DNA from: Oscillospiraceae bacterium
GTDB lineage: Bacteria; Bacillota; Clostridia; Oscillospirales; UBA929
NCBI GenBank assembly: GCA_009782475.1
Contig: WRIZ01000017.1
Coordinates: 1 to 46,293 of the forward strand
Direction: 5' to 3'
Length of the DNA: 46,293 bases
Position 1 is the first letter of the stretch. Every line of letters starts with the position of its first letter. The translations under genes were made by a program, and so were the position numbers. Below the pieces are notes generated by a model. It was not told the DNA's origin. It made no database searches and worked only from the letters and a program-made list of their open reading frames with translations. Shown here one piece after another: positions 1 to 46,293 of the stretch.

Positions 1-1
1 G

Positions 2-157
2 CAGAATAAAGACCCGTTTATACAGGGAGTGTTACAAAAAGCGGAGAAAGAGATTCTCGCGCTCTTTCCCGGCGGCATCCAAAAGAGCCGTCAAAAGAAC
101 GACGCGCTGGACGCCTTGATCGCGTCGGCCGGAAACCTGATAAAAAAGGAGGAGTAA
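2..157 (+). CDS. dnaX: DNA polymerase III gamma/tau subunit, C-terminal end (partial)
   Basis: The window opens inside a reading frame that runs from position 2 to a TAA at 155-157, giving about 51 residues ending in LIASAGNLIKKEE. The frame is open from the first base and stops 2 nt before ybaB, whose ribosome site (AAGGAGGAG) lies in its last codons. The visible tail is too short to identify by domain. The assignment rests mainly on the widely conserved dnaX-ybaB-recR order and on the charged C-terminal tail typical of tau. The clamp-loader ATPase portion lies outside the window. Confidence 0.7.
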   Translation, partial: QNKDPFIQGVLQKAEKEILALFPGGIQKSRQKNDALDALIASAGNLIKKEE

Positions 158-159
158 AA

Positions 160-489
160 ATGGCAAAACACGGATTGCCCCAAAGCTTTGGAGGCGGAGG
201 GATGCTCAAACAGGTACAGAAGATGCAGGAGGAGATGCTCCGGGTACAGCAGGAGCTGGAGGAGAAGGAATACACATCGGCTTCGGGCGGCGGAGCCGTT
301 TCGGCCACGGTAAACGGCAAACACGAGGTTCTGTCGCTGACTTTATCATCTGATGTTGTTGACCCGGAGGATATTGACATGCTGACCGACCTCGTTATCG
401 CGGCGGTCAACGGAGCCATGAACCAAGCTGATGAAACGGCGCAGAAGGAAATGTCGCGGTTTACCGGCGGCATGAAGCTGCCGTTCTAA
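160..489 (+). CDS. YbaB/EbfC family nucleoid-associated protein
   Basis: This 109-aa protein belongs to the YbaB/EbfC family of small dimeric DNA-binding proteins that associate with the nucleoid. The N-terminus is Gly-rich (FGGGGMLKQVQKMQEEM), followed by a long charged helix with Met/Gln heptads. The family core VSATVNGKHEVLSLTLSSDV and the helix DLVIAAVNGAMNQADE follow, ending in a FTGGMKLPF tail. All are standard YbaB landmarks at normal length. The start is set by AAGGAGGAG at 147-154. It sits between dnaX and recR with 2-3 nt gaps, so the three are surely co-transcribed. Confidence 0.95.
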   Translation: MAKHGLPQSFGGGGMLKQVQKMQEEMLRVQQELEEKEYTSASGGGAVSATVNGKHEVLSLTLSSDVVDPEDIDMLTDLVIAAVNGAMNQADETAQKEMSRFTGGMKLPF

Positions 490-492
490 ACA

Positions 493-1092
493 ATGAGTAT
501 ATATCCCAAGCCGGTTGAGGAATTGATCGATCATTTCGCGCGTCTGCCCGGGATCGGGCGGAAAGGGGCTGCGCGGCTGGTTTTTCATCTGCTGGAACAG
601 AGCGATGAGGAAGTGCGCGAATTTGCCGAGGCAATGGTTTCAGCGCGGCTGAACACCGTCTTCTGCCGTGAATGTCAAAACCTCTCCGGGGAGGAGCTAT
701 GCCCGCTTTGTTCCCATACGGAGCGTGACAGAACCCTCTTGTGCGTTGTGGCGGAACCGCGGGATGTTGCCGCGATCGAACGCTGCCGTGAATACAAAGG
801 GTTATATCATGTCCTGCATGGCGTCATATCCCCCACCAGGCAGAAAAGCCCCGCCGACATACGCTTGAAAGAGCTGCTGGAGAGGGTGGGCTCCGGCGGA
901 TTCAACGAGGTCATCTTGGCCACAAACCCCGATACCGACGGCGATACAACGGCGTTGTATATCGCCCGGACGCTCCGCCCATACGAAGTGAAGGTGTCCC
1001 GTTTGGCGTATGGGCTTCCGATGGGCGGGCATGTGGAACACGCCGACGAGCTGACCATTCTGCGCGCTTTGGACGGACGGCGTGAAGTGTAA
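493..1092 (+). CDS. recR: Recombination mediator protein RecR
   Basis: RecR (199 aa, usual length) works with RecF/RecO to load RecA at gaps in damaged DNA. In order the sequence shows the helix-hairpin-helix (FARLPGIGRKGAARL, about residues 14-28), a four-Cys zinc finger (CRECQ...CPLC, about 57-74), a Toprim domain (LLCVVAEPRDVAAIE; ATNPDTDGDTTALYI) and the C-terminal Walker-B-like segment with GLPMGGHVEHADELTI. It starts 3 nt after ybaB. Its ribosome site is weak, which suggests translational coupling. A possible small RNA and a strong terminator follow. Confidence 0.97.
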   Translation: MSIYPKPVEELIDHFARLPGIGRKGAARLVFHLLEQSDEEVREFAEAMVSARLNTVFCRECQNLSGEELCPLCSHTERDRTLLCVVAEPRDVAAIERCREYKGLYHVLHGVISPTRQKSPADIRLKELLERVGSGGFNEVILATNPDTDGDTTALYIARTLRPYEVKVSRLAYGLPMGGHVEHADELTILRALDGRREV

Positions 1093-1136
1093 TAAATTGT
1101 TAACAAAATGGAAACCGCTAATTCACAAATTGCGAC

Positions 1137-1250
1137 TATAATGAATCTAAACCAAACTTGCTTAGGCCATGAGGCTTGAGAAAATGCCTAAGAAGCGCCG
1201 CCGCACTACGGCGGAGAATACAAAGCCCGGGGTCATCGACCCCGGGCTTT
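1137..1250 (+). ncRNA. Candidate small structured RNA between recR and the next gene
   Basis: The recR-downstream gap holds a TATAAT (1137-1142) followed by three consecutive hairpins. The first has arms CTTAGGC (about 1161) and GCCTAAG (about 1187). The second is CCGCCG-cacta-CGGCGG (about 1198-1213). The third is the 13-bp terminator stem 1222-1250. No -35 box is visible at normal spacing and no open frame is present. It could be a short independent transcript or just a structured recR 3' UTR. It does not match any RNA family I recognise. Confidence 0.35.
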
Positions 1251-1256
1251 GACCAT
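1222..1256. terminator. Strong bidirectional terminator after recR
   Basis: A perfect 13-bp stem (AAAGCCCGGGGTC / GACCCCGGGCTTT) with a 3-nt loop is followed by GACCATTTT on the plus strand. It lies between recR and the convergent membrane protein gene, so it can serve both. Confidence 0.85.
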
Positions 1257-1264
1257 TTTGAGTG

Positions 1265-1843
1265 TCAAATCAATTTGATCGTGTAGAAAACAGCCGCGAT
1301 GAACAGATAGCAAAACAACGCTATGATGGCGACAAGCGCGGCAGGCCGGCCCCAAATGACAGTGCAGACCAACGCGGCTGTCAGCGCGCCGCAGGCAATA
1401 AAAAGGAAGAGGTATTGCCCCTTGCGCGGCATGACGGCAAAAGACTGTTTCCCGAAAGCGATGACGCCGCCTTTTTTACGCAAAAACCAAATCAGGAAAA
1501 CCGAAAGGATGATGGCGGCGGCAAACAGGATGTGCGCAACCGTGTCCCAACGCCCCGAACGCTGATACAGCAGGGTTAGCAGCCATAAACCAATGGCGCC
1601 GCCCGAGATGAGCATTGTCAGGGCGATAAAATCCTTGGGATAGATGTACGCTAGTAAATAGAGCACCGCAACGCCTACAGGAAGGGCAAAAATAATGGGA
1701 TGCCACTCGTTCCGATAAAAGAGGAACGTCCACAATGCCAAAAAGAGCATGACGCACAGCACCCGCCACGTAAATCGGTCATCGGCGCGGCGTTGCTCTT
1801 CCTTGCGCTTTTTTCTCAATTCTGCCAAATCTTTCTTCGGCAT
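1265..1843 (-). CDS. Hypothetical integral membrane protein
   Basis: This 192-aa protein has a highly basic N-terminus (MPKKDLAELRKKRKEEQRR), then about six hydrophobic segments. They include FTWRVLCVMLFLALWTFLFY, a segment around IIFALPVGVAVLYLLAYIY, and a last one ending in FYTIKLI. No catalytic or transport motif is recognisable. The start is supported by AGGAGGGG a few bases upstream. The gene is convergent with recR and follows rsmE by about 25 nt on the same strand, so it is probably co-transcribed with rsmE. Confidence 0.75.
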   Translation of the reverse strand: MPKKDLAELRKKRKEEQRRADDRFTWRVLCVMLFLALWTFLFYRNEWHPIIFALPVGVAVLYLLAYIYPKDFIALTMLISGGAIGLWLLTLLYQRSGRWDTVAHILFAAAIILSVFLIWFLRKKGGVIAFGKQSFAVMPRKGQYLFLFIACGALTAALVCTVIWGRPAALVAIIALFCYLFIAAVFYTIKLI

Positions 1844-1868
1844 ATGACCCCTCCTGCTGTTATTTACT

Positions 1869-2579
1869 TCATTTTTCGCACGAACTCATATGATGGTAGC
1901 GGATAGCCGATAAAGCCATCAGCGGGGCAGTCTCGCAGCGTAATATAGTGTTACCAAGCGATACGGCCTTCCAGCCGCATTGTCCGGCGCGTTCGGCTTC
2001 TTCCGGCGCATATCCGCCTTCCGGCCCGGTCATAATAGCAATATCAACGCTTTCGGTTAATCCTGCTTTCAATGTAACGGTGCTCTCTTCCTCATAGCAG
2101 AATAACGGCAGATGATGCTTAACCAAAACAGCGTCACGAAATAGCAATGGGTTTCTCAATAAAGGCAATTTTCCGCGTCCGCTCTGCTCGGCGGCGGAAT
2201 GCAAAATCTTCCGGTAACGCTTGATTTTCTCTTCGGAAGGGGAGGCTGCAATGCAGCGGGAAGACAATACCGGGGTAATGGAAACCGCCCCCAGCTCGGC
2301 TGCTTTTTGCAGCATCCATTCAAAACGCTCCCCTTTGGAGAGGGAAGGGTAGAGGTGAATGGAAAACGTGTCTTCCCCTTGCGAGGGATAGGTTTCAAGC
2401 ACCGTTGCCTCACGGCCGGCCGTTAAGGAGCATAACGCTTCCAAACCATTGCCGTCGCATAGGATGAGCCTGTCACCCTCCCGCATCCGCAAGACTTGGA
2501 CAATATGCCGCCTGTCCTCCTCGGAAAGAGGAACCGTGCCCTGTAAAACGACGCCCGGAATGATCAAACGAGGGTTCAT
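1869..2579 (-). CDS. rsmE: 16S rRNA (uracil-1498-N3)-methyltransferase RsmE
   Basis: RsmE methylates U1498 of 16S rRNA using S-adenosylmethionine and belongs to the SPOUT superfamily. The 236-aa protein has an N-terminal PUA-like domain (DRRHIVQVLRMREGDRLILC) and the C-terminal knotted domain with IMTGPEGGYAPEEAE, VSLGNTILRCETAPLMAL and AIRYH. These are the family's cofactor-binding and knot motifs. I chose ATG 2579 rather than an upstream ATG because AAAGGGG precedes it. A promoter lies at 2603-2631. Confidence 0.95.
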   Translation of the reverse strand: MNPRLIIPGVVLQGTVPLSEEDRRHIVQVLRMREGDRLILCDGNGLEALCSLTAGREATVLETYPSQGEDTFSIHLYPSLSKGERFEWMLQKAAELGAVSITPVLSSRCIAASPSEEKIKRYRKILHSAAEQSGRGKLPLLRNPLLFRDAVLVKHHLPLFCYEEESTVTLKAGLTESVDIAIMTGPEGGYAPEEAERAGQCGWKAVSLGNTILRCETAPLMALSAIRYHHMSSCEK

Positions 2580-2602
2580 TGGATAGCCCCTTTCGCACAG
2601 GC

Positions 2603-2631
2603 ATTTTAACATAAATAAGATGAATATACAA
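2603..2631 (-). promoter_or_regulatory. Sigma-A promoter of rsmE
   Basis: On the minus strand TTGTAT (2626-2631), a 17-bp spacer and TAAAAT (2603-2608) lie just upstream of the rsmE ribosome site. Confidence 0.6.
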
Positions 2632-3015
2632 GAGCAGACGTGAAAATTTCAAATCAGACAGAAAAACCCCAAAAGGAAATAAAAGGGGATTCCTAAATAT
2701 GAAGAGGAAAAGAAGGATAGTGAGCGGGATAATATAGGGGCAAAGACAGAAAATCGGCGTTTGGCGGAAATCAAGAAGCATTTCTTCAGGAAAAGCGGTC
2801 GGGAAACGGAGGATACCCTCATGAAAAAGAGAATAGAAGAACAGAAATAAATGCGAAACAAGATGAAAAATGTAGAACAATAGCAAAAATGAGAAAAGAT
2901 TCTTCTCAATCAAATATCAGTTACATAGCAAGCTAACATTTATCGGCAAAAAGCGCGAAAACATCCTAAATAATGGGAAACTTCTGAAGGCTTTGTAAAC
3001 AGCGTTAAAAACGTC
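2632..3015. other. Intergenic region, purine-rich plus strand
   Basis: About 380 bases between the rsmE promoter and the foldase promoter hold no convincing gene. The plus strand is strongly purine-rich (many GAA/AAG runs at 2640-2900). This leaves a hydrophobic open frame on the minus strand that has no ribosome site and would overlap the rsmE start. No hairpin or RNA motif was recognised. Confidence 0.5.
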
Positions 3016-3044
3016 TTGATATTTACCCGGCTATCGTATACAAT
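3016..3044 (+). promoter_or_regulatory. Sigma-A promoter of the PrsA-type foldase gene
   Basis: TTGATA (3016-3021), a 17-bp spacer and TACAAT (3039-3044). It lies over the longest possible upstream start codon, which supports the downstream ATG at 3109. Confidence 0.75.
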
Positions 3045-3108
3045 AATCAATGCTTTATATCGGCTTGCACGGCAGCCAATAACCAATGATACGAGGAGAG
3101 AACCATTC

Positions 3109-4662
3109 ATGAGTGCTTCAAGAGAAAAAAAGCTGCGTAAGGAAGTAAGTGACAGGCCGGGTTTGTCCGCCAAGCAACTGCAAGAGAGACAGGACGCGTT
3201 CCGCAGACGCGTTGTAACCGTGATAGCGGCTGTTCTCCTGTTCGCGCTCATCTTTTTGATCCTGTCCGGCTCCGGCGTGATGTCAGGAATGACCGCCCTG
3301 ACCATCGACGGTGTGAAAATCAGCGCGGCGGAATTGAATTTCCATTACTATACCGCATTCGAGGAGCTGTATTACCTCTATTACTCCTATGGCTTGCTCG
3401 ACCAGCTTGGCATAGACCCAGATATATCCTTCAAAAAGCAGTATGCAGGCGAAGAAACATGGGCGGAGTATTTTGAGGATTCGGCCATACAATCGTTGAA
3501 GAGGATCGTTGCCCTGAGCGAAGCGGCCAAACGCGAGGGAATAACGCTGAACGAAGACGACAAAGCCGACATCAAAGAAGCAATGGACAATATGGAGGTG
3601 TATGCCTCACAGCAGGGGCTGAAAGTCAACCGTTACCTGAGCAATCGGTATGGGCGCGGCCTCACGCTCGAAAAGTATGAAGAGATACTGGAACGGTTTT
3701 TCCTGTCCGACCGGTATACAAAGGCTAAGGTTGAAGCGTTCAACTGGAACGATCAGGATTTTGAAGCGTATTATCAGGAAAACCGTGAAAAATACGACTT
3801 CATAGATTACCACACGTTCACAATAAAAGGAACGCCGTCCGACCAGTCGGAACGCGAAGAGCCGTATACCGAAGAGGAACTGGAAGCATATAAGGAAGAA
3901 CAGCGCGGCAAGGCCAACGAGATGCTGTCCCGCGTCACCGCCTCGGAAGCGTTTTTCGCGCTGAGCCGGGAGTATACGGCCGATCCGGTGGAAGACGAGG
4001 ATAATGAAGGCGAATCCGGCGAAGAAGAAGAGACGGATACGACGCTCATTGAGAAACTGTCTGTAGGCAGTGTGTCGGAAACCCTGAAAGAGTATCTGAC
4101 CAGCACATCCCGCGCAAAAGGGGATAAAACCGTGATCGAAAACGGGGACGACTTCGTCGTCATTCTCTTCTTAAACCGTTACCGTGAGGAAGGTCCTTTT
4201 ACAGAGGCGGAAGTGAAAGCCGAGGCGGACAGGATTTATGCGGAATGGCTCGCGGGCGACGCCGATGAAGATTCCTTCGCCGAACTGGCGCGCCTGCACA
4301 CCGCGGACGGAAACGGTGAAGAGGGCGGGATTTATGAGGGTGTGTATCCGGGGCAAATGGTCGCCGAGTTCAACGACTGGTGCTTTGACCCGAGCCGCCA
4401 GCCGGGAGATCATGGCATTGTCAAAACGGAGTTCGGGCAGCACATCATGTATTTTGTCGGAGTCAACGAAACCAACCAAGCCAACATTGATATACGCCAT
4501 ATCCTGATCAAATCGGGCGGATGGAAAGCCAAAGTGAAATCCGATTTGGATTCAGAAACCTATCAAGAGCTGCTTTCTGAGCTGACCGATGATTTGGAGC
4601 CCAAACGCAGCTGGCTGGGCATGATATTCACCAAAGAAAAATCAGCCTCAAAGGCATCCTAG
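3109..4662 (+). CDS. Membrane-anchored peptidyl-prolyl isomerase (PrsA/SurA-type, parvulin domain)
   Basis: This 517-aa extracytoplasmic folding factor has a basic cytoplasmic N-terminus (about 1-33) and one membrane segment (VVTVIAAVLLFALIFLILSG). A long helical SurA_N/PrsA-like region follows. A first, degenerate isomerase-like region contains an acidic insert of about 20 residues rich in Glu/Asp (about 300-320). A second parvulin-like region carries DSFAELARLHTADGNGEEGG and FGQHIMYF. The C-terminal NIDIRHILIKSGG resembles the start of another parvulin unit. There is no lipobox Cys, so it is anchored by the TM helix, unlike Bacillus PrsA. ATG 3109 follows GAGGAGAG and the promoter at 3016. 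It is monocistronic, with a 6S-like RNA directly downstream. Confidence 0.85.
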   Translation: MSASREKKLRKEVSDRPGLSAKQLQERQDAFRRRVVTVIAAVLLFALIFLILSGSGVMSGMTALTIDGVKISAAELNFHYYTAFEELYYLYYSYGLLDQLGIDPDISFKKQYAGEETWAEYFEDSAIQSLKRIVALSEAAKREGITLNEDDKADIKEAMDNMEVYASQQGLKVNRYLSNRYGRGLTLEKYEEILERFFLSDRYTKAKVEAFNWNDQDFEAYYQENREKYDFIDYHTFTIKGTPSDQSEREEPYTEEELEAYKEEQRGKANEMLSRVTASEAFFALSREYTADPVEDEDNEGESGEEEETDTTLIEKLSVGSVSETLKEYLTSTSRAKGDKTVIENGDDFVVILFLNRYREEGPFTEAEVKAEADRIYAEWLAGDADEDSFAELARLHTADGNGEEGGIYEGVYPGQMVAEFNDWCFDPSRQPGDHGIVKTEFGQHIMYFVGVNETNQANIDIRHILIKSGGWKAKVKSDLDSETYQELLSELTDDLEPKRSWLGMIFTKEKSASKAS

Positions 4663-4672
4663 CACTTTCCTG

Positions 4673-4701
4673 TTGATTGTTTCTCCCTTCTGTGGTATAC
4701 T
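4673..4701 (+). promoter_or_regulatory. Sigma-A promoter of the 6S-like RNA
   Basis: TTGATT (4673-4678), a 17-bp spacer and TATACT (4696-4701) lie 10 nt after the foldase stop. No open frame follows for 250 nt, indicating a non-coding transcript starting near 4708. Confidence 0.75.
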
Positions 4702-4707
4702 CAAATC

Positions 4708-4918
4708 AGTTCCCTGCTTTTCGCGTGACGAGCCTTTTTAAACCCACATTTCCACATCGGGATTCCGACTTCCGCCGCTGTTTGCAGGCCTCCCGACTTT
4801 ACGTTGGACGTTGGAAGCAGTAATGCGGCGGAGAGGTTGCCCACCTGCAGAGACGTGCAGGTTATAAACGGGTTCGCACGGTCAACGCCCGGCGTAAGCC
4901 GGACGGTAGCGGGGTAAC
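4708..4918 (+). ncRNA. ssrS: 6S RNA (SsrS-like) regulator of RNA polymerase
   Basis: 6S RNA mimics an open promoter and sequesters the housekeeping RNA polymerase. About 210 nt without coding potential lie between a consensus promoter and a terminator. The two ends fold on each other into one long, interrupted rod. CCCTGC near 4721 pairs with GCGGGG near 4910, GCGTGAC with GTCA-A-CGC (one bulge), and CGAGCC with GGTTCG. The distal arm CCGCCGC / GCGGCGG closes an upper stem. Length, promoter, rod shape and central unpaired region fit 6S RNA of Clostridia. I recognise the style (TTGCAGGCCTCCC, CCACCTGCAGAG) but cannot run a covariance search. The exact 3' end is uncertain. Confidence 0.7.
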
Positions 4919-4926
4919 ATTAACAT

Positions 4927-4957
4927 CAAAAAGCCGTTCTGCAACAGAACGGCTTTT
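4927..4957. terminator. Bidirectional terminator after the 6S-like RNA
   Basis: AAAAAGCCGTTCTG-caa-CAGAACGGCTTTT is a long stem with a 3-nt loop, an A-run on one side and T-run on the other. It ends the RNA on the plus strand and the zinc-ribbon gene on the minus strand. Confidence 0.85.
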
Positions 4958-4962
4958 CATCA

Positions 4963-5415
4963 TCAACGATGCCATCTTCCGAGGTAAATAGGGTCTATCA
5001 CATCCAAAGCGATCAGCAGGACAACAATCAGAACGGTCAGCAGCAGCAGAAAGGTAAATGTTGTCAGCGCGAGCAGTTTTCCGCGCGCGAACTCCCGCTG
5101 AGGGGAGGGTTTGCTTGACGCCGCCATGACGGCCATCAGGATAAGATTGAAAACAGGGATATAACAGAGCAGTTCCAAGAGATAAACCCTGCCGGCCGGC
5201 AGCCCTGAGAGAACCGCCTCTTCGGCAATGATTTTTTCGCCGCTGTTTTCTTCCGTTTTCTCCGGCAAATCTGTTTTGACGGCGGGATCGGCCTGAACCG
5301 GCGTCTTTGCCGTGACCAATTCGGGTGCCGCCGTGACCGAACTGATCGGGCGGCCGCAGCGGTGGCAAAATTTGAAACCATCTAACATATTGTGTCCGCA
5401 ATGCGCACAAATCAC
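4963..5415 (-). CDS. Zinc-ribbon membrane protein of unknown function
   Basis: This is a 150-aa protein. The first 25 residues form a zinc ribbon (CAHCGHN, then CHRCGRP). A low-complexity acidic linker and two or three membrane helices follow (LLELLCYIPVFNLILMAVMAA and LLALTTFTFLLLLTVLIVVL). I chose GTG 5415 because GGAGG lies 8 nt before it. The longer TTG start would contain the ribosome site inside the gene. The layout is common for Firmicutes zinc-ribbon proteins of unknown role. It is convergent with the 6S-like RNA. Confidence 0.7.
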   Translation of the reverse strand: MICAHCGHNMLDGFKFCHRCGRPISSVTAAPELVTAKTPVQADPAVKTDLPEKTEENSGEKIIAEEAVLSGLPAGRVYLLELLCYIPVFNLILMAVMAASSKPSPQREFARGKLLALTTFTFLLLLTVLIVVLLIALDVIDPIYLGRWHR

Positions 5416-5528
5416 AATATTTTCCTCCTGCAAAGCAAATAGTCGGAAAAGCGTATCACTATATTACCGTAAATCCAATTCGCTGTATAGGGTTTTTAGA
5501 AATATTTAGAAAATAATCATAAAAACAT

Positions 5529-5557
5529 TTGACAAACCGGTTGGAATTGGATAGAAT
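5529..5557 (+). promoter_or_regulatory. Sigma-A promoter of the 5609-7030 unit
   Basis: TTGACA (5529-5534), a 17-bp spacer and TAGAAT (5552-5557). The spacer begins with the palindrome AACCGGTT, a possible operator. Confidence 0.75.
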
Positions 5558-5608
5558 AAAGTCGGTACACCCTGAAAGCGGGTTGAAAATCCGCGGGGAG
5601 GTTTTGTA

Positions 5609-6295
5609 GTGTCGCAAAAAAAAGACGGTAACAGAGTGCTGGATGTGCTCGAAAAAATGCGCGTCATCAAACGGTCGGAGGATGAAATCGGCCTTGACAG
5701 CGTGGCGGAAGACGAGGTTATGGACGTACAGATCGAAGAGCAGGAGGAAACCCTGCCCGTTCCGGTCGTCCAGCCCGCGCCTCCGGTGTATAATCCTGTC
5801 CCCGAAACGCCGTACGGCATTTCAGGAGAGGATAAAAGCCTGTTTTGGGAAGATGAGTCGCCTGCTCCCGGCGTGAGCACCGACCAATACCTCGACATCG
5901 CGCAGCTCTATAATGTGTTCAACATGAAAACGCAGGGCGTGGACACCATATATCTGATCGAATCCTATATCACCACCCTGCCCGAAACCCTGCCCGCCGA
6001 GCTGCGCCGCTCGATCATCCTCAAAATCATCGACGCCTCCGGGTTTGATTTCGACCAGCTGCTGAACGACGGCATAGACCGTGTGTCACAGTTGAATGAT
6101 TATTCGGGGAGATTTGCCTCCCGCACCGAAGAGATCGTGGAACGCCACAATGTAGAGATTGATGCCCTTGAACGTCAGATCCAACAGATCAGAGAGGCGA
6201 TCAACGAGCGTAAAAATCTACATAAGCGTCAGTTCCTCACCATCGAGAGTGAGGCGCAGCGCTTAAAAGATGTGCTGGATTTTATCACGAAATAG
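5609..6295 (+). CDS. Hypothetical protein with acidic linker and C-terminal coiled coil
   Basis: This 228-aa soluble protein starts at GTG 5609, with GGGGAGG 7 nt upstream. About residues 1-90 are acidic and Pro-rich (EEQEETLPVPVVQPAPPVY) and probably disordered. The region about 90-160 is a helical domain (YLDIAQLYNVFNMKTQGVDT, then LPAELRRSIILKIIDASGF). Residues about 170-228 form a coiled coil (RHNVEIDALERQIQQIREAI). It has no signal peptide. The next gene starts 21 nt later and encodes an anchored OmpA-like protein, so the pair may act together at the envelope. I do not recognise a named family. Confidence 0.65.
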   Translation: MSQKKDGNRVLDVLEKMRVIKRSEDEIGLDSVAEDEVMDVQIEEQEETLPVPVVQPAPPVYNPVPETPYGISGEDKSLFWEDESPAPGVSTDQYLDIAQLYNVFNMKTQGVDTIYLIESYITTLPETLPAELRRSIILKIIDASGFDFDQLLNDGIDRVSQLNDYSGRFASRTEEIVERHNVEIDALERQIQQIREAINERKNLHKRQFLTIESEAQRLKDVLDFITK

Positions 6296-6316
6296 GAGCC
6301 GAAAGTAGGAGCAGGC

Positions 6317-7030
6317 ATGAGAAGATACAAGCTGACAGGCCGGGGATGGGCGATGGCTGTTGTGTGCGCCGCCCTCCTCTTTTTAGGCACTTACGCGCTT
6401 GTGTCGCTGACCTCCGGCGGCAGTACGGACGACCCCTCGGAAACCCCAAGTGACGATCCGTTTCTCCAAAATACGCCGTCTCTGCCGTCGTCACCTTCCG
6501 AAGAGCCGTCGGCTGATCCTTCGGAAGAGCCTTCTGTTGAACTTCCTCCGGTCGCGCCTTCGGCCGAACCGTCGGAAGTGCCGTCGGCGGAACCCTCTAT
6601 TGAACCGTCGGCCGCGCCTTCGGCAGAACCGTCTCCGTCTCCTGTACCTTCGCCCGTTCCCTCGCCGCTCCCGTCTGAACCGCCGCCGCTCCCGCCGTCA
6701 TGGAAGGATGAAAGCACCGCCATCATGTTCGGGTTCAACAGCGCGGATATGTTTGAGCCGGAGCTTGCCATAAGCGATCTCATCGAAATTCTCCCGTCCG
6801 CGGAGGAATTGATCGAGGCGGGATATGTCGTCATCGTCACCGCTTTCGTAGCGTCTGACGAGGATACCGAGGATTTGGCTAGGCTCCGCGCAGAAGCGGT
6901 TCACGGGCTGCTTATGGAGCTGGGTATCCCCGAATCGTCCATCCGCCTGTATGCCGACCCCATCTCGGCCGGAACGGAACGGTACCGTCAGCGCGCCAAT
7001 GTAGCCTTTATGGAAGTGGGAAGCAAATAA
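6317..7030 (+). CDS. Membrane-anchored protein with Pro/Ser/Glu repeats and an OmpA-like domain
   Basis: This is a 237-aa protein. An N-terminal membrane anchor (AMAVVCAALLFLGTYALVSL) is followed by about 85 residues of PSxEPS-type repeats, a typical wall-spanning linker. The C-terminal domain of about 105 residues starts at SWKDESTAIMFGF. It has the OmpA_C-like order: a beta strand, a helix, YVVIVTAFVASDED, then LARLRAEAVHGLLMELGIPE, and RYRQRANVAFMEV. The usual Asp/Arg peptidoglycan-contact residues are only partly conserved, so binding is inferred. RBS GTAGGAGCAGG. It is probably an operon with the upstream gene, and a terminator follows. Confidence 0.7.
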   Translation: MRRYKLTGRGWAMAVVCAALLFLGTYALVSLTSGGSTDDPSETPSDDPFLQNTPSLPSSPSEEPSADPSEEPSVELPPVAPSAEPSEVPSAEPSIEPSAAPSAEPSPSPVPSPVPSPLPSEPPPLPPSWKDESTAIMFGFNSADMFEPELAISDLIEILPSAEELIEAGYVVIVTAFVASDEDTEDLARLRAEAVHGLLMELGIPESSIRLYADPISAGTERYRQRANVAFMEVGSK

Positions 7031-7050
7031 CAGACCGGTAAAAGCAGCAG

Positions 7051-7077
7051 GGCGGCCGCGATAGGCCGCCTTTCTTT
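7051..7077 (+). terminator. Terminator after the OmpA-like gene
   Basis: GGCGGCC-gcgata-GGCCGCC followed by TTTCTTT. It separates this unit from the hydratase gene. Confidence 0.8.
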
Positions 7078-7095
7078 AATCAAGGAGGTTATTAA

Positions 7096-9222
7096 ATGAT
7101 CAAACTCAACCCTTCGGCGTTGATGCTTCAAAACGGAGCCCTTATCCCCGCAACGGCGGGCGGCTCCCGTGACGGCACAATGGCCTGGAAGATACTGTCG
7201 GCGCACAATAAACGCGGCAACAACGAGCAATTGCGGATCACATTCGACGCTATGGCGTCGCACGATATTACCTATGTCGGCGTCATCCAAACGGCGCGCG
7301 CCAGCGGCATGACGTCGTTCCCGCTGCCATACGTGCTGACCAACTGCCACAATTCCCTCTGCGCCGTCGGCGGCACCATCAACGAGGACGATCATTGTTT
7401 CGGTCTTTCGGCGGCCAAGAAATACGGCGGCGAGTATGTCCCCGCCCATCAGGCCGTCATCCATCAATATATGCGGGAGTGCTACGCGGGCGGCGGGCGG
7501 ATGATCCTCTGCTCCGACAGCCATACCCGCTATGGCCCCTATGGGACGCTGGCCGTCGGCGAAGGCGGCCCCGAGCTGGTCAAGCAGCTTTTGGGCAAGA
7601 CATGGGATTTACCCCGCCCGGACGTGATCGCGGTTTACCTGACAGGCAAGCCTAACCCCGGCGTAGGGCCGCAGGATGTGGCGTTGGCGTTGATCAAAGC
7701 TACCTTTAGCAAAGGGTTTGTCAAAAATAAGATATTGGAATTCATCGGCTCCGGCATTTCTAGCTTGTCTATGGATTTCAGAAACGGCATCGACGTCATG
7801 ACGACCGAAACCACCTGCCTTTCCAGCGTATGGGCAACCGACGGCGTTGTTAAAGACGCGCTGGCGGCGTTAGGCCGCCCGGAAGCGTATAAAGATATAG
7901 CTCCTGATGAAGGAGCGTTGTACGACGGCGCGGTCGAAATCGACCTATCGGCCGTCGAGCCGATGATCGCCTTGCCCTTCCATCCCAGCAACGCCTTCAC
8001 CATCAAGGAGTTTCATCAGAATGCCGCCGAACTTTTGCGGGATGTGTCGAAAATGGCAAACGAGCAATGGGGGTTCGCCCCCGACCTTACCAGCAAGCTC
8101 GTAAACGGAAAACTGATGGTCGATCAGGGTTTTGTCGGGGGGTGCGCCGGGGGGCTGACCCAAAACATACAAGCCATGCGTTCGATGCTAAAAGGGAAGG
8201 CGTTGGGCGATTTCCCGCTTTCGGTCTATCCGGCCTCGCAGCCGATGATGCTGGAACTCACCCGCGACGGCACCATCGCCGATCTGCTGGCGTCCGGCGT
8301 TTCCATCCGTTCGGCGTTTTGCGGCCCCTGCTTCGGGGCGGGCGACGTGCCGCCTTCGGGCGGGTTCTCCATCCGCCATGCCACCCGCAACTTTGTCAAC
8401 CGCGAGGGGGCTAAACCGGGGGAGGGGCAGAGTGCCTTTGTCGCCCTGATGGACGCCCGCTCGATCGCCGCAACAGCTGTAAATGGAGGGCGGTTAACGG
8501 CAGCGGACGAGCTCAAAGAAGCCCTCCTCTCAGAGGAGGGTGCCGGCAACGCCGGCGGGAGGAGTTTTGACAGCTCCCCCTATGCTTCGCGGGTTTACTA
8601 CGGTGTTGGTAAACCGCAGCCGGAAACCGAACTGGTGATGGGGCCAAACATCGCCGACTGGCCAGAGATGGTTCCGCTGCCGGAAGAGCTGATCCTCACC
8701 GTCGCGTCGGCGTTGTACGACCCGGTCACCACCACCGACGAGCTGATCCCCTCCGGTGAAACCTCATCCTACCGCTCCAACCCACAGAGATTGGCGTCGT
8801 TTACCCTCTCCCGCCGTGACCCCGGCTATGTGGAACGCTGCCGATCCATCGGATACGGCAGTGTCATCGTTGCCCTGCGTCCCGGCGACGGCTCGGCGCG
8901 GGAACAGGCGGCGTCCTGCCAGCGCGTGCTGGGCGGCATCGCCAACATCGCTTTTGAATACGCCACCAAGCGGTACCGTTCCAACCTCATCAACTGGGGG
9001 ATGCTGCCGTTTGAGTGGCCGGAACTGGGAACGCTCCGCCCCGCCCTCGGAGATACGTTCGCTATTAAGGGAATCAGAACCGCCGTCGAAACAGGCGCGG
9101 AAGAGGTTGCCGCCGTATGGACGCACGGCGGTGCGGAGAAAATTATTACCCTCCGCTTGCCGGGGCTGACGGAGGATGACCGGAAAACGATCTTGGCAGG
9201 GTGTTTGATGAACGTGCGATGA
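7096..9222 (+). CDS. Aconitase-family hydratase
   Basis: This 708-aa protein is of the aconitase/homoaconitase superfamily, which carries a [4Fe-4S] cluster and isomerises hydroxy acids. It resembles the YbhJ-like group annotated simply as hydratase; the substrate is unknown. Landmarks are SDSHTRYGPYGTLAVGEGGP, GKPNPGVGPQDVALALI, EFIGSGISSLSMDFRNGI, TTETTCLSSVW, GCAGGLTQNIQAM and SAFCGPCFGAGDVPPSGG. The Cys residues in the last three are candidate cluster ligands. A palindromic DNA element at 8522-8564 adds about 15 in-frame residues near residue 480. RBS AAGGAGG 6 nt before the ATG. The gene overlaps the first transporter gene by ATGA, so the two are translationally coupled. Confidence 0.85.
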   Translation: MIKLNPSALMLQNGALIPATAGGSRDGTMAWKILSAHNKRGNNEQLRITFDAMASHDITYVGVIQTARASGMTSFPLPYVLTNCHNSLCAVGGTINEDDHCFGLSAAKKYGGEYVPAHQAVIHQYMRECYAGGGRMILCSDSHTRYGPYGTLAVGEGGPELVKQLLGKTWDLPRPDVIAVYLTGKPNPGVGPQDVALALIKATFSKGFVKNKILEFIGSGISSLSMDFRNGIDVMTTETTCLSSVWATDGVVKDALAALGRPEAYKDIAPDEGALYDGAVEIDLSAVEPMIALPFHPSNAFTIKEFHQNAAELLRDVSKMANEQWGFAPDLTSKLVNGKLMVDQGFVGGCAGGLTQNIQAMRSMLKGKALGDFPLSVYPASQPMMLELTRDGTIADLLASGVSIRSAFCGPCFGAGDVPPSGGFSIRHATRNFVNREGAKPGEGQSAFVALMDARSIAATAVNGGRLTAADELKEALLSEEGAGNAGGRSFDSSPYASRVYYGVGKPQPETELVMGPNIADWPEMVPLPEELILTVASALYDPVTTTDELIPSGETSSYRSNPQRLASFTLSRRDPGYVERCRSIGYGSVIVALRPGDGSAREQAASCQRVLGGIANIAFEYATKRYRSNLINWGMLPFEWPELGTLRPALGDTFAIKGIRTAVETGAEEVAAVWTHGGAEKIITLRLPGLTEDDRKTILAGCLMNVR
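8522..8564. repeat. Intragenic palindromic element inside the hydratase gene
   Basis: Two adjacent perfect palindromes, CCCTCCTCT-c-AGAGGAGGG and GCCGGC-aac-GCCGGC, followed by GGGAGGAG, sit in frame within the coding region. They encode a Gly/Ala/Ser/Glu-rich stretch (LLSEEGAGNAGGRS). The shape resembles REP-type palindromes dispersed in some Clostridia genomes. Only one copy is in this window. Confidence 0.45.
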
Positions 9223-9767
9223 AAAAACTCTTCCAAATCTTTTCCACCATGTTTTTCATCGGCTTATTCACCGTCGGCGGCGGGCTGGCCATGCTGCCGC
9301 AGATGACGCGCGTCTTTGTCCGTAAGCGCGGCTGGGTGACCGAAGAGGAGATCGTCGATTATTTCGCCGTCTCGCAGTCGGTTCCCGGCGTGATCGCCAC
9401 CAATACATCGGTCATGATCGGTTATAAACTGGCGGGGACGCCGGGGGCGATGGCCGCCGTGCTGGGAGCCGTTCTGCCTTCCTTTTTGGTCTTGATCGCC
9501 GTGACGGTTTTTTATCAGGCGTTTATCACCAACCCCGTGATGGCCGGAGCCCTCCGCGGCGTCGGCGCGGCTGTCGCCGCTTTGCTTTTCTACACTGTTT
9601 GGGGGCTGCGCAAAAGCTCGCTGCGCGGAGTGGTGGATATATTGCTCTGCCTGATGGCCGCGGCGTTGGTGTTCGTACTGAATGTCAACCCGGTTTGGAT
9701 CATTTTGGGCGGTTTTCTCCTCGGCATCGCCCGCGCCATCGTCCGCGCCAAACAAGGTGCGGCCTGA
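9219..9767 (+). CDS. Chromate transporter-family protein, half-size subunit 1
   Basis: This 182-aa membrane protein has one CHR domain (half of ChrA). The family signature FTVGGGLAMLPQM is near the N-terminus, followed by VDYFAVSQSVPGVIATNTSVMIG and several hydrophobic helices. I chose ATG 9219, which overlaps the hydratase stop (ATGA), over an in-frame GTG at 9201 that has no spaced ribosome site. The paralogous second half follows with a TGATG overlap. Half-size CHR proteins act as pairs. The real substrate may be an anion other than chromate, judging by the hydratase link. Confidence 0.85.
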   Translation: MKKLFQIFSTMFFIGLFTVGGGLAMLPQMTRVFVRKRGWVTEEEIVDYFAVSQSVPGVIATNTSVMIGYKLAGTPGAMAAVLGAVLPSFLVLIAVTVFYQAFITNPVMAGALRGVGAAVAALLFYTVWGLRKSSLRGVVDILLCLMAAALVFVLNVNPVWIILGGFLLGIARAIVRAKQGAA

Positions 9768-10312
9768 TGGGGTTGTGGATGCTCTTTCTGACCTTCCTGA
9801 AAATCGGATTTTTCACCGTCGGCGGCGGGCTGGCCATGCTTCCGCTGATGCAGCAGGAACTGGTCAGCGGCGGGTTGATGACCATGGCCGAAACGGTTGA
9901 CATGGTTGCCGTTTCGCAGATGACGCCCGGCCCGTTCGCCATCAACGCCTCCGCCTTCGCCGGGATGAGGCTGTACGGCGTTTGGGGGGCGGCTGTGGCG
10001 ACACTGGGCGTCACTCTCCCTTCGGCGGTGATCGCAACCCTGACGGCCAAGTTTTTCATTGCCTTTTCAAAGCGTCAAGCTGTGAAAGACACCATGGCAA
10101 CCGTCCGCCCGGTGGTGATGGGGCTGATTCTCTCGGCCGCGCTGTCTGTGGCCAACGCCGCTCTTTTGCAAGGGGGGACAGACGGCGGGATCGACGTACC
10201 CGCGCTGGGTTTAGCGATGGTTTCATTGGTTTTATTACTGACGGTGAAAAAACTCAGCCCGATATTGTTGATTGTGATCTGCGGGGCATTCGGTGCGATT
10301 TTCCTTCAATAA
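9767..10312 (+). CDS. Chromate transporter-family protein, half-size subunit 2
   Basis: This 181-aa partner of the preceding CHR protein has KIGFFTVGGGLAMLPLMQQE, then VDMVAVSQMTPGPFAINASA and GVWGAAVATLGVTLPS. The PGPFAINASAF motif is the second-half version of the family signature. The start ATG overlaps the preceding stop (TGATG). The two subunits share the signature but differ in sequence, as expected for an ancient domain duplication. No terminator is evident before the rpmE promoter. Confidence 0.85.
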   Translation: MGLWMLFLTFLKIGFFTVGGGLAMLPLMQQELVSGGLMTMAETVDMVAVSQMTPGPFAINASAFAGMRLYGVWGAAVATLGVTLPSAVIATLTAKFFIAFSKRQAVKDTMATVRPVVMGLILSAALSVANAALLQGGTDGGIDVPALGLAMVSLVLLLTVKKLSPILLIVICGAFGAIFLQ

Positions 10313-10316
10313 AGTA

Positions 10317-10345
10317 TTGCAATATGATTTGCCCTATGGTATGAT
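10317..10345 (+). promoter_or_regulatory. Sigma-A promoter of rpmE
   Basis: TTGCAA (10317-10322), a 17-bp spacer and TATGAT (10340-10345). Transcription would start near 10352, so the conserved hairpin element is transcribed as part of the leader. Confidence 0.7.
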
Positions 10346-10368
10346 GAACTGTAACGCTGTAATCTGAT

Positions 10369-10420
10369 AAAGAAGAGCGCATTAAGAGGCAATTCATTTG
10401 CCTCGTTGCGCTTGACACGA
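10369..10420 (+). promoter_or_regulatory. Conserved 52-nt leader hairpin, copy 1 (rpmE)
   Basis: The element runs from AAAGAAGAGCGC to GCGCTTGACACGA. It forms a two-part hairpin: outer stem AGCGCA/TGCGCT, an internal loop (TTAA/GT), inner stem GAGGCAA/TTGCCTC, and loop TTCAT. It ends 5 nt before the GGAGG (10426-10430) of rpmE. A second copy lies before dnaG with compensatory changes (see findings). L31 autoregulatory leaders are known in Firmicutes, but I cannot tell whether this is one of them. Confidence 0.7.
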
Positions 10421-10439
10421 TAAACGGAGGTGAAACACT

Positions 10440-10640
10440 ATGAAAGACGGTATCCATCCCAATTACACGCAGACCACCATCCGCTGCGCCTGCGGCGAAG
10501 TCATCGAAACAGGCTCGACACGCGAAAATATCCGGGTCGAGATATGTTCGAGGTGCCACCCTTTCTTCACCGGCAAGCAAAAGCTGGTGGACACGGGCGG
10601 GCGTGTTGACCGCTTCAACCGCAAGTTTGGCAGATCGTAA
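10440..10640 (+). CDS. rpmE: 50S ribosomal protein L31
   Basis: This is a 66-aa L31 of the zinc-binding type. It has Cys16 and Cys18 (CACGE) and the pair CSRC at 37-40, which coordinate zinc, plus the family start [19 protein letters not shown]. The end [14 protein letters not shown] is also standard. The ribosome site GGAGG is 9 nt upstream, just after the conserved hairpin. Its own promoter is at 10317. Confidence 0.97.
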
Positions 10641-10645
10641 TTCCA

Positions 10646-10682
10646 GCCCGCAGCGGACAACAACCGTGGCGGGCGGTTTTCT
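10646..10682 (+). terminator. Weak terminator-like hairpin after rpmE
   Basis: GCCCGC and GCGGGC arms enclose a 17-nt loop, followed by GGTTTTCTCTCT. The loop is large, so termination may be partial. It overlaps the likely start of the next gene. Confidence 0.4.
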
Positions 10683-11280
10683 CTCTCCGGCCAAACATGG
10701 AGAAACCGAATTCACCGAGCGGGGAAGCCGTTTTATCGGCAATTGCGCCCCGGTATCCGGCGAACAAGAGGCCAAATTCTTTGTTTCGTCCGTAAGGGAG
10801 AAATACCCCGGCGCGTCGCACACGGTGTTCGCTTACCGCCTTCAAAACGGCGCGAGCCGTCTCTCCGACGACGGCGAACCGTCAGGGACGGCGGGTTCCC
10901 CGGTGTTTGAGGTTTTGACCCGGCGTGATGTGGTCAATGCCGTCATCACCGTGACGCGGTATTTTGGCGGAACGCTTTTGGGGGCGGGCGGATTGATCCG
11001 CGCTTACGCCAAAGCGGCGGCCGCCGCGCTGGACGCGGCGGGAACGGCGGAGATGCGCCCGTGGCGCAAAGGGGAAGTGACCGTCCCGTATCCGCTGTAT
11101 GAAAAAGCGGCGCGTTTGCTGGACGAAACGGGCGGGCGAGACGTCGAGGTGCTGTTCAAAGCCGATGTGAAGATTTGGTTTTCCATCCCGGCGGAGGGCT
11201 GGGCTGCCATGGCCGAAGGATTTCGGGAACTGACGGCGGGGAGTGCCGAGCCGGTGGAAACGGGTGATTTTTATGGCTGA
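10666..11280 (+). CDS. IMPACT/YigZ family protein
   Basis: The protein is about 204 aa. The IMPACT family (YigZ/YvyE) consists of an N-terminal UPF0029 domain and a C-terminal ferredoxin-like domain, and its bacterial role is unclear. Landmarks are GSRFIGNCAPVSGEQEAKFF, ASHTVFAYRL, RLSDDGEPSGTAGSPVFEVL and VTRYFGGTLLGAGGLIRAYA. The start is uncertain: no ATG fits, so I propose GTG 10666. An in-frame GTG at 10603 would overlap rpmE. Its stop overlaps the next gene's ATG region by 8 nt. Confidence 0.85.
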   Translation: MAGGFLSPAKHGETEFTERGSRFIGNCAPVSGEQEAKFFVSSVREKYPGASHTVFAYRLQNGASRLSDDGEPSGTAGSPVFEVLTRRDVVNAVITVTRYFGGTLLGAGGLIRAYAKAAAAALDAAGTAEMRPWRKGEVTVPYPLYEKAARLLDETGGRDVEVLFKADVKIWFSIPAEGWAAMAEGFRELTAGSAEPVETGDFYG

Positions 11281-12181
11281 CCTGCGAAACCGCTACCAAA
11301 TCGACGCCGACCGCATTGTGCATTCCAAGTCGTTCCGGCGGCTGATGCACAAGACGCAGGTGTTTCTAATGCCCCTCGGCGACCATTACCGCACCCGCAT
11401 GACCCACGCGCTGGAAGTCTCGCGGATCGCGCGCACCATGGCGCGGGCGTTGGGGCTGGATGAAGACCTCACCGAAGCCATCGCGCTGGGGCATGATTTG
11501 GGGCACGCGCCGTTCGGCCACGCGGGTGAGCGTGCGCTGAACGACATCGTTCCCGGCGGGTTTTCCCATAACGAGCAATCCTTGCGGGTGGTAGAGCGTT
11601 TGGAGAAAGACGGCGCGGGTTTAGGTTTATCGGAGGAAGTGCGCGAAGGCATTTTACGCCATTCGGGAGAAACGCTCTCCCAAACGGCGGAAGGGCAGCT
11701 GGTGCATCACGCCGACCGAATCGCTTACCTCAGCCACGATATGGACGACGCGGTGCGCGGCGGGCTGCTGCTGCAAACCGACGTACCAAACGATTTGCGC
11801 GCCGAGCTGGGTCAGTCGCCCAGAGACCGTATCAACACGCTGGTCACCGACCTTGTTTCCAACAGCCGCGAAGGGGATGTGCGCTTTTCGCCGGAGAAGG
11901 GGGAAGCGGTCAAAGCTCTCAGGGCGTTTATGTTTGAGAGGGTCTATTTCAATCAAAACGCCAAAGGTGAGGAAGCCAAGGTACATGAAAGCGTCGGGTT
12001 GCTTTTCAGGCATTTTCTCGATCGGGTTCAGGACGTCCCCGAGGCGTTGAGGCGCATCGCCGGAGAGGACGGCGAAGGGCATGAAAGAGCCGTTTGCGAT
12101 TACATAGCCGGCATGACCGACCGTTTTTTTGAATCGAAACTCTTGGAAGCCTTTATACCACAAGGATGGACACGCGTATAG
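11273..12181 (+). CDS. dGTPase-like HD-domain triphosphohydrolase
   Basis: This 302-aa protein of the Dgt family hydrolyses dGTP (or other dNTPs) to the nucleoside and triphosphate. The metal-binding HD residues are visible: FRRLMHKTQVF, then RTRMTHALEVSRIART, AIALGHDLGHAPFGHAGE and HADRIAYLSHDMDDA. The N-terminus begins only about 10 residues before the DADRIVHSKSFRRL motif, so it is shorter than in many homologues. The ATG overlaps the end of the IMPACT gene. Next downstream is dnaG, an order seen in many Clostridia. Confidence 0.9.
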   Translation: MADLRNRYQIDADRIVHSKSFRRLMHKTQVFLMPLGDHYRTRMTHALEVSRIARTMARALGLDEDLTEAIALGHDLGHAPFGHAGERALNDIVPGGFSHNEQSLRVVERLEKDGAGLGLSEEVREGILRHSGETLSQTAEGQLVHHADRIAYLSHDMDDAVRGGLLLQTDVPNDLRAELGQSPRDRINTLVTDLVSNSREGDVRFSPEKGEAVKALRAFMFERVYFNQNAKGEEAKVHESVGLLFRHFLDRVQDVPEALRRIAGEDGEGHERAVCDYIAGMTDRFFESKLLEAFIPQGWTRV

Positions 12182-12207
12182 CATAGCGGAGTTATGGTAA
12201 ATATATC

Positions 12208-12259
12208 AAAGAAGAGCGCGGCATGGCGCAATTCACTTGCGCCATCGCGCTTGACACGA
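12208..12259 (+). promoter_or_regulatory. Conserved 52-nt leader hairpin, copy 2 (dnaG-rpoD)
   Basis: This has the same ends (AAAGAAGAGCGC...GCGCTTGACACGA) and the same length as the copy before rpmE. Outer stem AGCGCG/CGCGCT, a 2-nt bulge, inner stem ATGGCGCAA/TTGCGCCAT, loop TTCAC. It ends 6 nt before the GGAGCGG ribosome site of dnaG. No consensus promoter is visible between the dGTPase stop and the element, so it is probably transcribed by read-through or from a weak promoter in the 12160-12207 region. Confidence 0.7.
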
Positions 12260-12277
12260 ACACATGGAGCGGTGAAA

Positions 12278-13882
12278 ATGGCCTTTCCGAACGCCTTTTT
12301 GGATGAATTGACGGCCAAAACCGATATGATCGCCCTTGTATCGCAGTATACCCAGCCTGTGCGGAAAGGGACGCGCTGGTTTGCCCGCTGCCCGTTCCAC
12401 AGCGAAAAGACGCCGTCGTTCACTATAACGCCGGAGAGCGGGCTGTTCTATTGCTTCGGTTGTCAGGCCGGGGGAGGCCCCATCCAGTTTGTCATGCGTG
12501 CCGAGAACATGGAGTTTGCCGACGCGGTGGGCGTTTTGGCCGGGAAGCTGGGGCTGGCCGTTCCCGAGGACGACAGCCAACCGGGGTTCAAGGTCAGGCG
12601 GGAACGGATCATTGAGGTCAACCGCATGGCGGCGCGATGGTTCTACGAGACGCTGGGCGGCGCGGACGGAAAACTCTGCGCCGAATATATGCGGTCACGC
12701 GGGATGAAGCCGGACATAGCGCGGCGTTTTGGCTTGGGATACGCGCCGGATCGCTGGGACGGACTGATGACGGCGATGTCGGCGGCGGGCGTATCGGTTG
12801 ACGAACTCTTCACGGCGGGGCTGATCTCACGTAATCAGCGCGGCGGGGTATACGACGCTTTCCGTGACCGGCTGATGTTCCCCATCTTCGACCTGCGGGG
12901 TCAGGTGGCCGCTTTCTCCGGGCGGGCATTGGGCGACGGGACGCCGAAGTACAAAAACAGTGCCGAGACGCCGGTTTACCAAAAGAGGAGCATCCTCTAC
13001 GGGGCGCAGCTCGCCCGTAAATCGGAAAAGCCCTTTTGGATCCTGACGGAAGGAAACGTAGACGTTTTCATGCTGCATCAGGCGGGATTCGACAACGCCG
13101 TCGCCACTTGCGGCACCGCTTTGACCGATATGCAGGCCCGCTTGATCGCCCGGCATGTGAAGGAGCTCTTCATCGCCTACGACGCCGACACGGCGGGGCA
13201 GAACGCAACGCAAAAAGCCGTTGCCGTGCTCGAAGCCGCCGGGGTGCGGGTGCGCGTCCTTCATCTCAGGGGAGCCAAAGACCCGGACGATTTCATCCGG
13301 GCATACGGTACCGAAGGATTTACCAAGCTGCTTAGCGAGTCGGAGAATCATATCGAATACCGGCTGTCGCTGCTGCAATCCCGTTTTCCCATCGGAAGCG
13401 ATGCGGAAAAACTGGAGTTTCTGCGCGAAGCGATCAAACTGCTGGCCGATTTACCGACATCGGGGGAACGCGAGGTTTACTCGGCTCGTGTGGCCAAAAC
13501 GCTCGGGATCGACCCCAAATCCGTCTCCAAAGACGTGGAAGCCGCCGGGCGGAAAAAGGGCAAGGCTGCTGAAAAAGCCTTTCAAACAGAGTTTGTCCGT
13601 CCGAGGTCAAACATTCCGGCAAGACAAGCCGCCGAAGAGCAAGCGTTGGCTCTCCTTTTGCGGATGCCGGAACTGGAAACGCCTCTAACGGCGGATGATT
13701 TTCAAACAGAAAGCCACAAGCAGCTGTTCAGAAGCCGGGAAAACCCGCTGGGCGAGGAAACGGCGGCGTTATACGCCAAACTGATGGCAAGCTGGGAAGA
13801 GATGCCCAACGCGGCGGCGGCGTTAAAGGATTGCGAACGCAGAATTAGGGATCCGAGGGCGAAATTTGCGTATTATAAATAA
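12278..13882 (+). CDS. dnaG: DNA primase DnaG
   Basis: DnaG (534 aa) makes RNA primers for replication. The CHC2 zinc finger is [13 protein letters not shown]...[10 protein letters not shown] (about 39-69). The Toprim domain includes [27 protein letters not shown] and the metal-binding [10 protein letters not shown]. It is short for the family (about 590-600 aa) because the C-terminal helicase-binding region is reduced. The Toprim motifs carry EGN and DAD where EGY and DGD are usual; the acidic residues are kept. ATG 12278 follows GGAGCGG. rpoD follows 38 nt later, the classic macromolecular-synthesis pair. Confidence 0.95.
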
Positions 13883-13920
13883 AAGAGATGTGCATGACTC
13901 AAAGGAGGAGGGGAAGGATT

Positions 13921-15033
<1,113 letters not shown>

Positions 15034-15066
15034 CGGCCCGTCGTCGGCGATAGAGGTGAATGGATC

Positions 15067-15729
15067 ATGCCGGAAATAACGGCCGGGATAAAATTAAATG
15101 TATTTGTCCCGTCCGAATCGGAACCGGGCGGCAGAGTGAAATTGGCTTCTTCGGTGGAGGGATTTGGCGATAACAAACGGTTTTTGATCACCGCGCCGAC
15201 GCAGGGTACAGTGCGGTACCCCCTCTCTCTCCAGCAGGAAGTCCATCTCGAATGCAATTTGGCAAACGCCATCATCGACTTTACCGGCGTTGTCCTCCAA
15301 AGGATCGAAAAAGGCTCGCTGGCTTATATATTGCTGGAGCAGACGAGTGAGTTCAAGCGTACCCAGCGGCGTCAGGATTTCCGGCTTGAGTGTATGAAAG
15401 ACGGCAAGCTCGAATATACTGACCCGGAGGACGGGCTTACAAAGAGGATCAGAATTGCCGTCAGCGATGTTTCCGGCGGAGGGACGTCGATCCGCGGCCC
15501 GGTTGCTTTCGCGATCGGCACTCAGGCAGTCATCCATATAGCGTTCAGCGACGCGGACGACGTCCATACCTACGAATGCGAAGTACGGCGGTGTTTTGAG
15601 GTGCAGGACAGCGTGGCGGCCATGAAATACAATATCGGGCTTCAGTTTCATTTTAAGAGCACACGGGAGAAGGAAGACTTGGTTGCCCGCGTCTTCAAAA
15701 TGGAACGCGACCGGCGGAGAACGGAATAG
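15067..15729 (+). CDS. PilZ-domain c-di-GMP receptor, YcgR-like
   Basis: This 220-aa protein has an N-terminal flagellar-brake (YcgR-N) beta domain and a C-terminal PilZ domain. The PilZ c-di-GMP motif is split as usual: QRRQDFRLEC (RxxxR) at about residue 100, then VSDVSGGGTSIRG (D/NxSxxG) at about 138. It should bind cyclic di-GMP. It starts 33 nt after rpoD, with AGAGGTGAA upstream, and is followed by uppP 19 nt later. No flagellar gene is in the window, so its target is unknown. The HD-GYP protein at 39-40 kb could be its counterpart. Confidence 0.85.
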   Translation: MPEITAGIKLNVFVPSESEPGGRVKLASSVEGFGDNKRFLITAPTQGTVRYPLSLQQEVHLECNLANAIIDFTGVVLQRIEKGSLAYILLEQTSEFKRTQRRQDFRLECMKDGKLEYTDPEDGLTKRIRIAVSDVSGGGTSIRGPVAFAIGTQAVIHIAFSDADDVHTYECEVRRCFEVQDSVAAMKYNIGLQFHFKSTREKEDLVARVFKMERDRRRTE

Positions 15730-15748
15730 CTGACAAAGGGGAGAGGAA

Positions 15749-16585
15749 ATGTCCATATGGTTATCGCTGCTGCTGGGCTTTGTGCAGGGCGCGACGGAGT
15801 TCCTGCCTGTTTCCAGTTCGGGTCATTTGGCCATTATCCAGCAGCTGTACATAAATGCCACCGAAGCCCAGCTCCCCAACCCGCTGCTGTTTGACATCTT
15901 CCTGCATTTAGGGACGCTTACGGCCGTCTTCATTGCTTTCCACAAAGATATACGGGATTTGATCATTGCGTTTTTCGCCTTGTTCACAGTGTCGGGGCGG
16001 AACAATGAAAAAATCCGCCCGTCGAGAAGGATGCTGATCCTGATCCTCATCGCAACCCTTCCCGTTTTGGTCGCGGCTTTCTTTGCCGACACGGTGGAAG
16101 TGCTGATGGAAAGCCTTTATTTCATCGGCGGAGCTTTGATCCTGACCGGGTTCCTGCTCTTCGTGGCAGATCGGATCAAACCGGGGCGGAAGAACGAAAA
16201 AACGGCGCGTGTCTCCGACGCCGCCCTTGTCGGCGTGATGCAGGCCATCGCCGTCATCCCCGGCCTTTCACGTTCCGGCTCCACCATTTGGGCCGGCATC
16301 ATGCGCGGCTTCGACCGGCAATTCGCCATCACATTCTCCTTCCTCATGTCCATTCCCGCCGTTTTGGGCGCGACCGTCCTCCATCTTGTCAAGGCGGTCA
16401 AGGAGGGGGTCGATTTTTCGGAAATGTTTGTCTTCATCCCGGGGATGCTGGTTGCCGCCGTGGTTGGCTATTTCGCCATTATTTTGCTGAAAAGGATGGC
16501 GGCGAAAGGCCGTTTCGGGGCATTCGCGGTCTATTGCGTTTCGGTCGGCGTTGTCACGGTCATCCTGCCGTTTATCATTGATTAA
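15749..16585 (+). CDS. uppP: Undecaprenyl-diphosphatase UppP/BacA
   Basis: UppP (278 aa, usual length) dephosphorylates undecaprenyl diphosphate outside the membrane to recycle the cell-wall lipid carrier. It is a multi-pass protein with both family motifs: GATEFLPVSSSGHLAII (about 11-27) and IPGLSRSGSTIWAGIMRGF (about 170-189). The glutamate and the arginine in them are catalytic in the family. RBS GGGGAGAGG. It sits between the PilZ gene and ftsK, with 14 nt to ftsK, probably co-transcribed. Confidence 0.96.
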   Translation: MSIWLSLLLGFVQGATEFLPVSSSGHLAIIQQLYINATEAQLPNPLLFDIFLHLGTLTAVFIAFHKDIRDLIIAFFALFTVSGRNNEKIRPSRRMLILILIATLPVLVAAFFADTVEVLMESLYFIGGALILTGFLLFVADRIKPGRKNEKTARVSDAALVGVMQAIAVIPGLSRSGSTIWAGIMRGFDRQFAITFSFLMSIPAVLGATVLHLVKAVKEGVDFSEMFVFIPGMLVAAVVGYFAIILLKRMAAKGRFGAFAVYCVSVGVVTVILPFIID

Positions 16586-16599
16586 AAAGAGGTACTCCC

Positions 16600-18996
16600 A
16601 TGCCCGCACGAAAGAGTAAATCAAATCCCCGTAAACCTTCGTCCCCGCCGCAGCGGACATCGGCTCCGGCGACACGCCGGCCTATCCGCAGAGAGATTGG
16701 GGCGTTGGTTTGCTTTTTGCTGGGTGTTTTTACCCTGTTCTCCCTCTTCGGAGCCGAAGCCTTTCTGCTTGATCATATCCGCAGCGGCATTGAGTTTGTG
16801 ATCGGAAGCGGCTTTATGGCCGTTCCGTTCGCCTGCCTTGCCGCGGCGATCGTCCTGCTGTTTCACAGGGGGAGACCGGTCACCTTCCGGGTGATCTGCC
16901 TGCTTGCCATCCCCCTCCTGATTGGGTTGCTGGCCGGGCTGCCCGGCGAGAGAAGTGAGGAAGTTTCGCCTTTGGCTTATTGGCTGTCCGGCGCTCTTTG
17001 GGAAGGGCTGCTGGGCAAACCGCTGACAGCCGTTTTGCTTGTGTTCGGCGTCATTGCCTGCGGATTTGTGATCTTGCGCCTCAGCCCGGTCGCCATCGTC
17101 GACGCGCTCCGCAGCAGGCAGAGCAGGGAATACGAAGAGGAGCCTTTCCCGGAAAAGGAGCCGGTCAGGGTTGAAAAACCCGCCAAACCGGAAAAAGTGA
17201 AAAAAGAAAGGGCTCCGTTCGACATCCCCGTTTACGCCGGGCCTGATTCCGAACCGGAAGAAGACCTCCCGGTCGGCGTTCTGCCGGGGCGCAGTGAAAA
17301 GGTGAAAACCCCCGCCGAACTGGCGGCGGAGGAGCCGGAGATACCGCCCCTTCCGCCCAAAGGGGTCAAAATCGACCCTGTCCCGCCGCCCATAGAATCC
17401 ATGCCCGAATTTGAGCCTGTCCCCGAACCGAAAATTCAACCCATTCCCGAACCCGTCTCCCAAATGGAACCGCTCAAACCCATCGCAACGGTGTCGGTCT
17501 CCGCCGACACGATCAAATCGGCGGGGGAGGGGAAACCTTACCGTTTTCCGGCAGCTTCCCTCCTGACGGCGACGCGCCCCTCGATGGAGAGCATGTCGGG
17601 CAAGAACGAGGAGGAGCTGAAAAACAACGCCGAGCGGTTGGTGGGGGCGTTGCAGAGCTTCGGGATCGGGGCTTCCGTTCTCAATATTACGCGCGGGCCG
17701 TCGGTGGCGCGGTATGAGATCGAACCCGAATCGGGCGTCAAACTGGCGTCTTTAACCAGCCGCGCCGACGACATTGCCCTCTCCCTGGGCGCGGTCGGCG
17801 TCCATATCGCCCCGGTGCCGGGCAAAGCCAATGTGGTCGGCGTCGAGGTTCCCAACCGCATGGTTTCGACTGTTTATATCCGCGACCTCATTGATTCGCC
17901 GGAGTTTGCCGCTCTGAAAAGCCCGACGTCGTTTGTCCTCGGGCGCGACATCACCGGGCAGAACATCGTCGCCGATATGGCCAAACTCACCCATTTGCTG
18001 ATCGCCGGAACCACCGGGTCGGGCAAATCGGTTTGCATGAACACCCTGATCACTTCGATGCTGTATAAAGCGTCGCCGGACGAGTTGCGGTTCATCATGG
18101 TCGATCCGAAGATGGTCGAGCTGGGCGTTTACAACGGAATCCCGCACCTGTTGAGCCCGGTTGTGACCGACCCCAAACGAGCCGCCGAGGCGTTGGAATG
18201 GGCGGTCACCGAGATGGATCGAAGATACAACCTGCTGATGCAGCGCGGGAAACGCGACATCATTTCGTATAATGAGGATATTGCGCGCGAGGCGGACGGT
18301 GAACCCATGCCGCGCATCGTCATCATCATCGACGAAATGGCCGACCTGATGATGGTGGCGCATAAAGAGGTTGAAACCGCCGTGGCGCGGATCGCGCAGA
18401 AGGCGCGCGCCTGCGGCGTCCATTTGATTTTGGCGACCCAGCGTCCCGAAGCCAAAGTGGTCACAGGCATCATCAAAGCCAACACCCCGTCGCGCATCGC
18501 GTTCGCCGTCAAAGGGAATTTGGACAGCCGTATTATTTTAGACACAGGCGGCGCGGAAAAACTGGTTGGGCGCGGGGATATGCTCTTCCTGCCCATCGGC
18601 GCGCCAAAGCCGGTGCGGGTGCAGGGCTGCTATGTATCCGACGAGGAAGTCTCGCGGGTCGTGGAGTTCATCAGCAAGCATTCGGAAGCCAATTATTCCG
18701 AGGAAATGATCGCCCACTTGCAGCAACATGACGCCGCACCCAACGGCGACTTCGGCCGCGGGACGGGGGATATTCATACGGACGTCGATCCTATGCTGTC
18801 CGCCGCCATCGAAGCCATCATCGAATCGGGGCAAGGCTCGACGTCTTATCTCCAGCGGCGGCTGAAACTAGGCTACGCCCGGGCGGCGCGCTTGATGGAT
18901 GAAATGGAGGAGCGCGGCATCGTCGGCCCGTTTGAGGGAAGCAAACCGAGGACTGTTCTGATCACGCCGGAAGAATGGGAAGAGATGAAAGGGTAG
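16600..18996 (+). CDS. ftsK: DNA translocase FtsK/SpoIIIE
   Basis: This 798-aa septal DNA pump has a basic N-terminus, four membrane helices (about 30-165) and a Pro/Glu-rich linker (about 170-320). The RecA-like motor follows with Walker A GTTGSGKS (about 470), IIIIDEMADLMMVA (Walker B) and ARACGVHLILATQRPEAKVV. The C-terminal gamma winged helix carries QGSTSYLQRRLKLGYARAAR. It moves chromosomes through division or sporulation septa. RBS AAAGAGGTA. It ends the run of housekeeping genes that begins with rpmE. Confidence 0.96.
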   Translation: MPARKSKSNPRKPSSPPQRTSAPATRRPIRREIGALVCFLLGVFTLFSLFGAEAFLLDHIRSGIEFVIGSGFMAVPFACLAAAIVLLFHRGRPVTFRVICLLAIPLLIGLLAGLPGERSEEVSPLAYWLSGALWEGLLGKPLTAVLLVFGVIACGFVILRLSPVAIVDALRSRQSREYEEEPFPEKEPVRVEKPAKPEKVKKERAPFDIPVYAGPDSEPEEDLPVGVLPGRSEKVKTPAELAAEEPEIPPLPPKGVKIDPVPPPIESMPEFEPVPEPKIQPIPEPVSQMEPLKPIATVSVSADTIKSAGEGKPYRFPAASLLTATRPSMESMSGKNEEELKNNAERLVGALQSFGIGASVLNITRGPSVARYEIEPESGVKLASLTSRADDIALSLGAVGVHIAPVPGKANVVGVEVPNRMVSTVYIRDLIDSPEFAALKSPTSFVLGRDITGQNIVADMAKLTHLLIAGTTGSGKSVCMNTLITSMLYKASPDELRFIMVDPKMVELGVYNGIPHLLSPVVTDPKRAAEALEWAVTEMDRRYNLLMQRGKRDIISYNEDIAREADGEPMPRIVIIIDEMADLMMVAHKEVETAVARIAQKARACGVHLILATQRPEAKVVTGIIKANTPSRIAFAVKGNLDSRIILDTGGAEKLVGRGDMLFLPIGAPKPVRVQGCYVSDEEVSRVVEFISKHSEANYSEEMIAHLQQHDAAPNGDFGRGTGDIHTDVDPMLSAAIEAIIESGQGSTSYLQRRLKLGYARAARLMDEMEERGIVGPFEGSKPRTVLITPEEWEEMKG

Positions 18997-19014
18997 TAAA
19001 AAATCAATATATTA

Positions 19015-19043
19015 TTGACAATGCGCGTAATATAACCTATAAT
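19015..19043 (+). promoter_or_regulatory. Perfect-consensus sigma-A promoter of the orphan antitoxin
   Basis: TTGACA (19015-19020), a 17-bp spacer and TATAAT (19038-19043). No clear operator palindrome overlaps it. Confidence 0.85.
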
Positions 19044-19080
19044 TACATTGTTTATGCTTATGTTGAAAGGTGGAAATATC

Positions 19081-19371
19081 GTGGCTGAAACAACAAACCT
19101 AAATATACGGATCGATAAAGAACTCAAAGAACAAGCCGAAGTCTTTTTCAATGAATTGGGTTTGAATATGACTTCGGCGTTCAATGTTTTTGTGAGGCAG
19201 TCGCTGCGGCAAGGGAAAATACCGTTTGAACTCAGCGTCAATACAAATGAAGGCTCCCATCGGCAATATATTCTGCGGGAATTGCAGAAAACGAAGGAGA
19301 CGGCAAAGCAAACGGACGCGGTATGGCACAGTGAAGAGAACGTGCTCAAAATGTTAGAGGAGCCGGTATGA
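19081..19371 (+). CDS. RelB/DinJ-family antitoxin without a toxin partner
   Basis: This 96-aa ribbon-helix-helix antitoxin carries TTNLNIRIDKELKEQAEVFF followed by GLNMTSAFNVFVRQSLRQGK, typical of DinJ. GTG 19081 is chosen because GAAAGGTGG lies 7-15 nt upstream. The stop overlaps an ATG (ATGA at 19368-19371), the usual coupling to a YafQ/RelE toxin. Here that frame closes after 12 codons, through a run of eight T's, and no toxin follows. It is probably a remnant or an orphan repressor expressed from a consensus promoter. Confidence 0.85.
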   Translation: MAETTNLNIRIDKELKEQAEVFFNELGLNMTSAFNVFVRQSLRQGKIPFELSVNTNEGSHRQYILRELQKTKETAKQTDAVWHSEENVLKMLEEPV

Positions 19372-19406
19372 GATTTTGGTTTTTTTTATGGTCAATGAAA
19401 CAATGA
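19368..19406 (+). pseudogene. 12-codon remnant at the expected toxin position
   Basis: An ATG overlapping the antitoxin stop opens MRFWFFLWSMKQ and then stops. Its position fits a RelE/YafQ toxin start, but no toxin sequence can be recognised afterwards, so this is inference from position only. Confidence 0.3.
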
Positions 19407-19471
19407 AAACGATTGAGATCCATCGGGTATTTCATGGGTCAATGGATATAAGGCGACACTTATACGATACA

Positions 19472-19498
19472 TAAAACAAGACGCCCGTGCCGGGCGTC
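19472..19498 (-). terminator. Terminator of the 47-aa gene
   Basis: On the minus strand GACGCCCG-gca-CGGGCGTC is followed by TTGTTTTAT. It lies just after the small gene's stop. Confidence 0.75.
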
Positions 19499-19517
19499 TC
19501 CAAAGCAGCTGTCCACA

Positions 19518-19661
19518 CTACTTTTTGTGCGTATTTTTGTTCTTGGTTCCGGGCATTTCCGCCACCGGACGCTGCTCGTTTTTTTCTTTGTTCATTTTCT
19601 TGTTGCTCTCCGTCCCGTGGGGCTCGCCCGGATCGGGGCGGCGCATTCCGGCTTTTGCCAT
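19518..19661 (-). CDS. Small basic protein, 47 aa
   Basis: This frame is too short for most gene finders but well supported. ATG 19661 has AAAGGGAGCG upstream, there is a terminator after the stop, and the composition is coherent. It starts MAKAGMRRPDPGEPHGTES, continues with NKKMNKEKNEQRPVAEMPG and ends NKNTHKK. The MRRPDPxEPHGT opening matches a small hypothetical family that I believe recurs in Clostridia genomes, though I cannot check. It is Lys/Asn-rich, probably disordered and possibly nucleic-acid binding. No function is assigned. Confidence 0.65.
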   Translation of the reverse strand: MAKAGMRRPDPGEPHGTESNKKMNKEKNEQRPVAEMPGTKNKNTHKK

Positions 19662-19735
19662 GATTTCACGCTCCCTTTGGCGTAGTATGAGCCATTTCGA
19701 CCGATTTATACCAAAAGAAACTGAGGGTGTTCACC

Positions 19736-20626
19736 ATGAAAAAATCCATCCGTAAACTCGCGGCTATCCTTTTGGCGGCCGTTTTTACCGTGTACCAGCT
19801 TCCCGCTGCCGTATCGGCCGATGCTACGGCGTTTCACGATGTAGCCGGGCATTGGGGCGAAGCGCATTTGGTCAAGCTGATCGAAGCTGGAGTCATGATC
19901 GGCGACGGCAACGGAAAGGCCATGCCCGATAGAGAACTTCAAGGCTCTGAAGCGGCTGTCATGCTTGCCAAAATATTTGGTATAGATGTACTTAGCCTTG
20001 ACGAAGCGTTGACGGGGTATTTCAGGACGGGAAGCGTCGTCTCCCGGGAAGAAGCGTTTGTCACCATCCGCAAAGTTTTCCAAATCCCCGACGCGCCTGT
20101 GTCGTTCACCTCGGCTTTTCCTGATTATAACAACGTCTCTTGGGGAGCCGAAGACCATCTCCTCGCAATGGAATACGCCGGGATGATTTCCGGGAAAAAC
20201 GGCAAAATCGCCCCCAAAGACGCCGTCACCCGCGCCGAATTTGCCGCCCTGCTTTCCAAAGGCATTGGGGACTTTATCGACAAGAACGCCGATTTTGCAA
20301 ACGCGGAAATGCGGAATACCCTCATCCGCAAACCCGGTGTGACGGTTGAAAACCTCACCGTCGAACAGCTTACCGTCGCGCGGGGCGCGGGCAGCGGCAG
20401 CATCCTCCTTCAGAACTGCGATATTGGCACCCTCCATATCGGCGGGGGCGGCGAAATACACCTCATCAACACCAACGTGACCGAGCTGATTGTCAACGCC
20501 CCTCAGACAGGGCATGTGCGCATCGTCATTGACGCGGACTCCCTTGTCGAGCGGCTGATTCAAATCTCCGAAACCACGGTTGACGGGGAAGTTTTTGAGC
20601 TGGAAGACAAAACCGGAAATCTTTAG
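19736..20626 (+). CDS. Secreted SLH-domain protein
   Basis: This 296-aa protein has a signal peptide (MKKSIRKLAAILLAAVFTVY, cleaved near AVSADA). SLH repeats follow: FHDVAGHWGEAHLVKLIEAG, then a second more degenerate unit and FPDYNNVSWGAEDHLLAMEY with VTRAEFAALLSKGI. SLH domains bind pyruvylated wall polysaccharide. The C-terminal part of about 95 residues reads as regular short beta strands (VENLTVEQLTV, SILLQNCDIGTLHIGGGGEI), suggesting a small beta solenoid. ATG 19736 follows GAGGG at 19723-19727. It lies upstream of an ECF sigma unit. Confidence 0.85.
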   Translation: MKKSIRKLAAILLAAVFTVYQLPAAVSADATAFHDVAGHWGEAHLVKLIEAGVMIGDGNGKAMPDRELQGSEAAVMLAKIFGIDVLSLDEALTGYFRTGSVVSREEAFVTIRKVFQIPDAPVSFTSAFPDYNNVSWGAEDHLLAMEYAGMISGKNGKIAPKDAVTRAEFAALLSKGIGDFIDKNADFANAEMRNTLIRKPGVTVENLTVEQLTVARGAGSGSILLQNCDIGTLHIGGGGEIHLINTNVTELIVNAPQTGHVRIVIDADSLVERLIQISETTVDGEVFELEDKTGNL

Positions 20627-20690
20627 TGAGCACTTCGGCCTTCTCAAACGTATACAATATAGACCGGTCACAAAATGAGAGGTGCAATCT

Positions 20691-21206
20691 ATGGAGAATG
20701 TGGAATCAATGAAAGCATTCAAAGCCGTTGAGGCGGCGGATGGTATATCGTTTGCCCAAATATACGAAGAAACCATGCCGTCACTCTACCGGCTATGCTA
20801 CGCCTTTGTCAAAAACCGCGCGGATACACAGGATTTGGTTCAAAGCACCTACATCAAGCTGCTGCAAAGCGGCAAGGTTTTTGAAAACGGCGAGCACCGC
20901 AAAGCCTGGCTCATCGTCACCGCCCGCAATCTTTGCAAAAGCCACCTGCGCCACTGGTGGCGGCGCGCCGAACCGCTGGAAGCCGTTGACGGCGCGCTGT
21001 TTGACCCGCCGCCCGAACATAGCGGCGTGACCGAAGCCGTGCTGAACCTCCCGGATAAATACAAAATGCTCATCTTTCTATATTACTACGAAGGTTACGA
21101 CACCAAAGAAATTTCCAACATCCTGCAAAAAAACAGCTCGACCGTCCGGCGTCAGCTGGCCGAAGCGCGAGCCATTTTAGGAGGGGTACTCGATGAAGAA
21201 ATCTGA
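20691..21206 (+). CDS. ECF-type RNA polymerase sigma factor
   Basis: This 171-aa sigma-70 family factor has region 2 with YRLCYAFVKNRADTQDLVQS and TYIKLLQSG, and region 4 with LPDKYKMLIFLYYYEGYDTK followed by EISNILQKNSSTVRRQLAEA. ATG 20691 is chosen because GAGAGG sits 10 nt upstream. It overlaps the next gene by 14 nt. That gene has one membrane helix and an extracytoplasmic domain, so this is likely a sigma/anti-sigma pair responding to an envelope signal. Confidence 0.9.
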   Translation: MENVESMKAFKAVEAADGISFAQIYEETMPSLYRLCYAFVKNRADTQDLVQSTYIKLLQSGKVFENGEHRKAWLIVTARNLCKSHLRHWWRRAEPLEAVDGALFDPPPEHSGVTEAVLNLPDKYKMLIFLYYYEGYDTKEISNILQKNSSTVRRQLAEARAILGGVLDEEI

Positions 21207-22539
21207 ATTGACCGATGCTTTTGAAGTGTTGGGCCCGACCGATAACGAGAAAAAACAGGTATATGAACGCGTATGCGAAATCAAAGTCCGCCGCCGCCCC
21301 AATCTGCGCCCGCTGGGCATCCTCGCGGCAGGCCTCGCCCTTCTGTGCATAACGGCCATCCCGCTGATCGGGACATGGTTCCAGCCGGAAGCCGGCGATC
21401 CCGCAAACCCGGAAAACCCCGGAATTATCGCTCCGGGAACATCGGAGCCGGGCGTGTCACCCAAACCCATCAATACCGGCGACCGCAATCAATTCTCCCT
21501 TCGGGGCGAGGAATCGATCCCGCTTGCGGGCATCGAAAGCATTAAGGTTTTTGGTCTGCATCAGGCTATGACCGTCACTTTTACCGACGCGGAAGAGATG
21601 ACCATCCGCCACTATGATTACGAGGACATTCAGCCATTGGCATGGATCAAAGACGGCAAGTCTATCAAAGCAAACATAGCTGTCCATCAATTTGAGGAAA
21701 GCGGAAGGCCGGAAGGCGAACCCCGTGTGGAGATCGAGATCCCGCGTTCTTACCGCGGCGACGTCAATCTATGCAATGTTGCCGGCAACCTCACCGTTAC
21801 AGGCGAAACCGAATTGGGGACGATCGATCTCGGCTCGGTGAGCGGCGATATAATCGTTTCAGGGTTGAAAGCGGAGTATGCCAATCTCGGAACAGTGAGC
21901 GGCAATATCATGGTGAGCGGTGAATTCGGGAACATGACGGCGGGTTCGGTGAGCGGAACAGTGATCATCAATGGCGAGAAGCAGCAATCGGGATTCTCAG
22001 GGCTTAGGAATTGGAATAATTGGGACTTTGACTTTGGTAATTATGAGTGGCCGTGGGAGGCCGAAGATTGGGAATGGCCGGACTTTGACTTCGATTGGCC
22101 GTGGGATGACAATGACTTTGAGTGGCCGGACTATTCAAACTTCGAATGGCCGGATTTAGACGCAATCCACGAGCAAGCGAGAAAAGACGCGTACGATCAC
22201 CTTGAAAAGGAACTCCGTATAAATTGGTCGGATATCGAAGAGCTGGAAGGATGGACGTTTGATTTATCGGTCGTCAACTGGGATGCTATGGAATGGAAAG
22301 ACGATGAATCCTTCGGGTTCGCGTCCCTGGGCACTGTCACGGACGTCAGAAAAGACGGGCGAATCAGCGTTTCTCATCTGCATAAAGACAACGTGTTTAC
22401 CAAATGGGGCAAGGATACCTTGAGCATTACACCTGAAGAGCAGGAGATCAAAGTTGGAGACATTGTCCTTGTTCTCTTCAAAACGGGTGATTATTTTCTG
22501 ATCGTACCCAACCAAGTTTTGATCGCCCAACCCAAATAA
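21193..22539 (+). CDS. Probable anti-sigma factor with DUF4097-like domain and Trp/Pro/Asp-rich segment
   Basis: This is a 448-aa protein. Residues 1-37 are cytoplasmic and could hold the sigma factor. One membrane helix follows (LGILAAGLALLCITAIPLIG), then a Pro-rich linker. A repetitive beta region, about 190-260 (TIDLGSVSGDIIVSG, ANLGTVSGNIMVSG, NMTAGSVSGTVIING), is like DUF4097 adhesin-type solenoids. Residues about 271-322 are remarkable: roughly a quarter Trp, with repeats such as YEWPWEAEDWEWPDFDFDW. The C-terminal 120 residues are ordinary. The overlap with the sigma gene means translational coupling. Its regulatory role is inferred from context. Confidence 0.75.
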   Translation: MKKSELTDAFEVLGPTDNEKKQVYERVCEIKVRRRPNLRPLGILAAGLALLCITAIPLIGTWFQPEAGDPANPENPGIIAPGTSEPGVSPKPINTGDRNQFSLRGEESIPLAGIESIKVFGLHQAMTVTFTDAEEMTIRHYDYEDIQPLAWIKDGKSIKANIAVHQFEESGRPEGEPRVEIEIPRSYRGDVNLCNVAGNLTVTGETELGTIDLGSVSGDIIVSGLKAEYANLGTVSGNIMVSGEFGNMTAGSVSGTVIINGEKQQSGFSGLRNWNNWDFDFGNYEWPWEAEDWEWPDFDFDWPWDDNDFEWPDYSNFEWPDLDAIHEQARKDAYDHLEKELRINWSDIEELEGWTFDLSVVNWDAMEWKDDESFGFASLGTVTDVRKDGRISVSHLHKDNVFTKWGKDTLSITPEEQEIKVGDIVLVLFKTGDYFLIVPNQVLIAQPK

Positions 22540-22566
22540 GAGTTTCCTCTATCATCTTGTGGACGC

Positions 22567-22597
22567 AAAAACTCCCGCTTCACGGCGGGAGTTTTTG
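22567..22597. terminator. Bidirectional terminator overlapping the end of amrS
   Basis: AAAAACTCCCGC-ttcacg-GCGGGAGTTTTTG. It ends the anti-sigma gene on the plus strand. On the minus strand the stem itself contains the stop and last codons of the radical SAM gene. Confidence 0.8.
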
Positions 22598-23380
22598 TTG
22601 CTGCACATTGCCGATGTAAACATATTTCAGTGATTTACGGGCGATTTCCGCCAAATGGGTCAGCGTTTCAACAGGCGTCGGGGGTTTATCCGCCAGTTGG
22701 TGGCGCGGGAAGAAGCGCGAGAGGTGGAGGGGAATCTCCGGCGACAGGGAAGCCAGCCAGCTTGATAGCCGCTCCATCTCCTCCTCTCCGTCGTTTTCGC
22801 CGGGGACGATGAGGGAAGTGACCTCCGCATGGCAGCGCGGGACGCACAGCTCCACCGTCTGTTTCACCGTCTCCAGGCATCCGCCGAGTTGGCTGTACCA
22901 TCCCGCCGAAAACCCTTTGACGTCGATGTTCATCGCGTCAACAAACGGCAGCAGCCGCAGCAGCGGCTCCCGGTTGACAAAGCCGTTGGTCACCAAGACA
23001 ACCTTCAACCCGCTCTCCCGCAAAAGCGGCGCGGCGTCGAGCAGATACTCTATGTGGATGAGCGGTTCGTTGTAGGTAAACGCCACGCCGAGGTTATCCG
23101 GCAGATTCAACGCCAGTTCAAGCAGCTGTTTTGGAGAGATAAACTCCGACGGCGGGGACTCCTGCGAAATGCCGTGGTTTTGGCAGTAAGCGCAGGTCAT
23201 GTTGCAGCCCGCGCCGCCGACCGACAGGATGGGTCGCCCGGGATAAAAATGCCGGAGCGGCTTTTTTTCGATCGGGTCAACGGCTATGGACGTTATCCGC
23301 CCGTAGCCTTGCCGCGCGCGGCAGAAACCGGCCGGGTCGGCGGTTAGATTGCAGCCTCTAGGGCATATGCCGCACTTCAT
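22580..23380 (-). CDS. amrS: AmmeMemoRadiSam system radical SAM enzyme
   Basis: This 266-aa radical SAM protein has the cluster motif CNMTCAYC (about 59-66), preceded by an extra N-terminal Cys set CGICPRGCNL that may hold a second cluster. FTYNEP and KVVLVTNGFV follow, and the PlfA/YfkA-type end carries LHLSRFFPRHQLADKPPTP. It always travels with MEMO1-like and AMMECR1-like proteins, here fused in the adjacent gene. The reaction is unknown to me. Its ATG overlaps the upstream gene's TGA (ATGA), so the two are coupled. It ends inside a terminator stem. Confidence 0.92.
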   Translation of the reverse strand: MKCGICPRGCNLTADPAGFCRARQGYGRITSIAVDPIEKKPLRHFYPGRPILSVGGAGCNMTCAYCQNHGISQESPPSEFISPKQLLELALNLPDNLGVAFTYNEPLIHIEYLLDAAPLLRESGLKVVLVTNGFVNREPLLRLLPFVDAMNIDVKGFSAGWYSQLGGCLETVKQTVELCVPRCHAEVTSLIVPGENDGEEEMERLSSWLASLSPEIPLHLSRFFPRHQLADKPPTPVETLTHLAEIARKSLKYVYIGNVQQQKLPP

Positions 23381-24660
23381 CGGTGACGGATCACCTCAAA
23401 GCGTTCCAATTCAATCGGTTCGTCCCCGAAAATGCCCGCTTTCTGTTTGGCGATGGCGATCTGCGCTTCCACTGTATCCACACCGTCGAGGTTGGGCAGA
23501 AGCAGCCCGCGCTTGCGCCCGCTTGTGACGATCACGCCGTATCGCTCCACGTCCAGCAAAGCGGGGCTGCTGATCGGTTCGGGCGGGCTTAACACATCGA
23601 CGCTGATGACCAAATCGTCCAGCTCAGACGGCGCAACGGGCGGAAAACGCGGATCGCGCGTGGCCGCGGAAACGCTGTTTTCGATGATTTCCGAAGCGAT
23701 GCTGGCCGTTACCGGGGCAATGGTGCCGATGCACCCGCGCAGCGCGCCGTCTTTCTTGATGGATACGAACACCCCGGCGCGCTTGGCGAGCATTTCCTCC
23801 GGCAGGCTATCGGGAAGGGAGACGGTCTTCCCGGTTGTAACGTAGGAAGCAATGTTCTCACGCGCGAGGCGTACATACGGGCTTTCCCCTGTCTCAAACG
23901 AAGCCGTCAGATACCCCACGCCGAACGGCCCTTCATAGCAGAGGATTTTCCCGCGCGGATTCAGCCCGTCCAATGCCCCGGCCAAGATGACAAGGCTGCG
24001 CAAGCCGCATTCGGCGGCATTCTTAGCCTGTTTGCGGTCAACCGACATCAAACGGACAAAGTCGGCGTTTTTTACGCAATCGCGGATGAATTGATCAAAC
24101 TCCGGCCCTTCGGGCGCGAACCCATAAGGGCCGTCCGGCGTGAGTTTGTGCGACAGATCGCCGCTGGCAATCACCGCGATTTTCCTCCGCAAACCCTGCG
24201 CCGCTCTTTGGACGCATAGGCCGAAGCGGTAATGCTCCGCAAGGGATAAACCGGAGAGCGAGAGGTGCGTGATGGGGATGTCCGTACCCACAAAAGTCAG
24301 CGGTACGGTGACGCCGTGGTCGAGAGCCGGGTTTTCCGCGCCCTCAAACCCGGCCGGAAGACCTTCCCGCCGCGCTTCCTCACCGATAGCCCCGGCCAGC
24401 TCCGAATCGTACCTAACGGACATGGAAACCTGTTTCGCCCCGAAACGGGAAAAATCGCCGGACGCCCCTTTCCCCGGCGCGATGTGGAAAGTATCCTCAT
24501 AGCAAACGCTGTGCGGCGAGATGACGATTAACGTATCGGGTCGGTCGTGTTTGATCTCTTCGGCAACCGTTTCACAGGCGCGCCGTGTGCCGGGGATTTC
24601 ATTACCCTGCCCGACGCCGGGGATAAGCAGGGGCGGATGGGGCATAAGGTATGCTTTCAT
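23377..24660 (-). CDS. AmmeMemoRadiSam system fusion protein (MEMO1-like AmrB + AMMECR1-like AmrA)
   Basis: This 427-aa fusion has the MEMO/LigB-type dioxygenase-like domain at about residues 1-255 (LMPHPPLLIPGVG, VISPHSVCYED, NPALDHGVTVPLTFVG, VIASGDLSHKLTPDGPYGF). The AMMECR1 domain follows at about 270-427 (GVFVSIKKDGALRGCIGTI, SAATRDPRFPPV, RGLLLPNLDGVDTVEAQIAI). The LRGCIG core is fully conserved. The two His of the MEMO half could bind a metal. I chose ATG 24660; ATG 24663 directly before is equally possible (GGGTGAG upstream). The gene is divergent from queA. Confidence 0.9.
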   Translation of the reverse strand: MKAYLMPHPPLLIPGVGQGNEIPGTRRACETVAEEIKHDRPDTLIVISPHSVCYEDTFHIAPGKGASGDFSRFGAKQVSMSVRYDSELAGAIGEEARREGLPAGFEGAENPALDHGVTVPLTFVGTDIPITHLSLSGLSLAEHYRFGLCVQRAAQGLRRKIAVIASGDLSHKLTPDGPYGFAPEGPEFDQFIRDCVKNADFVRLMSVDRKQAKNAAECGLRSLVILAGALDGLNPRGKILCYEGPFGVGYLTASFETGESPYVRLARENIASYVTTGKTVSLPDSLPEEMLAKRAGVFVSIKKDGALRGCIGTIAPVTASIASEIIENSVSAATRDPRFPPVAPSELDDLVISVDVLSPPEPISSPALLDVERYGVIVTSGRKRGLLLPNLDGVDTVEAQIAIAKQKAGIFGDEPIELERFEVIRHR

Positions 24661-24675
24661 CATCGTACTCACCCG

Positions 24676-24704
24676 TTTACAGATAGATTTAGATATAGTA
24701 TACT
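24676..24704 (+). promoter_or_regulatory. Sigma-A promoter of queA
   Basis: TTTACA (24676-24681), a 17-bp spacer and TATACT (24699-24704), directly before the GAAGAGG ribosome site. Confidence 0.75.
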
Positions 24705-24724
24705 CAACGAAGAGGTGCAACGCA

Positions 24725-25747
24725 ATGAAAACTATGGATTTTGATTATACACTCCCGCCCGAGCTGATCGCCCAAACCCCGGCGGAGCAACGCGACGGGT
24801 CGCGGCTTATGGTGATAAACAGAAAAAGCGGGACGGTCAATCACTGCCGCTTTTCCGATCTGCCGGAGTTTTTGCGCCCGGGGGATTGCTTGGTCATCAA
24901 CAATTCCCGCGTCCTGCCCGCGAGACTGATCGGCAAGCGGGAGAGCGGCGGAAGAGCCGAAATCTTGCTGCTCAAAGACTTGGGGCAAAACCGATGGGAC
25001 TGCCTCGTCAAGCCGGGAAAGAGTTTACGTGAGGGCGCGAAGGTGTTGTTCGGCGGAGGGAAATTGACCGGCATCATCGAAAGAGTGGGGTCGGACGGGG
25101 AACGAATCGTCCGATTTGAGCATACAGGGGATTGGAACGAGCTGCTGGACGAGCTGGGAGCGTTGCCGCTGCCTCCCTATATCAAAGAAAAACCGTCCGA
25201 CGCCGGACGGTATCAAACGGTATACGCAAAATCCCCCGGTTCGGCGGCCGCGCCGACGGCAGGGCTGCATTTCACCGATGAATTGTTGAGCGATCTGCGA
25301 AATAAGGGCATTGAAATCGCCGAAATCACGCTGCATGTGGGATTGGGAACCTTCCGCCCGGTCACGGCGGAGAAGGTTGAAGACCATGTCATGCACACCG
25401 AATGGTGTGAAATTTCCGAATCCGCCGCCGCCATTGTCAACCAAACCCGCGCCCACGGCGGGAGGGTGGTCGCCGTTGGGACAACCTCCTGCCGTACCCT
25501 AGAGTCGGCGGCACTGCCAAACGGGACGCTCCAAGCCGGAAGACTGGAAACCGGGATATTCATCACGCCGGGGGTTGACTTCCGCCTGACCGACGCGCTG
25601 ATCACCAATTTCCATCTGCCGCAAAGCACCCTGCTGATGCTGGTGTCGGCCTTTTACACCCGCGAGGGGATTTTGGCGGCCTATGAGGAGGCTATAAAGG
25701 AGCGGTATCGGTTTTTCTCATTCGGCGACGCCATGCTGATTGTATGA
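24725..25747 (+). CDS. queA: tRNA preQ1(34) S-adenosylmethionine ribosyltransferase-isomerase QueA
   Basis: QueA (340 aa, usual length) adds the ribosyl part of SAM to preQ1 in tRNA to make epoxyqueuosine. Landmarks are FDYTLPPELIAQTPAEQRDG, LVINNSRVLPARLIGK, LGALPLPPYIK, AAPTAGLHFTDELL, ITLHVGLGTFRPV and TNFHLPQSTLLMLVSAF. The start at 24725 is set by GAAGAGG. Its last 24 coding bases plus the stop lie in a 27-bp sequence repeated at 26733. No other queuosine gene is in the window. Confidence 0.97.
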   Translation: MKTMDFDYTLPPELIAQTPAEQRDGSRLMVINRKSGTVNHCRFSDLPEFLRPGDCLVINNSRVLPARLIGKRESGGRAEILLLKDLGQNRWDCLVKPGKSLREGAKVLFGGGKLTGIIERVGSDGERIVRFEHTGDWNELLDELGALPLPPYIKEKPSDAGRYQTVYAKSPGSAAAPTAGLHFTDELLSDLRNKGIEIAEITLHVGLGTFRPVTAEKVEDHVMHTEWCEISESAAAIVNQTRAHGGRVVAVGTTSCRTLESAALPNGTLQAGRLETGIFITPGVDFRLTDALITNFHLPQSTLLMLVSAFYTREGILAAYEEAIKERYRFFSFGDAMLIV

Positions 25748-25750
25748 TAG
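25724..25750 (+). repeat. 27-bp direct repeat, copy 1 (3' end of queA)
   Basis: It starts GGCGACGCCATGCTG and ends GTATGATAG, covering the last eight queA codons and stop. It is identical to 26733-26759. The flanks on both sides differ. Confidence 0.9.
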
Positions 25751-25771
25751 ATTTGGATTTTTGAAAAGAGA

Positions 25772-25809
25772 CCCCGGAAGCCCTTGCCACAAGGGGTTCC
25801 GGGTTTTTT
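25772..25809 (+). terminator. Terminator after queA
   Basis: CCCGGAA and TTCCGGG arms with an inner CCCTTG/CAAGGGG stem, then TTTTTT. It lies inside the repeat-flanked segment. Confidence 0.85.
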
Positions 25810-25931
25810 AGTATTCATCGCCCCTGTGCTTGAGTCATGGGGCGAGGAGGAGTATCTCAGGCACTAGACAGCTTTTTACGGCGGGTTTTACCGCCCGGAA
25901 GATAAGCCGGTCCCGTTTTGAGAAAAACCGC

Positions 25932-25960
25932 TTGACAACCCCTACGCAGTAGGGTATAAT
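25932..25960 (+). promoter_or_regulatory. Promoter of the HigBA-like unit with embedded operator
   Basis: TTGACA (25932-25937), a 17-bp spacer and TATAAT (25955-25960). The spacer contains a perfect inverted repeat CCCTAC-gca-GTAGGG (25940-25954), placed where a bound antitoxin would block polymerase. This fits autorepression. Confidence 0.85.
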
Positions 25961-25982
25961 GAAGTCAGAAGAGAGGTGCGGG

Positions 25983-26321
25983 ATGGAGCGCGAGTTTGTA
26001 CTCTTGCATGAGTTTGAGCGTAAATGGTCAAAGCTCGGCTTTGACGACGATGACCTCGGAAGATTGCAAGAGGAAATACGGAAAGACCCGAAGCTGGGAG
26101 CTGTAATACCCGGTACAGGAGGAGTCCGAAAAATGCGCTTCGCGTTTGAGGACCGTGGAAAACGCGGGGGTACACGGGTTCTATATGTTGACCTCATCAT
26201 TGCGGAAACGGTTATACTGCTCGGCGCATACGCAAAGAATGAACAGGAAACATTGTTGATGGCGGAAAAGCAAGCCTTGAAATCGATGGCGGAACGAATT
26301 ACGGGTCAATACCATAACTGA
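25983..26321 (+). CDS. RelE/HigB-type toxin
   Basis: This 112-aa protein is of the RelE superfamily, HigB-like group with the toxin gene first. It reads FVLLHEFERKWSKLGFDDDD, then LQEEIRKDPKLGAVIPGTGG, VRKMRFAFEDRGKRGGTRVL and YAKNEQETL. The Arg/Lys-rich GVRKMRF...GKRGGTRV block and YAKNEQ match the mRNA-cleaving branch. The start follows GAGAGGTGCGGG. An XRE-type antitoxin gene starts 15 nt downstream. The unit lies between two copies of the queA end. Confidence 0.88.
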   Translation: MEREFVLLHEFERKWSKLGFDDDDLGRLQEEIRKDPKLGAVIPGTGGVRKMRFAFEDRGKRGGTRVLYVDLIIAETVILLGAYAKNEQETLLMAEKQALKSMAERITGQYHN

Positions 26322-26336
26322 CGGAGGTGTGTTACC

Positions 26337-26672
26337 ATGGGTGAGTATTACGATAGCCTAAAACGTGGGCTTGAAGAGGCGTTAGAATACACAAAGGGAA
26401 ACGTGAAGCTGCGGTCATTTAGGGTCAAGTTTGAACCTGTCCCCGAATACGCGCCGGAGGATATAAAGAGAATACGGACAGATTCACGCATGACGCAAGC
26501 TGCATTTGCCGGATACCTCGGCGTTACGACTAAAGCGGTTGAAGCATGGGAGCGCGGGCGTAATAAGCCAACCGGCCCAGCCAGACGTTTGATGTCGATG
26601 GCGGCGGAAAACCCGGAGGTTCCGACAAAGTATTATTCTGTCACAGAGAGCTATGGTTTTCGCGGAGAGTAG
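26337..26672 (+). CDS. HTH-type antitoxin, XRE family (HigA-like)
   Basis: This 111-aa protein has an N-terminal toxin-neutralising arm (MGEYYDSLKRGLEEALEYTK) and a C-terminal Cro/C1 helix-turn-helix, MTQAAFAGYLGVTTKAVEAW with ERGRNKPTGPARRL. It should inhibit the preceding RelE-type protein and repress the operon through the palindrome in the promoter spacer. RBS GGAGG is 9 nt before the ATG. A weak terminator hairpin (26678-26698) follows. Confidence 0.9.
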   Translation: MGEYYDSLKRGLEEALEYTKGNVKLRSFRVKFEPVPEYAPEDIKRIRTDSRMTQAAFAGYLGVTTKAVEAWERGRNKPTGPARRLMSMAAENPEVPTKYYSVTESYGFRGE

Positions 26673-26677
26673 ATTTT

Positions 26678-26700
26678 GAGAGGGCATAACGCCCTCTCTT
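26678..26700 (+). terminator. Hairpin after the HigBA-like unit
   Basis: GAGAGGGC-ataac-GCCCTCTC followed by TTACTGTCATG. The T-run is poor, so termination is likely but not certain. Confidence 0.5.
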
Positions 26701-26732
26701 ACTGTCATGTCATTTGGTATCCCGCCAGTAGT

Positions 26733-26759
26733 GGCGACGCCATGCTGATTGTATGATAG
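26733..26759 (+). repeat. 27-bp direct repeat, copy 2
   Basis: An exact copy of the queA 3' end (25724-25750), including the last eight codons and stop but detached from any frame. The two copies are 1009 bp apart and bound the HigBA-like cassette. Confidence 0.9.
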
Positions 26760-26765
26760 GGCAGC

Positions 26766-26794
26766 TTGACAGTACGGTTTCAGTGACTTACAAT
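26766..26794 (+). promoter_or_regulatory. Sigma-A promoter of the ATPase/STAS-like gene
   Basis: TTGACA (26766-26771), a 17-bp spacer and TACAAT (26789-26794), starting 7 nt after the second repeat copy. Confidence 0.75.
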
Positions 26795-26817
26795 ATGGGT
26801 ATAGGGTGGTGTGTTTT

Positions 26818-27648
26818 ATGTGGAAAGACGCAAGGAAAGTCATATATAACATAGAAGGGCTCACAGAGGATAAGGTTTATCGTGATATTGTTGCGGAATT
26901 TATCCGTGATGTGCCGAAATGCGCGAAAGAATGCTTTGAGTATGCTTTCATGGAAATCATGAACAATGCCATTGAACATTCCGGCGGCACGAAAGCTGAG
27001 GTCTCTTTGTTGATTGATGATGAACAGCTGGCCTTTACAATCAAAGATGACGGCATCGGCATCTATACAAAAGTGGCCGAAGCGTTGAATTTAGATGAAA
27101 AACGATACGCGATACTGGAATTGGCAAAGGGAAAATTTACAACTGATCCTCAAAGCCATACAGGCGAAGGAATCTTTTTTTCCTCCAAATGCAGCGATTA
27201 TTTTTATTTAGGGTCTGACGGTATTGAGTTTATAACAAGTCCAAGCGCGGAAAAGCTGGAGCAGACAGATATGAATTATAAAGGCACAAGTGTGGCGTTT
27301 CGGGTCAATCTGAATCACAAGCAAACGCTGCAAGACCTTTTCAAACAATATACCGACGCGCCGGAGAGTTATGGGTTCATCAAAACAATCATTCCCATAA
27401 AATTGCTCGAATACGGGGATCAATCGCCCATATTCGTTTCCCGTTCGCAAGCCCGCAGATTGCTTACGCGAATCGAGAGGTTTAAGATTGTACAGTTGGA
27501 TTTTTCAGGGATTGAAACGATAGGTCAAGGGTTTGCCGATGAGGTATTCAGAGTTTTTAAGAGCAATCATCCCGATGTTGAATTAAGCCCTATAAATTGC
27601 TCTGAAGCAGTTCATCAAATGATCCGGCATATACTCGAATATCGTTAA
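26818..27648 (+). CDS. GHKL ATPase with C-terminal STAS-like DUF4325 domain
   Basis: This 276-aa protein has an N-terminal GHKL (histidine-kinase-like) ATPase with N box FMEIMNNAIEHSGGTKAEVS and G1/G2 motifs IKDDGIGIYTKV and SHTGEGIFFSSK. It has no phospho-acceptor His. The last 70 residues match DUF4325 (IVQLDFSGIETIGQGFADEV), a STAS-like fold. This resembles anti-sigma/anti-anti-sigma parts fused in one chain. Such proteins are frequent in phage and mobile DNA; the role is unknown. It is AT-richer than its neighbours. ATG 26818 follows AGGGTGG. Its stop overlaps the convergent peptidase gene by 4 nt. Confidence 0.85.
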   Translation: MWKDARKVIYNIEGLTEDKVYRDIVAEFIRDVPKCAKECFEYAFMEIMNNAIEHSGGTKAEVSLLIDDEQLAFTIKDDGIGIYTKVAEALNLDEKRYAILELAKGKFTTDPQSHTGEGIFFSSKCSDYFYLGSDGIEFITSPSAEKLEQTDMNYKGTSVAFRVNLNHKQTLQDLFKQYTDAPESYGFIKTIIPIKLLEYGDQSPIFVSRSQARRLLTRIERFKIVQLDFSGIETIGQGFADEVFRVFKSNHPDVELSPINCSEAVHQMIRHILEYR

Positions 27649-29126
27649 TCCTCTAACTCCCAGCCGCAGAGAGCCAGCGCGAGTTCCAGCTGCAAATCCA
27701 CAATAAATACCGCTTCGGCGACAGCCTCTTCCAATGCTTCCAGTGTCGCAGTGTTGGCAAAACGGCCTTGTTCCAATCCGGCGGCGGTTTGAAAACGGTT
27801 GAGGCACCAAATGGTGTAGCCGTCGAAGACGCCGCTTGGCTCGCAGCGGTAAAACCCCAGCAGTGCCAAACGCTCCTGCATCGCCGTGATGCGCGGCGTC
27901 AGATTGCTTTGGCGAAACAGCGCGCGGGAGGTATCCAGCTGAGCCTCAACAAGGCTTGAACCGAACACGGCCAGCGTCTTGACTTCGTGGTCGGGTCTGA
28001 TGCCGGTTTGGTCATACGAACCGATCTCATGCAGTTCGATGCGGTCGGCGGTGAGAATGAGCATGTAGCCTGACGAGAGGGTGGCGTGAATTTGGCTGTG
28101 CGCTTTGCCATAGGTGGTTTCGCCCACCGTAACAGCCAGCCCGTGGGCTTGCAGCGTGCCGGCAAAAATCTCTGAAGCGGAGGCCGACCTCCCGTCGGTC
28201 AAAACCACGATCCTATCAGGCTCCCAAATCATTCCGCCCCATTGCGCCATTTCCTCAAGATCCCAGCCTGTGCTGAAAAACTCAACCTCTCCCTCGGCGT
28301 CCAGCAATCTGCAGAGCAGAAGCCCTTCGTTCGGTATCATCACATTGAGGATGTTTAAGACGGTATACAGCTGCCCGCCGCGGTTGCCGCGCAGGTCGAT
28401 GATGACCGAGCGGGCTTCCATGCCGGGCAAATAGGTATTGTAATAGTGGTCAAAATCAAAGAAATCAGCCATGCTGCCAAACTGTTCGATCGAGATATAA
28501 CCGACGTCCGTCCCATCGATGAGATGCCCTTTCACATTGGGGATATTCAGCATTCCACGCTGTATCCGCTCGTAGTGTACTTGATCCGAACCCGGATTGA
28601 TGTAACCGATCGTTACAGAGGTGAATAAATCGCCGATTAGCAGCGGCCTTACCTCTGAATGGTGCATATCCGCAACGAATACGCCGTCTACAGTAACGAT
28701 TTGCGCGCCGATTTCCATACCGCTCCGGTCGGCACCGCTTCCCTCTATGAAATCTTTGGCATAAACGCCCAGCGGCATGTCCACATCCATCTGAACGCCG
28801 ATGCCGTAGACAGCCCCGCCTCCGAGACCAAACACCTCGTCATATTCTTCCTGCGGCATGAAATAACCGTACGGATCGGCAGCCTGCCAAGCCGCTACCG
28901 TGCTGATAAACAAATCGTCATCCAGCAGAAGCTCGGCCGTCAGCCCTTCGAGCGACAGTTCATCCGGGGGGTAGAGGGCGTATGTATCGATCAGTTCTAA
29001 AATTTCTTCAAGAAGGGCAAGCCGTTCCTCCCCGCTCTCCGGCAATGCAAGCACCGGCGCGAGCAAGAGCCATATGGCGAGGAGGCAGGCAATCAGGCGG
29101 GCTAAAAGCCGTTTCGTCTTGAGCAT
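27645..29126 (-). CDS. S41-family peptidase with C-terminal peptidoglycan-binding-like domain
   Basis: This 493-aa secreted protein of the carboxy-terminal processing protease family has a signal peptide (LLARLIACLLAIWLLLAPVL). A PDZ-like region follows (GIGVQMDVDMPLGVYAKDFI with GSGADRSGMEIGAQIVTVDG), then the catalytic core with SVIIDLRGNRGGQLYTV, nucleophile Ser in TDGRSASASEIFAG and the Lys of TYGKAHSQ. The C-terminus resembles PG_binding_1 (MQERLALLGFYRCEPSGVFD). It overlaps the SLH gene upstream (TAATG), so the two may work at the cell surface together. Confidence 0.9.
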   Translation of the reverse strand: MLKTKRLLARLIACLLAIWLLLAPVLALPESGEERLALLEEILELIDTYALYPPDELSLEGLTAELLLDDDLFISTVAAWQAADPYGYFMPQEEYDEVFGLGGGAVYGIGVQMDVDMPLGVYAKDFIEGSGADRSGMEIGAQIVTVDGVFVADMHHSEVRPLLIGDLFTSVTIGYINPGSDQVHYERIQRGMLNIPNVKGHLIDGTDVGYISIEQFGSMADFFDFDHYYNTYLPGMEARSVIIDLRGNRGGQLYTVLNILNVMIPNEGLLLCRLLDAEGEVEFFSTGWDLEEMAQWGGMIWEPDRIVVLTDGRSASASEIFAGTLQAHGLAVTVGETTYGKAHSQIHATLSSGYMLILTADRIELHEIGSYDQTGIRPDHEVKTLAVFGSSLVEAQLDTSRALFRQSNLTPRITAMQERLALLGFYRCEPSGVFDGYTIWCLNRFQTAAGLEQGRFANTATLEALEEAVAEAVFIVDLQLELALALCGWELED

Positions 29127-30262
29127 TACAGCTTAATGTATCCGCTGGGGATGTTGAAAATGCTGTCCGGCACTTCTTTATCGAGGGTGAGGATTTCTAT
29201 GCCGACCGTCTCGCCGTCCCCGGAGGCTTCTATGCCAGCCAAGCCGCCGCCGTCGAAGAAATACCGTACCGTTGTGCCGTCTCCGTCAACCGCGTACTCC
29301 TCAAAATACAAACTTCTGCCCTTGAAAGAGGCTGTACCAGTGCCGATAAATACGGCGTCGGCGCTTAAAAACATAGTATCTATCGGCAGGTCGTCCATCC
29401 CGAACTCATCCGGCTCCAGCTCCATGTAAACCCTTAACTCATCGATGAAGCCGTATGATTTGCCGTCGGCAATAACGGCCCGTATCTTCATGCCGAACAT
29501 GTCCAAGATGACGGCGGTTTTCCCGCCCTTCATAAACATCTCAATGAGCATTTCCTCATCATCATATTCCAGCAGGAACACCATATGGATAACGCCGTCC
29601 GCGAACAGGGCTTCAGCGGCCGAGAGCTTCGACCCGTCCCCGGCGAACGCCTCATAAATCTTGCAAATCATGATAAACGCGTCTTCCCGCGTTGTGTTTT
29701 GGTCGGGCATGAAGTTTCTGTTGAGGTCGCCTTTGATAAATCCCCGCAGGTTCATATACTTTGCCGCGTCCTGCGCAAAGGGGCTGATTTTGCCCTGATC
29801 GGTGAAATCGGTGACATTGCCCACGTTGTAATCGCCGTCCGGCGCGATGGCCTGAACGGCGCGCAGAAGCATCATGGCGCATTGCTCACGCGGGATGAGG
29901 GTATCCGGCTCAAAGGTCGTGGGGGTGATCCCGCTGGTGATGCTGAGCGTCCGCGCCCGGAGGATGTCTATGTTGTCCGTATCGGTAAACGGGTTTGGGG
30001 AGACAGGCTCGGGCATGACCCCGGTCACTGATGAAACCAGCCGCACAACGATTTCGCAAAATTCTTCGCGGGTGATGGGTTTGGTCAGATCGGCCGTTTT
30101 CATTTTGTCGGTCACCAAGCCGTAATCCAGTGCCTTTTTGAGCCACCCTTCGGCGTAACTGGAATAAACGCCCTCGATGCCATCCAAAGCGGACGCGGGC
30201 ATGGTAAATAGACCCAATACCATGATAAAAGCGATTGAGATCGAGCAAACTTGCTTGCGCAT
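29126..30262 (-). CDS. Secreted SLH-domain protein with C-terminal unknown domain
   Basis: This is a 378-aa protein with a signal peptide (IAFIMVLGLFTMPASA). SLH repeats cover about 30-215: SSYAEGWLKKALDYGLVTDK, PITREEFCEIVVRLV, FTDTDNIDILRA, LIPREQCAMMLLRAVQAIAP and KYMNLRGFIKGDL. The C-terminal 150 residues (about 230-378) are beta-rich and resemble periplasmic lipid-binding-type folds, but I do not recognise the family. ATG 30262 is chosen over an upstream start because GAGGAGG precedes it. It lies between a DUF1934 gene (14 nt upstream) and the S41 peptidase (overlapping). Confidence 0.85.
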   Translation of the reverse strand: MRKQVCSISIAFIMVLGLFTMPASALDGIEGVYSSYAEGWLKKALDYGLVTDKMKTADLTKPITREEFCEIVVRLVSSVTGVMPEPVSPNPFTDTDNIDILRARTLSITSGITPTTFEPDTLIPREQCAMMLLRAVQAIAPDGDYNVGNVTDFTDQGKISPFAQDAAKYMNLRGFIKGDLNRNFMPDQNTTREDAFIMICKIYEAFAGDGSKLSAAEALFADGVIHMVFLLEYDDEEMLIEMFMKGGKTAVILDMFGMKIRAVIADGKSYGFIDELRVYMELEPDEFGMDDLPIDTMFLSADAVFIGTGTASFKGRSLYFEEYAVDGDGTTVRYFFDGGGLAGIEASGDGETVGIEILTLDKEVPDSIFNIPSGYIKL

Positions 30263-30276
30263 AAAAAGGTTCCTCC

Positions 30277-30762
30277 TCAGTTTATATATGTATCCCGGTA
30301 TACCGTGATTCCATCCGGCACGGCCGGCCAAGCCCCGGACGCGGCGCGGATGTCGATGGCAACAAAGCTCTCTTCGGTAAAATTGCCCGAAACCTCCACC
30401 CCGTAGTCAACTTCGATGCGGCCGCCTTCGGCTCCGATCTCGGCGGCGACGCGGCTGGCGGTAACGCCTACCGTCACGGGGCCGTCGTCGGTGTCATAAT
30501 ACGAAACATGTCTCCGGCCTTCCTCAAAAACCATCTGCGCGTTCTGTTCTCCGCTTGTCAGCATGGTGACCCGGCCGCCTTCCACCAAAAGGGTCGTCTC
30601 CCCGCTCCGGTTGAGCGGCTCACGGTAGGAGACGGTGTAACCTTGCGGGTGTTTGGTCATCAATCCGTCGGTCACGATGTCCACCATATGGCTGTCCTGA
30701 GGGTTGAACCTGCATCCCTGGATGGAGATGATCACATCCCGCTTATGCTGTTTTGCCGGCAT
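30277..30762 (-). CDS. DUF1934 (YwiB-like) beta-barrel protein
   Basis: This 161-aa cytoplasmic protein of the DUF1934 family has a calycin-like beta barrel. Its signature includes DVIISIQGCRF, DIVTDGLMTK, GYTVSYREPL (the Y-E-E type motif) and TTLLVEGGRVTMLTSGEQ, ending with GRIEVDYGVEVSGN. Its function is unknown. It lies 35 nt after murI on the same strand. Confidence 0.88.
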   Translation of the reverse strand: MPAKQHKRDVIISIQGCRFNPQDSHMVDIVTDGLMTKHPQGYTVSYREPLNRSGETTLLVEGGRVTMLTSGEQNAQMVFEEGRRHVSYYDTDDGPVTVGVTASRVAAEIGAEGGRIEVDYGVEVSGNFTEESFVAIDIRAASGAWPAVPDGITVYRDTYIN

Positions 30763-30797
30763 GGCTCCGCCCCCCTGATCATTAACATAACACCAGT

Positions 30798-31592
30798 TTA
30801 CACCAAAACCTCTTCCAGGTCAACAAATTCCGCGCCGATCGTTCGGTTCAAAAACAACACCGCCTGTTCCGAAAAGCCTTCGGCGTCGTCGCTGACAAAA
30901 AACCGCAGCGATCCCGGCTGCTCCAAACCGGAAGGTTTGATCAGGCCGCTCAAAGCGGCGGCGGCCGTTTGCCCCGCGTTGATCAGGGTAACGCCGGGCA
31001 GGGCGGCGGCGAAGTATCCGCTCAAAAGAGGGTAATGGGTGCAGCCCAAAATCAACGTGTCGATCCCTGCCTCACGGAAGGGGGCGCAATACTCTTCAAT
31101 CAACAGCCCGGTCACACGGTCGCCGGGGTTGACCCGCCCGGCTTCCACCAACGGCACCAACAGCCGCCCGTCGCGTTCGGTCAGCGTAACATCCGGGTCT
31201 GCCGCCCGCATACAGGCCGAGTACGCGCCGGTACGTACCGAAGCGGGCGTGGCGATCAGCCCGACTTGTTTGTTGCGCGTCACCGAAGCCGCCTTCTTTA
31301 CCGACGGCTCAACGACCCCCACCAGCGGTACGCCGCAATCAAACGAACCCATTGCCGCCGTGCTGGCCGTGCCGCAGGCTACAATCAACGCCTTCGGGTC
31401 AAACCCCATCAAAAACCGCGCCGCCTGCGCCGCAAACCGCCGGATGGTACGGCGCGAACGGGTGCCGTACGGAACCCGCCCGGTGTCGCCGAAATACACC
31501 AGGTTTTCGTTTGGAACCAAGTCCAAAAGGGCTCCGACAGCCGTTAGTCCGCCCAACCCCGAATCGAATATCGCAATGGGACGTTTATCCAT
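30798..31592 (-). CDS. murI: Glutamate racemase MurI
   Basis: MurI (264 aa) makes D-glutamate for peptidoglycan. It starts with IAIFDSGLGGLTAVGAL, then NLVYFGDTGRVPYGTRS. The first catalytic Cys is in IVACGTASTAAMGS and the second in LILGCTHYPLLSGY. The first motif has CGT where CNT is most common. I have seen CGT in Clostridia members, so this is probably harmless. ATG 31592 follows AAGGGGG. It heads a minus-strand operon with DUF1934, SLH and S41 genes. Confidence 0.95.
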   Translation of the reverse strand: MDKRPIAIFDSGLGGLTAVGALLDLVPNENLVYFGDTGRVPYGTRSRRTIRRFAAQAARFLMGFDPKALIVACGTASTAAMGSFDCGVPLVGVVEPSVKKAASVTRNKQVGLIATPASVRTGAYSACMRAADPDVTLTERDGRLLVPLVEAGRVNPGDRVTGLLIEEYCAPFREAGIDTLILGCTHYPLLSGYFAAALPGVTLINAGQTAAAALSGLIKPSGLEQPGSLRFFVSDDAEGFSEQAVLFLNRTIGAEFVDLEEVLV

Positions 31593-31634
31593 TGCCTTAA
31601 CCCCCTTGACGCTGGTACGCTGACATGATACCAT

Positions 31635-31662
31635 ACTATAATAACATGCTTTGAAAATGCAA
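31635..31662 (-). promoter_or_regulatory. Sigma-A promoter of murI
   Basis: On the minus strand TTGCAT (31657-31662), a 16-bp spacer and TATAGT (31635-31640), about 40 nt before the start codon. Confidence 0.6.
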
Positions 31663-31760
31663 GGGTTAGAAAAATATTCCTGTTGCGGTACAAAAATAGA
31701 CTGGAACTTTTATCTGCTTGGGTGTATAATGGAATCATGGTGGGAGGTGCTAGAAATTCC

Positions 31761-32168
31761 ATGAACATTCACATGAATTTGAAACAGTTTCGCAGGCTTA
31801 TAGACCTTGCATATATAGGCAACTGGGTTCTCAACTCAGCGCGCGGGGATGAACGCATCACCGAATTTGACGAAGTGGAATCCCTGCTTTTCGCAAAATG
31901 CTGCGAGGTGGGGATGGGCAAGCTCGCCGATTTGCTGGACGGACAGACCATCCCGTCCCGCGCTTTTGCCGAAGGCGGCATCCATGAAGCCATCATGGAA
32001 TATGAGGACACCATCTTTTTTGAGATATTGGCCGAGGAGCTGGCACGGCGTGACATCATCGCCGAGGGCGGCACCGAAGAAGACTCCGAGCAGATCAACG
32101 AGCGGATCGGAGCCTACATCGCGGAGTTTGAGCGCAACGGGACGGACAACATCGTCTTGAATCTATAA
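31761..32168 (+). CDS. Hypothetical acidic helical protein
   Basis: This 135-aa soluble protein is rich in Glu and Ala and mostly helical: LKQFRRLIDLAYIGNWVLNS, FDEVESLLFAKCCEVGMGKL, EYEDTIFFEILAEELARRDI, ending ERNGTDNIVLNL. I do not recognise a named family. ATG 31761 is preferred since GGGAGG (31742-31747) precedes it; an ATG at 31737 would place that site inside the gene. TATAAT (31725-31730) with a poor TGGAAC -35 lies upstream. It is followed by the permease gene after 20 nt, probably an operon. Confidence 0.7.
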   Translation: MNIHMNLKQFRRLIDLAYIGNWVLNSARGDERITEFDEVESLLFAKCCEVGMGKLADLLDGQTIPSRAFAEGGIHEAIMEYEDTIFFEILAEELARRDIIAEGGTEEDSEQINERIGAYIAEFERNGTDNIVLNL

Positions 32169-32188
32169 AAGCGGCAGGGAGAGATCGT

Positions 32189-33274
32189 ATGCACGCAAAG
32201 CTCGGTACGGACACAAGAACCGAACGACGCAGAAAATTTATCATCAACACCCTGTACTGGGCCGTTATCCTTGCGCTGCTTTATATCCTGTTCAGCTATG
32301 TGATCGGCTGGCTGCTGCCGCTCTTGATCGGTATTGTCATTGCCCGTCTGCTCAACCCGCTCATCCGCCTGGTGGCAAAAAAGACACGCATCCCGCGCAA
32401 ATTGGTGGCCTTCGTTTTATTTTTCCTCTTTGTGGCCGTCATCGGAACCCTTATCTTTTTTTTGGTGCTGATGCTCTTTAGGGCGGTACGCGATCAGGTG
32501 TTCAAACTGCCGGAATACTATAATGACACTATTTTACCCACCCTGCATCAAATCGAAGGCTGGGTGGCCGAAAACTTGGGCGATCTGATGAAAATGGAAG
32601 AAGGGGAAGGGTTTAATCTTGTCGGGATGCTGACCAACTATGTAGGCAGCCTGCCTGAAGCGTTCAGCAAAGTGTTCGGCGTTGCGACGCAGATGCCCAC
32701 CTATTTGCTCCGATTGTTGTTTACCTTCCTGTTTACCTTGTTTTCAACCGTTTACTACGAAGAGGCTCTTGCCTTTGTCTTACGCCAAATGAACTTAAAG
32801 CACCGGCTCTTTGTGAGTGAGACCATCATCGCCTTAAAGCGCAGCCTTGTCTCCTATTACGGAGGGTACTTAAAAATCATGGGCGTGACATTTGTGGAAC
32901 TGCTGGTGGGGTTGAGCATCGTTCTCGGACATTTTGCCATCCTGCCCGCCTTCTTCGTCGCCCTTGTCGATTTCCTGCCCGTATTGGGCTGCGGTACCGT
33001 TCTCATTCCGTGGGCGATCATCGCGTTTGTCACCGGAAATACGAGCGTCGGCGTCGGGATTATGGTTGTTTACGTGATCATCTTTATTGTCCGCCAGTTT
33101 ATCGAGCCGAAGATCGTGGGCGACCAGCTCGGGCTTAACCCGCTGCTGATGCTCACCGCTATGTACACCGGCTTTCTTGCCATCGGGTTCATCGGGATCA
33201 TCATCATGCCCATCATTGTCACGGTCATCGCCGACTTGCAGAAACACAAACGAATCCATGTGGTTAATTATTAG
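32189..33274 (+). CDS. AI-2E/YtvI-family membrane transporter
   Basis: This 361-aa permease of the PF01594 family has a basic N-terminus and then about eight helices. They include LYWAVILALLYILFSYVIGW, LVAFVLFFLFVAVIGTLIFF and the C-terminal family region VDFLPVLGCGTVLIPWAIIA, with FIVRQFIEPKIVGDQLGLNP. The ExKIVGxxLGLxP motif is diagnostic. It is closest to the YtvI branch linked with spore formers. The substrate is unknown. It is probably co-transcribed with the small acidic protein upstream. Confidence 0.9.
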   Translation: MHAKLGTDTRTERRRKFIINTLYWAVILALLYILFSYVIGWLLPLLIGIVIARLLNPLIRLVAKKTRIPRKLVAFVLFFLFVAVIGTLIFFLVLMLFRAVRDQVFKLPEYYNDTILPTLHQIEGWVAENLGDLMKMEEGEGFNLVGMLTNYVGSLPEAFSKVFGVATQMPTYLLRLLFTFLFTLFSTVYYEEALAFVLRQMNLKHRLFVSETIIALKRSLVSYYGGYLKIMGVTFVELLVGLSIVLGHFAILPAFFVALVDFLPVLGCGTVLIPWAIIAFVTGNTSVGVGIMVVYVIIFIVRQFIEPKIVGDQLGLNPLLMLTAMYTGFLAIGFIGIIIMPIIVTVIADLQKHKRIHVVNY

Positions 33275-33291
33275 GCAGCTCGACATAGTGC

Positions 33292-33320
33292 TTGACATTG
33301 GCCGAGCTATCAGCTATAAT
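33292..33320 (+). promoter_or_regulatory. Sigma-A promoter of rpsU
   Basis: TTGACA (33292-33297), a 17-bp spacer and TATAAT (33315-33320). The direct repeat AGCTAT-c-AGCTAT and the inverted AGCTAT...ATAGCT surround the -10 box. Confidence 0.85.
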
Positions 33321-33381
33321 AGCTTTTGCCGCGAAAAAAACAGAAACCGCGGCTCTAATGACGGGGAGGAGGGATGATGAA

Positions 33382-33564
33382 ATGTCTGAAGTCAGGCTCA
33401 AGGACAATGAGTCCTTGGACGCTGCCCTAAAGCGCTTTAAGCGCAATTGCGCCAAAGCCGGCATCCACTCCGAGCTGCGTAAGAGGGAGCATTATGAAAG
33501 CCCCAGTGTAAAACGCCGCAAGAAGAGTGAGGCGGCCCGCGCAAAGAAGAAGAAATTCAGATAA
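33382..33564 (+). CDS. rpsU: 30S ribosomal protein S21
   Basis: This 60-aa S21 reads [20 protein letters not shown] then [20 protein letters not shown] and a Lys/Arg-rich end ([17 protein letters not shown]). ATG 33382 follows GGGGAGGAGGG; the longer upstream start would lie within the promoter. It has its own promoter and terminator and stands as a single-gene unit. Confidence 0.97.
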
Positions 33565-33566
33565 GC

Positions 33567-33598
33567 AAAATCCCCGCCGTTGCTGGCGGGGATTTTTA
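33567..33598 (+). terminator. Terminator of rpsU
   Basis: ATCCCCGCC-gttgct-GGCGGGGAT followed by TTTTAAT. Confidence 0.85.
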
Positions 33599-33642
33599 AT
33601 GTTTACCGCTGTGCCAAAATTATAAAATGCTTGTGAAAGGGG

Positions 33643-34038
33643 TTATCGCACTTCTCTTCTAACCGTTTGCAACGGCGCAAAATTCTTGATTCGCCGGGCA
33701 TATTCGAGAGCTTTCTTCATGTGGTGTTCTTCTATGTGCAACTCATTGGGATAGCGGGGCTGAACTCCGTAATCTGACAAAACCACACACTCATGAAGTA
33801 TCTCTTGAAAGGCAGGGTTAAACTCAAAACACTTTTTACAAAGACTATCCAAGTCATGGGTTTTAGACGGAAAAATGCCTCTGTAAATTAAATATCCTTT
33901 CAAGTATTTCTCTGCGGCCTGCTGACAATGGTAGCAGATAATTTCTAATCTTGGGCGGTACAGTGTAAGCAAATGTTCGGCGGCTTCTAAATCCGAATCG
34001 GCAAAATCAAACCACGACCATACCTCTTGTTTATCCAT
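33643..34038 (-). CDS. HEPN-domain protein paired with a nucleotidyltransferase
   Basis: This 131-aa HEPN-fold helical protein reads WFDFADSDLEAAEHLLTLYR, EIICYHCQQAAEKYLKGYLI, THDLDSLCKKC and PRYPNELHIEEHHMKKALEY. It overlaps the upstream MNT gene by 8 nt. MNT/HEPN pairs act as toxin-antitoxin modules or in accessory functions. The catalytic RNase motif is not convincing here: R-x5-H occurs within YPNEL, which is a structural family motif. The gene is AT-richer than the core genes. Confidence 0.85.
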   Translation of the reverse strand: MDKQEVWSWFDFADSDLEAAEHLLTLYRPRLEIICYHCQQAAEKYLKGYLIYRGIFPSKTHDLDSLCKKCFEFNPAFQEILHECVVLSDYGVQPRYPNELHIEEHHMKKALEYARRIKNFAPLQTVRREVR

Positions 34039-34351
34039 ACAACAGCACCCCGGTTTCTGCGATTACATTTTCAAGCGTTAAGCCTTGCTTTCTTCGATTA
34101 AAAACACTCGATTTGCCAACAAGCAAATCAAGTGGCATCGTTCTCTCTTTCCACATATTTTTGCGGATTTCACCGCGCAAGTCAATAAGGTCAATATCCA
34201 TATCCGGCACGACAACATAAATATCAATGTCGCTGTCCTCGTTCGGCGTACCATAAGCATAGGAGCCGAACAGATAAATAGCTTCCGCTGGAACGGTCTT
34301 TAGAATCCCGTCTTTGATAATATCCAATTCACGCTGTATGTGCTGTTCCAT
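34031..34351 (-). CDS. Minimal nucleotidyltransferase (MNT) domain protein
   Basis: This 106-aa protein of the pol-beta superfamily has the motif GSYAYGTPNEDSDIDIYVVV, with GSx10DxD intact, and a third acidic position in MPLDLLVGKSS. In MntA/HepT-type modules such enzymes AMPylate the HEPN partner. ATG 34351 follows AGGGGAGGGTG, better than the longer upstream frame. The downstream HEPN gene overlaps. Confidence 0.88.
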   Translation of the reverse strand: MEQHIQRELDIIKDGILKTVPAEAIYLFGSYAYGTPNEDSDIDIYVVVPDMDIDLIDLRGEIRKNMWKERTMPLDLLVGKSSVFNRRKQGLTLENVIAETGVLLYG

Positions 34352-34448
34352 GCGGTTCACCCTCCCCTGTGTTGTATAGTACCACATCCGTTCATAAACC
34401 GCAAGAAATAAAAGCGGAAGAATACCGCGCACATCCGCTCTTAATACG

Positions 34449-34685
34449 TCATATTTTGGTGCGGCTGCGTTTATAAGGCATACGATCAATCGTTAATTCA
34501 ACCAAGTAATCTACGCTGGTTTTATAGAGTAACGCCAACTTAATCAATAGGTTGACCGGTATCTGCCTCTTGCCCGTTTCGTAATTGCTATAAACACGCT
34601 GGTCGATGCCCAAGTATTTGCCGACCTGTGCCTGCGTTAAATCGGCGTCTTCCCGGCAATCCTTTAGCCTTTGGTATACAAACAT
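34449..34685 (-). CDS. XRE-family transcriptional regulator
   Basis: This 78-aa protein is a single Cro/C1 helix-turn-helix: RLKDCREDADLTQAQVGKYL, then GIDQRVYSNYETGKRQIPVN. ATG 34685 follows GGTGATTAGG. It is divergent from a sigma-like gene. The 95-bp gap holds several TACTAT/ATAGTA sites that it may bind. Confidence 0.85.
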   Translation of the reverse strand: MFVYQRLKDCREDADLTQAQVGKYLGIDQRVYSNYETGKRQIPVNLLIKLALLYKTSVDYLVELTIDRMPYKRSRTKI

Positions 34686-34709
34686 CCTAATCACCAAGCA
34701 CACTATAAT

Positions 34710-34757
34710 CTACTATCAAACAATAGCGTTGACGATACTATCGAATTATAGTAGAAT
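34710..34757 (+). promoter_or_regulatory. Promoter of the sigma-like gene with TACTAT operator sites
   Basis: TTGACG (34729-34734), a 17-bp spacer and TAGAAT (34752-34757). TACTAT occurs at 34711 and 34737, and the latter forms an inverted repeat TACTAT-cgaatt-ATAGTA inside the spacer. This suggests repression by the divergent XRE protein. Confidence 0.65.
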
Positions 34758-34779
34758 ACTTGTGTGAGGTGAGTCAAAT

Positions 34780-35097
34780 ATGACCAAAAAAGAATACGCC
34801 GTTGTCCTCTACTGTCAGGTGTTCCGTGTAGAGGATGATGGCGGCGATGCGTATATACAGGGAATCCAAGATGCGCTCGGCACATTGACGGAGCGCGAGC
34901 AACTCATGTTGAAGGCTCGTTTCCGATACGGGAAAACATATGCTCAAATCGGGAAGAGTTTTGGGGTATCAAAGTCCACGGCACGCAGTATTCTCCTGAA
35001 AGCGATGTGCAAACTGCGGCACCCCTATAGGTCGCGGTTGATGAGCGTGGCAAAACTGGCGGATGGGCAGAAATATCGACGAAAAACAGGACGCTAA
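34780..35097 (+). CDS. Sigma-70 region 4-like DNA-binding protein
   Basis: This 105-aa protein has a C-terminal sigma-70 region 4 helix-turn-helix: LGTLTEREQLMLKARFRYGK, TYAQIGKSFGVSKSTARSIL, LKAMCKLRHPYRSR. Region 2 is absent, so it is not a complete sigma factor. Such proteins occur in mobile elements of Firmicutes next to XRE regulators, as here. RBS GAGGTGAG. The terminator hairpin overlaps its stop. Confidence 0.8.
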   Translation: MTKKEYAVVLYCQVFRVEDDGGDAYIQGIQDALGTLTEREQLMLKARFRYGKTYAQIGKSFGVSKSTARSILLKAMCKLRHPYRSRLMSVAKLADGQKYRRKTGR

Positions 35098-35113
35098 ACG
35101 GCGTCCTGTTTCT
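35082..35113 (+). terminator. Terminator of the sigma-like gene
   Basis: AACAGGACGC-taaacg-GCGTCCTGTT followed by TCTGTT. The stem contains the gene's stop codon. Confidence 0.7.
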
Positions 35114-35114
35114 G

Positions 35115-35144
35115 TTGACACAGTTTCTTTGACTGTGGTATGAT
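35115..35144 (+). promoter_or_regulatory. Promoter of the PH-like membrane protein gene
   Basis: TTGACA (35115-35120), an 18-bp spacer and TATGAT (35139-35144). The inverted repeat CACAG...CTGTG fills the spacer. Confidence 0.7.
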
Positions 35145-35179
35145 CAATCTAAGGAAATAGCCGAAAAAGGAGGAGTACG

Positions 35180-35635
35180 ATGCGTTTCAAAGGGAAAGTG
35201 GAGTGGCTGTATCTTTGCCTCAGTTTGGGCATGGTGATCGTCTTGTCCTATAACCTCCATAAACTGATCACAGACGCCGAATACAGGCAAAGTTTTTGGG
35301 GGATCGTCGCGGTCGCGGCCTGTGTCGGTATGCTGGTCGGCTTGGTCTTCAGTTCGCCGCTGGTGCTGCGCAATCATTGCGAACTGGGCGAAAAGGCCAT
35401 TCTGTACCGCTTCGGGTGGGTCAAACACCATATCGACTATGCGGAGATCACAGGGGTAAGGAAGGTCACCAATCATTTCCTGCGTCTGACCTATGACTTG
35501 GAAGTCCATTATGACAGGCACGGCTTCCCGCATTGCTTTGTCTTCAGCGCAAGGGATGAAGACGGATTTGTCACCGCGCTGAACGAGCGGGTCAAAAAAG
35601 CGTCGAAGAGGCCGGATGATGTTGAATATCTATAA
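35180..35635 (+). CDS. Membrane protein with bacterial PH-like domain
   Basis: This is a 151-aa protein. Two N-terminal membrane helices (LYLCLSLGMVIVLSYNL and GIVAVAACVGMLVGLVFS) precede a cytoplasmic bacterial PH-like domain of about 80 residues with EKAILYRFGWVKHHIDYAEI and TGVRKVTNH. The function is unknown. RBS AAAGGAGGAG. The GH3 gene starts 17 nt after it, so they probably share a transcript. Confidence 0.7.
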   Translation: MRFKGKVEWLYLCLSLGMVIVLSYNLHKLITDAEYRQSFWGIVAVAACVGMLVGLVFSSPLVLRNHCELGEKAILYRFGWVKHHIDYAEITGVRKVTNHFLRLTYDLEVHYDRHGFPHCFVFSARDEDGFVTALNERVKKASKRPDDVEYL

Positions 35636-35652
35636 AGCCGGAGGGAATGTGT

Positions 35653-37752
35653 ATGTTTGACGTCAAGGCAGAGGCGAAAAAGCTGGTTTCAAAGATGACG
35701 CTGGAAGAGAAAGTCTCCCAAATGCTGCATACCGCCCCCGCCATCGAGCGGCTCAATATCCCCAGCTACAACTGGTGGAGCGAAGCATTACACGGCGTTG
35801 CTCGCGCCGGCGTCGCCACCGTCTTCCCGCAGGCCATCGGGCTGGCGGCGTCCTTTGACCCGGATTTTATCTATGATGTAGCGTGCGTCATATCCGATGA
35901 AGGGCGGGCGAAATATCACGCCTATCAGGAGGAGGGCGACCATGACGTCTTCAAGGGGCTGACCTTTTGGTCGCCCAATGTCAACATCTTCCGCGACCCG
36001 CGCTGGGGGCGCGGGCATGAAACATACGGCGAAGACCCCTACCTGACGGCGCGGCTGGGGGTTGCGTTTATCAAGGGTTTGCAGGGAGATGACCGAAACG
36101 CTCTGAAAACAGCCGCTTGCGCTAAGCATTTTGCCGTTCACAGCGGCCCGGAGGGGCTGCGGCATGAGTTCAACGCCGTTGTCGATGAATATGATTTATG
36201 GAATACATATCTCCCGGCTTTTGAGGCCTGTGTCAAAGAAGGCGATGTCGAGGCTGTCATGGGAGCCTACAACCGCACCAACGGCGAACCCTGCTGCGGT
36301 TCCAAGACCCTGCTGATAGATATTCTGCGCGATCAGTGGGAGTTCGACGGGCATGTCGTCTCCGATTGCTGGGCGATCAAAGATTTCCACGAATGTCATA
36401 AAGTGACCGATACCCCGGTCGAGAGTGTGGCTTTAGCGGTGCGCAACGGCTGTGACCTCAACTGCGGAAACCTGTTTGGCTACTGCATAGCGGCTGTGGA
36501 GGAAGGGATGTTAACGGAAGAGGAGATCGACCGCGCCGTGACCAACCTGATGGTGACCCGGATGCGCCTCGGTTTGCTCGGCGCGCCGGAGAACAAACGC
36601 TACACATCCATCCCCTACGACGTCATAGATTGTGACAAACACCGCCAAATCAACCTGGACGCCGCGCGCAAAACGCTGGTGCTGCTGAAAAACGACGGCT
36701 GCCTGCCTTTGAAAACGGACGGGATGAAAACCATCGCCGTTGCCGGGCCCAACGCCGACAGCCGCATCGCGCTGGAAGGCAACTATATGGGGGTTGCGAG
36801 CGATCATGTGACTGTGCTGCAAGGCGTCAAGAGGCTGGCGGGGGAGAAGGGGCTTCGGACGACGTACGCCGAAGGATGCCCGCTCTATAAAGACAACGAC
36901 AGCGTCCTCTCTCAAAACATCGGTGACCGGCAAGCCGAGGCATTGATTGTCTCCAAACGCGCCGATGCGGTCATCCTTGTGCTGGGCTTAAACCGCGACT
37001 TGGAAGGGGAGCAAGGCGACACGGGCAACCAATTCGCTGCCGGGGACAAGCTGGGGCTTGTACTGCCGGGACGCCAGCAGATCATGGCCGAGGCGGTGCT
37101 TGCGGAGGCCAAGAAGAAGGGAATCCCGTCGGTTGTCGTCTTATTATCGGGCAGCGCGCTTGATCTGCGCTGGGCTGACGAAAACGCCAATGCGGTCATC
37201 CAGGGGTTCTATCCCGGCTCGCAGGGCGGTTTGGCCATTGCCGAATTGATTTTCGGCAAAATCTCGCCCGAAGGGCGGCTGCCGCTCACCTTCTACCGTT
37301 CCGACGAAGACCTGCCCGAGTTCACCGATTACGCCATGCAAAACCGCACCTACCGCTACTTCAAAGGCGAAACCCTCTATCCGTTCGGCTTCGGGCTGGG
37401 GTATGAGCCGTTTGAACTCTCCAACGCCGTTTATAAAGACGGATGTGTAACGGCCACGGTCACAAACAAAGGAAAAACCCGCGCCGCCGAAACGGTGCAG
37501 GTTTATATGGCAATCGAAGGCGAAAAGGAAAATTGGAACCTCTGCGGAATGCAAAAAGTGCGGCTGGACGCCGGGGCAAGCGTTGCAATCACCATTGAAA
37601 TCCCCTCCGCAGCCTTCCTGCGTTACGACGCCGAGGGCGAAACCCGGCTGTGCTACGGCAAAAAGGCACTGCATATCGGGTTTTGCCAGCCGGACGCGCG
37701 CAGTGTTGCGCTGAAAAAGCATCAACCGATCCGCCTCGAAGTGCGGGGATAA
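35653..37752 (+). CDS. Glycoside hydrolase family 3 beta-glycosidase
   Basis: This 699-aa cytoplasmic enzyme (no signal peptide) has the layout of beta-glucosidase/beta-xylosidase: NWWSEALHGVARAG, FWSPNVNIFRDPRWGRGHET, KTAACAKHFAVHSG and the catalytic Asp in GHVVSDCWAIKDFHECH. The second alpha/beta domain has LNRDLEGEQGDTGN and ELIFGKISPEGRLPLTFYRS, and a short fibronectin-III-like end finishes the chain. WWSEALHG and the SDCWAI variant fit the xylosidase-type subgroup. No transporter is adjacent. ATG 35653 gives a 7-nt gap from GGAGGG; an ATG at 35647 is too close. Confidence 0.93.
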   Translation: MFDVKAEAKKLVSKMTLEEKVSQMLHTAPAIERLNIPSYNWWSEALHGVARAGVATVFPQAIGLAASFDPDFIYDVACVISDEGRAKYHAYQEEGDHDVFKGLTFWSPNVNIFRDPRWGRGHETYGEDPYLTARLGVAFIKGLQGDDRNALKTAACAKHFAVHSGPEGLRHEFNAVVDEYDLWNTYLPAFEACVKEGDVEAVMGAYNRTNGEPCCGSKTLLIDILRDQWEFDGHVVSDCWAIKDFHECHKVTDTPVESVALAVRNGCDLNCGNLFGYCIAAVEEGMLTEEEIDRAVTNLMVTRMRLGLLGAPENKRYTSIPYDVIDCDKHRQINLDAARKTLVLLKNDGCLPLKTDGMKTIAVAGPNADSRIALEGNYMGVASDHVTVLQGVKRLAGEKGLRTTYAEGCPLYKDNDSVLSQNIGDRQAEALIVSKRADAVILVLGLNRDLEGEQGDTGNQFAAGDKLGLVLPGRQQIMAEAVLAEAKKKGIPSVVVLLSGSALDLRWADENANAVIQGFYPGSQGGLAIAELIFGKISPEGRLPLTFYRSDEDLPEFTDYAMQNRTYRYFKGETLYPFGFGLGYEPFELSNAVYKDGCVTATVTNKGKTRAAETVQVYMAIEGEKENWNLCGMQKVRLDAGASVAITIEIPSAAFLRYDAEGETRLCYGKKALHIGFCQPDARSVALKKHQPIRLEVRG

Positions 37753-37753
37753 T

Positions 37754-38122
37754 TCAAGACTGCCGGTACCGCTCCATGTCGATCTCGTCTTTGATTTCCA
37801 GCCCCCGCTCCCCGGCCAGGAATTCAAAATGATGGGTGAACTCATGGATAAGCACCCGTTTCAGCACTTGTTTCAATTCACCGGGGGAAAGGTGCGGGTA
37901 GACCTTCATCACCGAACCGTAGTAAATATTGATGTATTTTCCAAGATCGCGCCGGCTGATGTATTCTCCAAGGGTATACAAAGGCCGGTTCGGTTTGCTC
38001 TCGGAAGACAGCTTCACATCCGGCAGGAGATAAACCCCCCCGTTGAGTTCGGTTATAAAATCCGCCGGCAGTTCATCGGCGATCCCGTCGAGCAGTTCGG
38101 CGGCCTGATCAAATGTACTCAT
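37754..38122 (-). CDS. Small zincin-like metallopeptidase family protein
   Basis: This 122-aa protein has a C-terminal HEFTHHFEFLAGERGLEIKD, the HExxH zinc motif with a third ligand candidate downstream. The N-terminal half is FDQAAELLDGIADELPADF then TELNGGVYLLPDVKL. It matches the small Firmicutes metallopeptidase family usually annotated as zincin-like. ATG 38122 is chosen, giving the usual length; a longer frame exists to 38296. It is convergent with the GH3 gene and divergent from the DUF2156 gene. Confidence 0.85.
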   Translation of the reverse strand: MSTFDQAAELLDGIADELPADFITELNGGVYLLPDVKLSSESKPNRPLYTLGEYISRRDLGKYINIYYGSVMKVYPHLSPGELKQVLKRVLIHEFTHHFEFLAGERGLEIKDEIDMERYRQS

Positions 38123-38167
38123 GTCATCAATATAGCACAGTTCACCCCGGAATTCAAGGAGAAAACC

Positions 38168-38196
38168 TTGCAATTTTCTTGGTATTGCGGTATAAT
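38168..38196 (+). promoter_or_regulatory. Sigma-A promoter of the DUF2156 gene
   Basis: TTGCAA (38168-38173), a 17-bp spacer and TATAAT (38191-38196). Confidence 0.8.
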
Positions 38197-38233
38197 CCGC
38201 ATATTCATCCGAACTTTGAAATAGAGGGGCTTC

Positions 38234-39151
38234 ATGCTGAACTTTACACGGCTGACGTTGGGCGACGCCGCCAAGATCAGAGACTATTTTTCCCATTCCG
38301 CCGGCATGGTATGCGACAATACCGTCGGCGGCGCGTTCATGTGGCGCGACTATTTTTCAACCGAATACGCCCTATACAACCAAACCCTCATCCTGAAGGC
38401 TGTGGTAAGATACAACAACGGGATCACGGCGTTCACCCTGCCGCTCGGGCGTGACGTGAAGGGCGGCATAGCGGCGATCAGAGAATATTGTGAAGCTCAA
38501 AACATCCCCCTTGCTTTTTGCGCGGTTACAGAGGAGGATTTGCCCGCTTTAACGGCTCTGTTCAAAGGGGCAAAATGCCACAAGGAAGATCGATGGAGCG
38601 ACTATATATACAATGCCGAAGATTTGATAAGTCTAACAGGCCGGAAATACAACGGCCAGCGGAATCATATCAATCACTTCAGGAAAACATTCCAAAACAT
38701 TGCCTTTGAACCGATCTCCAATCAAAATATGGCGGAAGTCAAAGCATTTTTCCGCACTTGGACGCCGCACAGGATCCATAACCGGGAATTGTATGCCGAA
38801 GAGAAGGAGAAAATTTTCGAGGTTTTAGAGCACTACGGAGCATACGGCCTGCTTGGCGGGCTGCTTCGAGCGGATGGCCGGGTTGTGGCTTTCGCGGCGG
38901 GGGAGATTTGCGGGAAAGTCCTGCATGTACACATAGAGAAAGCCGATACGCAGTTCAGAGGGGCATATCAGGTGATCGTCAACGAGTTTGCCAAAGCGTA
39001 CGCCTCGGAAGACGTGGCGTTCATCAACCGGGGGGAGGACGACGGCGACGAAGGGCTGCGCACGTCAAAACGCTCGTATCACCCGTGCAGGATCATTGAA
39101 AAGTACATCGTGCTGGCTCAGCCGTCCACCGTCAACCTGCACGAAATCTAG
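38234..39151 (+). CDS. DUF2156 (phosphatidylglycerol lysyltransferase C-domain-like) protein
   Basis: This 305-aa soluble protein is two tandem GNAT-like halves, like the catalytic part of MprF. It reads FTRLTLGDAAKIRDYFSHSA, NTVGGAFMWRDYF, GRKYNGQRNHINHFRKTF, GLLGGLLRADGRVVAFAAGE and INRGEDDGDEGLRTSKRSYH. The last motif is typical of DUF2156. Unlike MprF it has no membrane domain, so aminoacyl transfer to lipid is not implied. RBS GAGGGG. Confidence 0.88.
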   Translation: MLNFTRLTLGDAAKIRDYFSHSAGMVCDNTVGGAFMWRDYFSTEYALYNQTLILKAVVRYNNGITAFTLPLGRDVKGGIAAIREYCEAQNIPLAFCAVTEEDLPALTALFKGAKCHKEDRWSDYIYNAEDLISLTGRKYNGQRNHINHFRKTFQNIAFEPISNQNMAEVKAFFRTWTPHRIHNRELYAEEKEKIFEVLEHYGAYGLLGGLLRADGRVVAFAAGEICGKVLHVHIEKADTQFRGAYQVIVNEFAKAYASEDVAFINRGEDDGDEGLRTSKRSYHPCRIIEKYIVLAQPSTVNLHEI

Positions 39152-39157
39152 TTATCC

Positions 39158-39187
39158 TTGACGCGGGACTTTGGTTTGTGTTACAAT
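39158..39187 (+). promoter_or_regulatory. Promoter of the HD-GYP response regulator
   Basis: TTGACG (39158-39163), an 18-bp spacer and TACAAT (39182-39187). It excludes the longest possible upstream start and supports TTG 39227. Confidence 0.65.
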
Positions 39188-39226
39188 GAAAAGGACGCTA
39201 TCGCGGAAGAAAGGGAAGAAAGAACA

Positions 39227-40267
39227 TTGAAAACAGTCTTTATCGTGGATGATAATGATGTTAACCTGCTTTCGGCAGAAGAGGCGTTAAACGAGCAATA
39301 TAGAGTGTATACCCTAAAATCCGCCAGGGTCATGCTCGAACTTTTGGAAGTCATCAAGCCCGACTTGATCCTCTTAGACATTGAAATGCCGGAGATCAAC
39401 GGGTTTGAAGCCATGCGGCTGCTGAAATCAAACAGCCGGTACGCCGGTATCTCGGTTATATTCTTAACAGGCCGCTGTGATGAAACAGCCGAAGTGCTGG
39501 GATTTGAGATGGGAGCGGTTGATTTTATCACAAAACCCTTTTCCCGGCTTGTCCTCTTAAACCGGATCAAGACCCATCTCGACATCGACGACATCATCCA
39601 TGAGCAAACGGCGGAGATACGCAAGCAAAAAGACGAGCTGCAGCGGCTGAAAGACAGCATCGTGTCCGGTTTGGCCCGGGTGGTGGAAAACCGGGACAAT
39701 ATGACAGGGGAACACATCGAACGCACGACAACATACATTAAAATACTATTGAAAGCCTTGCTCCAAAGCGGGGTATACGCAGACGAGATCAGCCGTTGGG
39801 ACATAGAGTCGGTCGCCCTGTCGGCACGGCTGCACGACGTCGGCAAAGTCGCCGTTTCGGATTTGATTTTGAACAAACCGGGCAAACTGACCGGGGAAGA
39901 GTTTGAAACCATGAAGAAACACGTCTTGGAAGGGGAAAAAATCATCGGCGACATCATAGACGAATCGGGTGACCAAATCTTTTTACATAACGCCAAACTG
40001 TTTGCCGGCTGCCATCACGAACGCTGGAACGGAACAGGTTACCCGCGCGGGCTGAAAGGGGAGGAGATCCCTCTCCAGGGGCGCATCATGGCCATCGTCG
40101 ACGTTTACGACGCTCTTGTCTCCGACCGCCCCTATAAATCGGCGTTTTCGCACGAACAGGCCATGAGCATCATCTCTGAAAACAGAGGGAGCCATTTCGA
40201 CCCGGCCATCGTGGACGTCTTCATGGAGGTTCACGACCGGTTCGCGGAGGTTAGGTCGTCACAGTAA
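39227..40267 (+). CDS. Response regulator with HD-GYP cyclic di-GMP phosphodiesterase domain
   Basis: This is a 346-aa protein. The REC domain spans about 1-120 (VFIVDDNDVNLLS, phospho-acceptor Asp in LILLDIEMPEINGFE, Lys in FITKPFS). A short coiled coil (QTAEIRKQKDELQRLKDSIV) and an HD-GYP domain (about 160-340) follow. HD-GYP residues are intact: MTGEHIERT, LHDVGKVAVSD, HHERWNGTGYPRGLKGEEIP and DVYDALVSDRPYK. It should degrade c-di-GMP when phosphorylated. I chose TTG 39227, as AAGGGAAG lies upstream and the promoter lies over longer starts. The hybrid kinase 34 nt downstream is the likely phosphodonor. Confidence 0.92.
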   Translation: MKTVFIVDDNDVNLLSAEEALNEQYRVYTLKSARVMLELLEVIKPDLILLDIEMPEINGFEAMRLLKSNSRYAGISVIFLTGRCDETAEVLGFEMGAVDFITKPFSRLVLLNRIKTHLDIDDIIHEQTAEIRKQKDELQRLKDSIVSGLARVVENRDNMTGEHIERTTTYIKILLKALLQSGVYADEISRWDIESVALSARLHDVGKVAVSDLILNKPGKLTGEEFETMKKHVLEGEKIIGDIIDESGDQIFLHNAKLFAGCHHERWNGTGYPRGLKGEEIPLQGRIMAIVDVYDALVSDRPYKSAFSHEQAMSIISENRGSHFDPAIVDVFMEVHDRFAEVRSSQ

Positions 40268-40301
40268 GCCGTTGAGCAATATTTAGAGGAGTAATGAGAT
40301 T

Positions 40302-43300
40302 ATGCCGGATCAAGTCAATGGGTTCTTCAATCAAAAACTCGCAAGCGATGAGCTAGGCATCGCGTATTGGGTCATGGACTTTGTTGACGGAGATTTCAAT
40401 CACCCGGACAATCAGTTTACCGTGTCGGACGAATGCCGCCGGATGCTCGGCTTCGCCGATGAACATGACCTGCCCAATCGTGTTTCCAGCTTAAGCAGCC
40501 AGCTCCATCCTGATGAAAAGGAGTGGGTGATCAAGGCCATCGAGGATCATGTCAGCGACCGCACCGGGCAGACCCCTTATGAAACCGAATATCGGATCAG
40601 GATGAAAAGCGGGGAGTACCGTTATTTCCACGCCTTCGGCTCCACCAAGAGAGACGAAGACGGCGTGCCGCTTAGGCTTACCGTGGCCTTGAAGGACATA
40701 ACCGATTACATGGTGATACAGGAGAAGGAAAGGGAAGCGGAGGAGTTTATCCATCTCCTGATGGACGCCAACCCCCTTGTCGCCAACCTATGGAACAGGG
40801 ACATCCAAAATACCTATACCAACGCGGCCGCGGTCAACCTGTTCGACCTGTCCAGCAAACAGGAGTATATTGATAATTTTCACAAACTGTCCCCGGAATT
40901 CCAGCCCAACGGGGAAAATTCAGTCGATTTGGCCATAAAGAAGGTTAAGGAAGCGTTTGAAACAGGGTATTGCCAGTTTGAATGGATGCACCAAAAGTTA
41001 AACGGGGAACCGGTTCCCGGCGAGGTCACCCTTGTCCGCGTCGCGTATAAAGACGATTATCTTGTCGCCGGATATACCCGCGATCTGCGCAAAGAGATCG
41101 AAATGCAAAAAATGATTGCCGACGAACAGGCCAAGAGCGAAGCGTTGATGCTGCACCAGCTGGAAGAAGCGGAGTCCCGGAAAGCGCTTGATACGATAAC
41201 ACACGTATTGAGCGGGTTGGACGCCCTTATCTACGTAACCGACCCGGAGACAAACGAAATCATTTTTATCAACGATAACATGATCGAATATTACGGCGTA
41301 GACAAAGACTGCGTCGGCAAACTCTGCTACAAGGTGTTCCATAAGGATAAAGACGCGCAGTGTGATTTCTGCCCCTGCCTCAAACTCGACAAAGACCCGG
41401 ATAAAGTGATCTATTGGGAGGAATACCGCCCTGAGCACGATAAGACCCACCTCCATGCCGAGCGGTATATCTCATGGCCGGACGGGAAAACCGTCCATCT
41501 CCGGCATTCTGTGGACATCACCGACATCCGCAACGCCACCAAGGAACTTGACAAGAAGCTCGTGCAGCAAAACCTGATAACGCAGGTATCCCAAATCTTT
41601 TTACCCGAAATCCTGTATACCGATAAGTTACACTCCCTGATCGCGGAAGCACTGAATATGCTCGGAGAGTTTATGGACGTCGCTCATATTGTGCTCTATG
41701 TGCTGGACTTAGACCGGCTGGTGTTTACCTGCCGCAATCAATGGATATCCCCGGACATTGAGTATCCAAACCTGATCGGCAAGGATTATCCGGCGAATAT
41801 CAGTGAAATGTCTTTGAAGTTTTTCGACAGGATGAAAAACAGAGAAGCCAGCTACATGTCATCCGACGAACCGATTGTCAGGGAAATCATGGGGGCGTAT
41901 AGGAAGCATTTCGAGAACTACCTATGCACAACCATTTACGTAGGGGACGATTTATACGGGATGCTGGACTTCTCATGGAAAAATGACGGACGCAAATGGA
42001 GCAAGGACGATCTCAACCTTGTCGAATTTTTAACCAATGTCTTAACTGTTTCCTTCCATCGGTCTATGGTAGCGCAGCAGGTGATCAAGTCAAAAGAACT
42101 GGCCGAAGAGGGCAACCGTTCCAAGAGCATCTTCTTAGCCAGTATGAGCCATGAGATACGCACCCCGCTGAACGCCATTTTGGGCATTGCCGAGATACAG
42201 CTTATGGAGAGCAATCTCCCGCCCGATCTGAACGACGCGTTTTATAAAATATATGAATCGGGCGACCTCCTTCTCAACATCATCAACGACATTCTCGATC
42301 ACTCGAAGATCGAAGCAGGGAAACTGGAGATCCTGCCCGTCCGGTACGATATGCCAAGCCTGATCAACGACACCATACAGCTAATGCGCCTGCGGTATGA
42401 GAGCAAACCGCTCAGCTTCAAGCTGCATGTCGATGAAAACACGCCGCTCGACCTGTTCGGCGATGAGCTGCGTATCAAGCAGATATTAAGCAACCTGCTT
42501 TCCAACGCGTTCAAATATACCGACGACGGCACCGTGACCATGTCGGTCTCCTTCGAGCCGGGCCGGGATAAGGAGGATGTAACGATCGTCTTTACCGTGA
42601 GCGACACCGGGCAGGGCATGACAGAAGACCAAGTAGACAGGCTGTTTGACGAGTACACGCGCTTTAACCTGCAAACCAACCGTTCGACCGTCGGCACAGG
42701 TTTGGGTATGAACATCACAAAACGTTTTGTAGAGCTGATGAAAGGCGACATAACGGTTCAATCGGAAGCGGGCAAGGGTTCGGTTTTCACCGTCCGTTTG
42801 CCGCAGCAACGCATCGGGGGTGCCGTATGCGGCCCGGAACTGGTTCAAAAATTGCAAAAAAACAGCTTGAGCAGCACCTTCAAAACCCACAAAACGCAAA
42901 TCAGCCGCGAATACATGCCTTACGGAAACGTTTTGGTCGTTGACGATGTGGAAAGCAACCTCTATGTCGCCAAAGGGCTGCTTTTGGCTTACGGGCTGAA
43001 AATCGAAACGGTGGAAAGCGGATTTGAAGCCATTGACAGGGTGAAAAACGGCAAGTGTTATGACATCATCTTTATGGATCATATGATGCCGCATATGGAC
43101 GGCATGGAAGCGGCGAAAATCATACGCGGCATGGGTTACGATCAACCCATTGTCGCGCTGACTGCCAACGCCGTGGCAGGGCAGGCGGAATACTTTATCG
43201 CCAATGGGTTTGACGGATTTTTATCCAAACCGATCGACCTGCGCGAACTGAACACCATCCTCAACGATTTGATACGGAGCAAACAGCCGCCCGAAGTCAT

Positions 43301-43892
43301 CAAAGAGGCGCGGGGAAAGAAAAAAGAACTGGCCGCCCTGGCAAGAAAACAGGAACGCCCCTCCGGCGAAATCGAAAAGGCATTTTTACGGGACGCGGAG
43401 AAAACCGCCGCCGTGCTCAGCGAACTGTGCGACACATTCAAAACCGGCGAGGAAGCGGATTTACAGTTGTTTGTCGTCAGCGTTCACGGCATCAAAAACG
43501 CGCTCACCAATGTCGGCGAGCACGAGCTTTCGTCAGACGCGCTGAAATTAGAACTGGCGGGGCGGGACGGAGACATAGACAGCCTGCGGGATAAAACTCC
43601 GGCCTTTTTGCTCAAACTGCGGACGCTCATATTCAATATGAAACCGGCCGCGGGACAAGGGGACGGCCCGGCGGACGTCGGCGAGGATGTTGAACTGCTG
43701 CGGGAAAAGATGGCGCAGATTCATTCAGCCTGCGACGTCTATGATAAAAAGACGGCGAAAGCCGCGCTGGACGAATTGAAGCAAAAGCAATGGTCGGGTC
43801 AAACGGCGGGAAAGATAGACGCCATTGCCGTCCACCTCCTGCACGGCACCTTCAAAGAAGCGATGGGGATCGCCGAAGAGCTGCTAAAATAG
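40302..43892 (+). CDS. Hybrid sensor histidine kinase (PAS-PAS-PAS-GAF-HisKA-HATPase-REC-Hpt)
   Basis: This 1196-aa kinase has no membrane segment. It has three PAS-like domains (about 10-140, 145-270, 295-410; the third has a Cys-rich CDFCPC patch) and a GAF-like domain (about 430-600). HisKA has His617 in SHEIRTPLNAILG. HATPase has NLLSNAFKYTDDGT, DTGQGM and GTGLGMNI. REC has Asp926 in IIFMDHMMPHMDGME, and a C-terminal Hpt has His1062 in VSVHGIKNALTNVGEHELSS. It is a full phosphorelay, probably feeding the HD-GYP protein just upstream. RBS TAGAGGAG. Its stop overlaps the phosphotransferase remnant. Confidence 0.93.
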   Translation: MPDQVNGFFNQKLASDELGIAYWVMDFVDGDFNHPDNQFTVSDECRRMLGFADEHDLPNRVSSLSSQLHPDEKEWVIKAIEDHVSDRTGQTPYETEYRIRMKSGEYRYFHAFGSTKRDEDGVPLRLTVALKDITDYMVIQEKEREAEEFIHLLMDANPLVANLWNRDIQNTYTNAAAVNLFDLSSKQEYIDNFHKLSPEFQPNGENSVDLAIKKVKEAFETGYCQFEWMHQKLNGEPVPGEVTLVRVAYKDDYLVAGYTRDLRKEIEMQKMIADEQAKSEALMLHQLEEAESRKALDTITHVLSGLDALIYVTDPETNEIIFINDNMIEYYGVDKDCVGKLCYKVFHKDKDAQCDFCPCLKLDKDPDKVIYWEEYRPEHDKTHLHAERYISWPDGKTVHLRHSVDITDIRNATKELDKKLVQQNLITQVSQIFLPEILYTDKLHSLIAEALNMLGEFMDVAHIVLYVLDLDRLVFTCRNQWISPDIEYPNLIGKDYPANISEMSLKFFDRMKNREASYMSSDEPIVREIMGAYRKHFENYLCTTIYVGDDLYGMLDFSWKNDGRKWSKDDLNLVEFLTNVLTVSFHRSMVAQQVIKSKELAEEGNRSKSIFLASMSHEIRTPLNAILGIAEIQLMESNLPPDLNDAFYKIYESGDLLLNIINDILDHSKIEAGKLEILPVRYDMPSLINDTIQLMRLRYESKPLSFKLHVDENTPLDLFGDELRIKQILSNLLSNAFKYTDDGTVTMSVSFEPGRDKEDVTIVFTVSDTGQGMTEDQVDRLFDEYTRFNLQTNRSTVGTGLGMNITKRFVELMKGDITVQSEAGKGSVFTVRLPQQRIGGAVCGPELVQKLQKNSLSSTFKTHKTQISREYMPYGNVLVVDDVESNLYVAKGLLLAYGLKIETVESGFEAIDRVKNGKCYDIIFMDHMMPHMDGMEAAKIIRGMGYDQPIVALTANAVAGQAEYFIANGFDGFLSKPIDLRELNTILNDLIRSKQPPEVIKEARGKKKELAALARKQERPSGEIEKAFLRDAEKTAAVLSELCDTFKTGEEADLQLFVVSVHGIKNALTNVGEHELSSDALKLELAGRDGDIDSLRDKTPAFLLKLRTLIFNMKPAAGQGDGPADVGEDVELLREKMAQIHSACDVYDKKTAKAALDELKQKQWSGQTAGKIDAIAVHLLHGTFKEAMGIAEELLK

Positions 43893-44155
43893 TTCGTCAA
43901 GCAATATGTAATACTTGATTTTCACCCAGTCCGGCTCAACGCCCAAGCAAGAGAGCAAAAGGGCGGTATACCGATCCTTTTCGGTCTGCCCGGAGTCCCT
44001 GAGGTTATATCCAAGCGAGCGGACGCACAAAGCGATGTCTTGCCATTTATCGGCAAGACCGCCCCGTCCTGCGTCAATAAACCCGGTCACCGTTTCGCCG
44101 TCAATGAAGATATTGGGCAGGCAATAGTCGCCGTGCGTGAACGACGGTTCTTCCG
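43884..44155 (-). pseudogene. Aminoglycoside phosphotransferase-like gene, 5' half missing
   Basis: The C-terminal half of an APH(3')-like enzyme: HGDYCLPNIFIDGE (Brenner motif with catalytic Asp), then VTGFIDAGRGGLADKWQDIA and an ending EPDWVKIKYYILLDELF. Reading upstream, the recognisable protein stops at PPEEPSFT near 44155, where the DNA switches to an unrelated toxin gene in the opposite direction. The N-terminal kinase lobe is gone, so it cannot work as a resistance enzyme. Its stop overlaps the hybrid-kinase end by 9 nt. Confidence 0.8.
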
Positions 44156-44599
44156 GCGGACTTGCTGAACGCGGGGCTGTACTATTTGGAAGGGGACAGC
44201 GTCAACGCATTGATCAGCTTAGGGGCGGCAGTGGTCACGACTGTGGTAACTGTTAGACTGTTCAAGAGCTACAAAGCCCTCAAAACAGTGCCGGGAGCTA
44301 ATATTGATAACGCACTGTTTAGAACAGAGAAAAGCCTTACTGGTTACGGATTGAAACCTGAGCAATACCTCAATAATCGTAAATGGACTTGGGATTCAGC
44401 GCAGGATGTTGTTAGAAACCCATATACAACACGTAACGCTTTGGACAAAGCAACCGGAAATCCAGCGACGGCATATTACAATAAGGCAGGTGATTACATA
44501 GTCCGTAACGATGTTACTGGGCAACTGGTACAAGCCAGCCGATTCGGAGATATTAAATGGCATCCTGATTCCAGTATAGTAAACCCATATAGACCGTAA
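44156..44599 (+). pseudogene. C-terminal fragment of a polymorphic toxin with RNase-like toxin domain
   Basis: The frame starts abruptly with ADLLNAGLYYLEGDSVNALI, a stretch typical of the pre-toxin region of RHS/WXG-type polymorphic toxins. The toxin domain follows: WTWDSAQDVVRNPYTTRNAL, NPATAYYNKAGDYIVRNDVT, GQLVQASRFGDIKWHPDSSI. This looks like the colicin-E5-related (BECR-fold) ribonuclease group; that assignment is from memory. The delivery part is missing, and no start codon with a ribosome site is present. It is followed 13 nt later by a likely immunity gene, so this is an orphan toxin tail. Confidence 0.7.
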
Positions 44600-44612
44600 G
44601 GAGGAGTTATCA

Positions 44613-44897
44613 ATGTACGACATAATAGAGGAAATATATGCGGACAAGGCAATACGTTATGATAATATGTGGTTTTATTTTATTGATACAGCAAAAGACG
44701 TAGTTGCTGACTGCAAAAAACATAATATTAAGATTAGGGGCTTTGAAGCATTGAAATTGACAGGTGCAGGAATTCAGCCTTCAATGGAACACAGTATGGA
44801 TTTTAATCCTAATGAAGGAAATTGGGAAAAAGCAGATGAGTTTCTGTCAAAGATCAAAGACACGACATATTTATACGATATTATGTATGAAATCTAA
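44613..44897 (+). CDS. Probable immunity protein for the adjacent toxin tail
   Basis: This 94-aa acidic protein reads MYDIIEEIYADKAIRYDNMW, FYFIDTAKDVVADCKKHNIK and ends DTTYLYDIMYEI. RBS AAGGAGGAG is 7 nt before the ATG. Its position immediately after the toxin C-terminus, small size, acidity and AT-rich composition fit an immunity gene. No named family is recognised. Confidence 0.65.
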   Translation: MYDIIEEIYADKAIRYDNMWFYFIDTAKDVVADCKKHNIKIRGFEALKLTGAGIQPSMEHSMDFNPNEGNWEKADEFLSKIKDTTYLYDIMYEI

Positions 44898-44916
44898 TAT
44901 CATTTATATCAGATGA

Positions 44917-44975
44917 GCAAATCGGGAGGTAACTGGCGACGGTTACCTCCCCAGTGGATCTCATGTACGGCATTT
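44917..44975 (+). repeat. Toxin-locus repeat with stem-loop, copy 1
   Basis: It contains a perfect 10-bp stem GGGAGGTAAC-tggcgacg-GTTACCTCCC (44924-44951) followed by AGTGGAT and CTCATGTACGG. It matches 45309-45371 with small indels. It lies after the first immunity gene. Confidence 0.8.
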
Positions 44976-45042
44976 ACAAAAACGGTTTACCGGGAGAGAT
45001 CGAGATTTGGACACATTACGGAATATTTACGAGGAGGTAAAC

Positions 45043-45288
45043 ATGGCTAGAATGGACTGCATATGTGGGGAGTATCTCTCAAACTCTTTGGCACCTAATG
45101 ATATCCAACTTAGGGTATACACTGATAAGGAATGGGACGCCATCCTTGAGCAGGATGTCATCGAGAGTTGGAAATTCCCATTGCCAACATATGATGTGTG
45201 GAGATGTCCGAAATGCAAGAGAATCCACGCGTTTCTCGATGGTCCAGACAAACTTGCGACGGTATATATCATTGAGGAAAAACAGTGA
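45043..45288 (+). CDS. Small Cys-rich protein, probable immunity protein
   Basis: This 81-aa protein has Cys pairs CICGEY near the N-terminus and CPKCKRIHAF in the C-terminal half, suggesting a zinc-ribbon-like fold. It also carries YTDKEWDAILEQDVIESWKF. ATG 45043 follows GAGGAGG, so I prefer it to a TTG at 45007. It is placed between two copies of the stem-loop repeat, like an immunity cassette whose toxin has been lost. Confidence 0.6.
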   Translation: MARMDCICGEYLSNSLAPNDIQLRVYTDKEWDAILEQDVIESWKFPLPTYDVWRCPKCKRIHAFLDGPDKLATVYIIEEKQ

Positions 45289-45308
45289 GATACTCTTGAA
45301 TAAGTAAG

Positions 45309-45371
45309 GCAAATCGGGAGGTAACTGGCGACGGTTACCTCCCAGTGGATGGATCTCATGTACGGGCATTT
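45309..45371 (+). repeat. Toxin-locus repeat with stem-loop, copy 2
   Basis: It has the same perfect stem GGGAGGTAAC/GTTACCTCCC (45316-45343) and following CTCATGTACGG as copy 1. It differs by small indels (one C fewer after the stem, GGA added, one G added). The copies are 392 bp apart. Confidence 0.8.
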
Positions 45372-45501
45372 GGTTTCAACCAAAAACCACGCGGGTGCAG
45401 CACATATAAATTTTGAAACAGGAGTAACAAAACCAAGAATTAATGGGAGCGGGATGACTTTTGAAGTACACAAAAATATTCACATCTTCATCACAGACTA
45501 A
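45349..45501 (+). pseudogene. C-terminal fragment of a second polymorphic toxin
   Basis: An open frame without a ribosome site runs from the repeat into NHAGAAHINFETGVTKPRIN, then GSGMTFEVHKNIHIFITD and stop. The HAGAAHINFE and FEVHKNIHIF pattern has the look of an RNase-type toxin end. It is too short to be functional alone. It precedes a further small gene at 45535 that may be its immunity protein. The family assignment is open. Confidence 0.45.
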
Positions 45502-45534
45502 TCAATGTAAAAATTTCAATAACAGGAGGATACA

Positions 45535-45816
45535 ATGTTTATATACTTAAACACACAATTCACCGATGAAGAGAACAAAGTAATTCACAACTATTGTAAC
45601 AGTTTTAATACTGAGTTGTCTGTATTGTATGGGGTCAATAAAGATTTATTTGGTGACGAAGGAATAGATCCGCTCAGAATTATTATAACTGGAGGCTATT
45701 ATTTGCTAGAAGAAAAAGGGGAAGAAGGAGAGTGGCATATCGGTCAACATCAAGATGATAAATATGTGTTTTGGTCAAAATATAAATCTCTTGAAAAAGC
45801 ATTAACCAGTCTTTAA
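45535..45816 (+). CDS. Probable immunity protein
   Basis: This 93-aa acidic protein reads MFIYLNTQFTDEENKVIHNY, GDEGIDPLRIIITGGYYLLE and WHIGQHQDDKYVFWSKYKSL. RBS AGGAGG 7 nt before the ATG. It is AT-rich, with no named family recognised. It follows the second toxin fragment and precedes a DUF4926 gene. Confidence 0.6.
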   Translation: MFIYLNTQFTDEENKVIHNYCNSFNTELSVLYGVNKDLFGDEGIDPLRIIITGGYYLLEEKGEEGEWHIGQHQDDKYVFWSKYKSLEKALTSL

Positions 45817-45862
45817 TTATTAGAAAATGAGTATAAGGGGGAGGATAGAGGAAGGAGTTAAT

Positions 45863-46051
45863 ATGAAGCAATATGAAAAGGTAAGATTGACGACAGATAA
45901 ATATGTTAAGGAAGGTATAAAAAAGGGTGATATTGGAGTTATTCTCAAGATTTATAATCCTAAAGCATTTGAAGTTGATTTTTCAGATGAAAAAGGCAAT
46001 ACAATTGTATTACAATCATTTTCAATTGATAAGTTAGATCTTGTAGAATAG
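45863..46051 (+). CDS. DUF4926-like small protein, probable immunity protein
   Basis: This 62-aa SH3-like barrel protein reads KQYEKVRLTTDKYVKEGIKK, GDIGVILKIYNPKAFEVDFS and ends IDKLDLVE. This matches the DUF4926 pattern found in toxin-immunity loci. RBS AAGGAG is 6 nt before the ATG. It ends before a strong terminator. Confidence 0.75.
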   Translation: MKQYEKVRLTTDKYVKEGIKKGDIGVILKIYNPKAFEVDFSDEKGNTIVLQSFSIDKLDLVE

Positions 46052-46067
46052 CAACAGCAACTTATTA

Positions 46068-46101
46068 AGGGTGTCAGCCTAATTAGCTGACACCCTGTTT
46101 T
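46068..46101 (+). terminator. Terminator closing the immunity cluster
   Basis: AGGGTGTCAGC-ctaatta-GCTGACACCCT followed by GTTTTC. Confidence 0.8.
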
Positions 46102-46189
46102 CAATGTATATGCACAATAAAATTGGTAGTAAACAAACCATTTATTATTAAATAATGGTAAGCGTCAAAAAGGTTCTTTCCAGAGATGA

Positions 46190-46218
46190 TTGAAATTGTA
46201 ATAAAAAAGTGATAGAAT
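46190..46218 (+). promoter_or_regulatory. Promoter of the gene at the window end
   Basis: TTGAAA (46190-46195), a 17-bp spacer and TAGAAT (46213-46218), then AAGGAGG and an ATG. Confidence 0.6.
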
Positions 46219-46239
46219 AGCTGCAAGGAGGTTGCAGCA

Positions 46240-46293
46240 ATGGAAGAACTGATTAGACTGCTGGATGGAACCTTGCATTATGACGGGTACGAA
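46240..46293 (+). CDS. Start of a possible ISL3-family transposase (partial)
   Basis: Eighteen codons are visible (MEELIRLLDGTLHYDGYE) with AAGGAGG upstream, cut by the window end. The opening resembles ISL3-family transposases that begin with M-x-x-L-I-x-x-L-D. Only the N-terminus can be seen, so this is a guess from pattern and from the broken accessory context. Confidence 0.35.
   Translation, partial: MEELIRLLDGTLHYDGYE

Follow-up and report, generated by a model that had tools for sequence, protein, structure and literature searches.

The sigma factor and anti-sigma factor genes at positions 20691-22539 on balance probably form an autoregulated ECF switch, in which the linker that follows the Toastrack domain of the anti-sigma protein has been expanded in this lineage into an array of tryptophan, proline, and acidic residues. 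The expanded linker would tune the contacts of the ectodomain and would be dispensable for the switch itself. The window, which is the whole stretch of 46,293 nucleotides analysed here, is contig 17 of a 2.1-Mb genome in 49 contigs. The source organism is probably a gut Clostridia bacterium of termites.

The sigma factor gene and its predicted promoter

The first gene of the pair (20691..21206, + strand) encodes a protein of 171 aa that matches Pfam families Sigma70_r2 (E 1.6e-13, 50.7 bits; cut-off 24) and Sigma70_r4_2 (E 1e-10, 41.5 bits; cut-off 25.7). Regions 2 and 4 of a sigma factor are thus both present above the Pfam cut-offs in a protein of about 170 aa, the size and composition by which we recognize the ECF class. 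Paralogues are encoded in the same genome on contig C2 (65% identity) and contig C46 (41%). The preliminary description had named the two genes an ECF sigma/anti-sigma pair. That assignment is upheld by the Pfam sigma regions and, for the second gene, by its position, single transmembrane (TM) span, and family architecture, and the coordinates and reading frames given for both genes are correct.

By eye, a motif that consists of GACAT or GAGCA, 17 bases, and GTAT recurs 5' of related sigma genes. A matrix for this motif was trained on 11 relatives, with both sites from the genome under study kept out. The predicted ECF-type autoregulatory promoter (GAGCA-N17-GTATA; 20627..20656, + strand) scores 16.1 bits by this matrix and is the top site when both strands of the window are scanned; the runner-up scores 10.4. 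The sigma promoter of the C2 paralogue scores 14.5 bits by the same relatives-only matrix. Among shuffled upstream regions (n = 500), 0.2% reached the observed score for the site at 20627, and 0.0% did so for the paralogue. Of a set of 80 relatives' loci, 79 were scored, and 52 of these have an upstream region above the 99% shuffle level; some of the loci share a genome with a training site.

The consensus of the two own sites was also used to scan the whole genome with up to three mismatches allowed. Only those two sites and one site with three mismatches were recovered, and no further target promoters of the sigma factor were found by this motif in its own genome. A family motif 5' of the sigma gene, by which we recognize an autoregulated operon, is present at 20627-20656, and its occurrence here and at the C2 site suggests that its own promoter is the likeliest target of the sigma factor, and that of the paralogue a possible second one. 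Which promoters the ECF factor reads had been posed as a question at the outset; to this we can add a family-type promoter 5' of the sigma gene that is the sole good match in the window and, together with the promoter of the paralogue, the sole good match in the genome.

The anti-sigma protein and its tryptophan array

The second gene (21193..22539, + strand) overlaps the end of the sigma gene by 14 bases and encodes a predicted transmembrane anti-sigma factor of 448 aa (P0001). Its hydropathy reaches at least 1.5 in one region only, in 19-residue windows starting at aa 37-46, and the TM span is placed at about aa 41-62 (21313..21378). The N-terminal part that precedes the span (aa 1-40, 21193..21312) has a net charge of +3, and the remainder of the protein after the span is acidic. 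Residues 1-40 align without gaps to the paralogue, as does the sequence through the TM span, and relatives start alike; we infer that this presumed cytoplasmic part binds the sigma factor. A gene that adjoins and overlaps a sigma gene and encodes a short cytoplasmic N-terminus and one TM span has the layout of a transmembrane anti-sigma factor, and P0001 is predicted to inhibit the sigma factor encoded at 20691-21206.

Because there is one TM span, the domains that follow it would lie outside if the N-terminus binds the sigma factor. The Toastrack domain and the array are therefore predicted to be on the outer side of the membrane, on the basis of a basic N-terminus followed by a single hydrophobic span. 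The extracytoplasmic location first proposed for the tryptophan-rich segment stands as a prediction on the same grounds. This topology conflicts with one paper, which holds Toastrack to be intracellular (PMC11237479).

The Toastrack (DUF4097) domain extends over about aa 103-262 (21499..21978, + strand), as judged from a Pfam match at aa 174-255 and from alignments with all three Toastracks that the C2 paralogue contains. The match to DUF4097 (PF13349) scores 27.6 bits against a gathering cut-off of 22.9 and covers profile positions 63-146 of 247 only. Beyond the array, the C-terminal region (aa 326-448, 22168..22536) is modeled with low confidence as a helix followed by what may be a small beta domain. 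No family in Pfam or NCBIfam matched this region above cut-off, and no relative of it was found in its own genome. A PDB sequence search with P0001 gave a single weak match (E 0.37, aa 381-438) that was set aside.

Two single-sequence AlphaFold models have mean pLDDT values of 47 and 53, and a Foldseek comparison of the first with the PDB produced nothing at or below E 0.001; therefore, no conclusion about fold is drawn from the models. In the region where a Toastrack would be expected to form a right-handed beta-helix, blocks at aa 181-250 have pLDDT values of 64-78 in the single-sequence model, and the array has values of mostly 50 or lower in a model that is poor overall. With 84 of 247 Toastrack positions covered by Pfam and a mean pLDDT of 47, the fold of the ectodomain is a tentative assignment, and we describe the array as probably exposed and disordered.

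The array itself (aa 274-322, 22012..22158, + strand) comes immediately behind the final strand of the Toastrack. The 51 residues at aa 272-322 include 10 Trp, 5 Pro, 17 Asp or Glu, 8 Phe or Tyr, and 1 basic residue, and aa 270-325 carry a net charge of -17. Each 50-residue window that starts at aa 270-274 contains 10 Trp; when the whole protein was shuffled 10,000 times, this number was reached once. Across all open frames of the window, the runner-up among 50-residue stretches contains 7 Trp and is not acidic. Five units of the form [F/Y/W][D/E]WP[D/W] begin at aa 284, 293, 300, 309, and 317, with 7-9 residues from start to start; in 20,000 rounds of shuffling aa 270-325, five units never arose (mean 0.04). 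Thus, the stretch of about 50 residues with EWP and DWP mixed with Asp and Glu that the preliminary description noticed is real and has five units, although its Trp content is about 20% (10/51) and not roughly a quarter. Pfam yielded no family over aa 270-325 at E values up to 1, and the segment does not fit the profile of a known Trp-repeat binding family, of which we take the choline-binding repeats to be an example.

No tandem DNA repeat was found under the array, and codons vary between units (TTC/TTT, GAG/GAA, GAC/GAT). The order of the units has been kept despite these differing codons, which suggests that the chemistry of the segment has been held. That the array is an artefact, produced by a wrong frame, by the antisense strand of another gene, or by chimeric assembly, is a reading that we discount almost entirely. 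Other matches to a WP pattern were indeed of such a sort, as described below. However, the array lies within a single open frame of 448 codons that has its own start signal and well-formed flanking regions, and no competing ORF of at least 80 aa runs over it. Moreover, G+C at the three codon positions is 0.50/0.38/0.59 in the segment, compared with 0.56/0.39/0.61 in the rest of the gene.

Relatives, paralogues, and genomic surroundings

When 394 genomes of the order were searched with the sigma protein, 96 had a match at E 1e-25 or better. Forty sigma neighbourhoods were taken, and 80 further loci came from a scan of named genomes, partly the same ones. An ORF lies directly 3' of the related sigma gene at 76 of 80 loci (the others are L167, L184, L208, and L209), and most of these ORFs begin, by eye, with a similar short motif and then a TM span. 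In a separate survey of downstream ORFs, five sigma rows had no ORF (L078, L082, L104, L106, and one of two L093 rows), and the ORFs for L087, L094 (6 Trp per 50 residues), L103, and the other L093 row are distant and doubtful.

Seventy-one proteins, representing the three pairs of the genome under study and 68 of the 76 downstream ORFs, were scanned with Pfam; the ORFs left out are mostly near-duplicates (L151, L154, L156, L164, L175, L177, L190, and L192). The outer domains detected are DUF4179 in six proteins, SBP_bac_8 in three, DUF4097 in two, DUF4367 in two, and Serpin in one. DUF4097 occurs only in P0001 and its C2 paralogue, and P0001 does not match DUF4179 (PF13786). Because outer domains differ among related loci, ectodomains appear to have been swapped. 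By these comparisons, the sigma/anti-sigma pair is a standard Clostridia module whose ectodomain changes fast. The serpin domain (E 3.2e-55), which is an odd outer part, is in a protein that occupies the anti-sigma position of a related locus.

The preliminary description envisaged a repeat whose copy number could be compared among homologues, but the array is present in none that we found. Tail searches of 394 genomes of the order and of 368 genomes of the phylum each returned only the genome under study, a pattern scan of genome contigs for P0001 gave four pattern matches of which none was confirmed, and no array was found in plasmids. None of the 76 ORFs 3' of related sigma genes has a Trp array (the top count is 5 Trp per 50 residues), nor does any of 23 other Toastrack proteins; these sets and the genomes searched overlap one another. 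When the smaller of the aromatic and acidic counts per 50 residues is taken, P0001 reaches 18 and the 76 downstream ORFs reach at most 13. The [DE]WP triplet occurs in one of these 76 ORFs, and the full unit in none. Among the 23 other Toastrack proteins the triplet occurs in two, the C2 paralogue and a protein of the same family (L012) in which a short PDWPA stretch adjoins the membrane span.

At the DNA level, a WP-array pattern matched 11 of the 394 genomes of the order, including the one under study, and a reversed control pattern also matched several. Loci in 7 of the 10 other genomes were inspected for Trp density, and three had at least 8 Trp per 50 residues. The loci in other genomes were rejected as arrays, as none is acidic-aromatic in a sizeable ORF. 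One (L118) consists of collagen-like repeats in a frame of 68 residues, and another is a probable antisense His-rich stretch, with gene identity judged by eye.

A literature search among open-licence papers yielded no report of a Trp-rich anti-sigma ectodomain. Because it was found in no related protein, the array looks like a young, species-specific addition. As far as sequence comparison can tell, it does not serve this class of sigma factors as a conserved sensor.

The most informative relative is the paralogous ECF/anti-sigma pair on contig 2 (L008 3851-6638), which has a matching promoter. The alignment of P0001 with the 760-aa anti-sigma protein of this pair starts at the first residue, crosses the TM span, and extends to the Toastrack. 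The paralogous protein contains three Toastracks, has at most 2 Trp per 50 residues and no array, and differs from P0001 in lacking a C-terminal domain of the same kind. The linker after its second Toastrack, where the array begins in P0001, reads KTQEKEWPFNN and includes one EWP; 0.002 [DE]WP triplets are expected in the 66 linker residues of this paralogue from its own composition. We read this linker, with its one triplet, tentatively as the likely seed of the array. Because the C2 pair keeps the sigma factor, the N-terminus and TM span, the Toastrack, and the promoter without an array, the array is probably not essential for such regulation and would be at most an added input. Absence of the segment where the same regulation is kept had been named at the outset as evidence against a sensory role. 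The C2 pair supplies such a case in part; as a paralogue, however, it may respond to a different signal.

Possible, though we think it doubtful, is that the array is a passive, drifting low-complexity spacer that grew by local duplication and was kept as harmless. Its position exactly at a domain boundary, its occurrence in one lineage only, the single EWP in the linker of the paralogue, and the PDWPA stretch in the same-family Toastrack protein all fit this explanation. However, a drifting spacer does not readily account for five ordered units that have differing codons and yet apparently retain their chemistry, and Trp is a costly residue.

The opposite explanation, which was raised in the preliminary description, is that the array is the actual sensor. 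Trp side chains that the acidic residues keep exposed would, together with them, capture a cationic ligand, such as an antimicrobial peptide of the host or a competitor, or lysozyme, and thereby trigger release of the sigma factor. The strong negative charge combined with 10 Trp and the persistence of aromatic and acidic chemistry across differing codons are consistent with this role. There is also precedent for a receptor role of an anti-sigma ectodomain, since RsiV is described as itself the receptor of lysozyme, a cationic protein (PMC4183432). On the other hand, a paralogous pair with the same promoter type has no array, the array is kept in no homologue found, and P0001 has no RsiV domain (DUF3298 or DUF4163), as Pfam at E values up to 1 gave only DUF4097 and a sub-cut-off SH3_15. 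We consider a sensor of this kind unlikely.

The contig 2 pair is followed by a gene for a 675-aa Beta_propel (PF09826) protein, and the pair and this gene together span L008 3851-8774. A third, more distant ECF pair of the genome is on contig 46 (L072 1561-3319; 41% identity), and its 429-aa downstream protein matches no Pfam family. A genome of the same genus (G002; L087, reverse strand 727-1479) encodes the first half of a related sigma factor (62% identity) fused to an apparent Toastrack end, in a frame that looks like the relic, by internal deletion, of a decayed pair.

Directly upstream of the sigma promoter is a gene for an SLH-domain protein (19727-20626, + strand; SLH E 5e-13) with a possible beta-helical tail, noted by eye. 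Its location permits the very unlikely reading that the array binds an envelope glycan or S-layer element with the SLH protein as partner, which would couple the switch to the state of the wall or S-layer, and sugar-binding sites typically contain Trp with Asp or Glu. However, the sigma/anti-sigma pair has its own promoter right after the SLH stop codon, so that the SLH gene and the pair need not be one unit. The C2 locus is instead adjoined by the beta-propeller gene, and no carbohydrate-binding family was matched in Pfam or NCBIfam.

Downstream, a terminator-type hairpin (22565..22598, no strand assigned) lies between the anti-sigma gene and a convergent radical SAM gene. It has a 15-pair stem, a free energy of -24.4 kcal/mol, and a z of -5.5, and it was missed by a simple terminator scan, perhaps because of a T run inside the stem. 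At 22580-24648 (- strand), the radical SAM protein adjoins a LigB-AMMECR1 fusion protein. The radical SAM gene is present in 4 of 18 family genomes, including that under study (E 1e-40), and neither a sigma factor nor a Toastrack is beside it on the stretches examined in L215 and L216. Elsewhere, the window encodes a RelB-type antitoxin (19048-19371, + strand), a RelE-type toxin followed by a gene that by eye resembles an HTH regulator (25959-26672, + strand), and a 1196-aa hybrid histidine kinase with PAS, GAF, and receiver domains (40302-43892, + strand).

Proposed switch and relation to known systems

In ECF systems, the sigma factor is bound by the N-terminus of the anti-sigma factor and is released, often by proteolysis, in response to a signal from outside. 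By analogy of family position, the N-terminus of P0001 would hold the sigma factor at the membrane until a change in the outer part sets it free, probably with regulated proteolysis as the last step. The genome carries genes for site-2-type proteases (Peptidase_M50, best E 2.4e-51); however, M50 proteases are present in all 14 control genomes, and thus their presence says little. Freed sigma factor would then read its own promoter at 20627, where the motif match is observed and activity is presumed. The ectodomain would consist of a Toastrack beta-helix and a small C-terminal domain, joined by the array, a linker that would have grown in this lineage from a precursor resembling the single-EWP linker of the paralogue.

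In the autoregulated switch with an expanded linker that we favor, the exposed acidic-aromatic strand would add contacts with a cationic peptide or protein, a glycan, or the envelope surface, and so tune what the switch meets. We infer exposure, binding, and tuning of the ectodomain by the array. Its chemistry is the ground for proposing that it may add contacts, and a passive spacer fits nearly as well. In eukaryotic activation domains, acidic residues keep aromatic residues exposed. By analogy, an array that is negative, aromatic, and unfolded could be apt to catch cationic amphipathic ligands. Quite unlikely is a more specific proposal, in which the array is a new disordered acidic Trp-Pro sensory strand, recently expanded from a Toastrack linker, that uses charge and cation-pi contacts to catch cationic amphipathic peptides or proteins encountered in an insect gut, and whose affinity depends on the number of repeats.

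If the array binds a ligand, an anti-sigma factor would have gained a new input quickly through linker expansion and not through a domain swap. If it is only a spacer, it is an ordinary lineage-specific low-complexity insert. The two pairs in this genome, alike in sigma factor and promoter and unlike in ectodomain, provide a natural comparison.

Among known systems, the P0001 pair has gene order, gene overlap, cytoplasmic N-terminus, one TM span, and promoter motif in common with the Clostridia type of ECF factor with a single-span anti-sigma factor. It differs in that other members of this type carry other outer domains, whereas P0001 carries a Toastrack and the Trp array. With the Toastrack/DUF4097 envelope-stress proteins (LiaG, LiaF, and those of PadR-HAAS operons) it shares the Toastrack domain, and Toastrack genes have been described alongside transcription regulators, among them a sigma factor linked in an operon (PMC11237479). 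P0001 is nevertheless distinct from LiaG, as it scores 28.7 bits against the LiaG equivalog model (NF049997; cut-off 285). In addition, its Toastrack is predicted to be outside the cell and part of an anti-sigma factor. Finally, RsiV offers a possible working model, in which an anti-sigma ectodomain receives a cationic protein.
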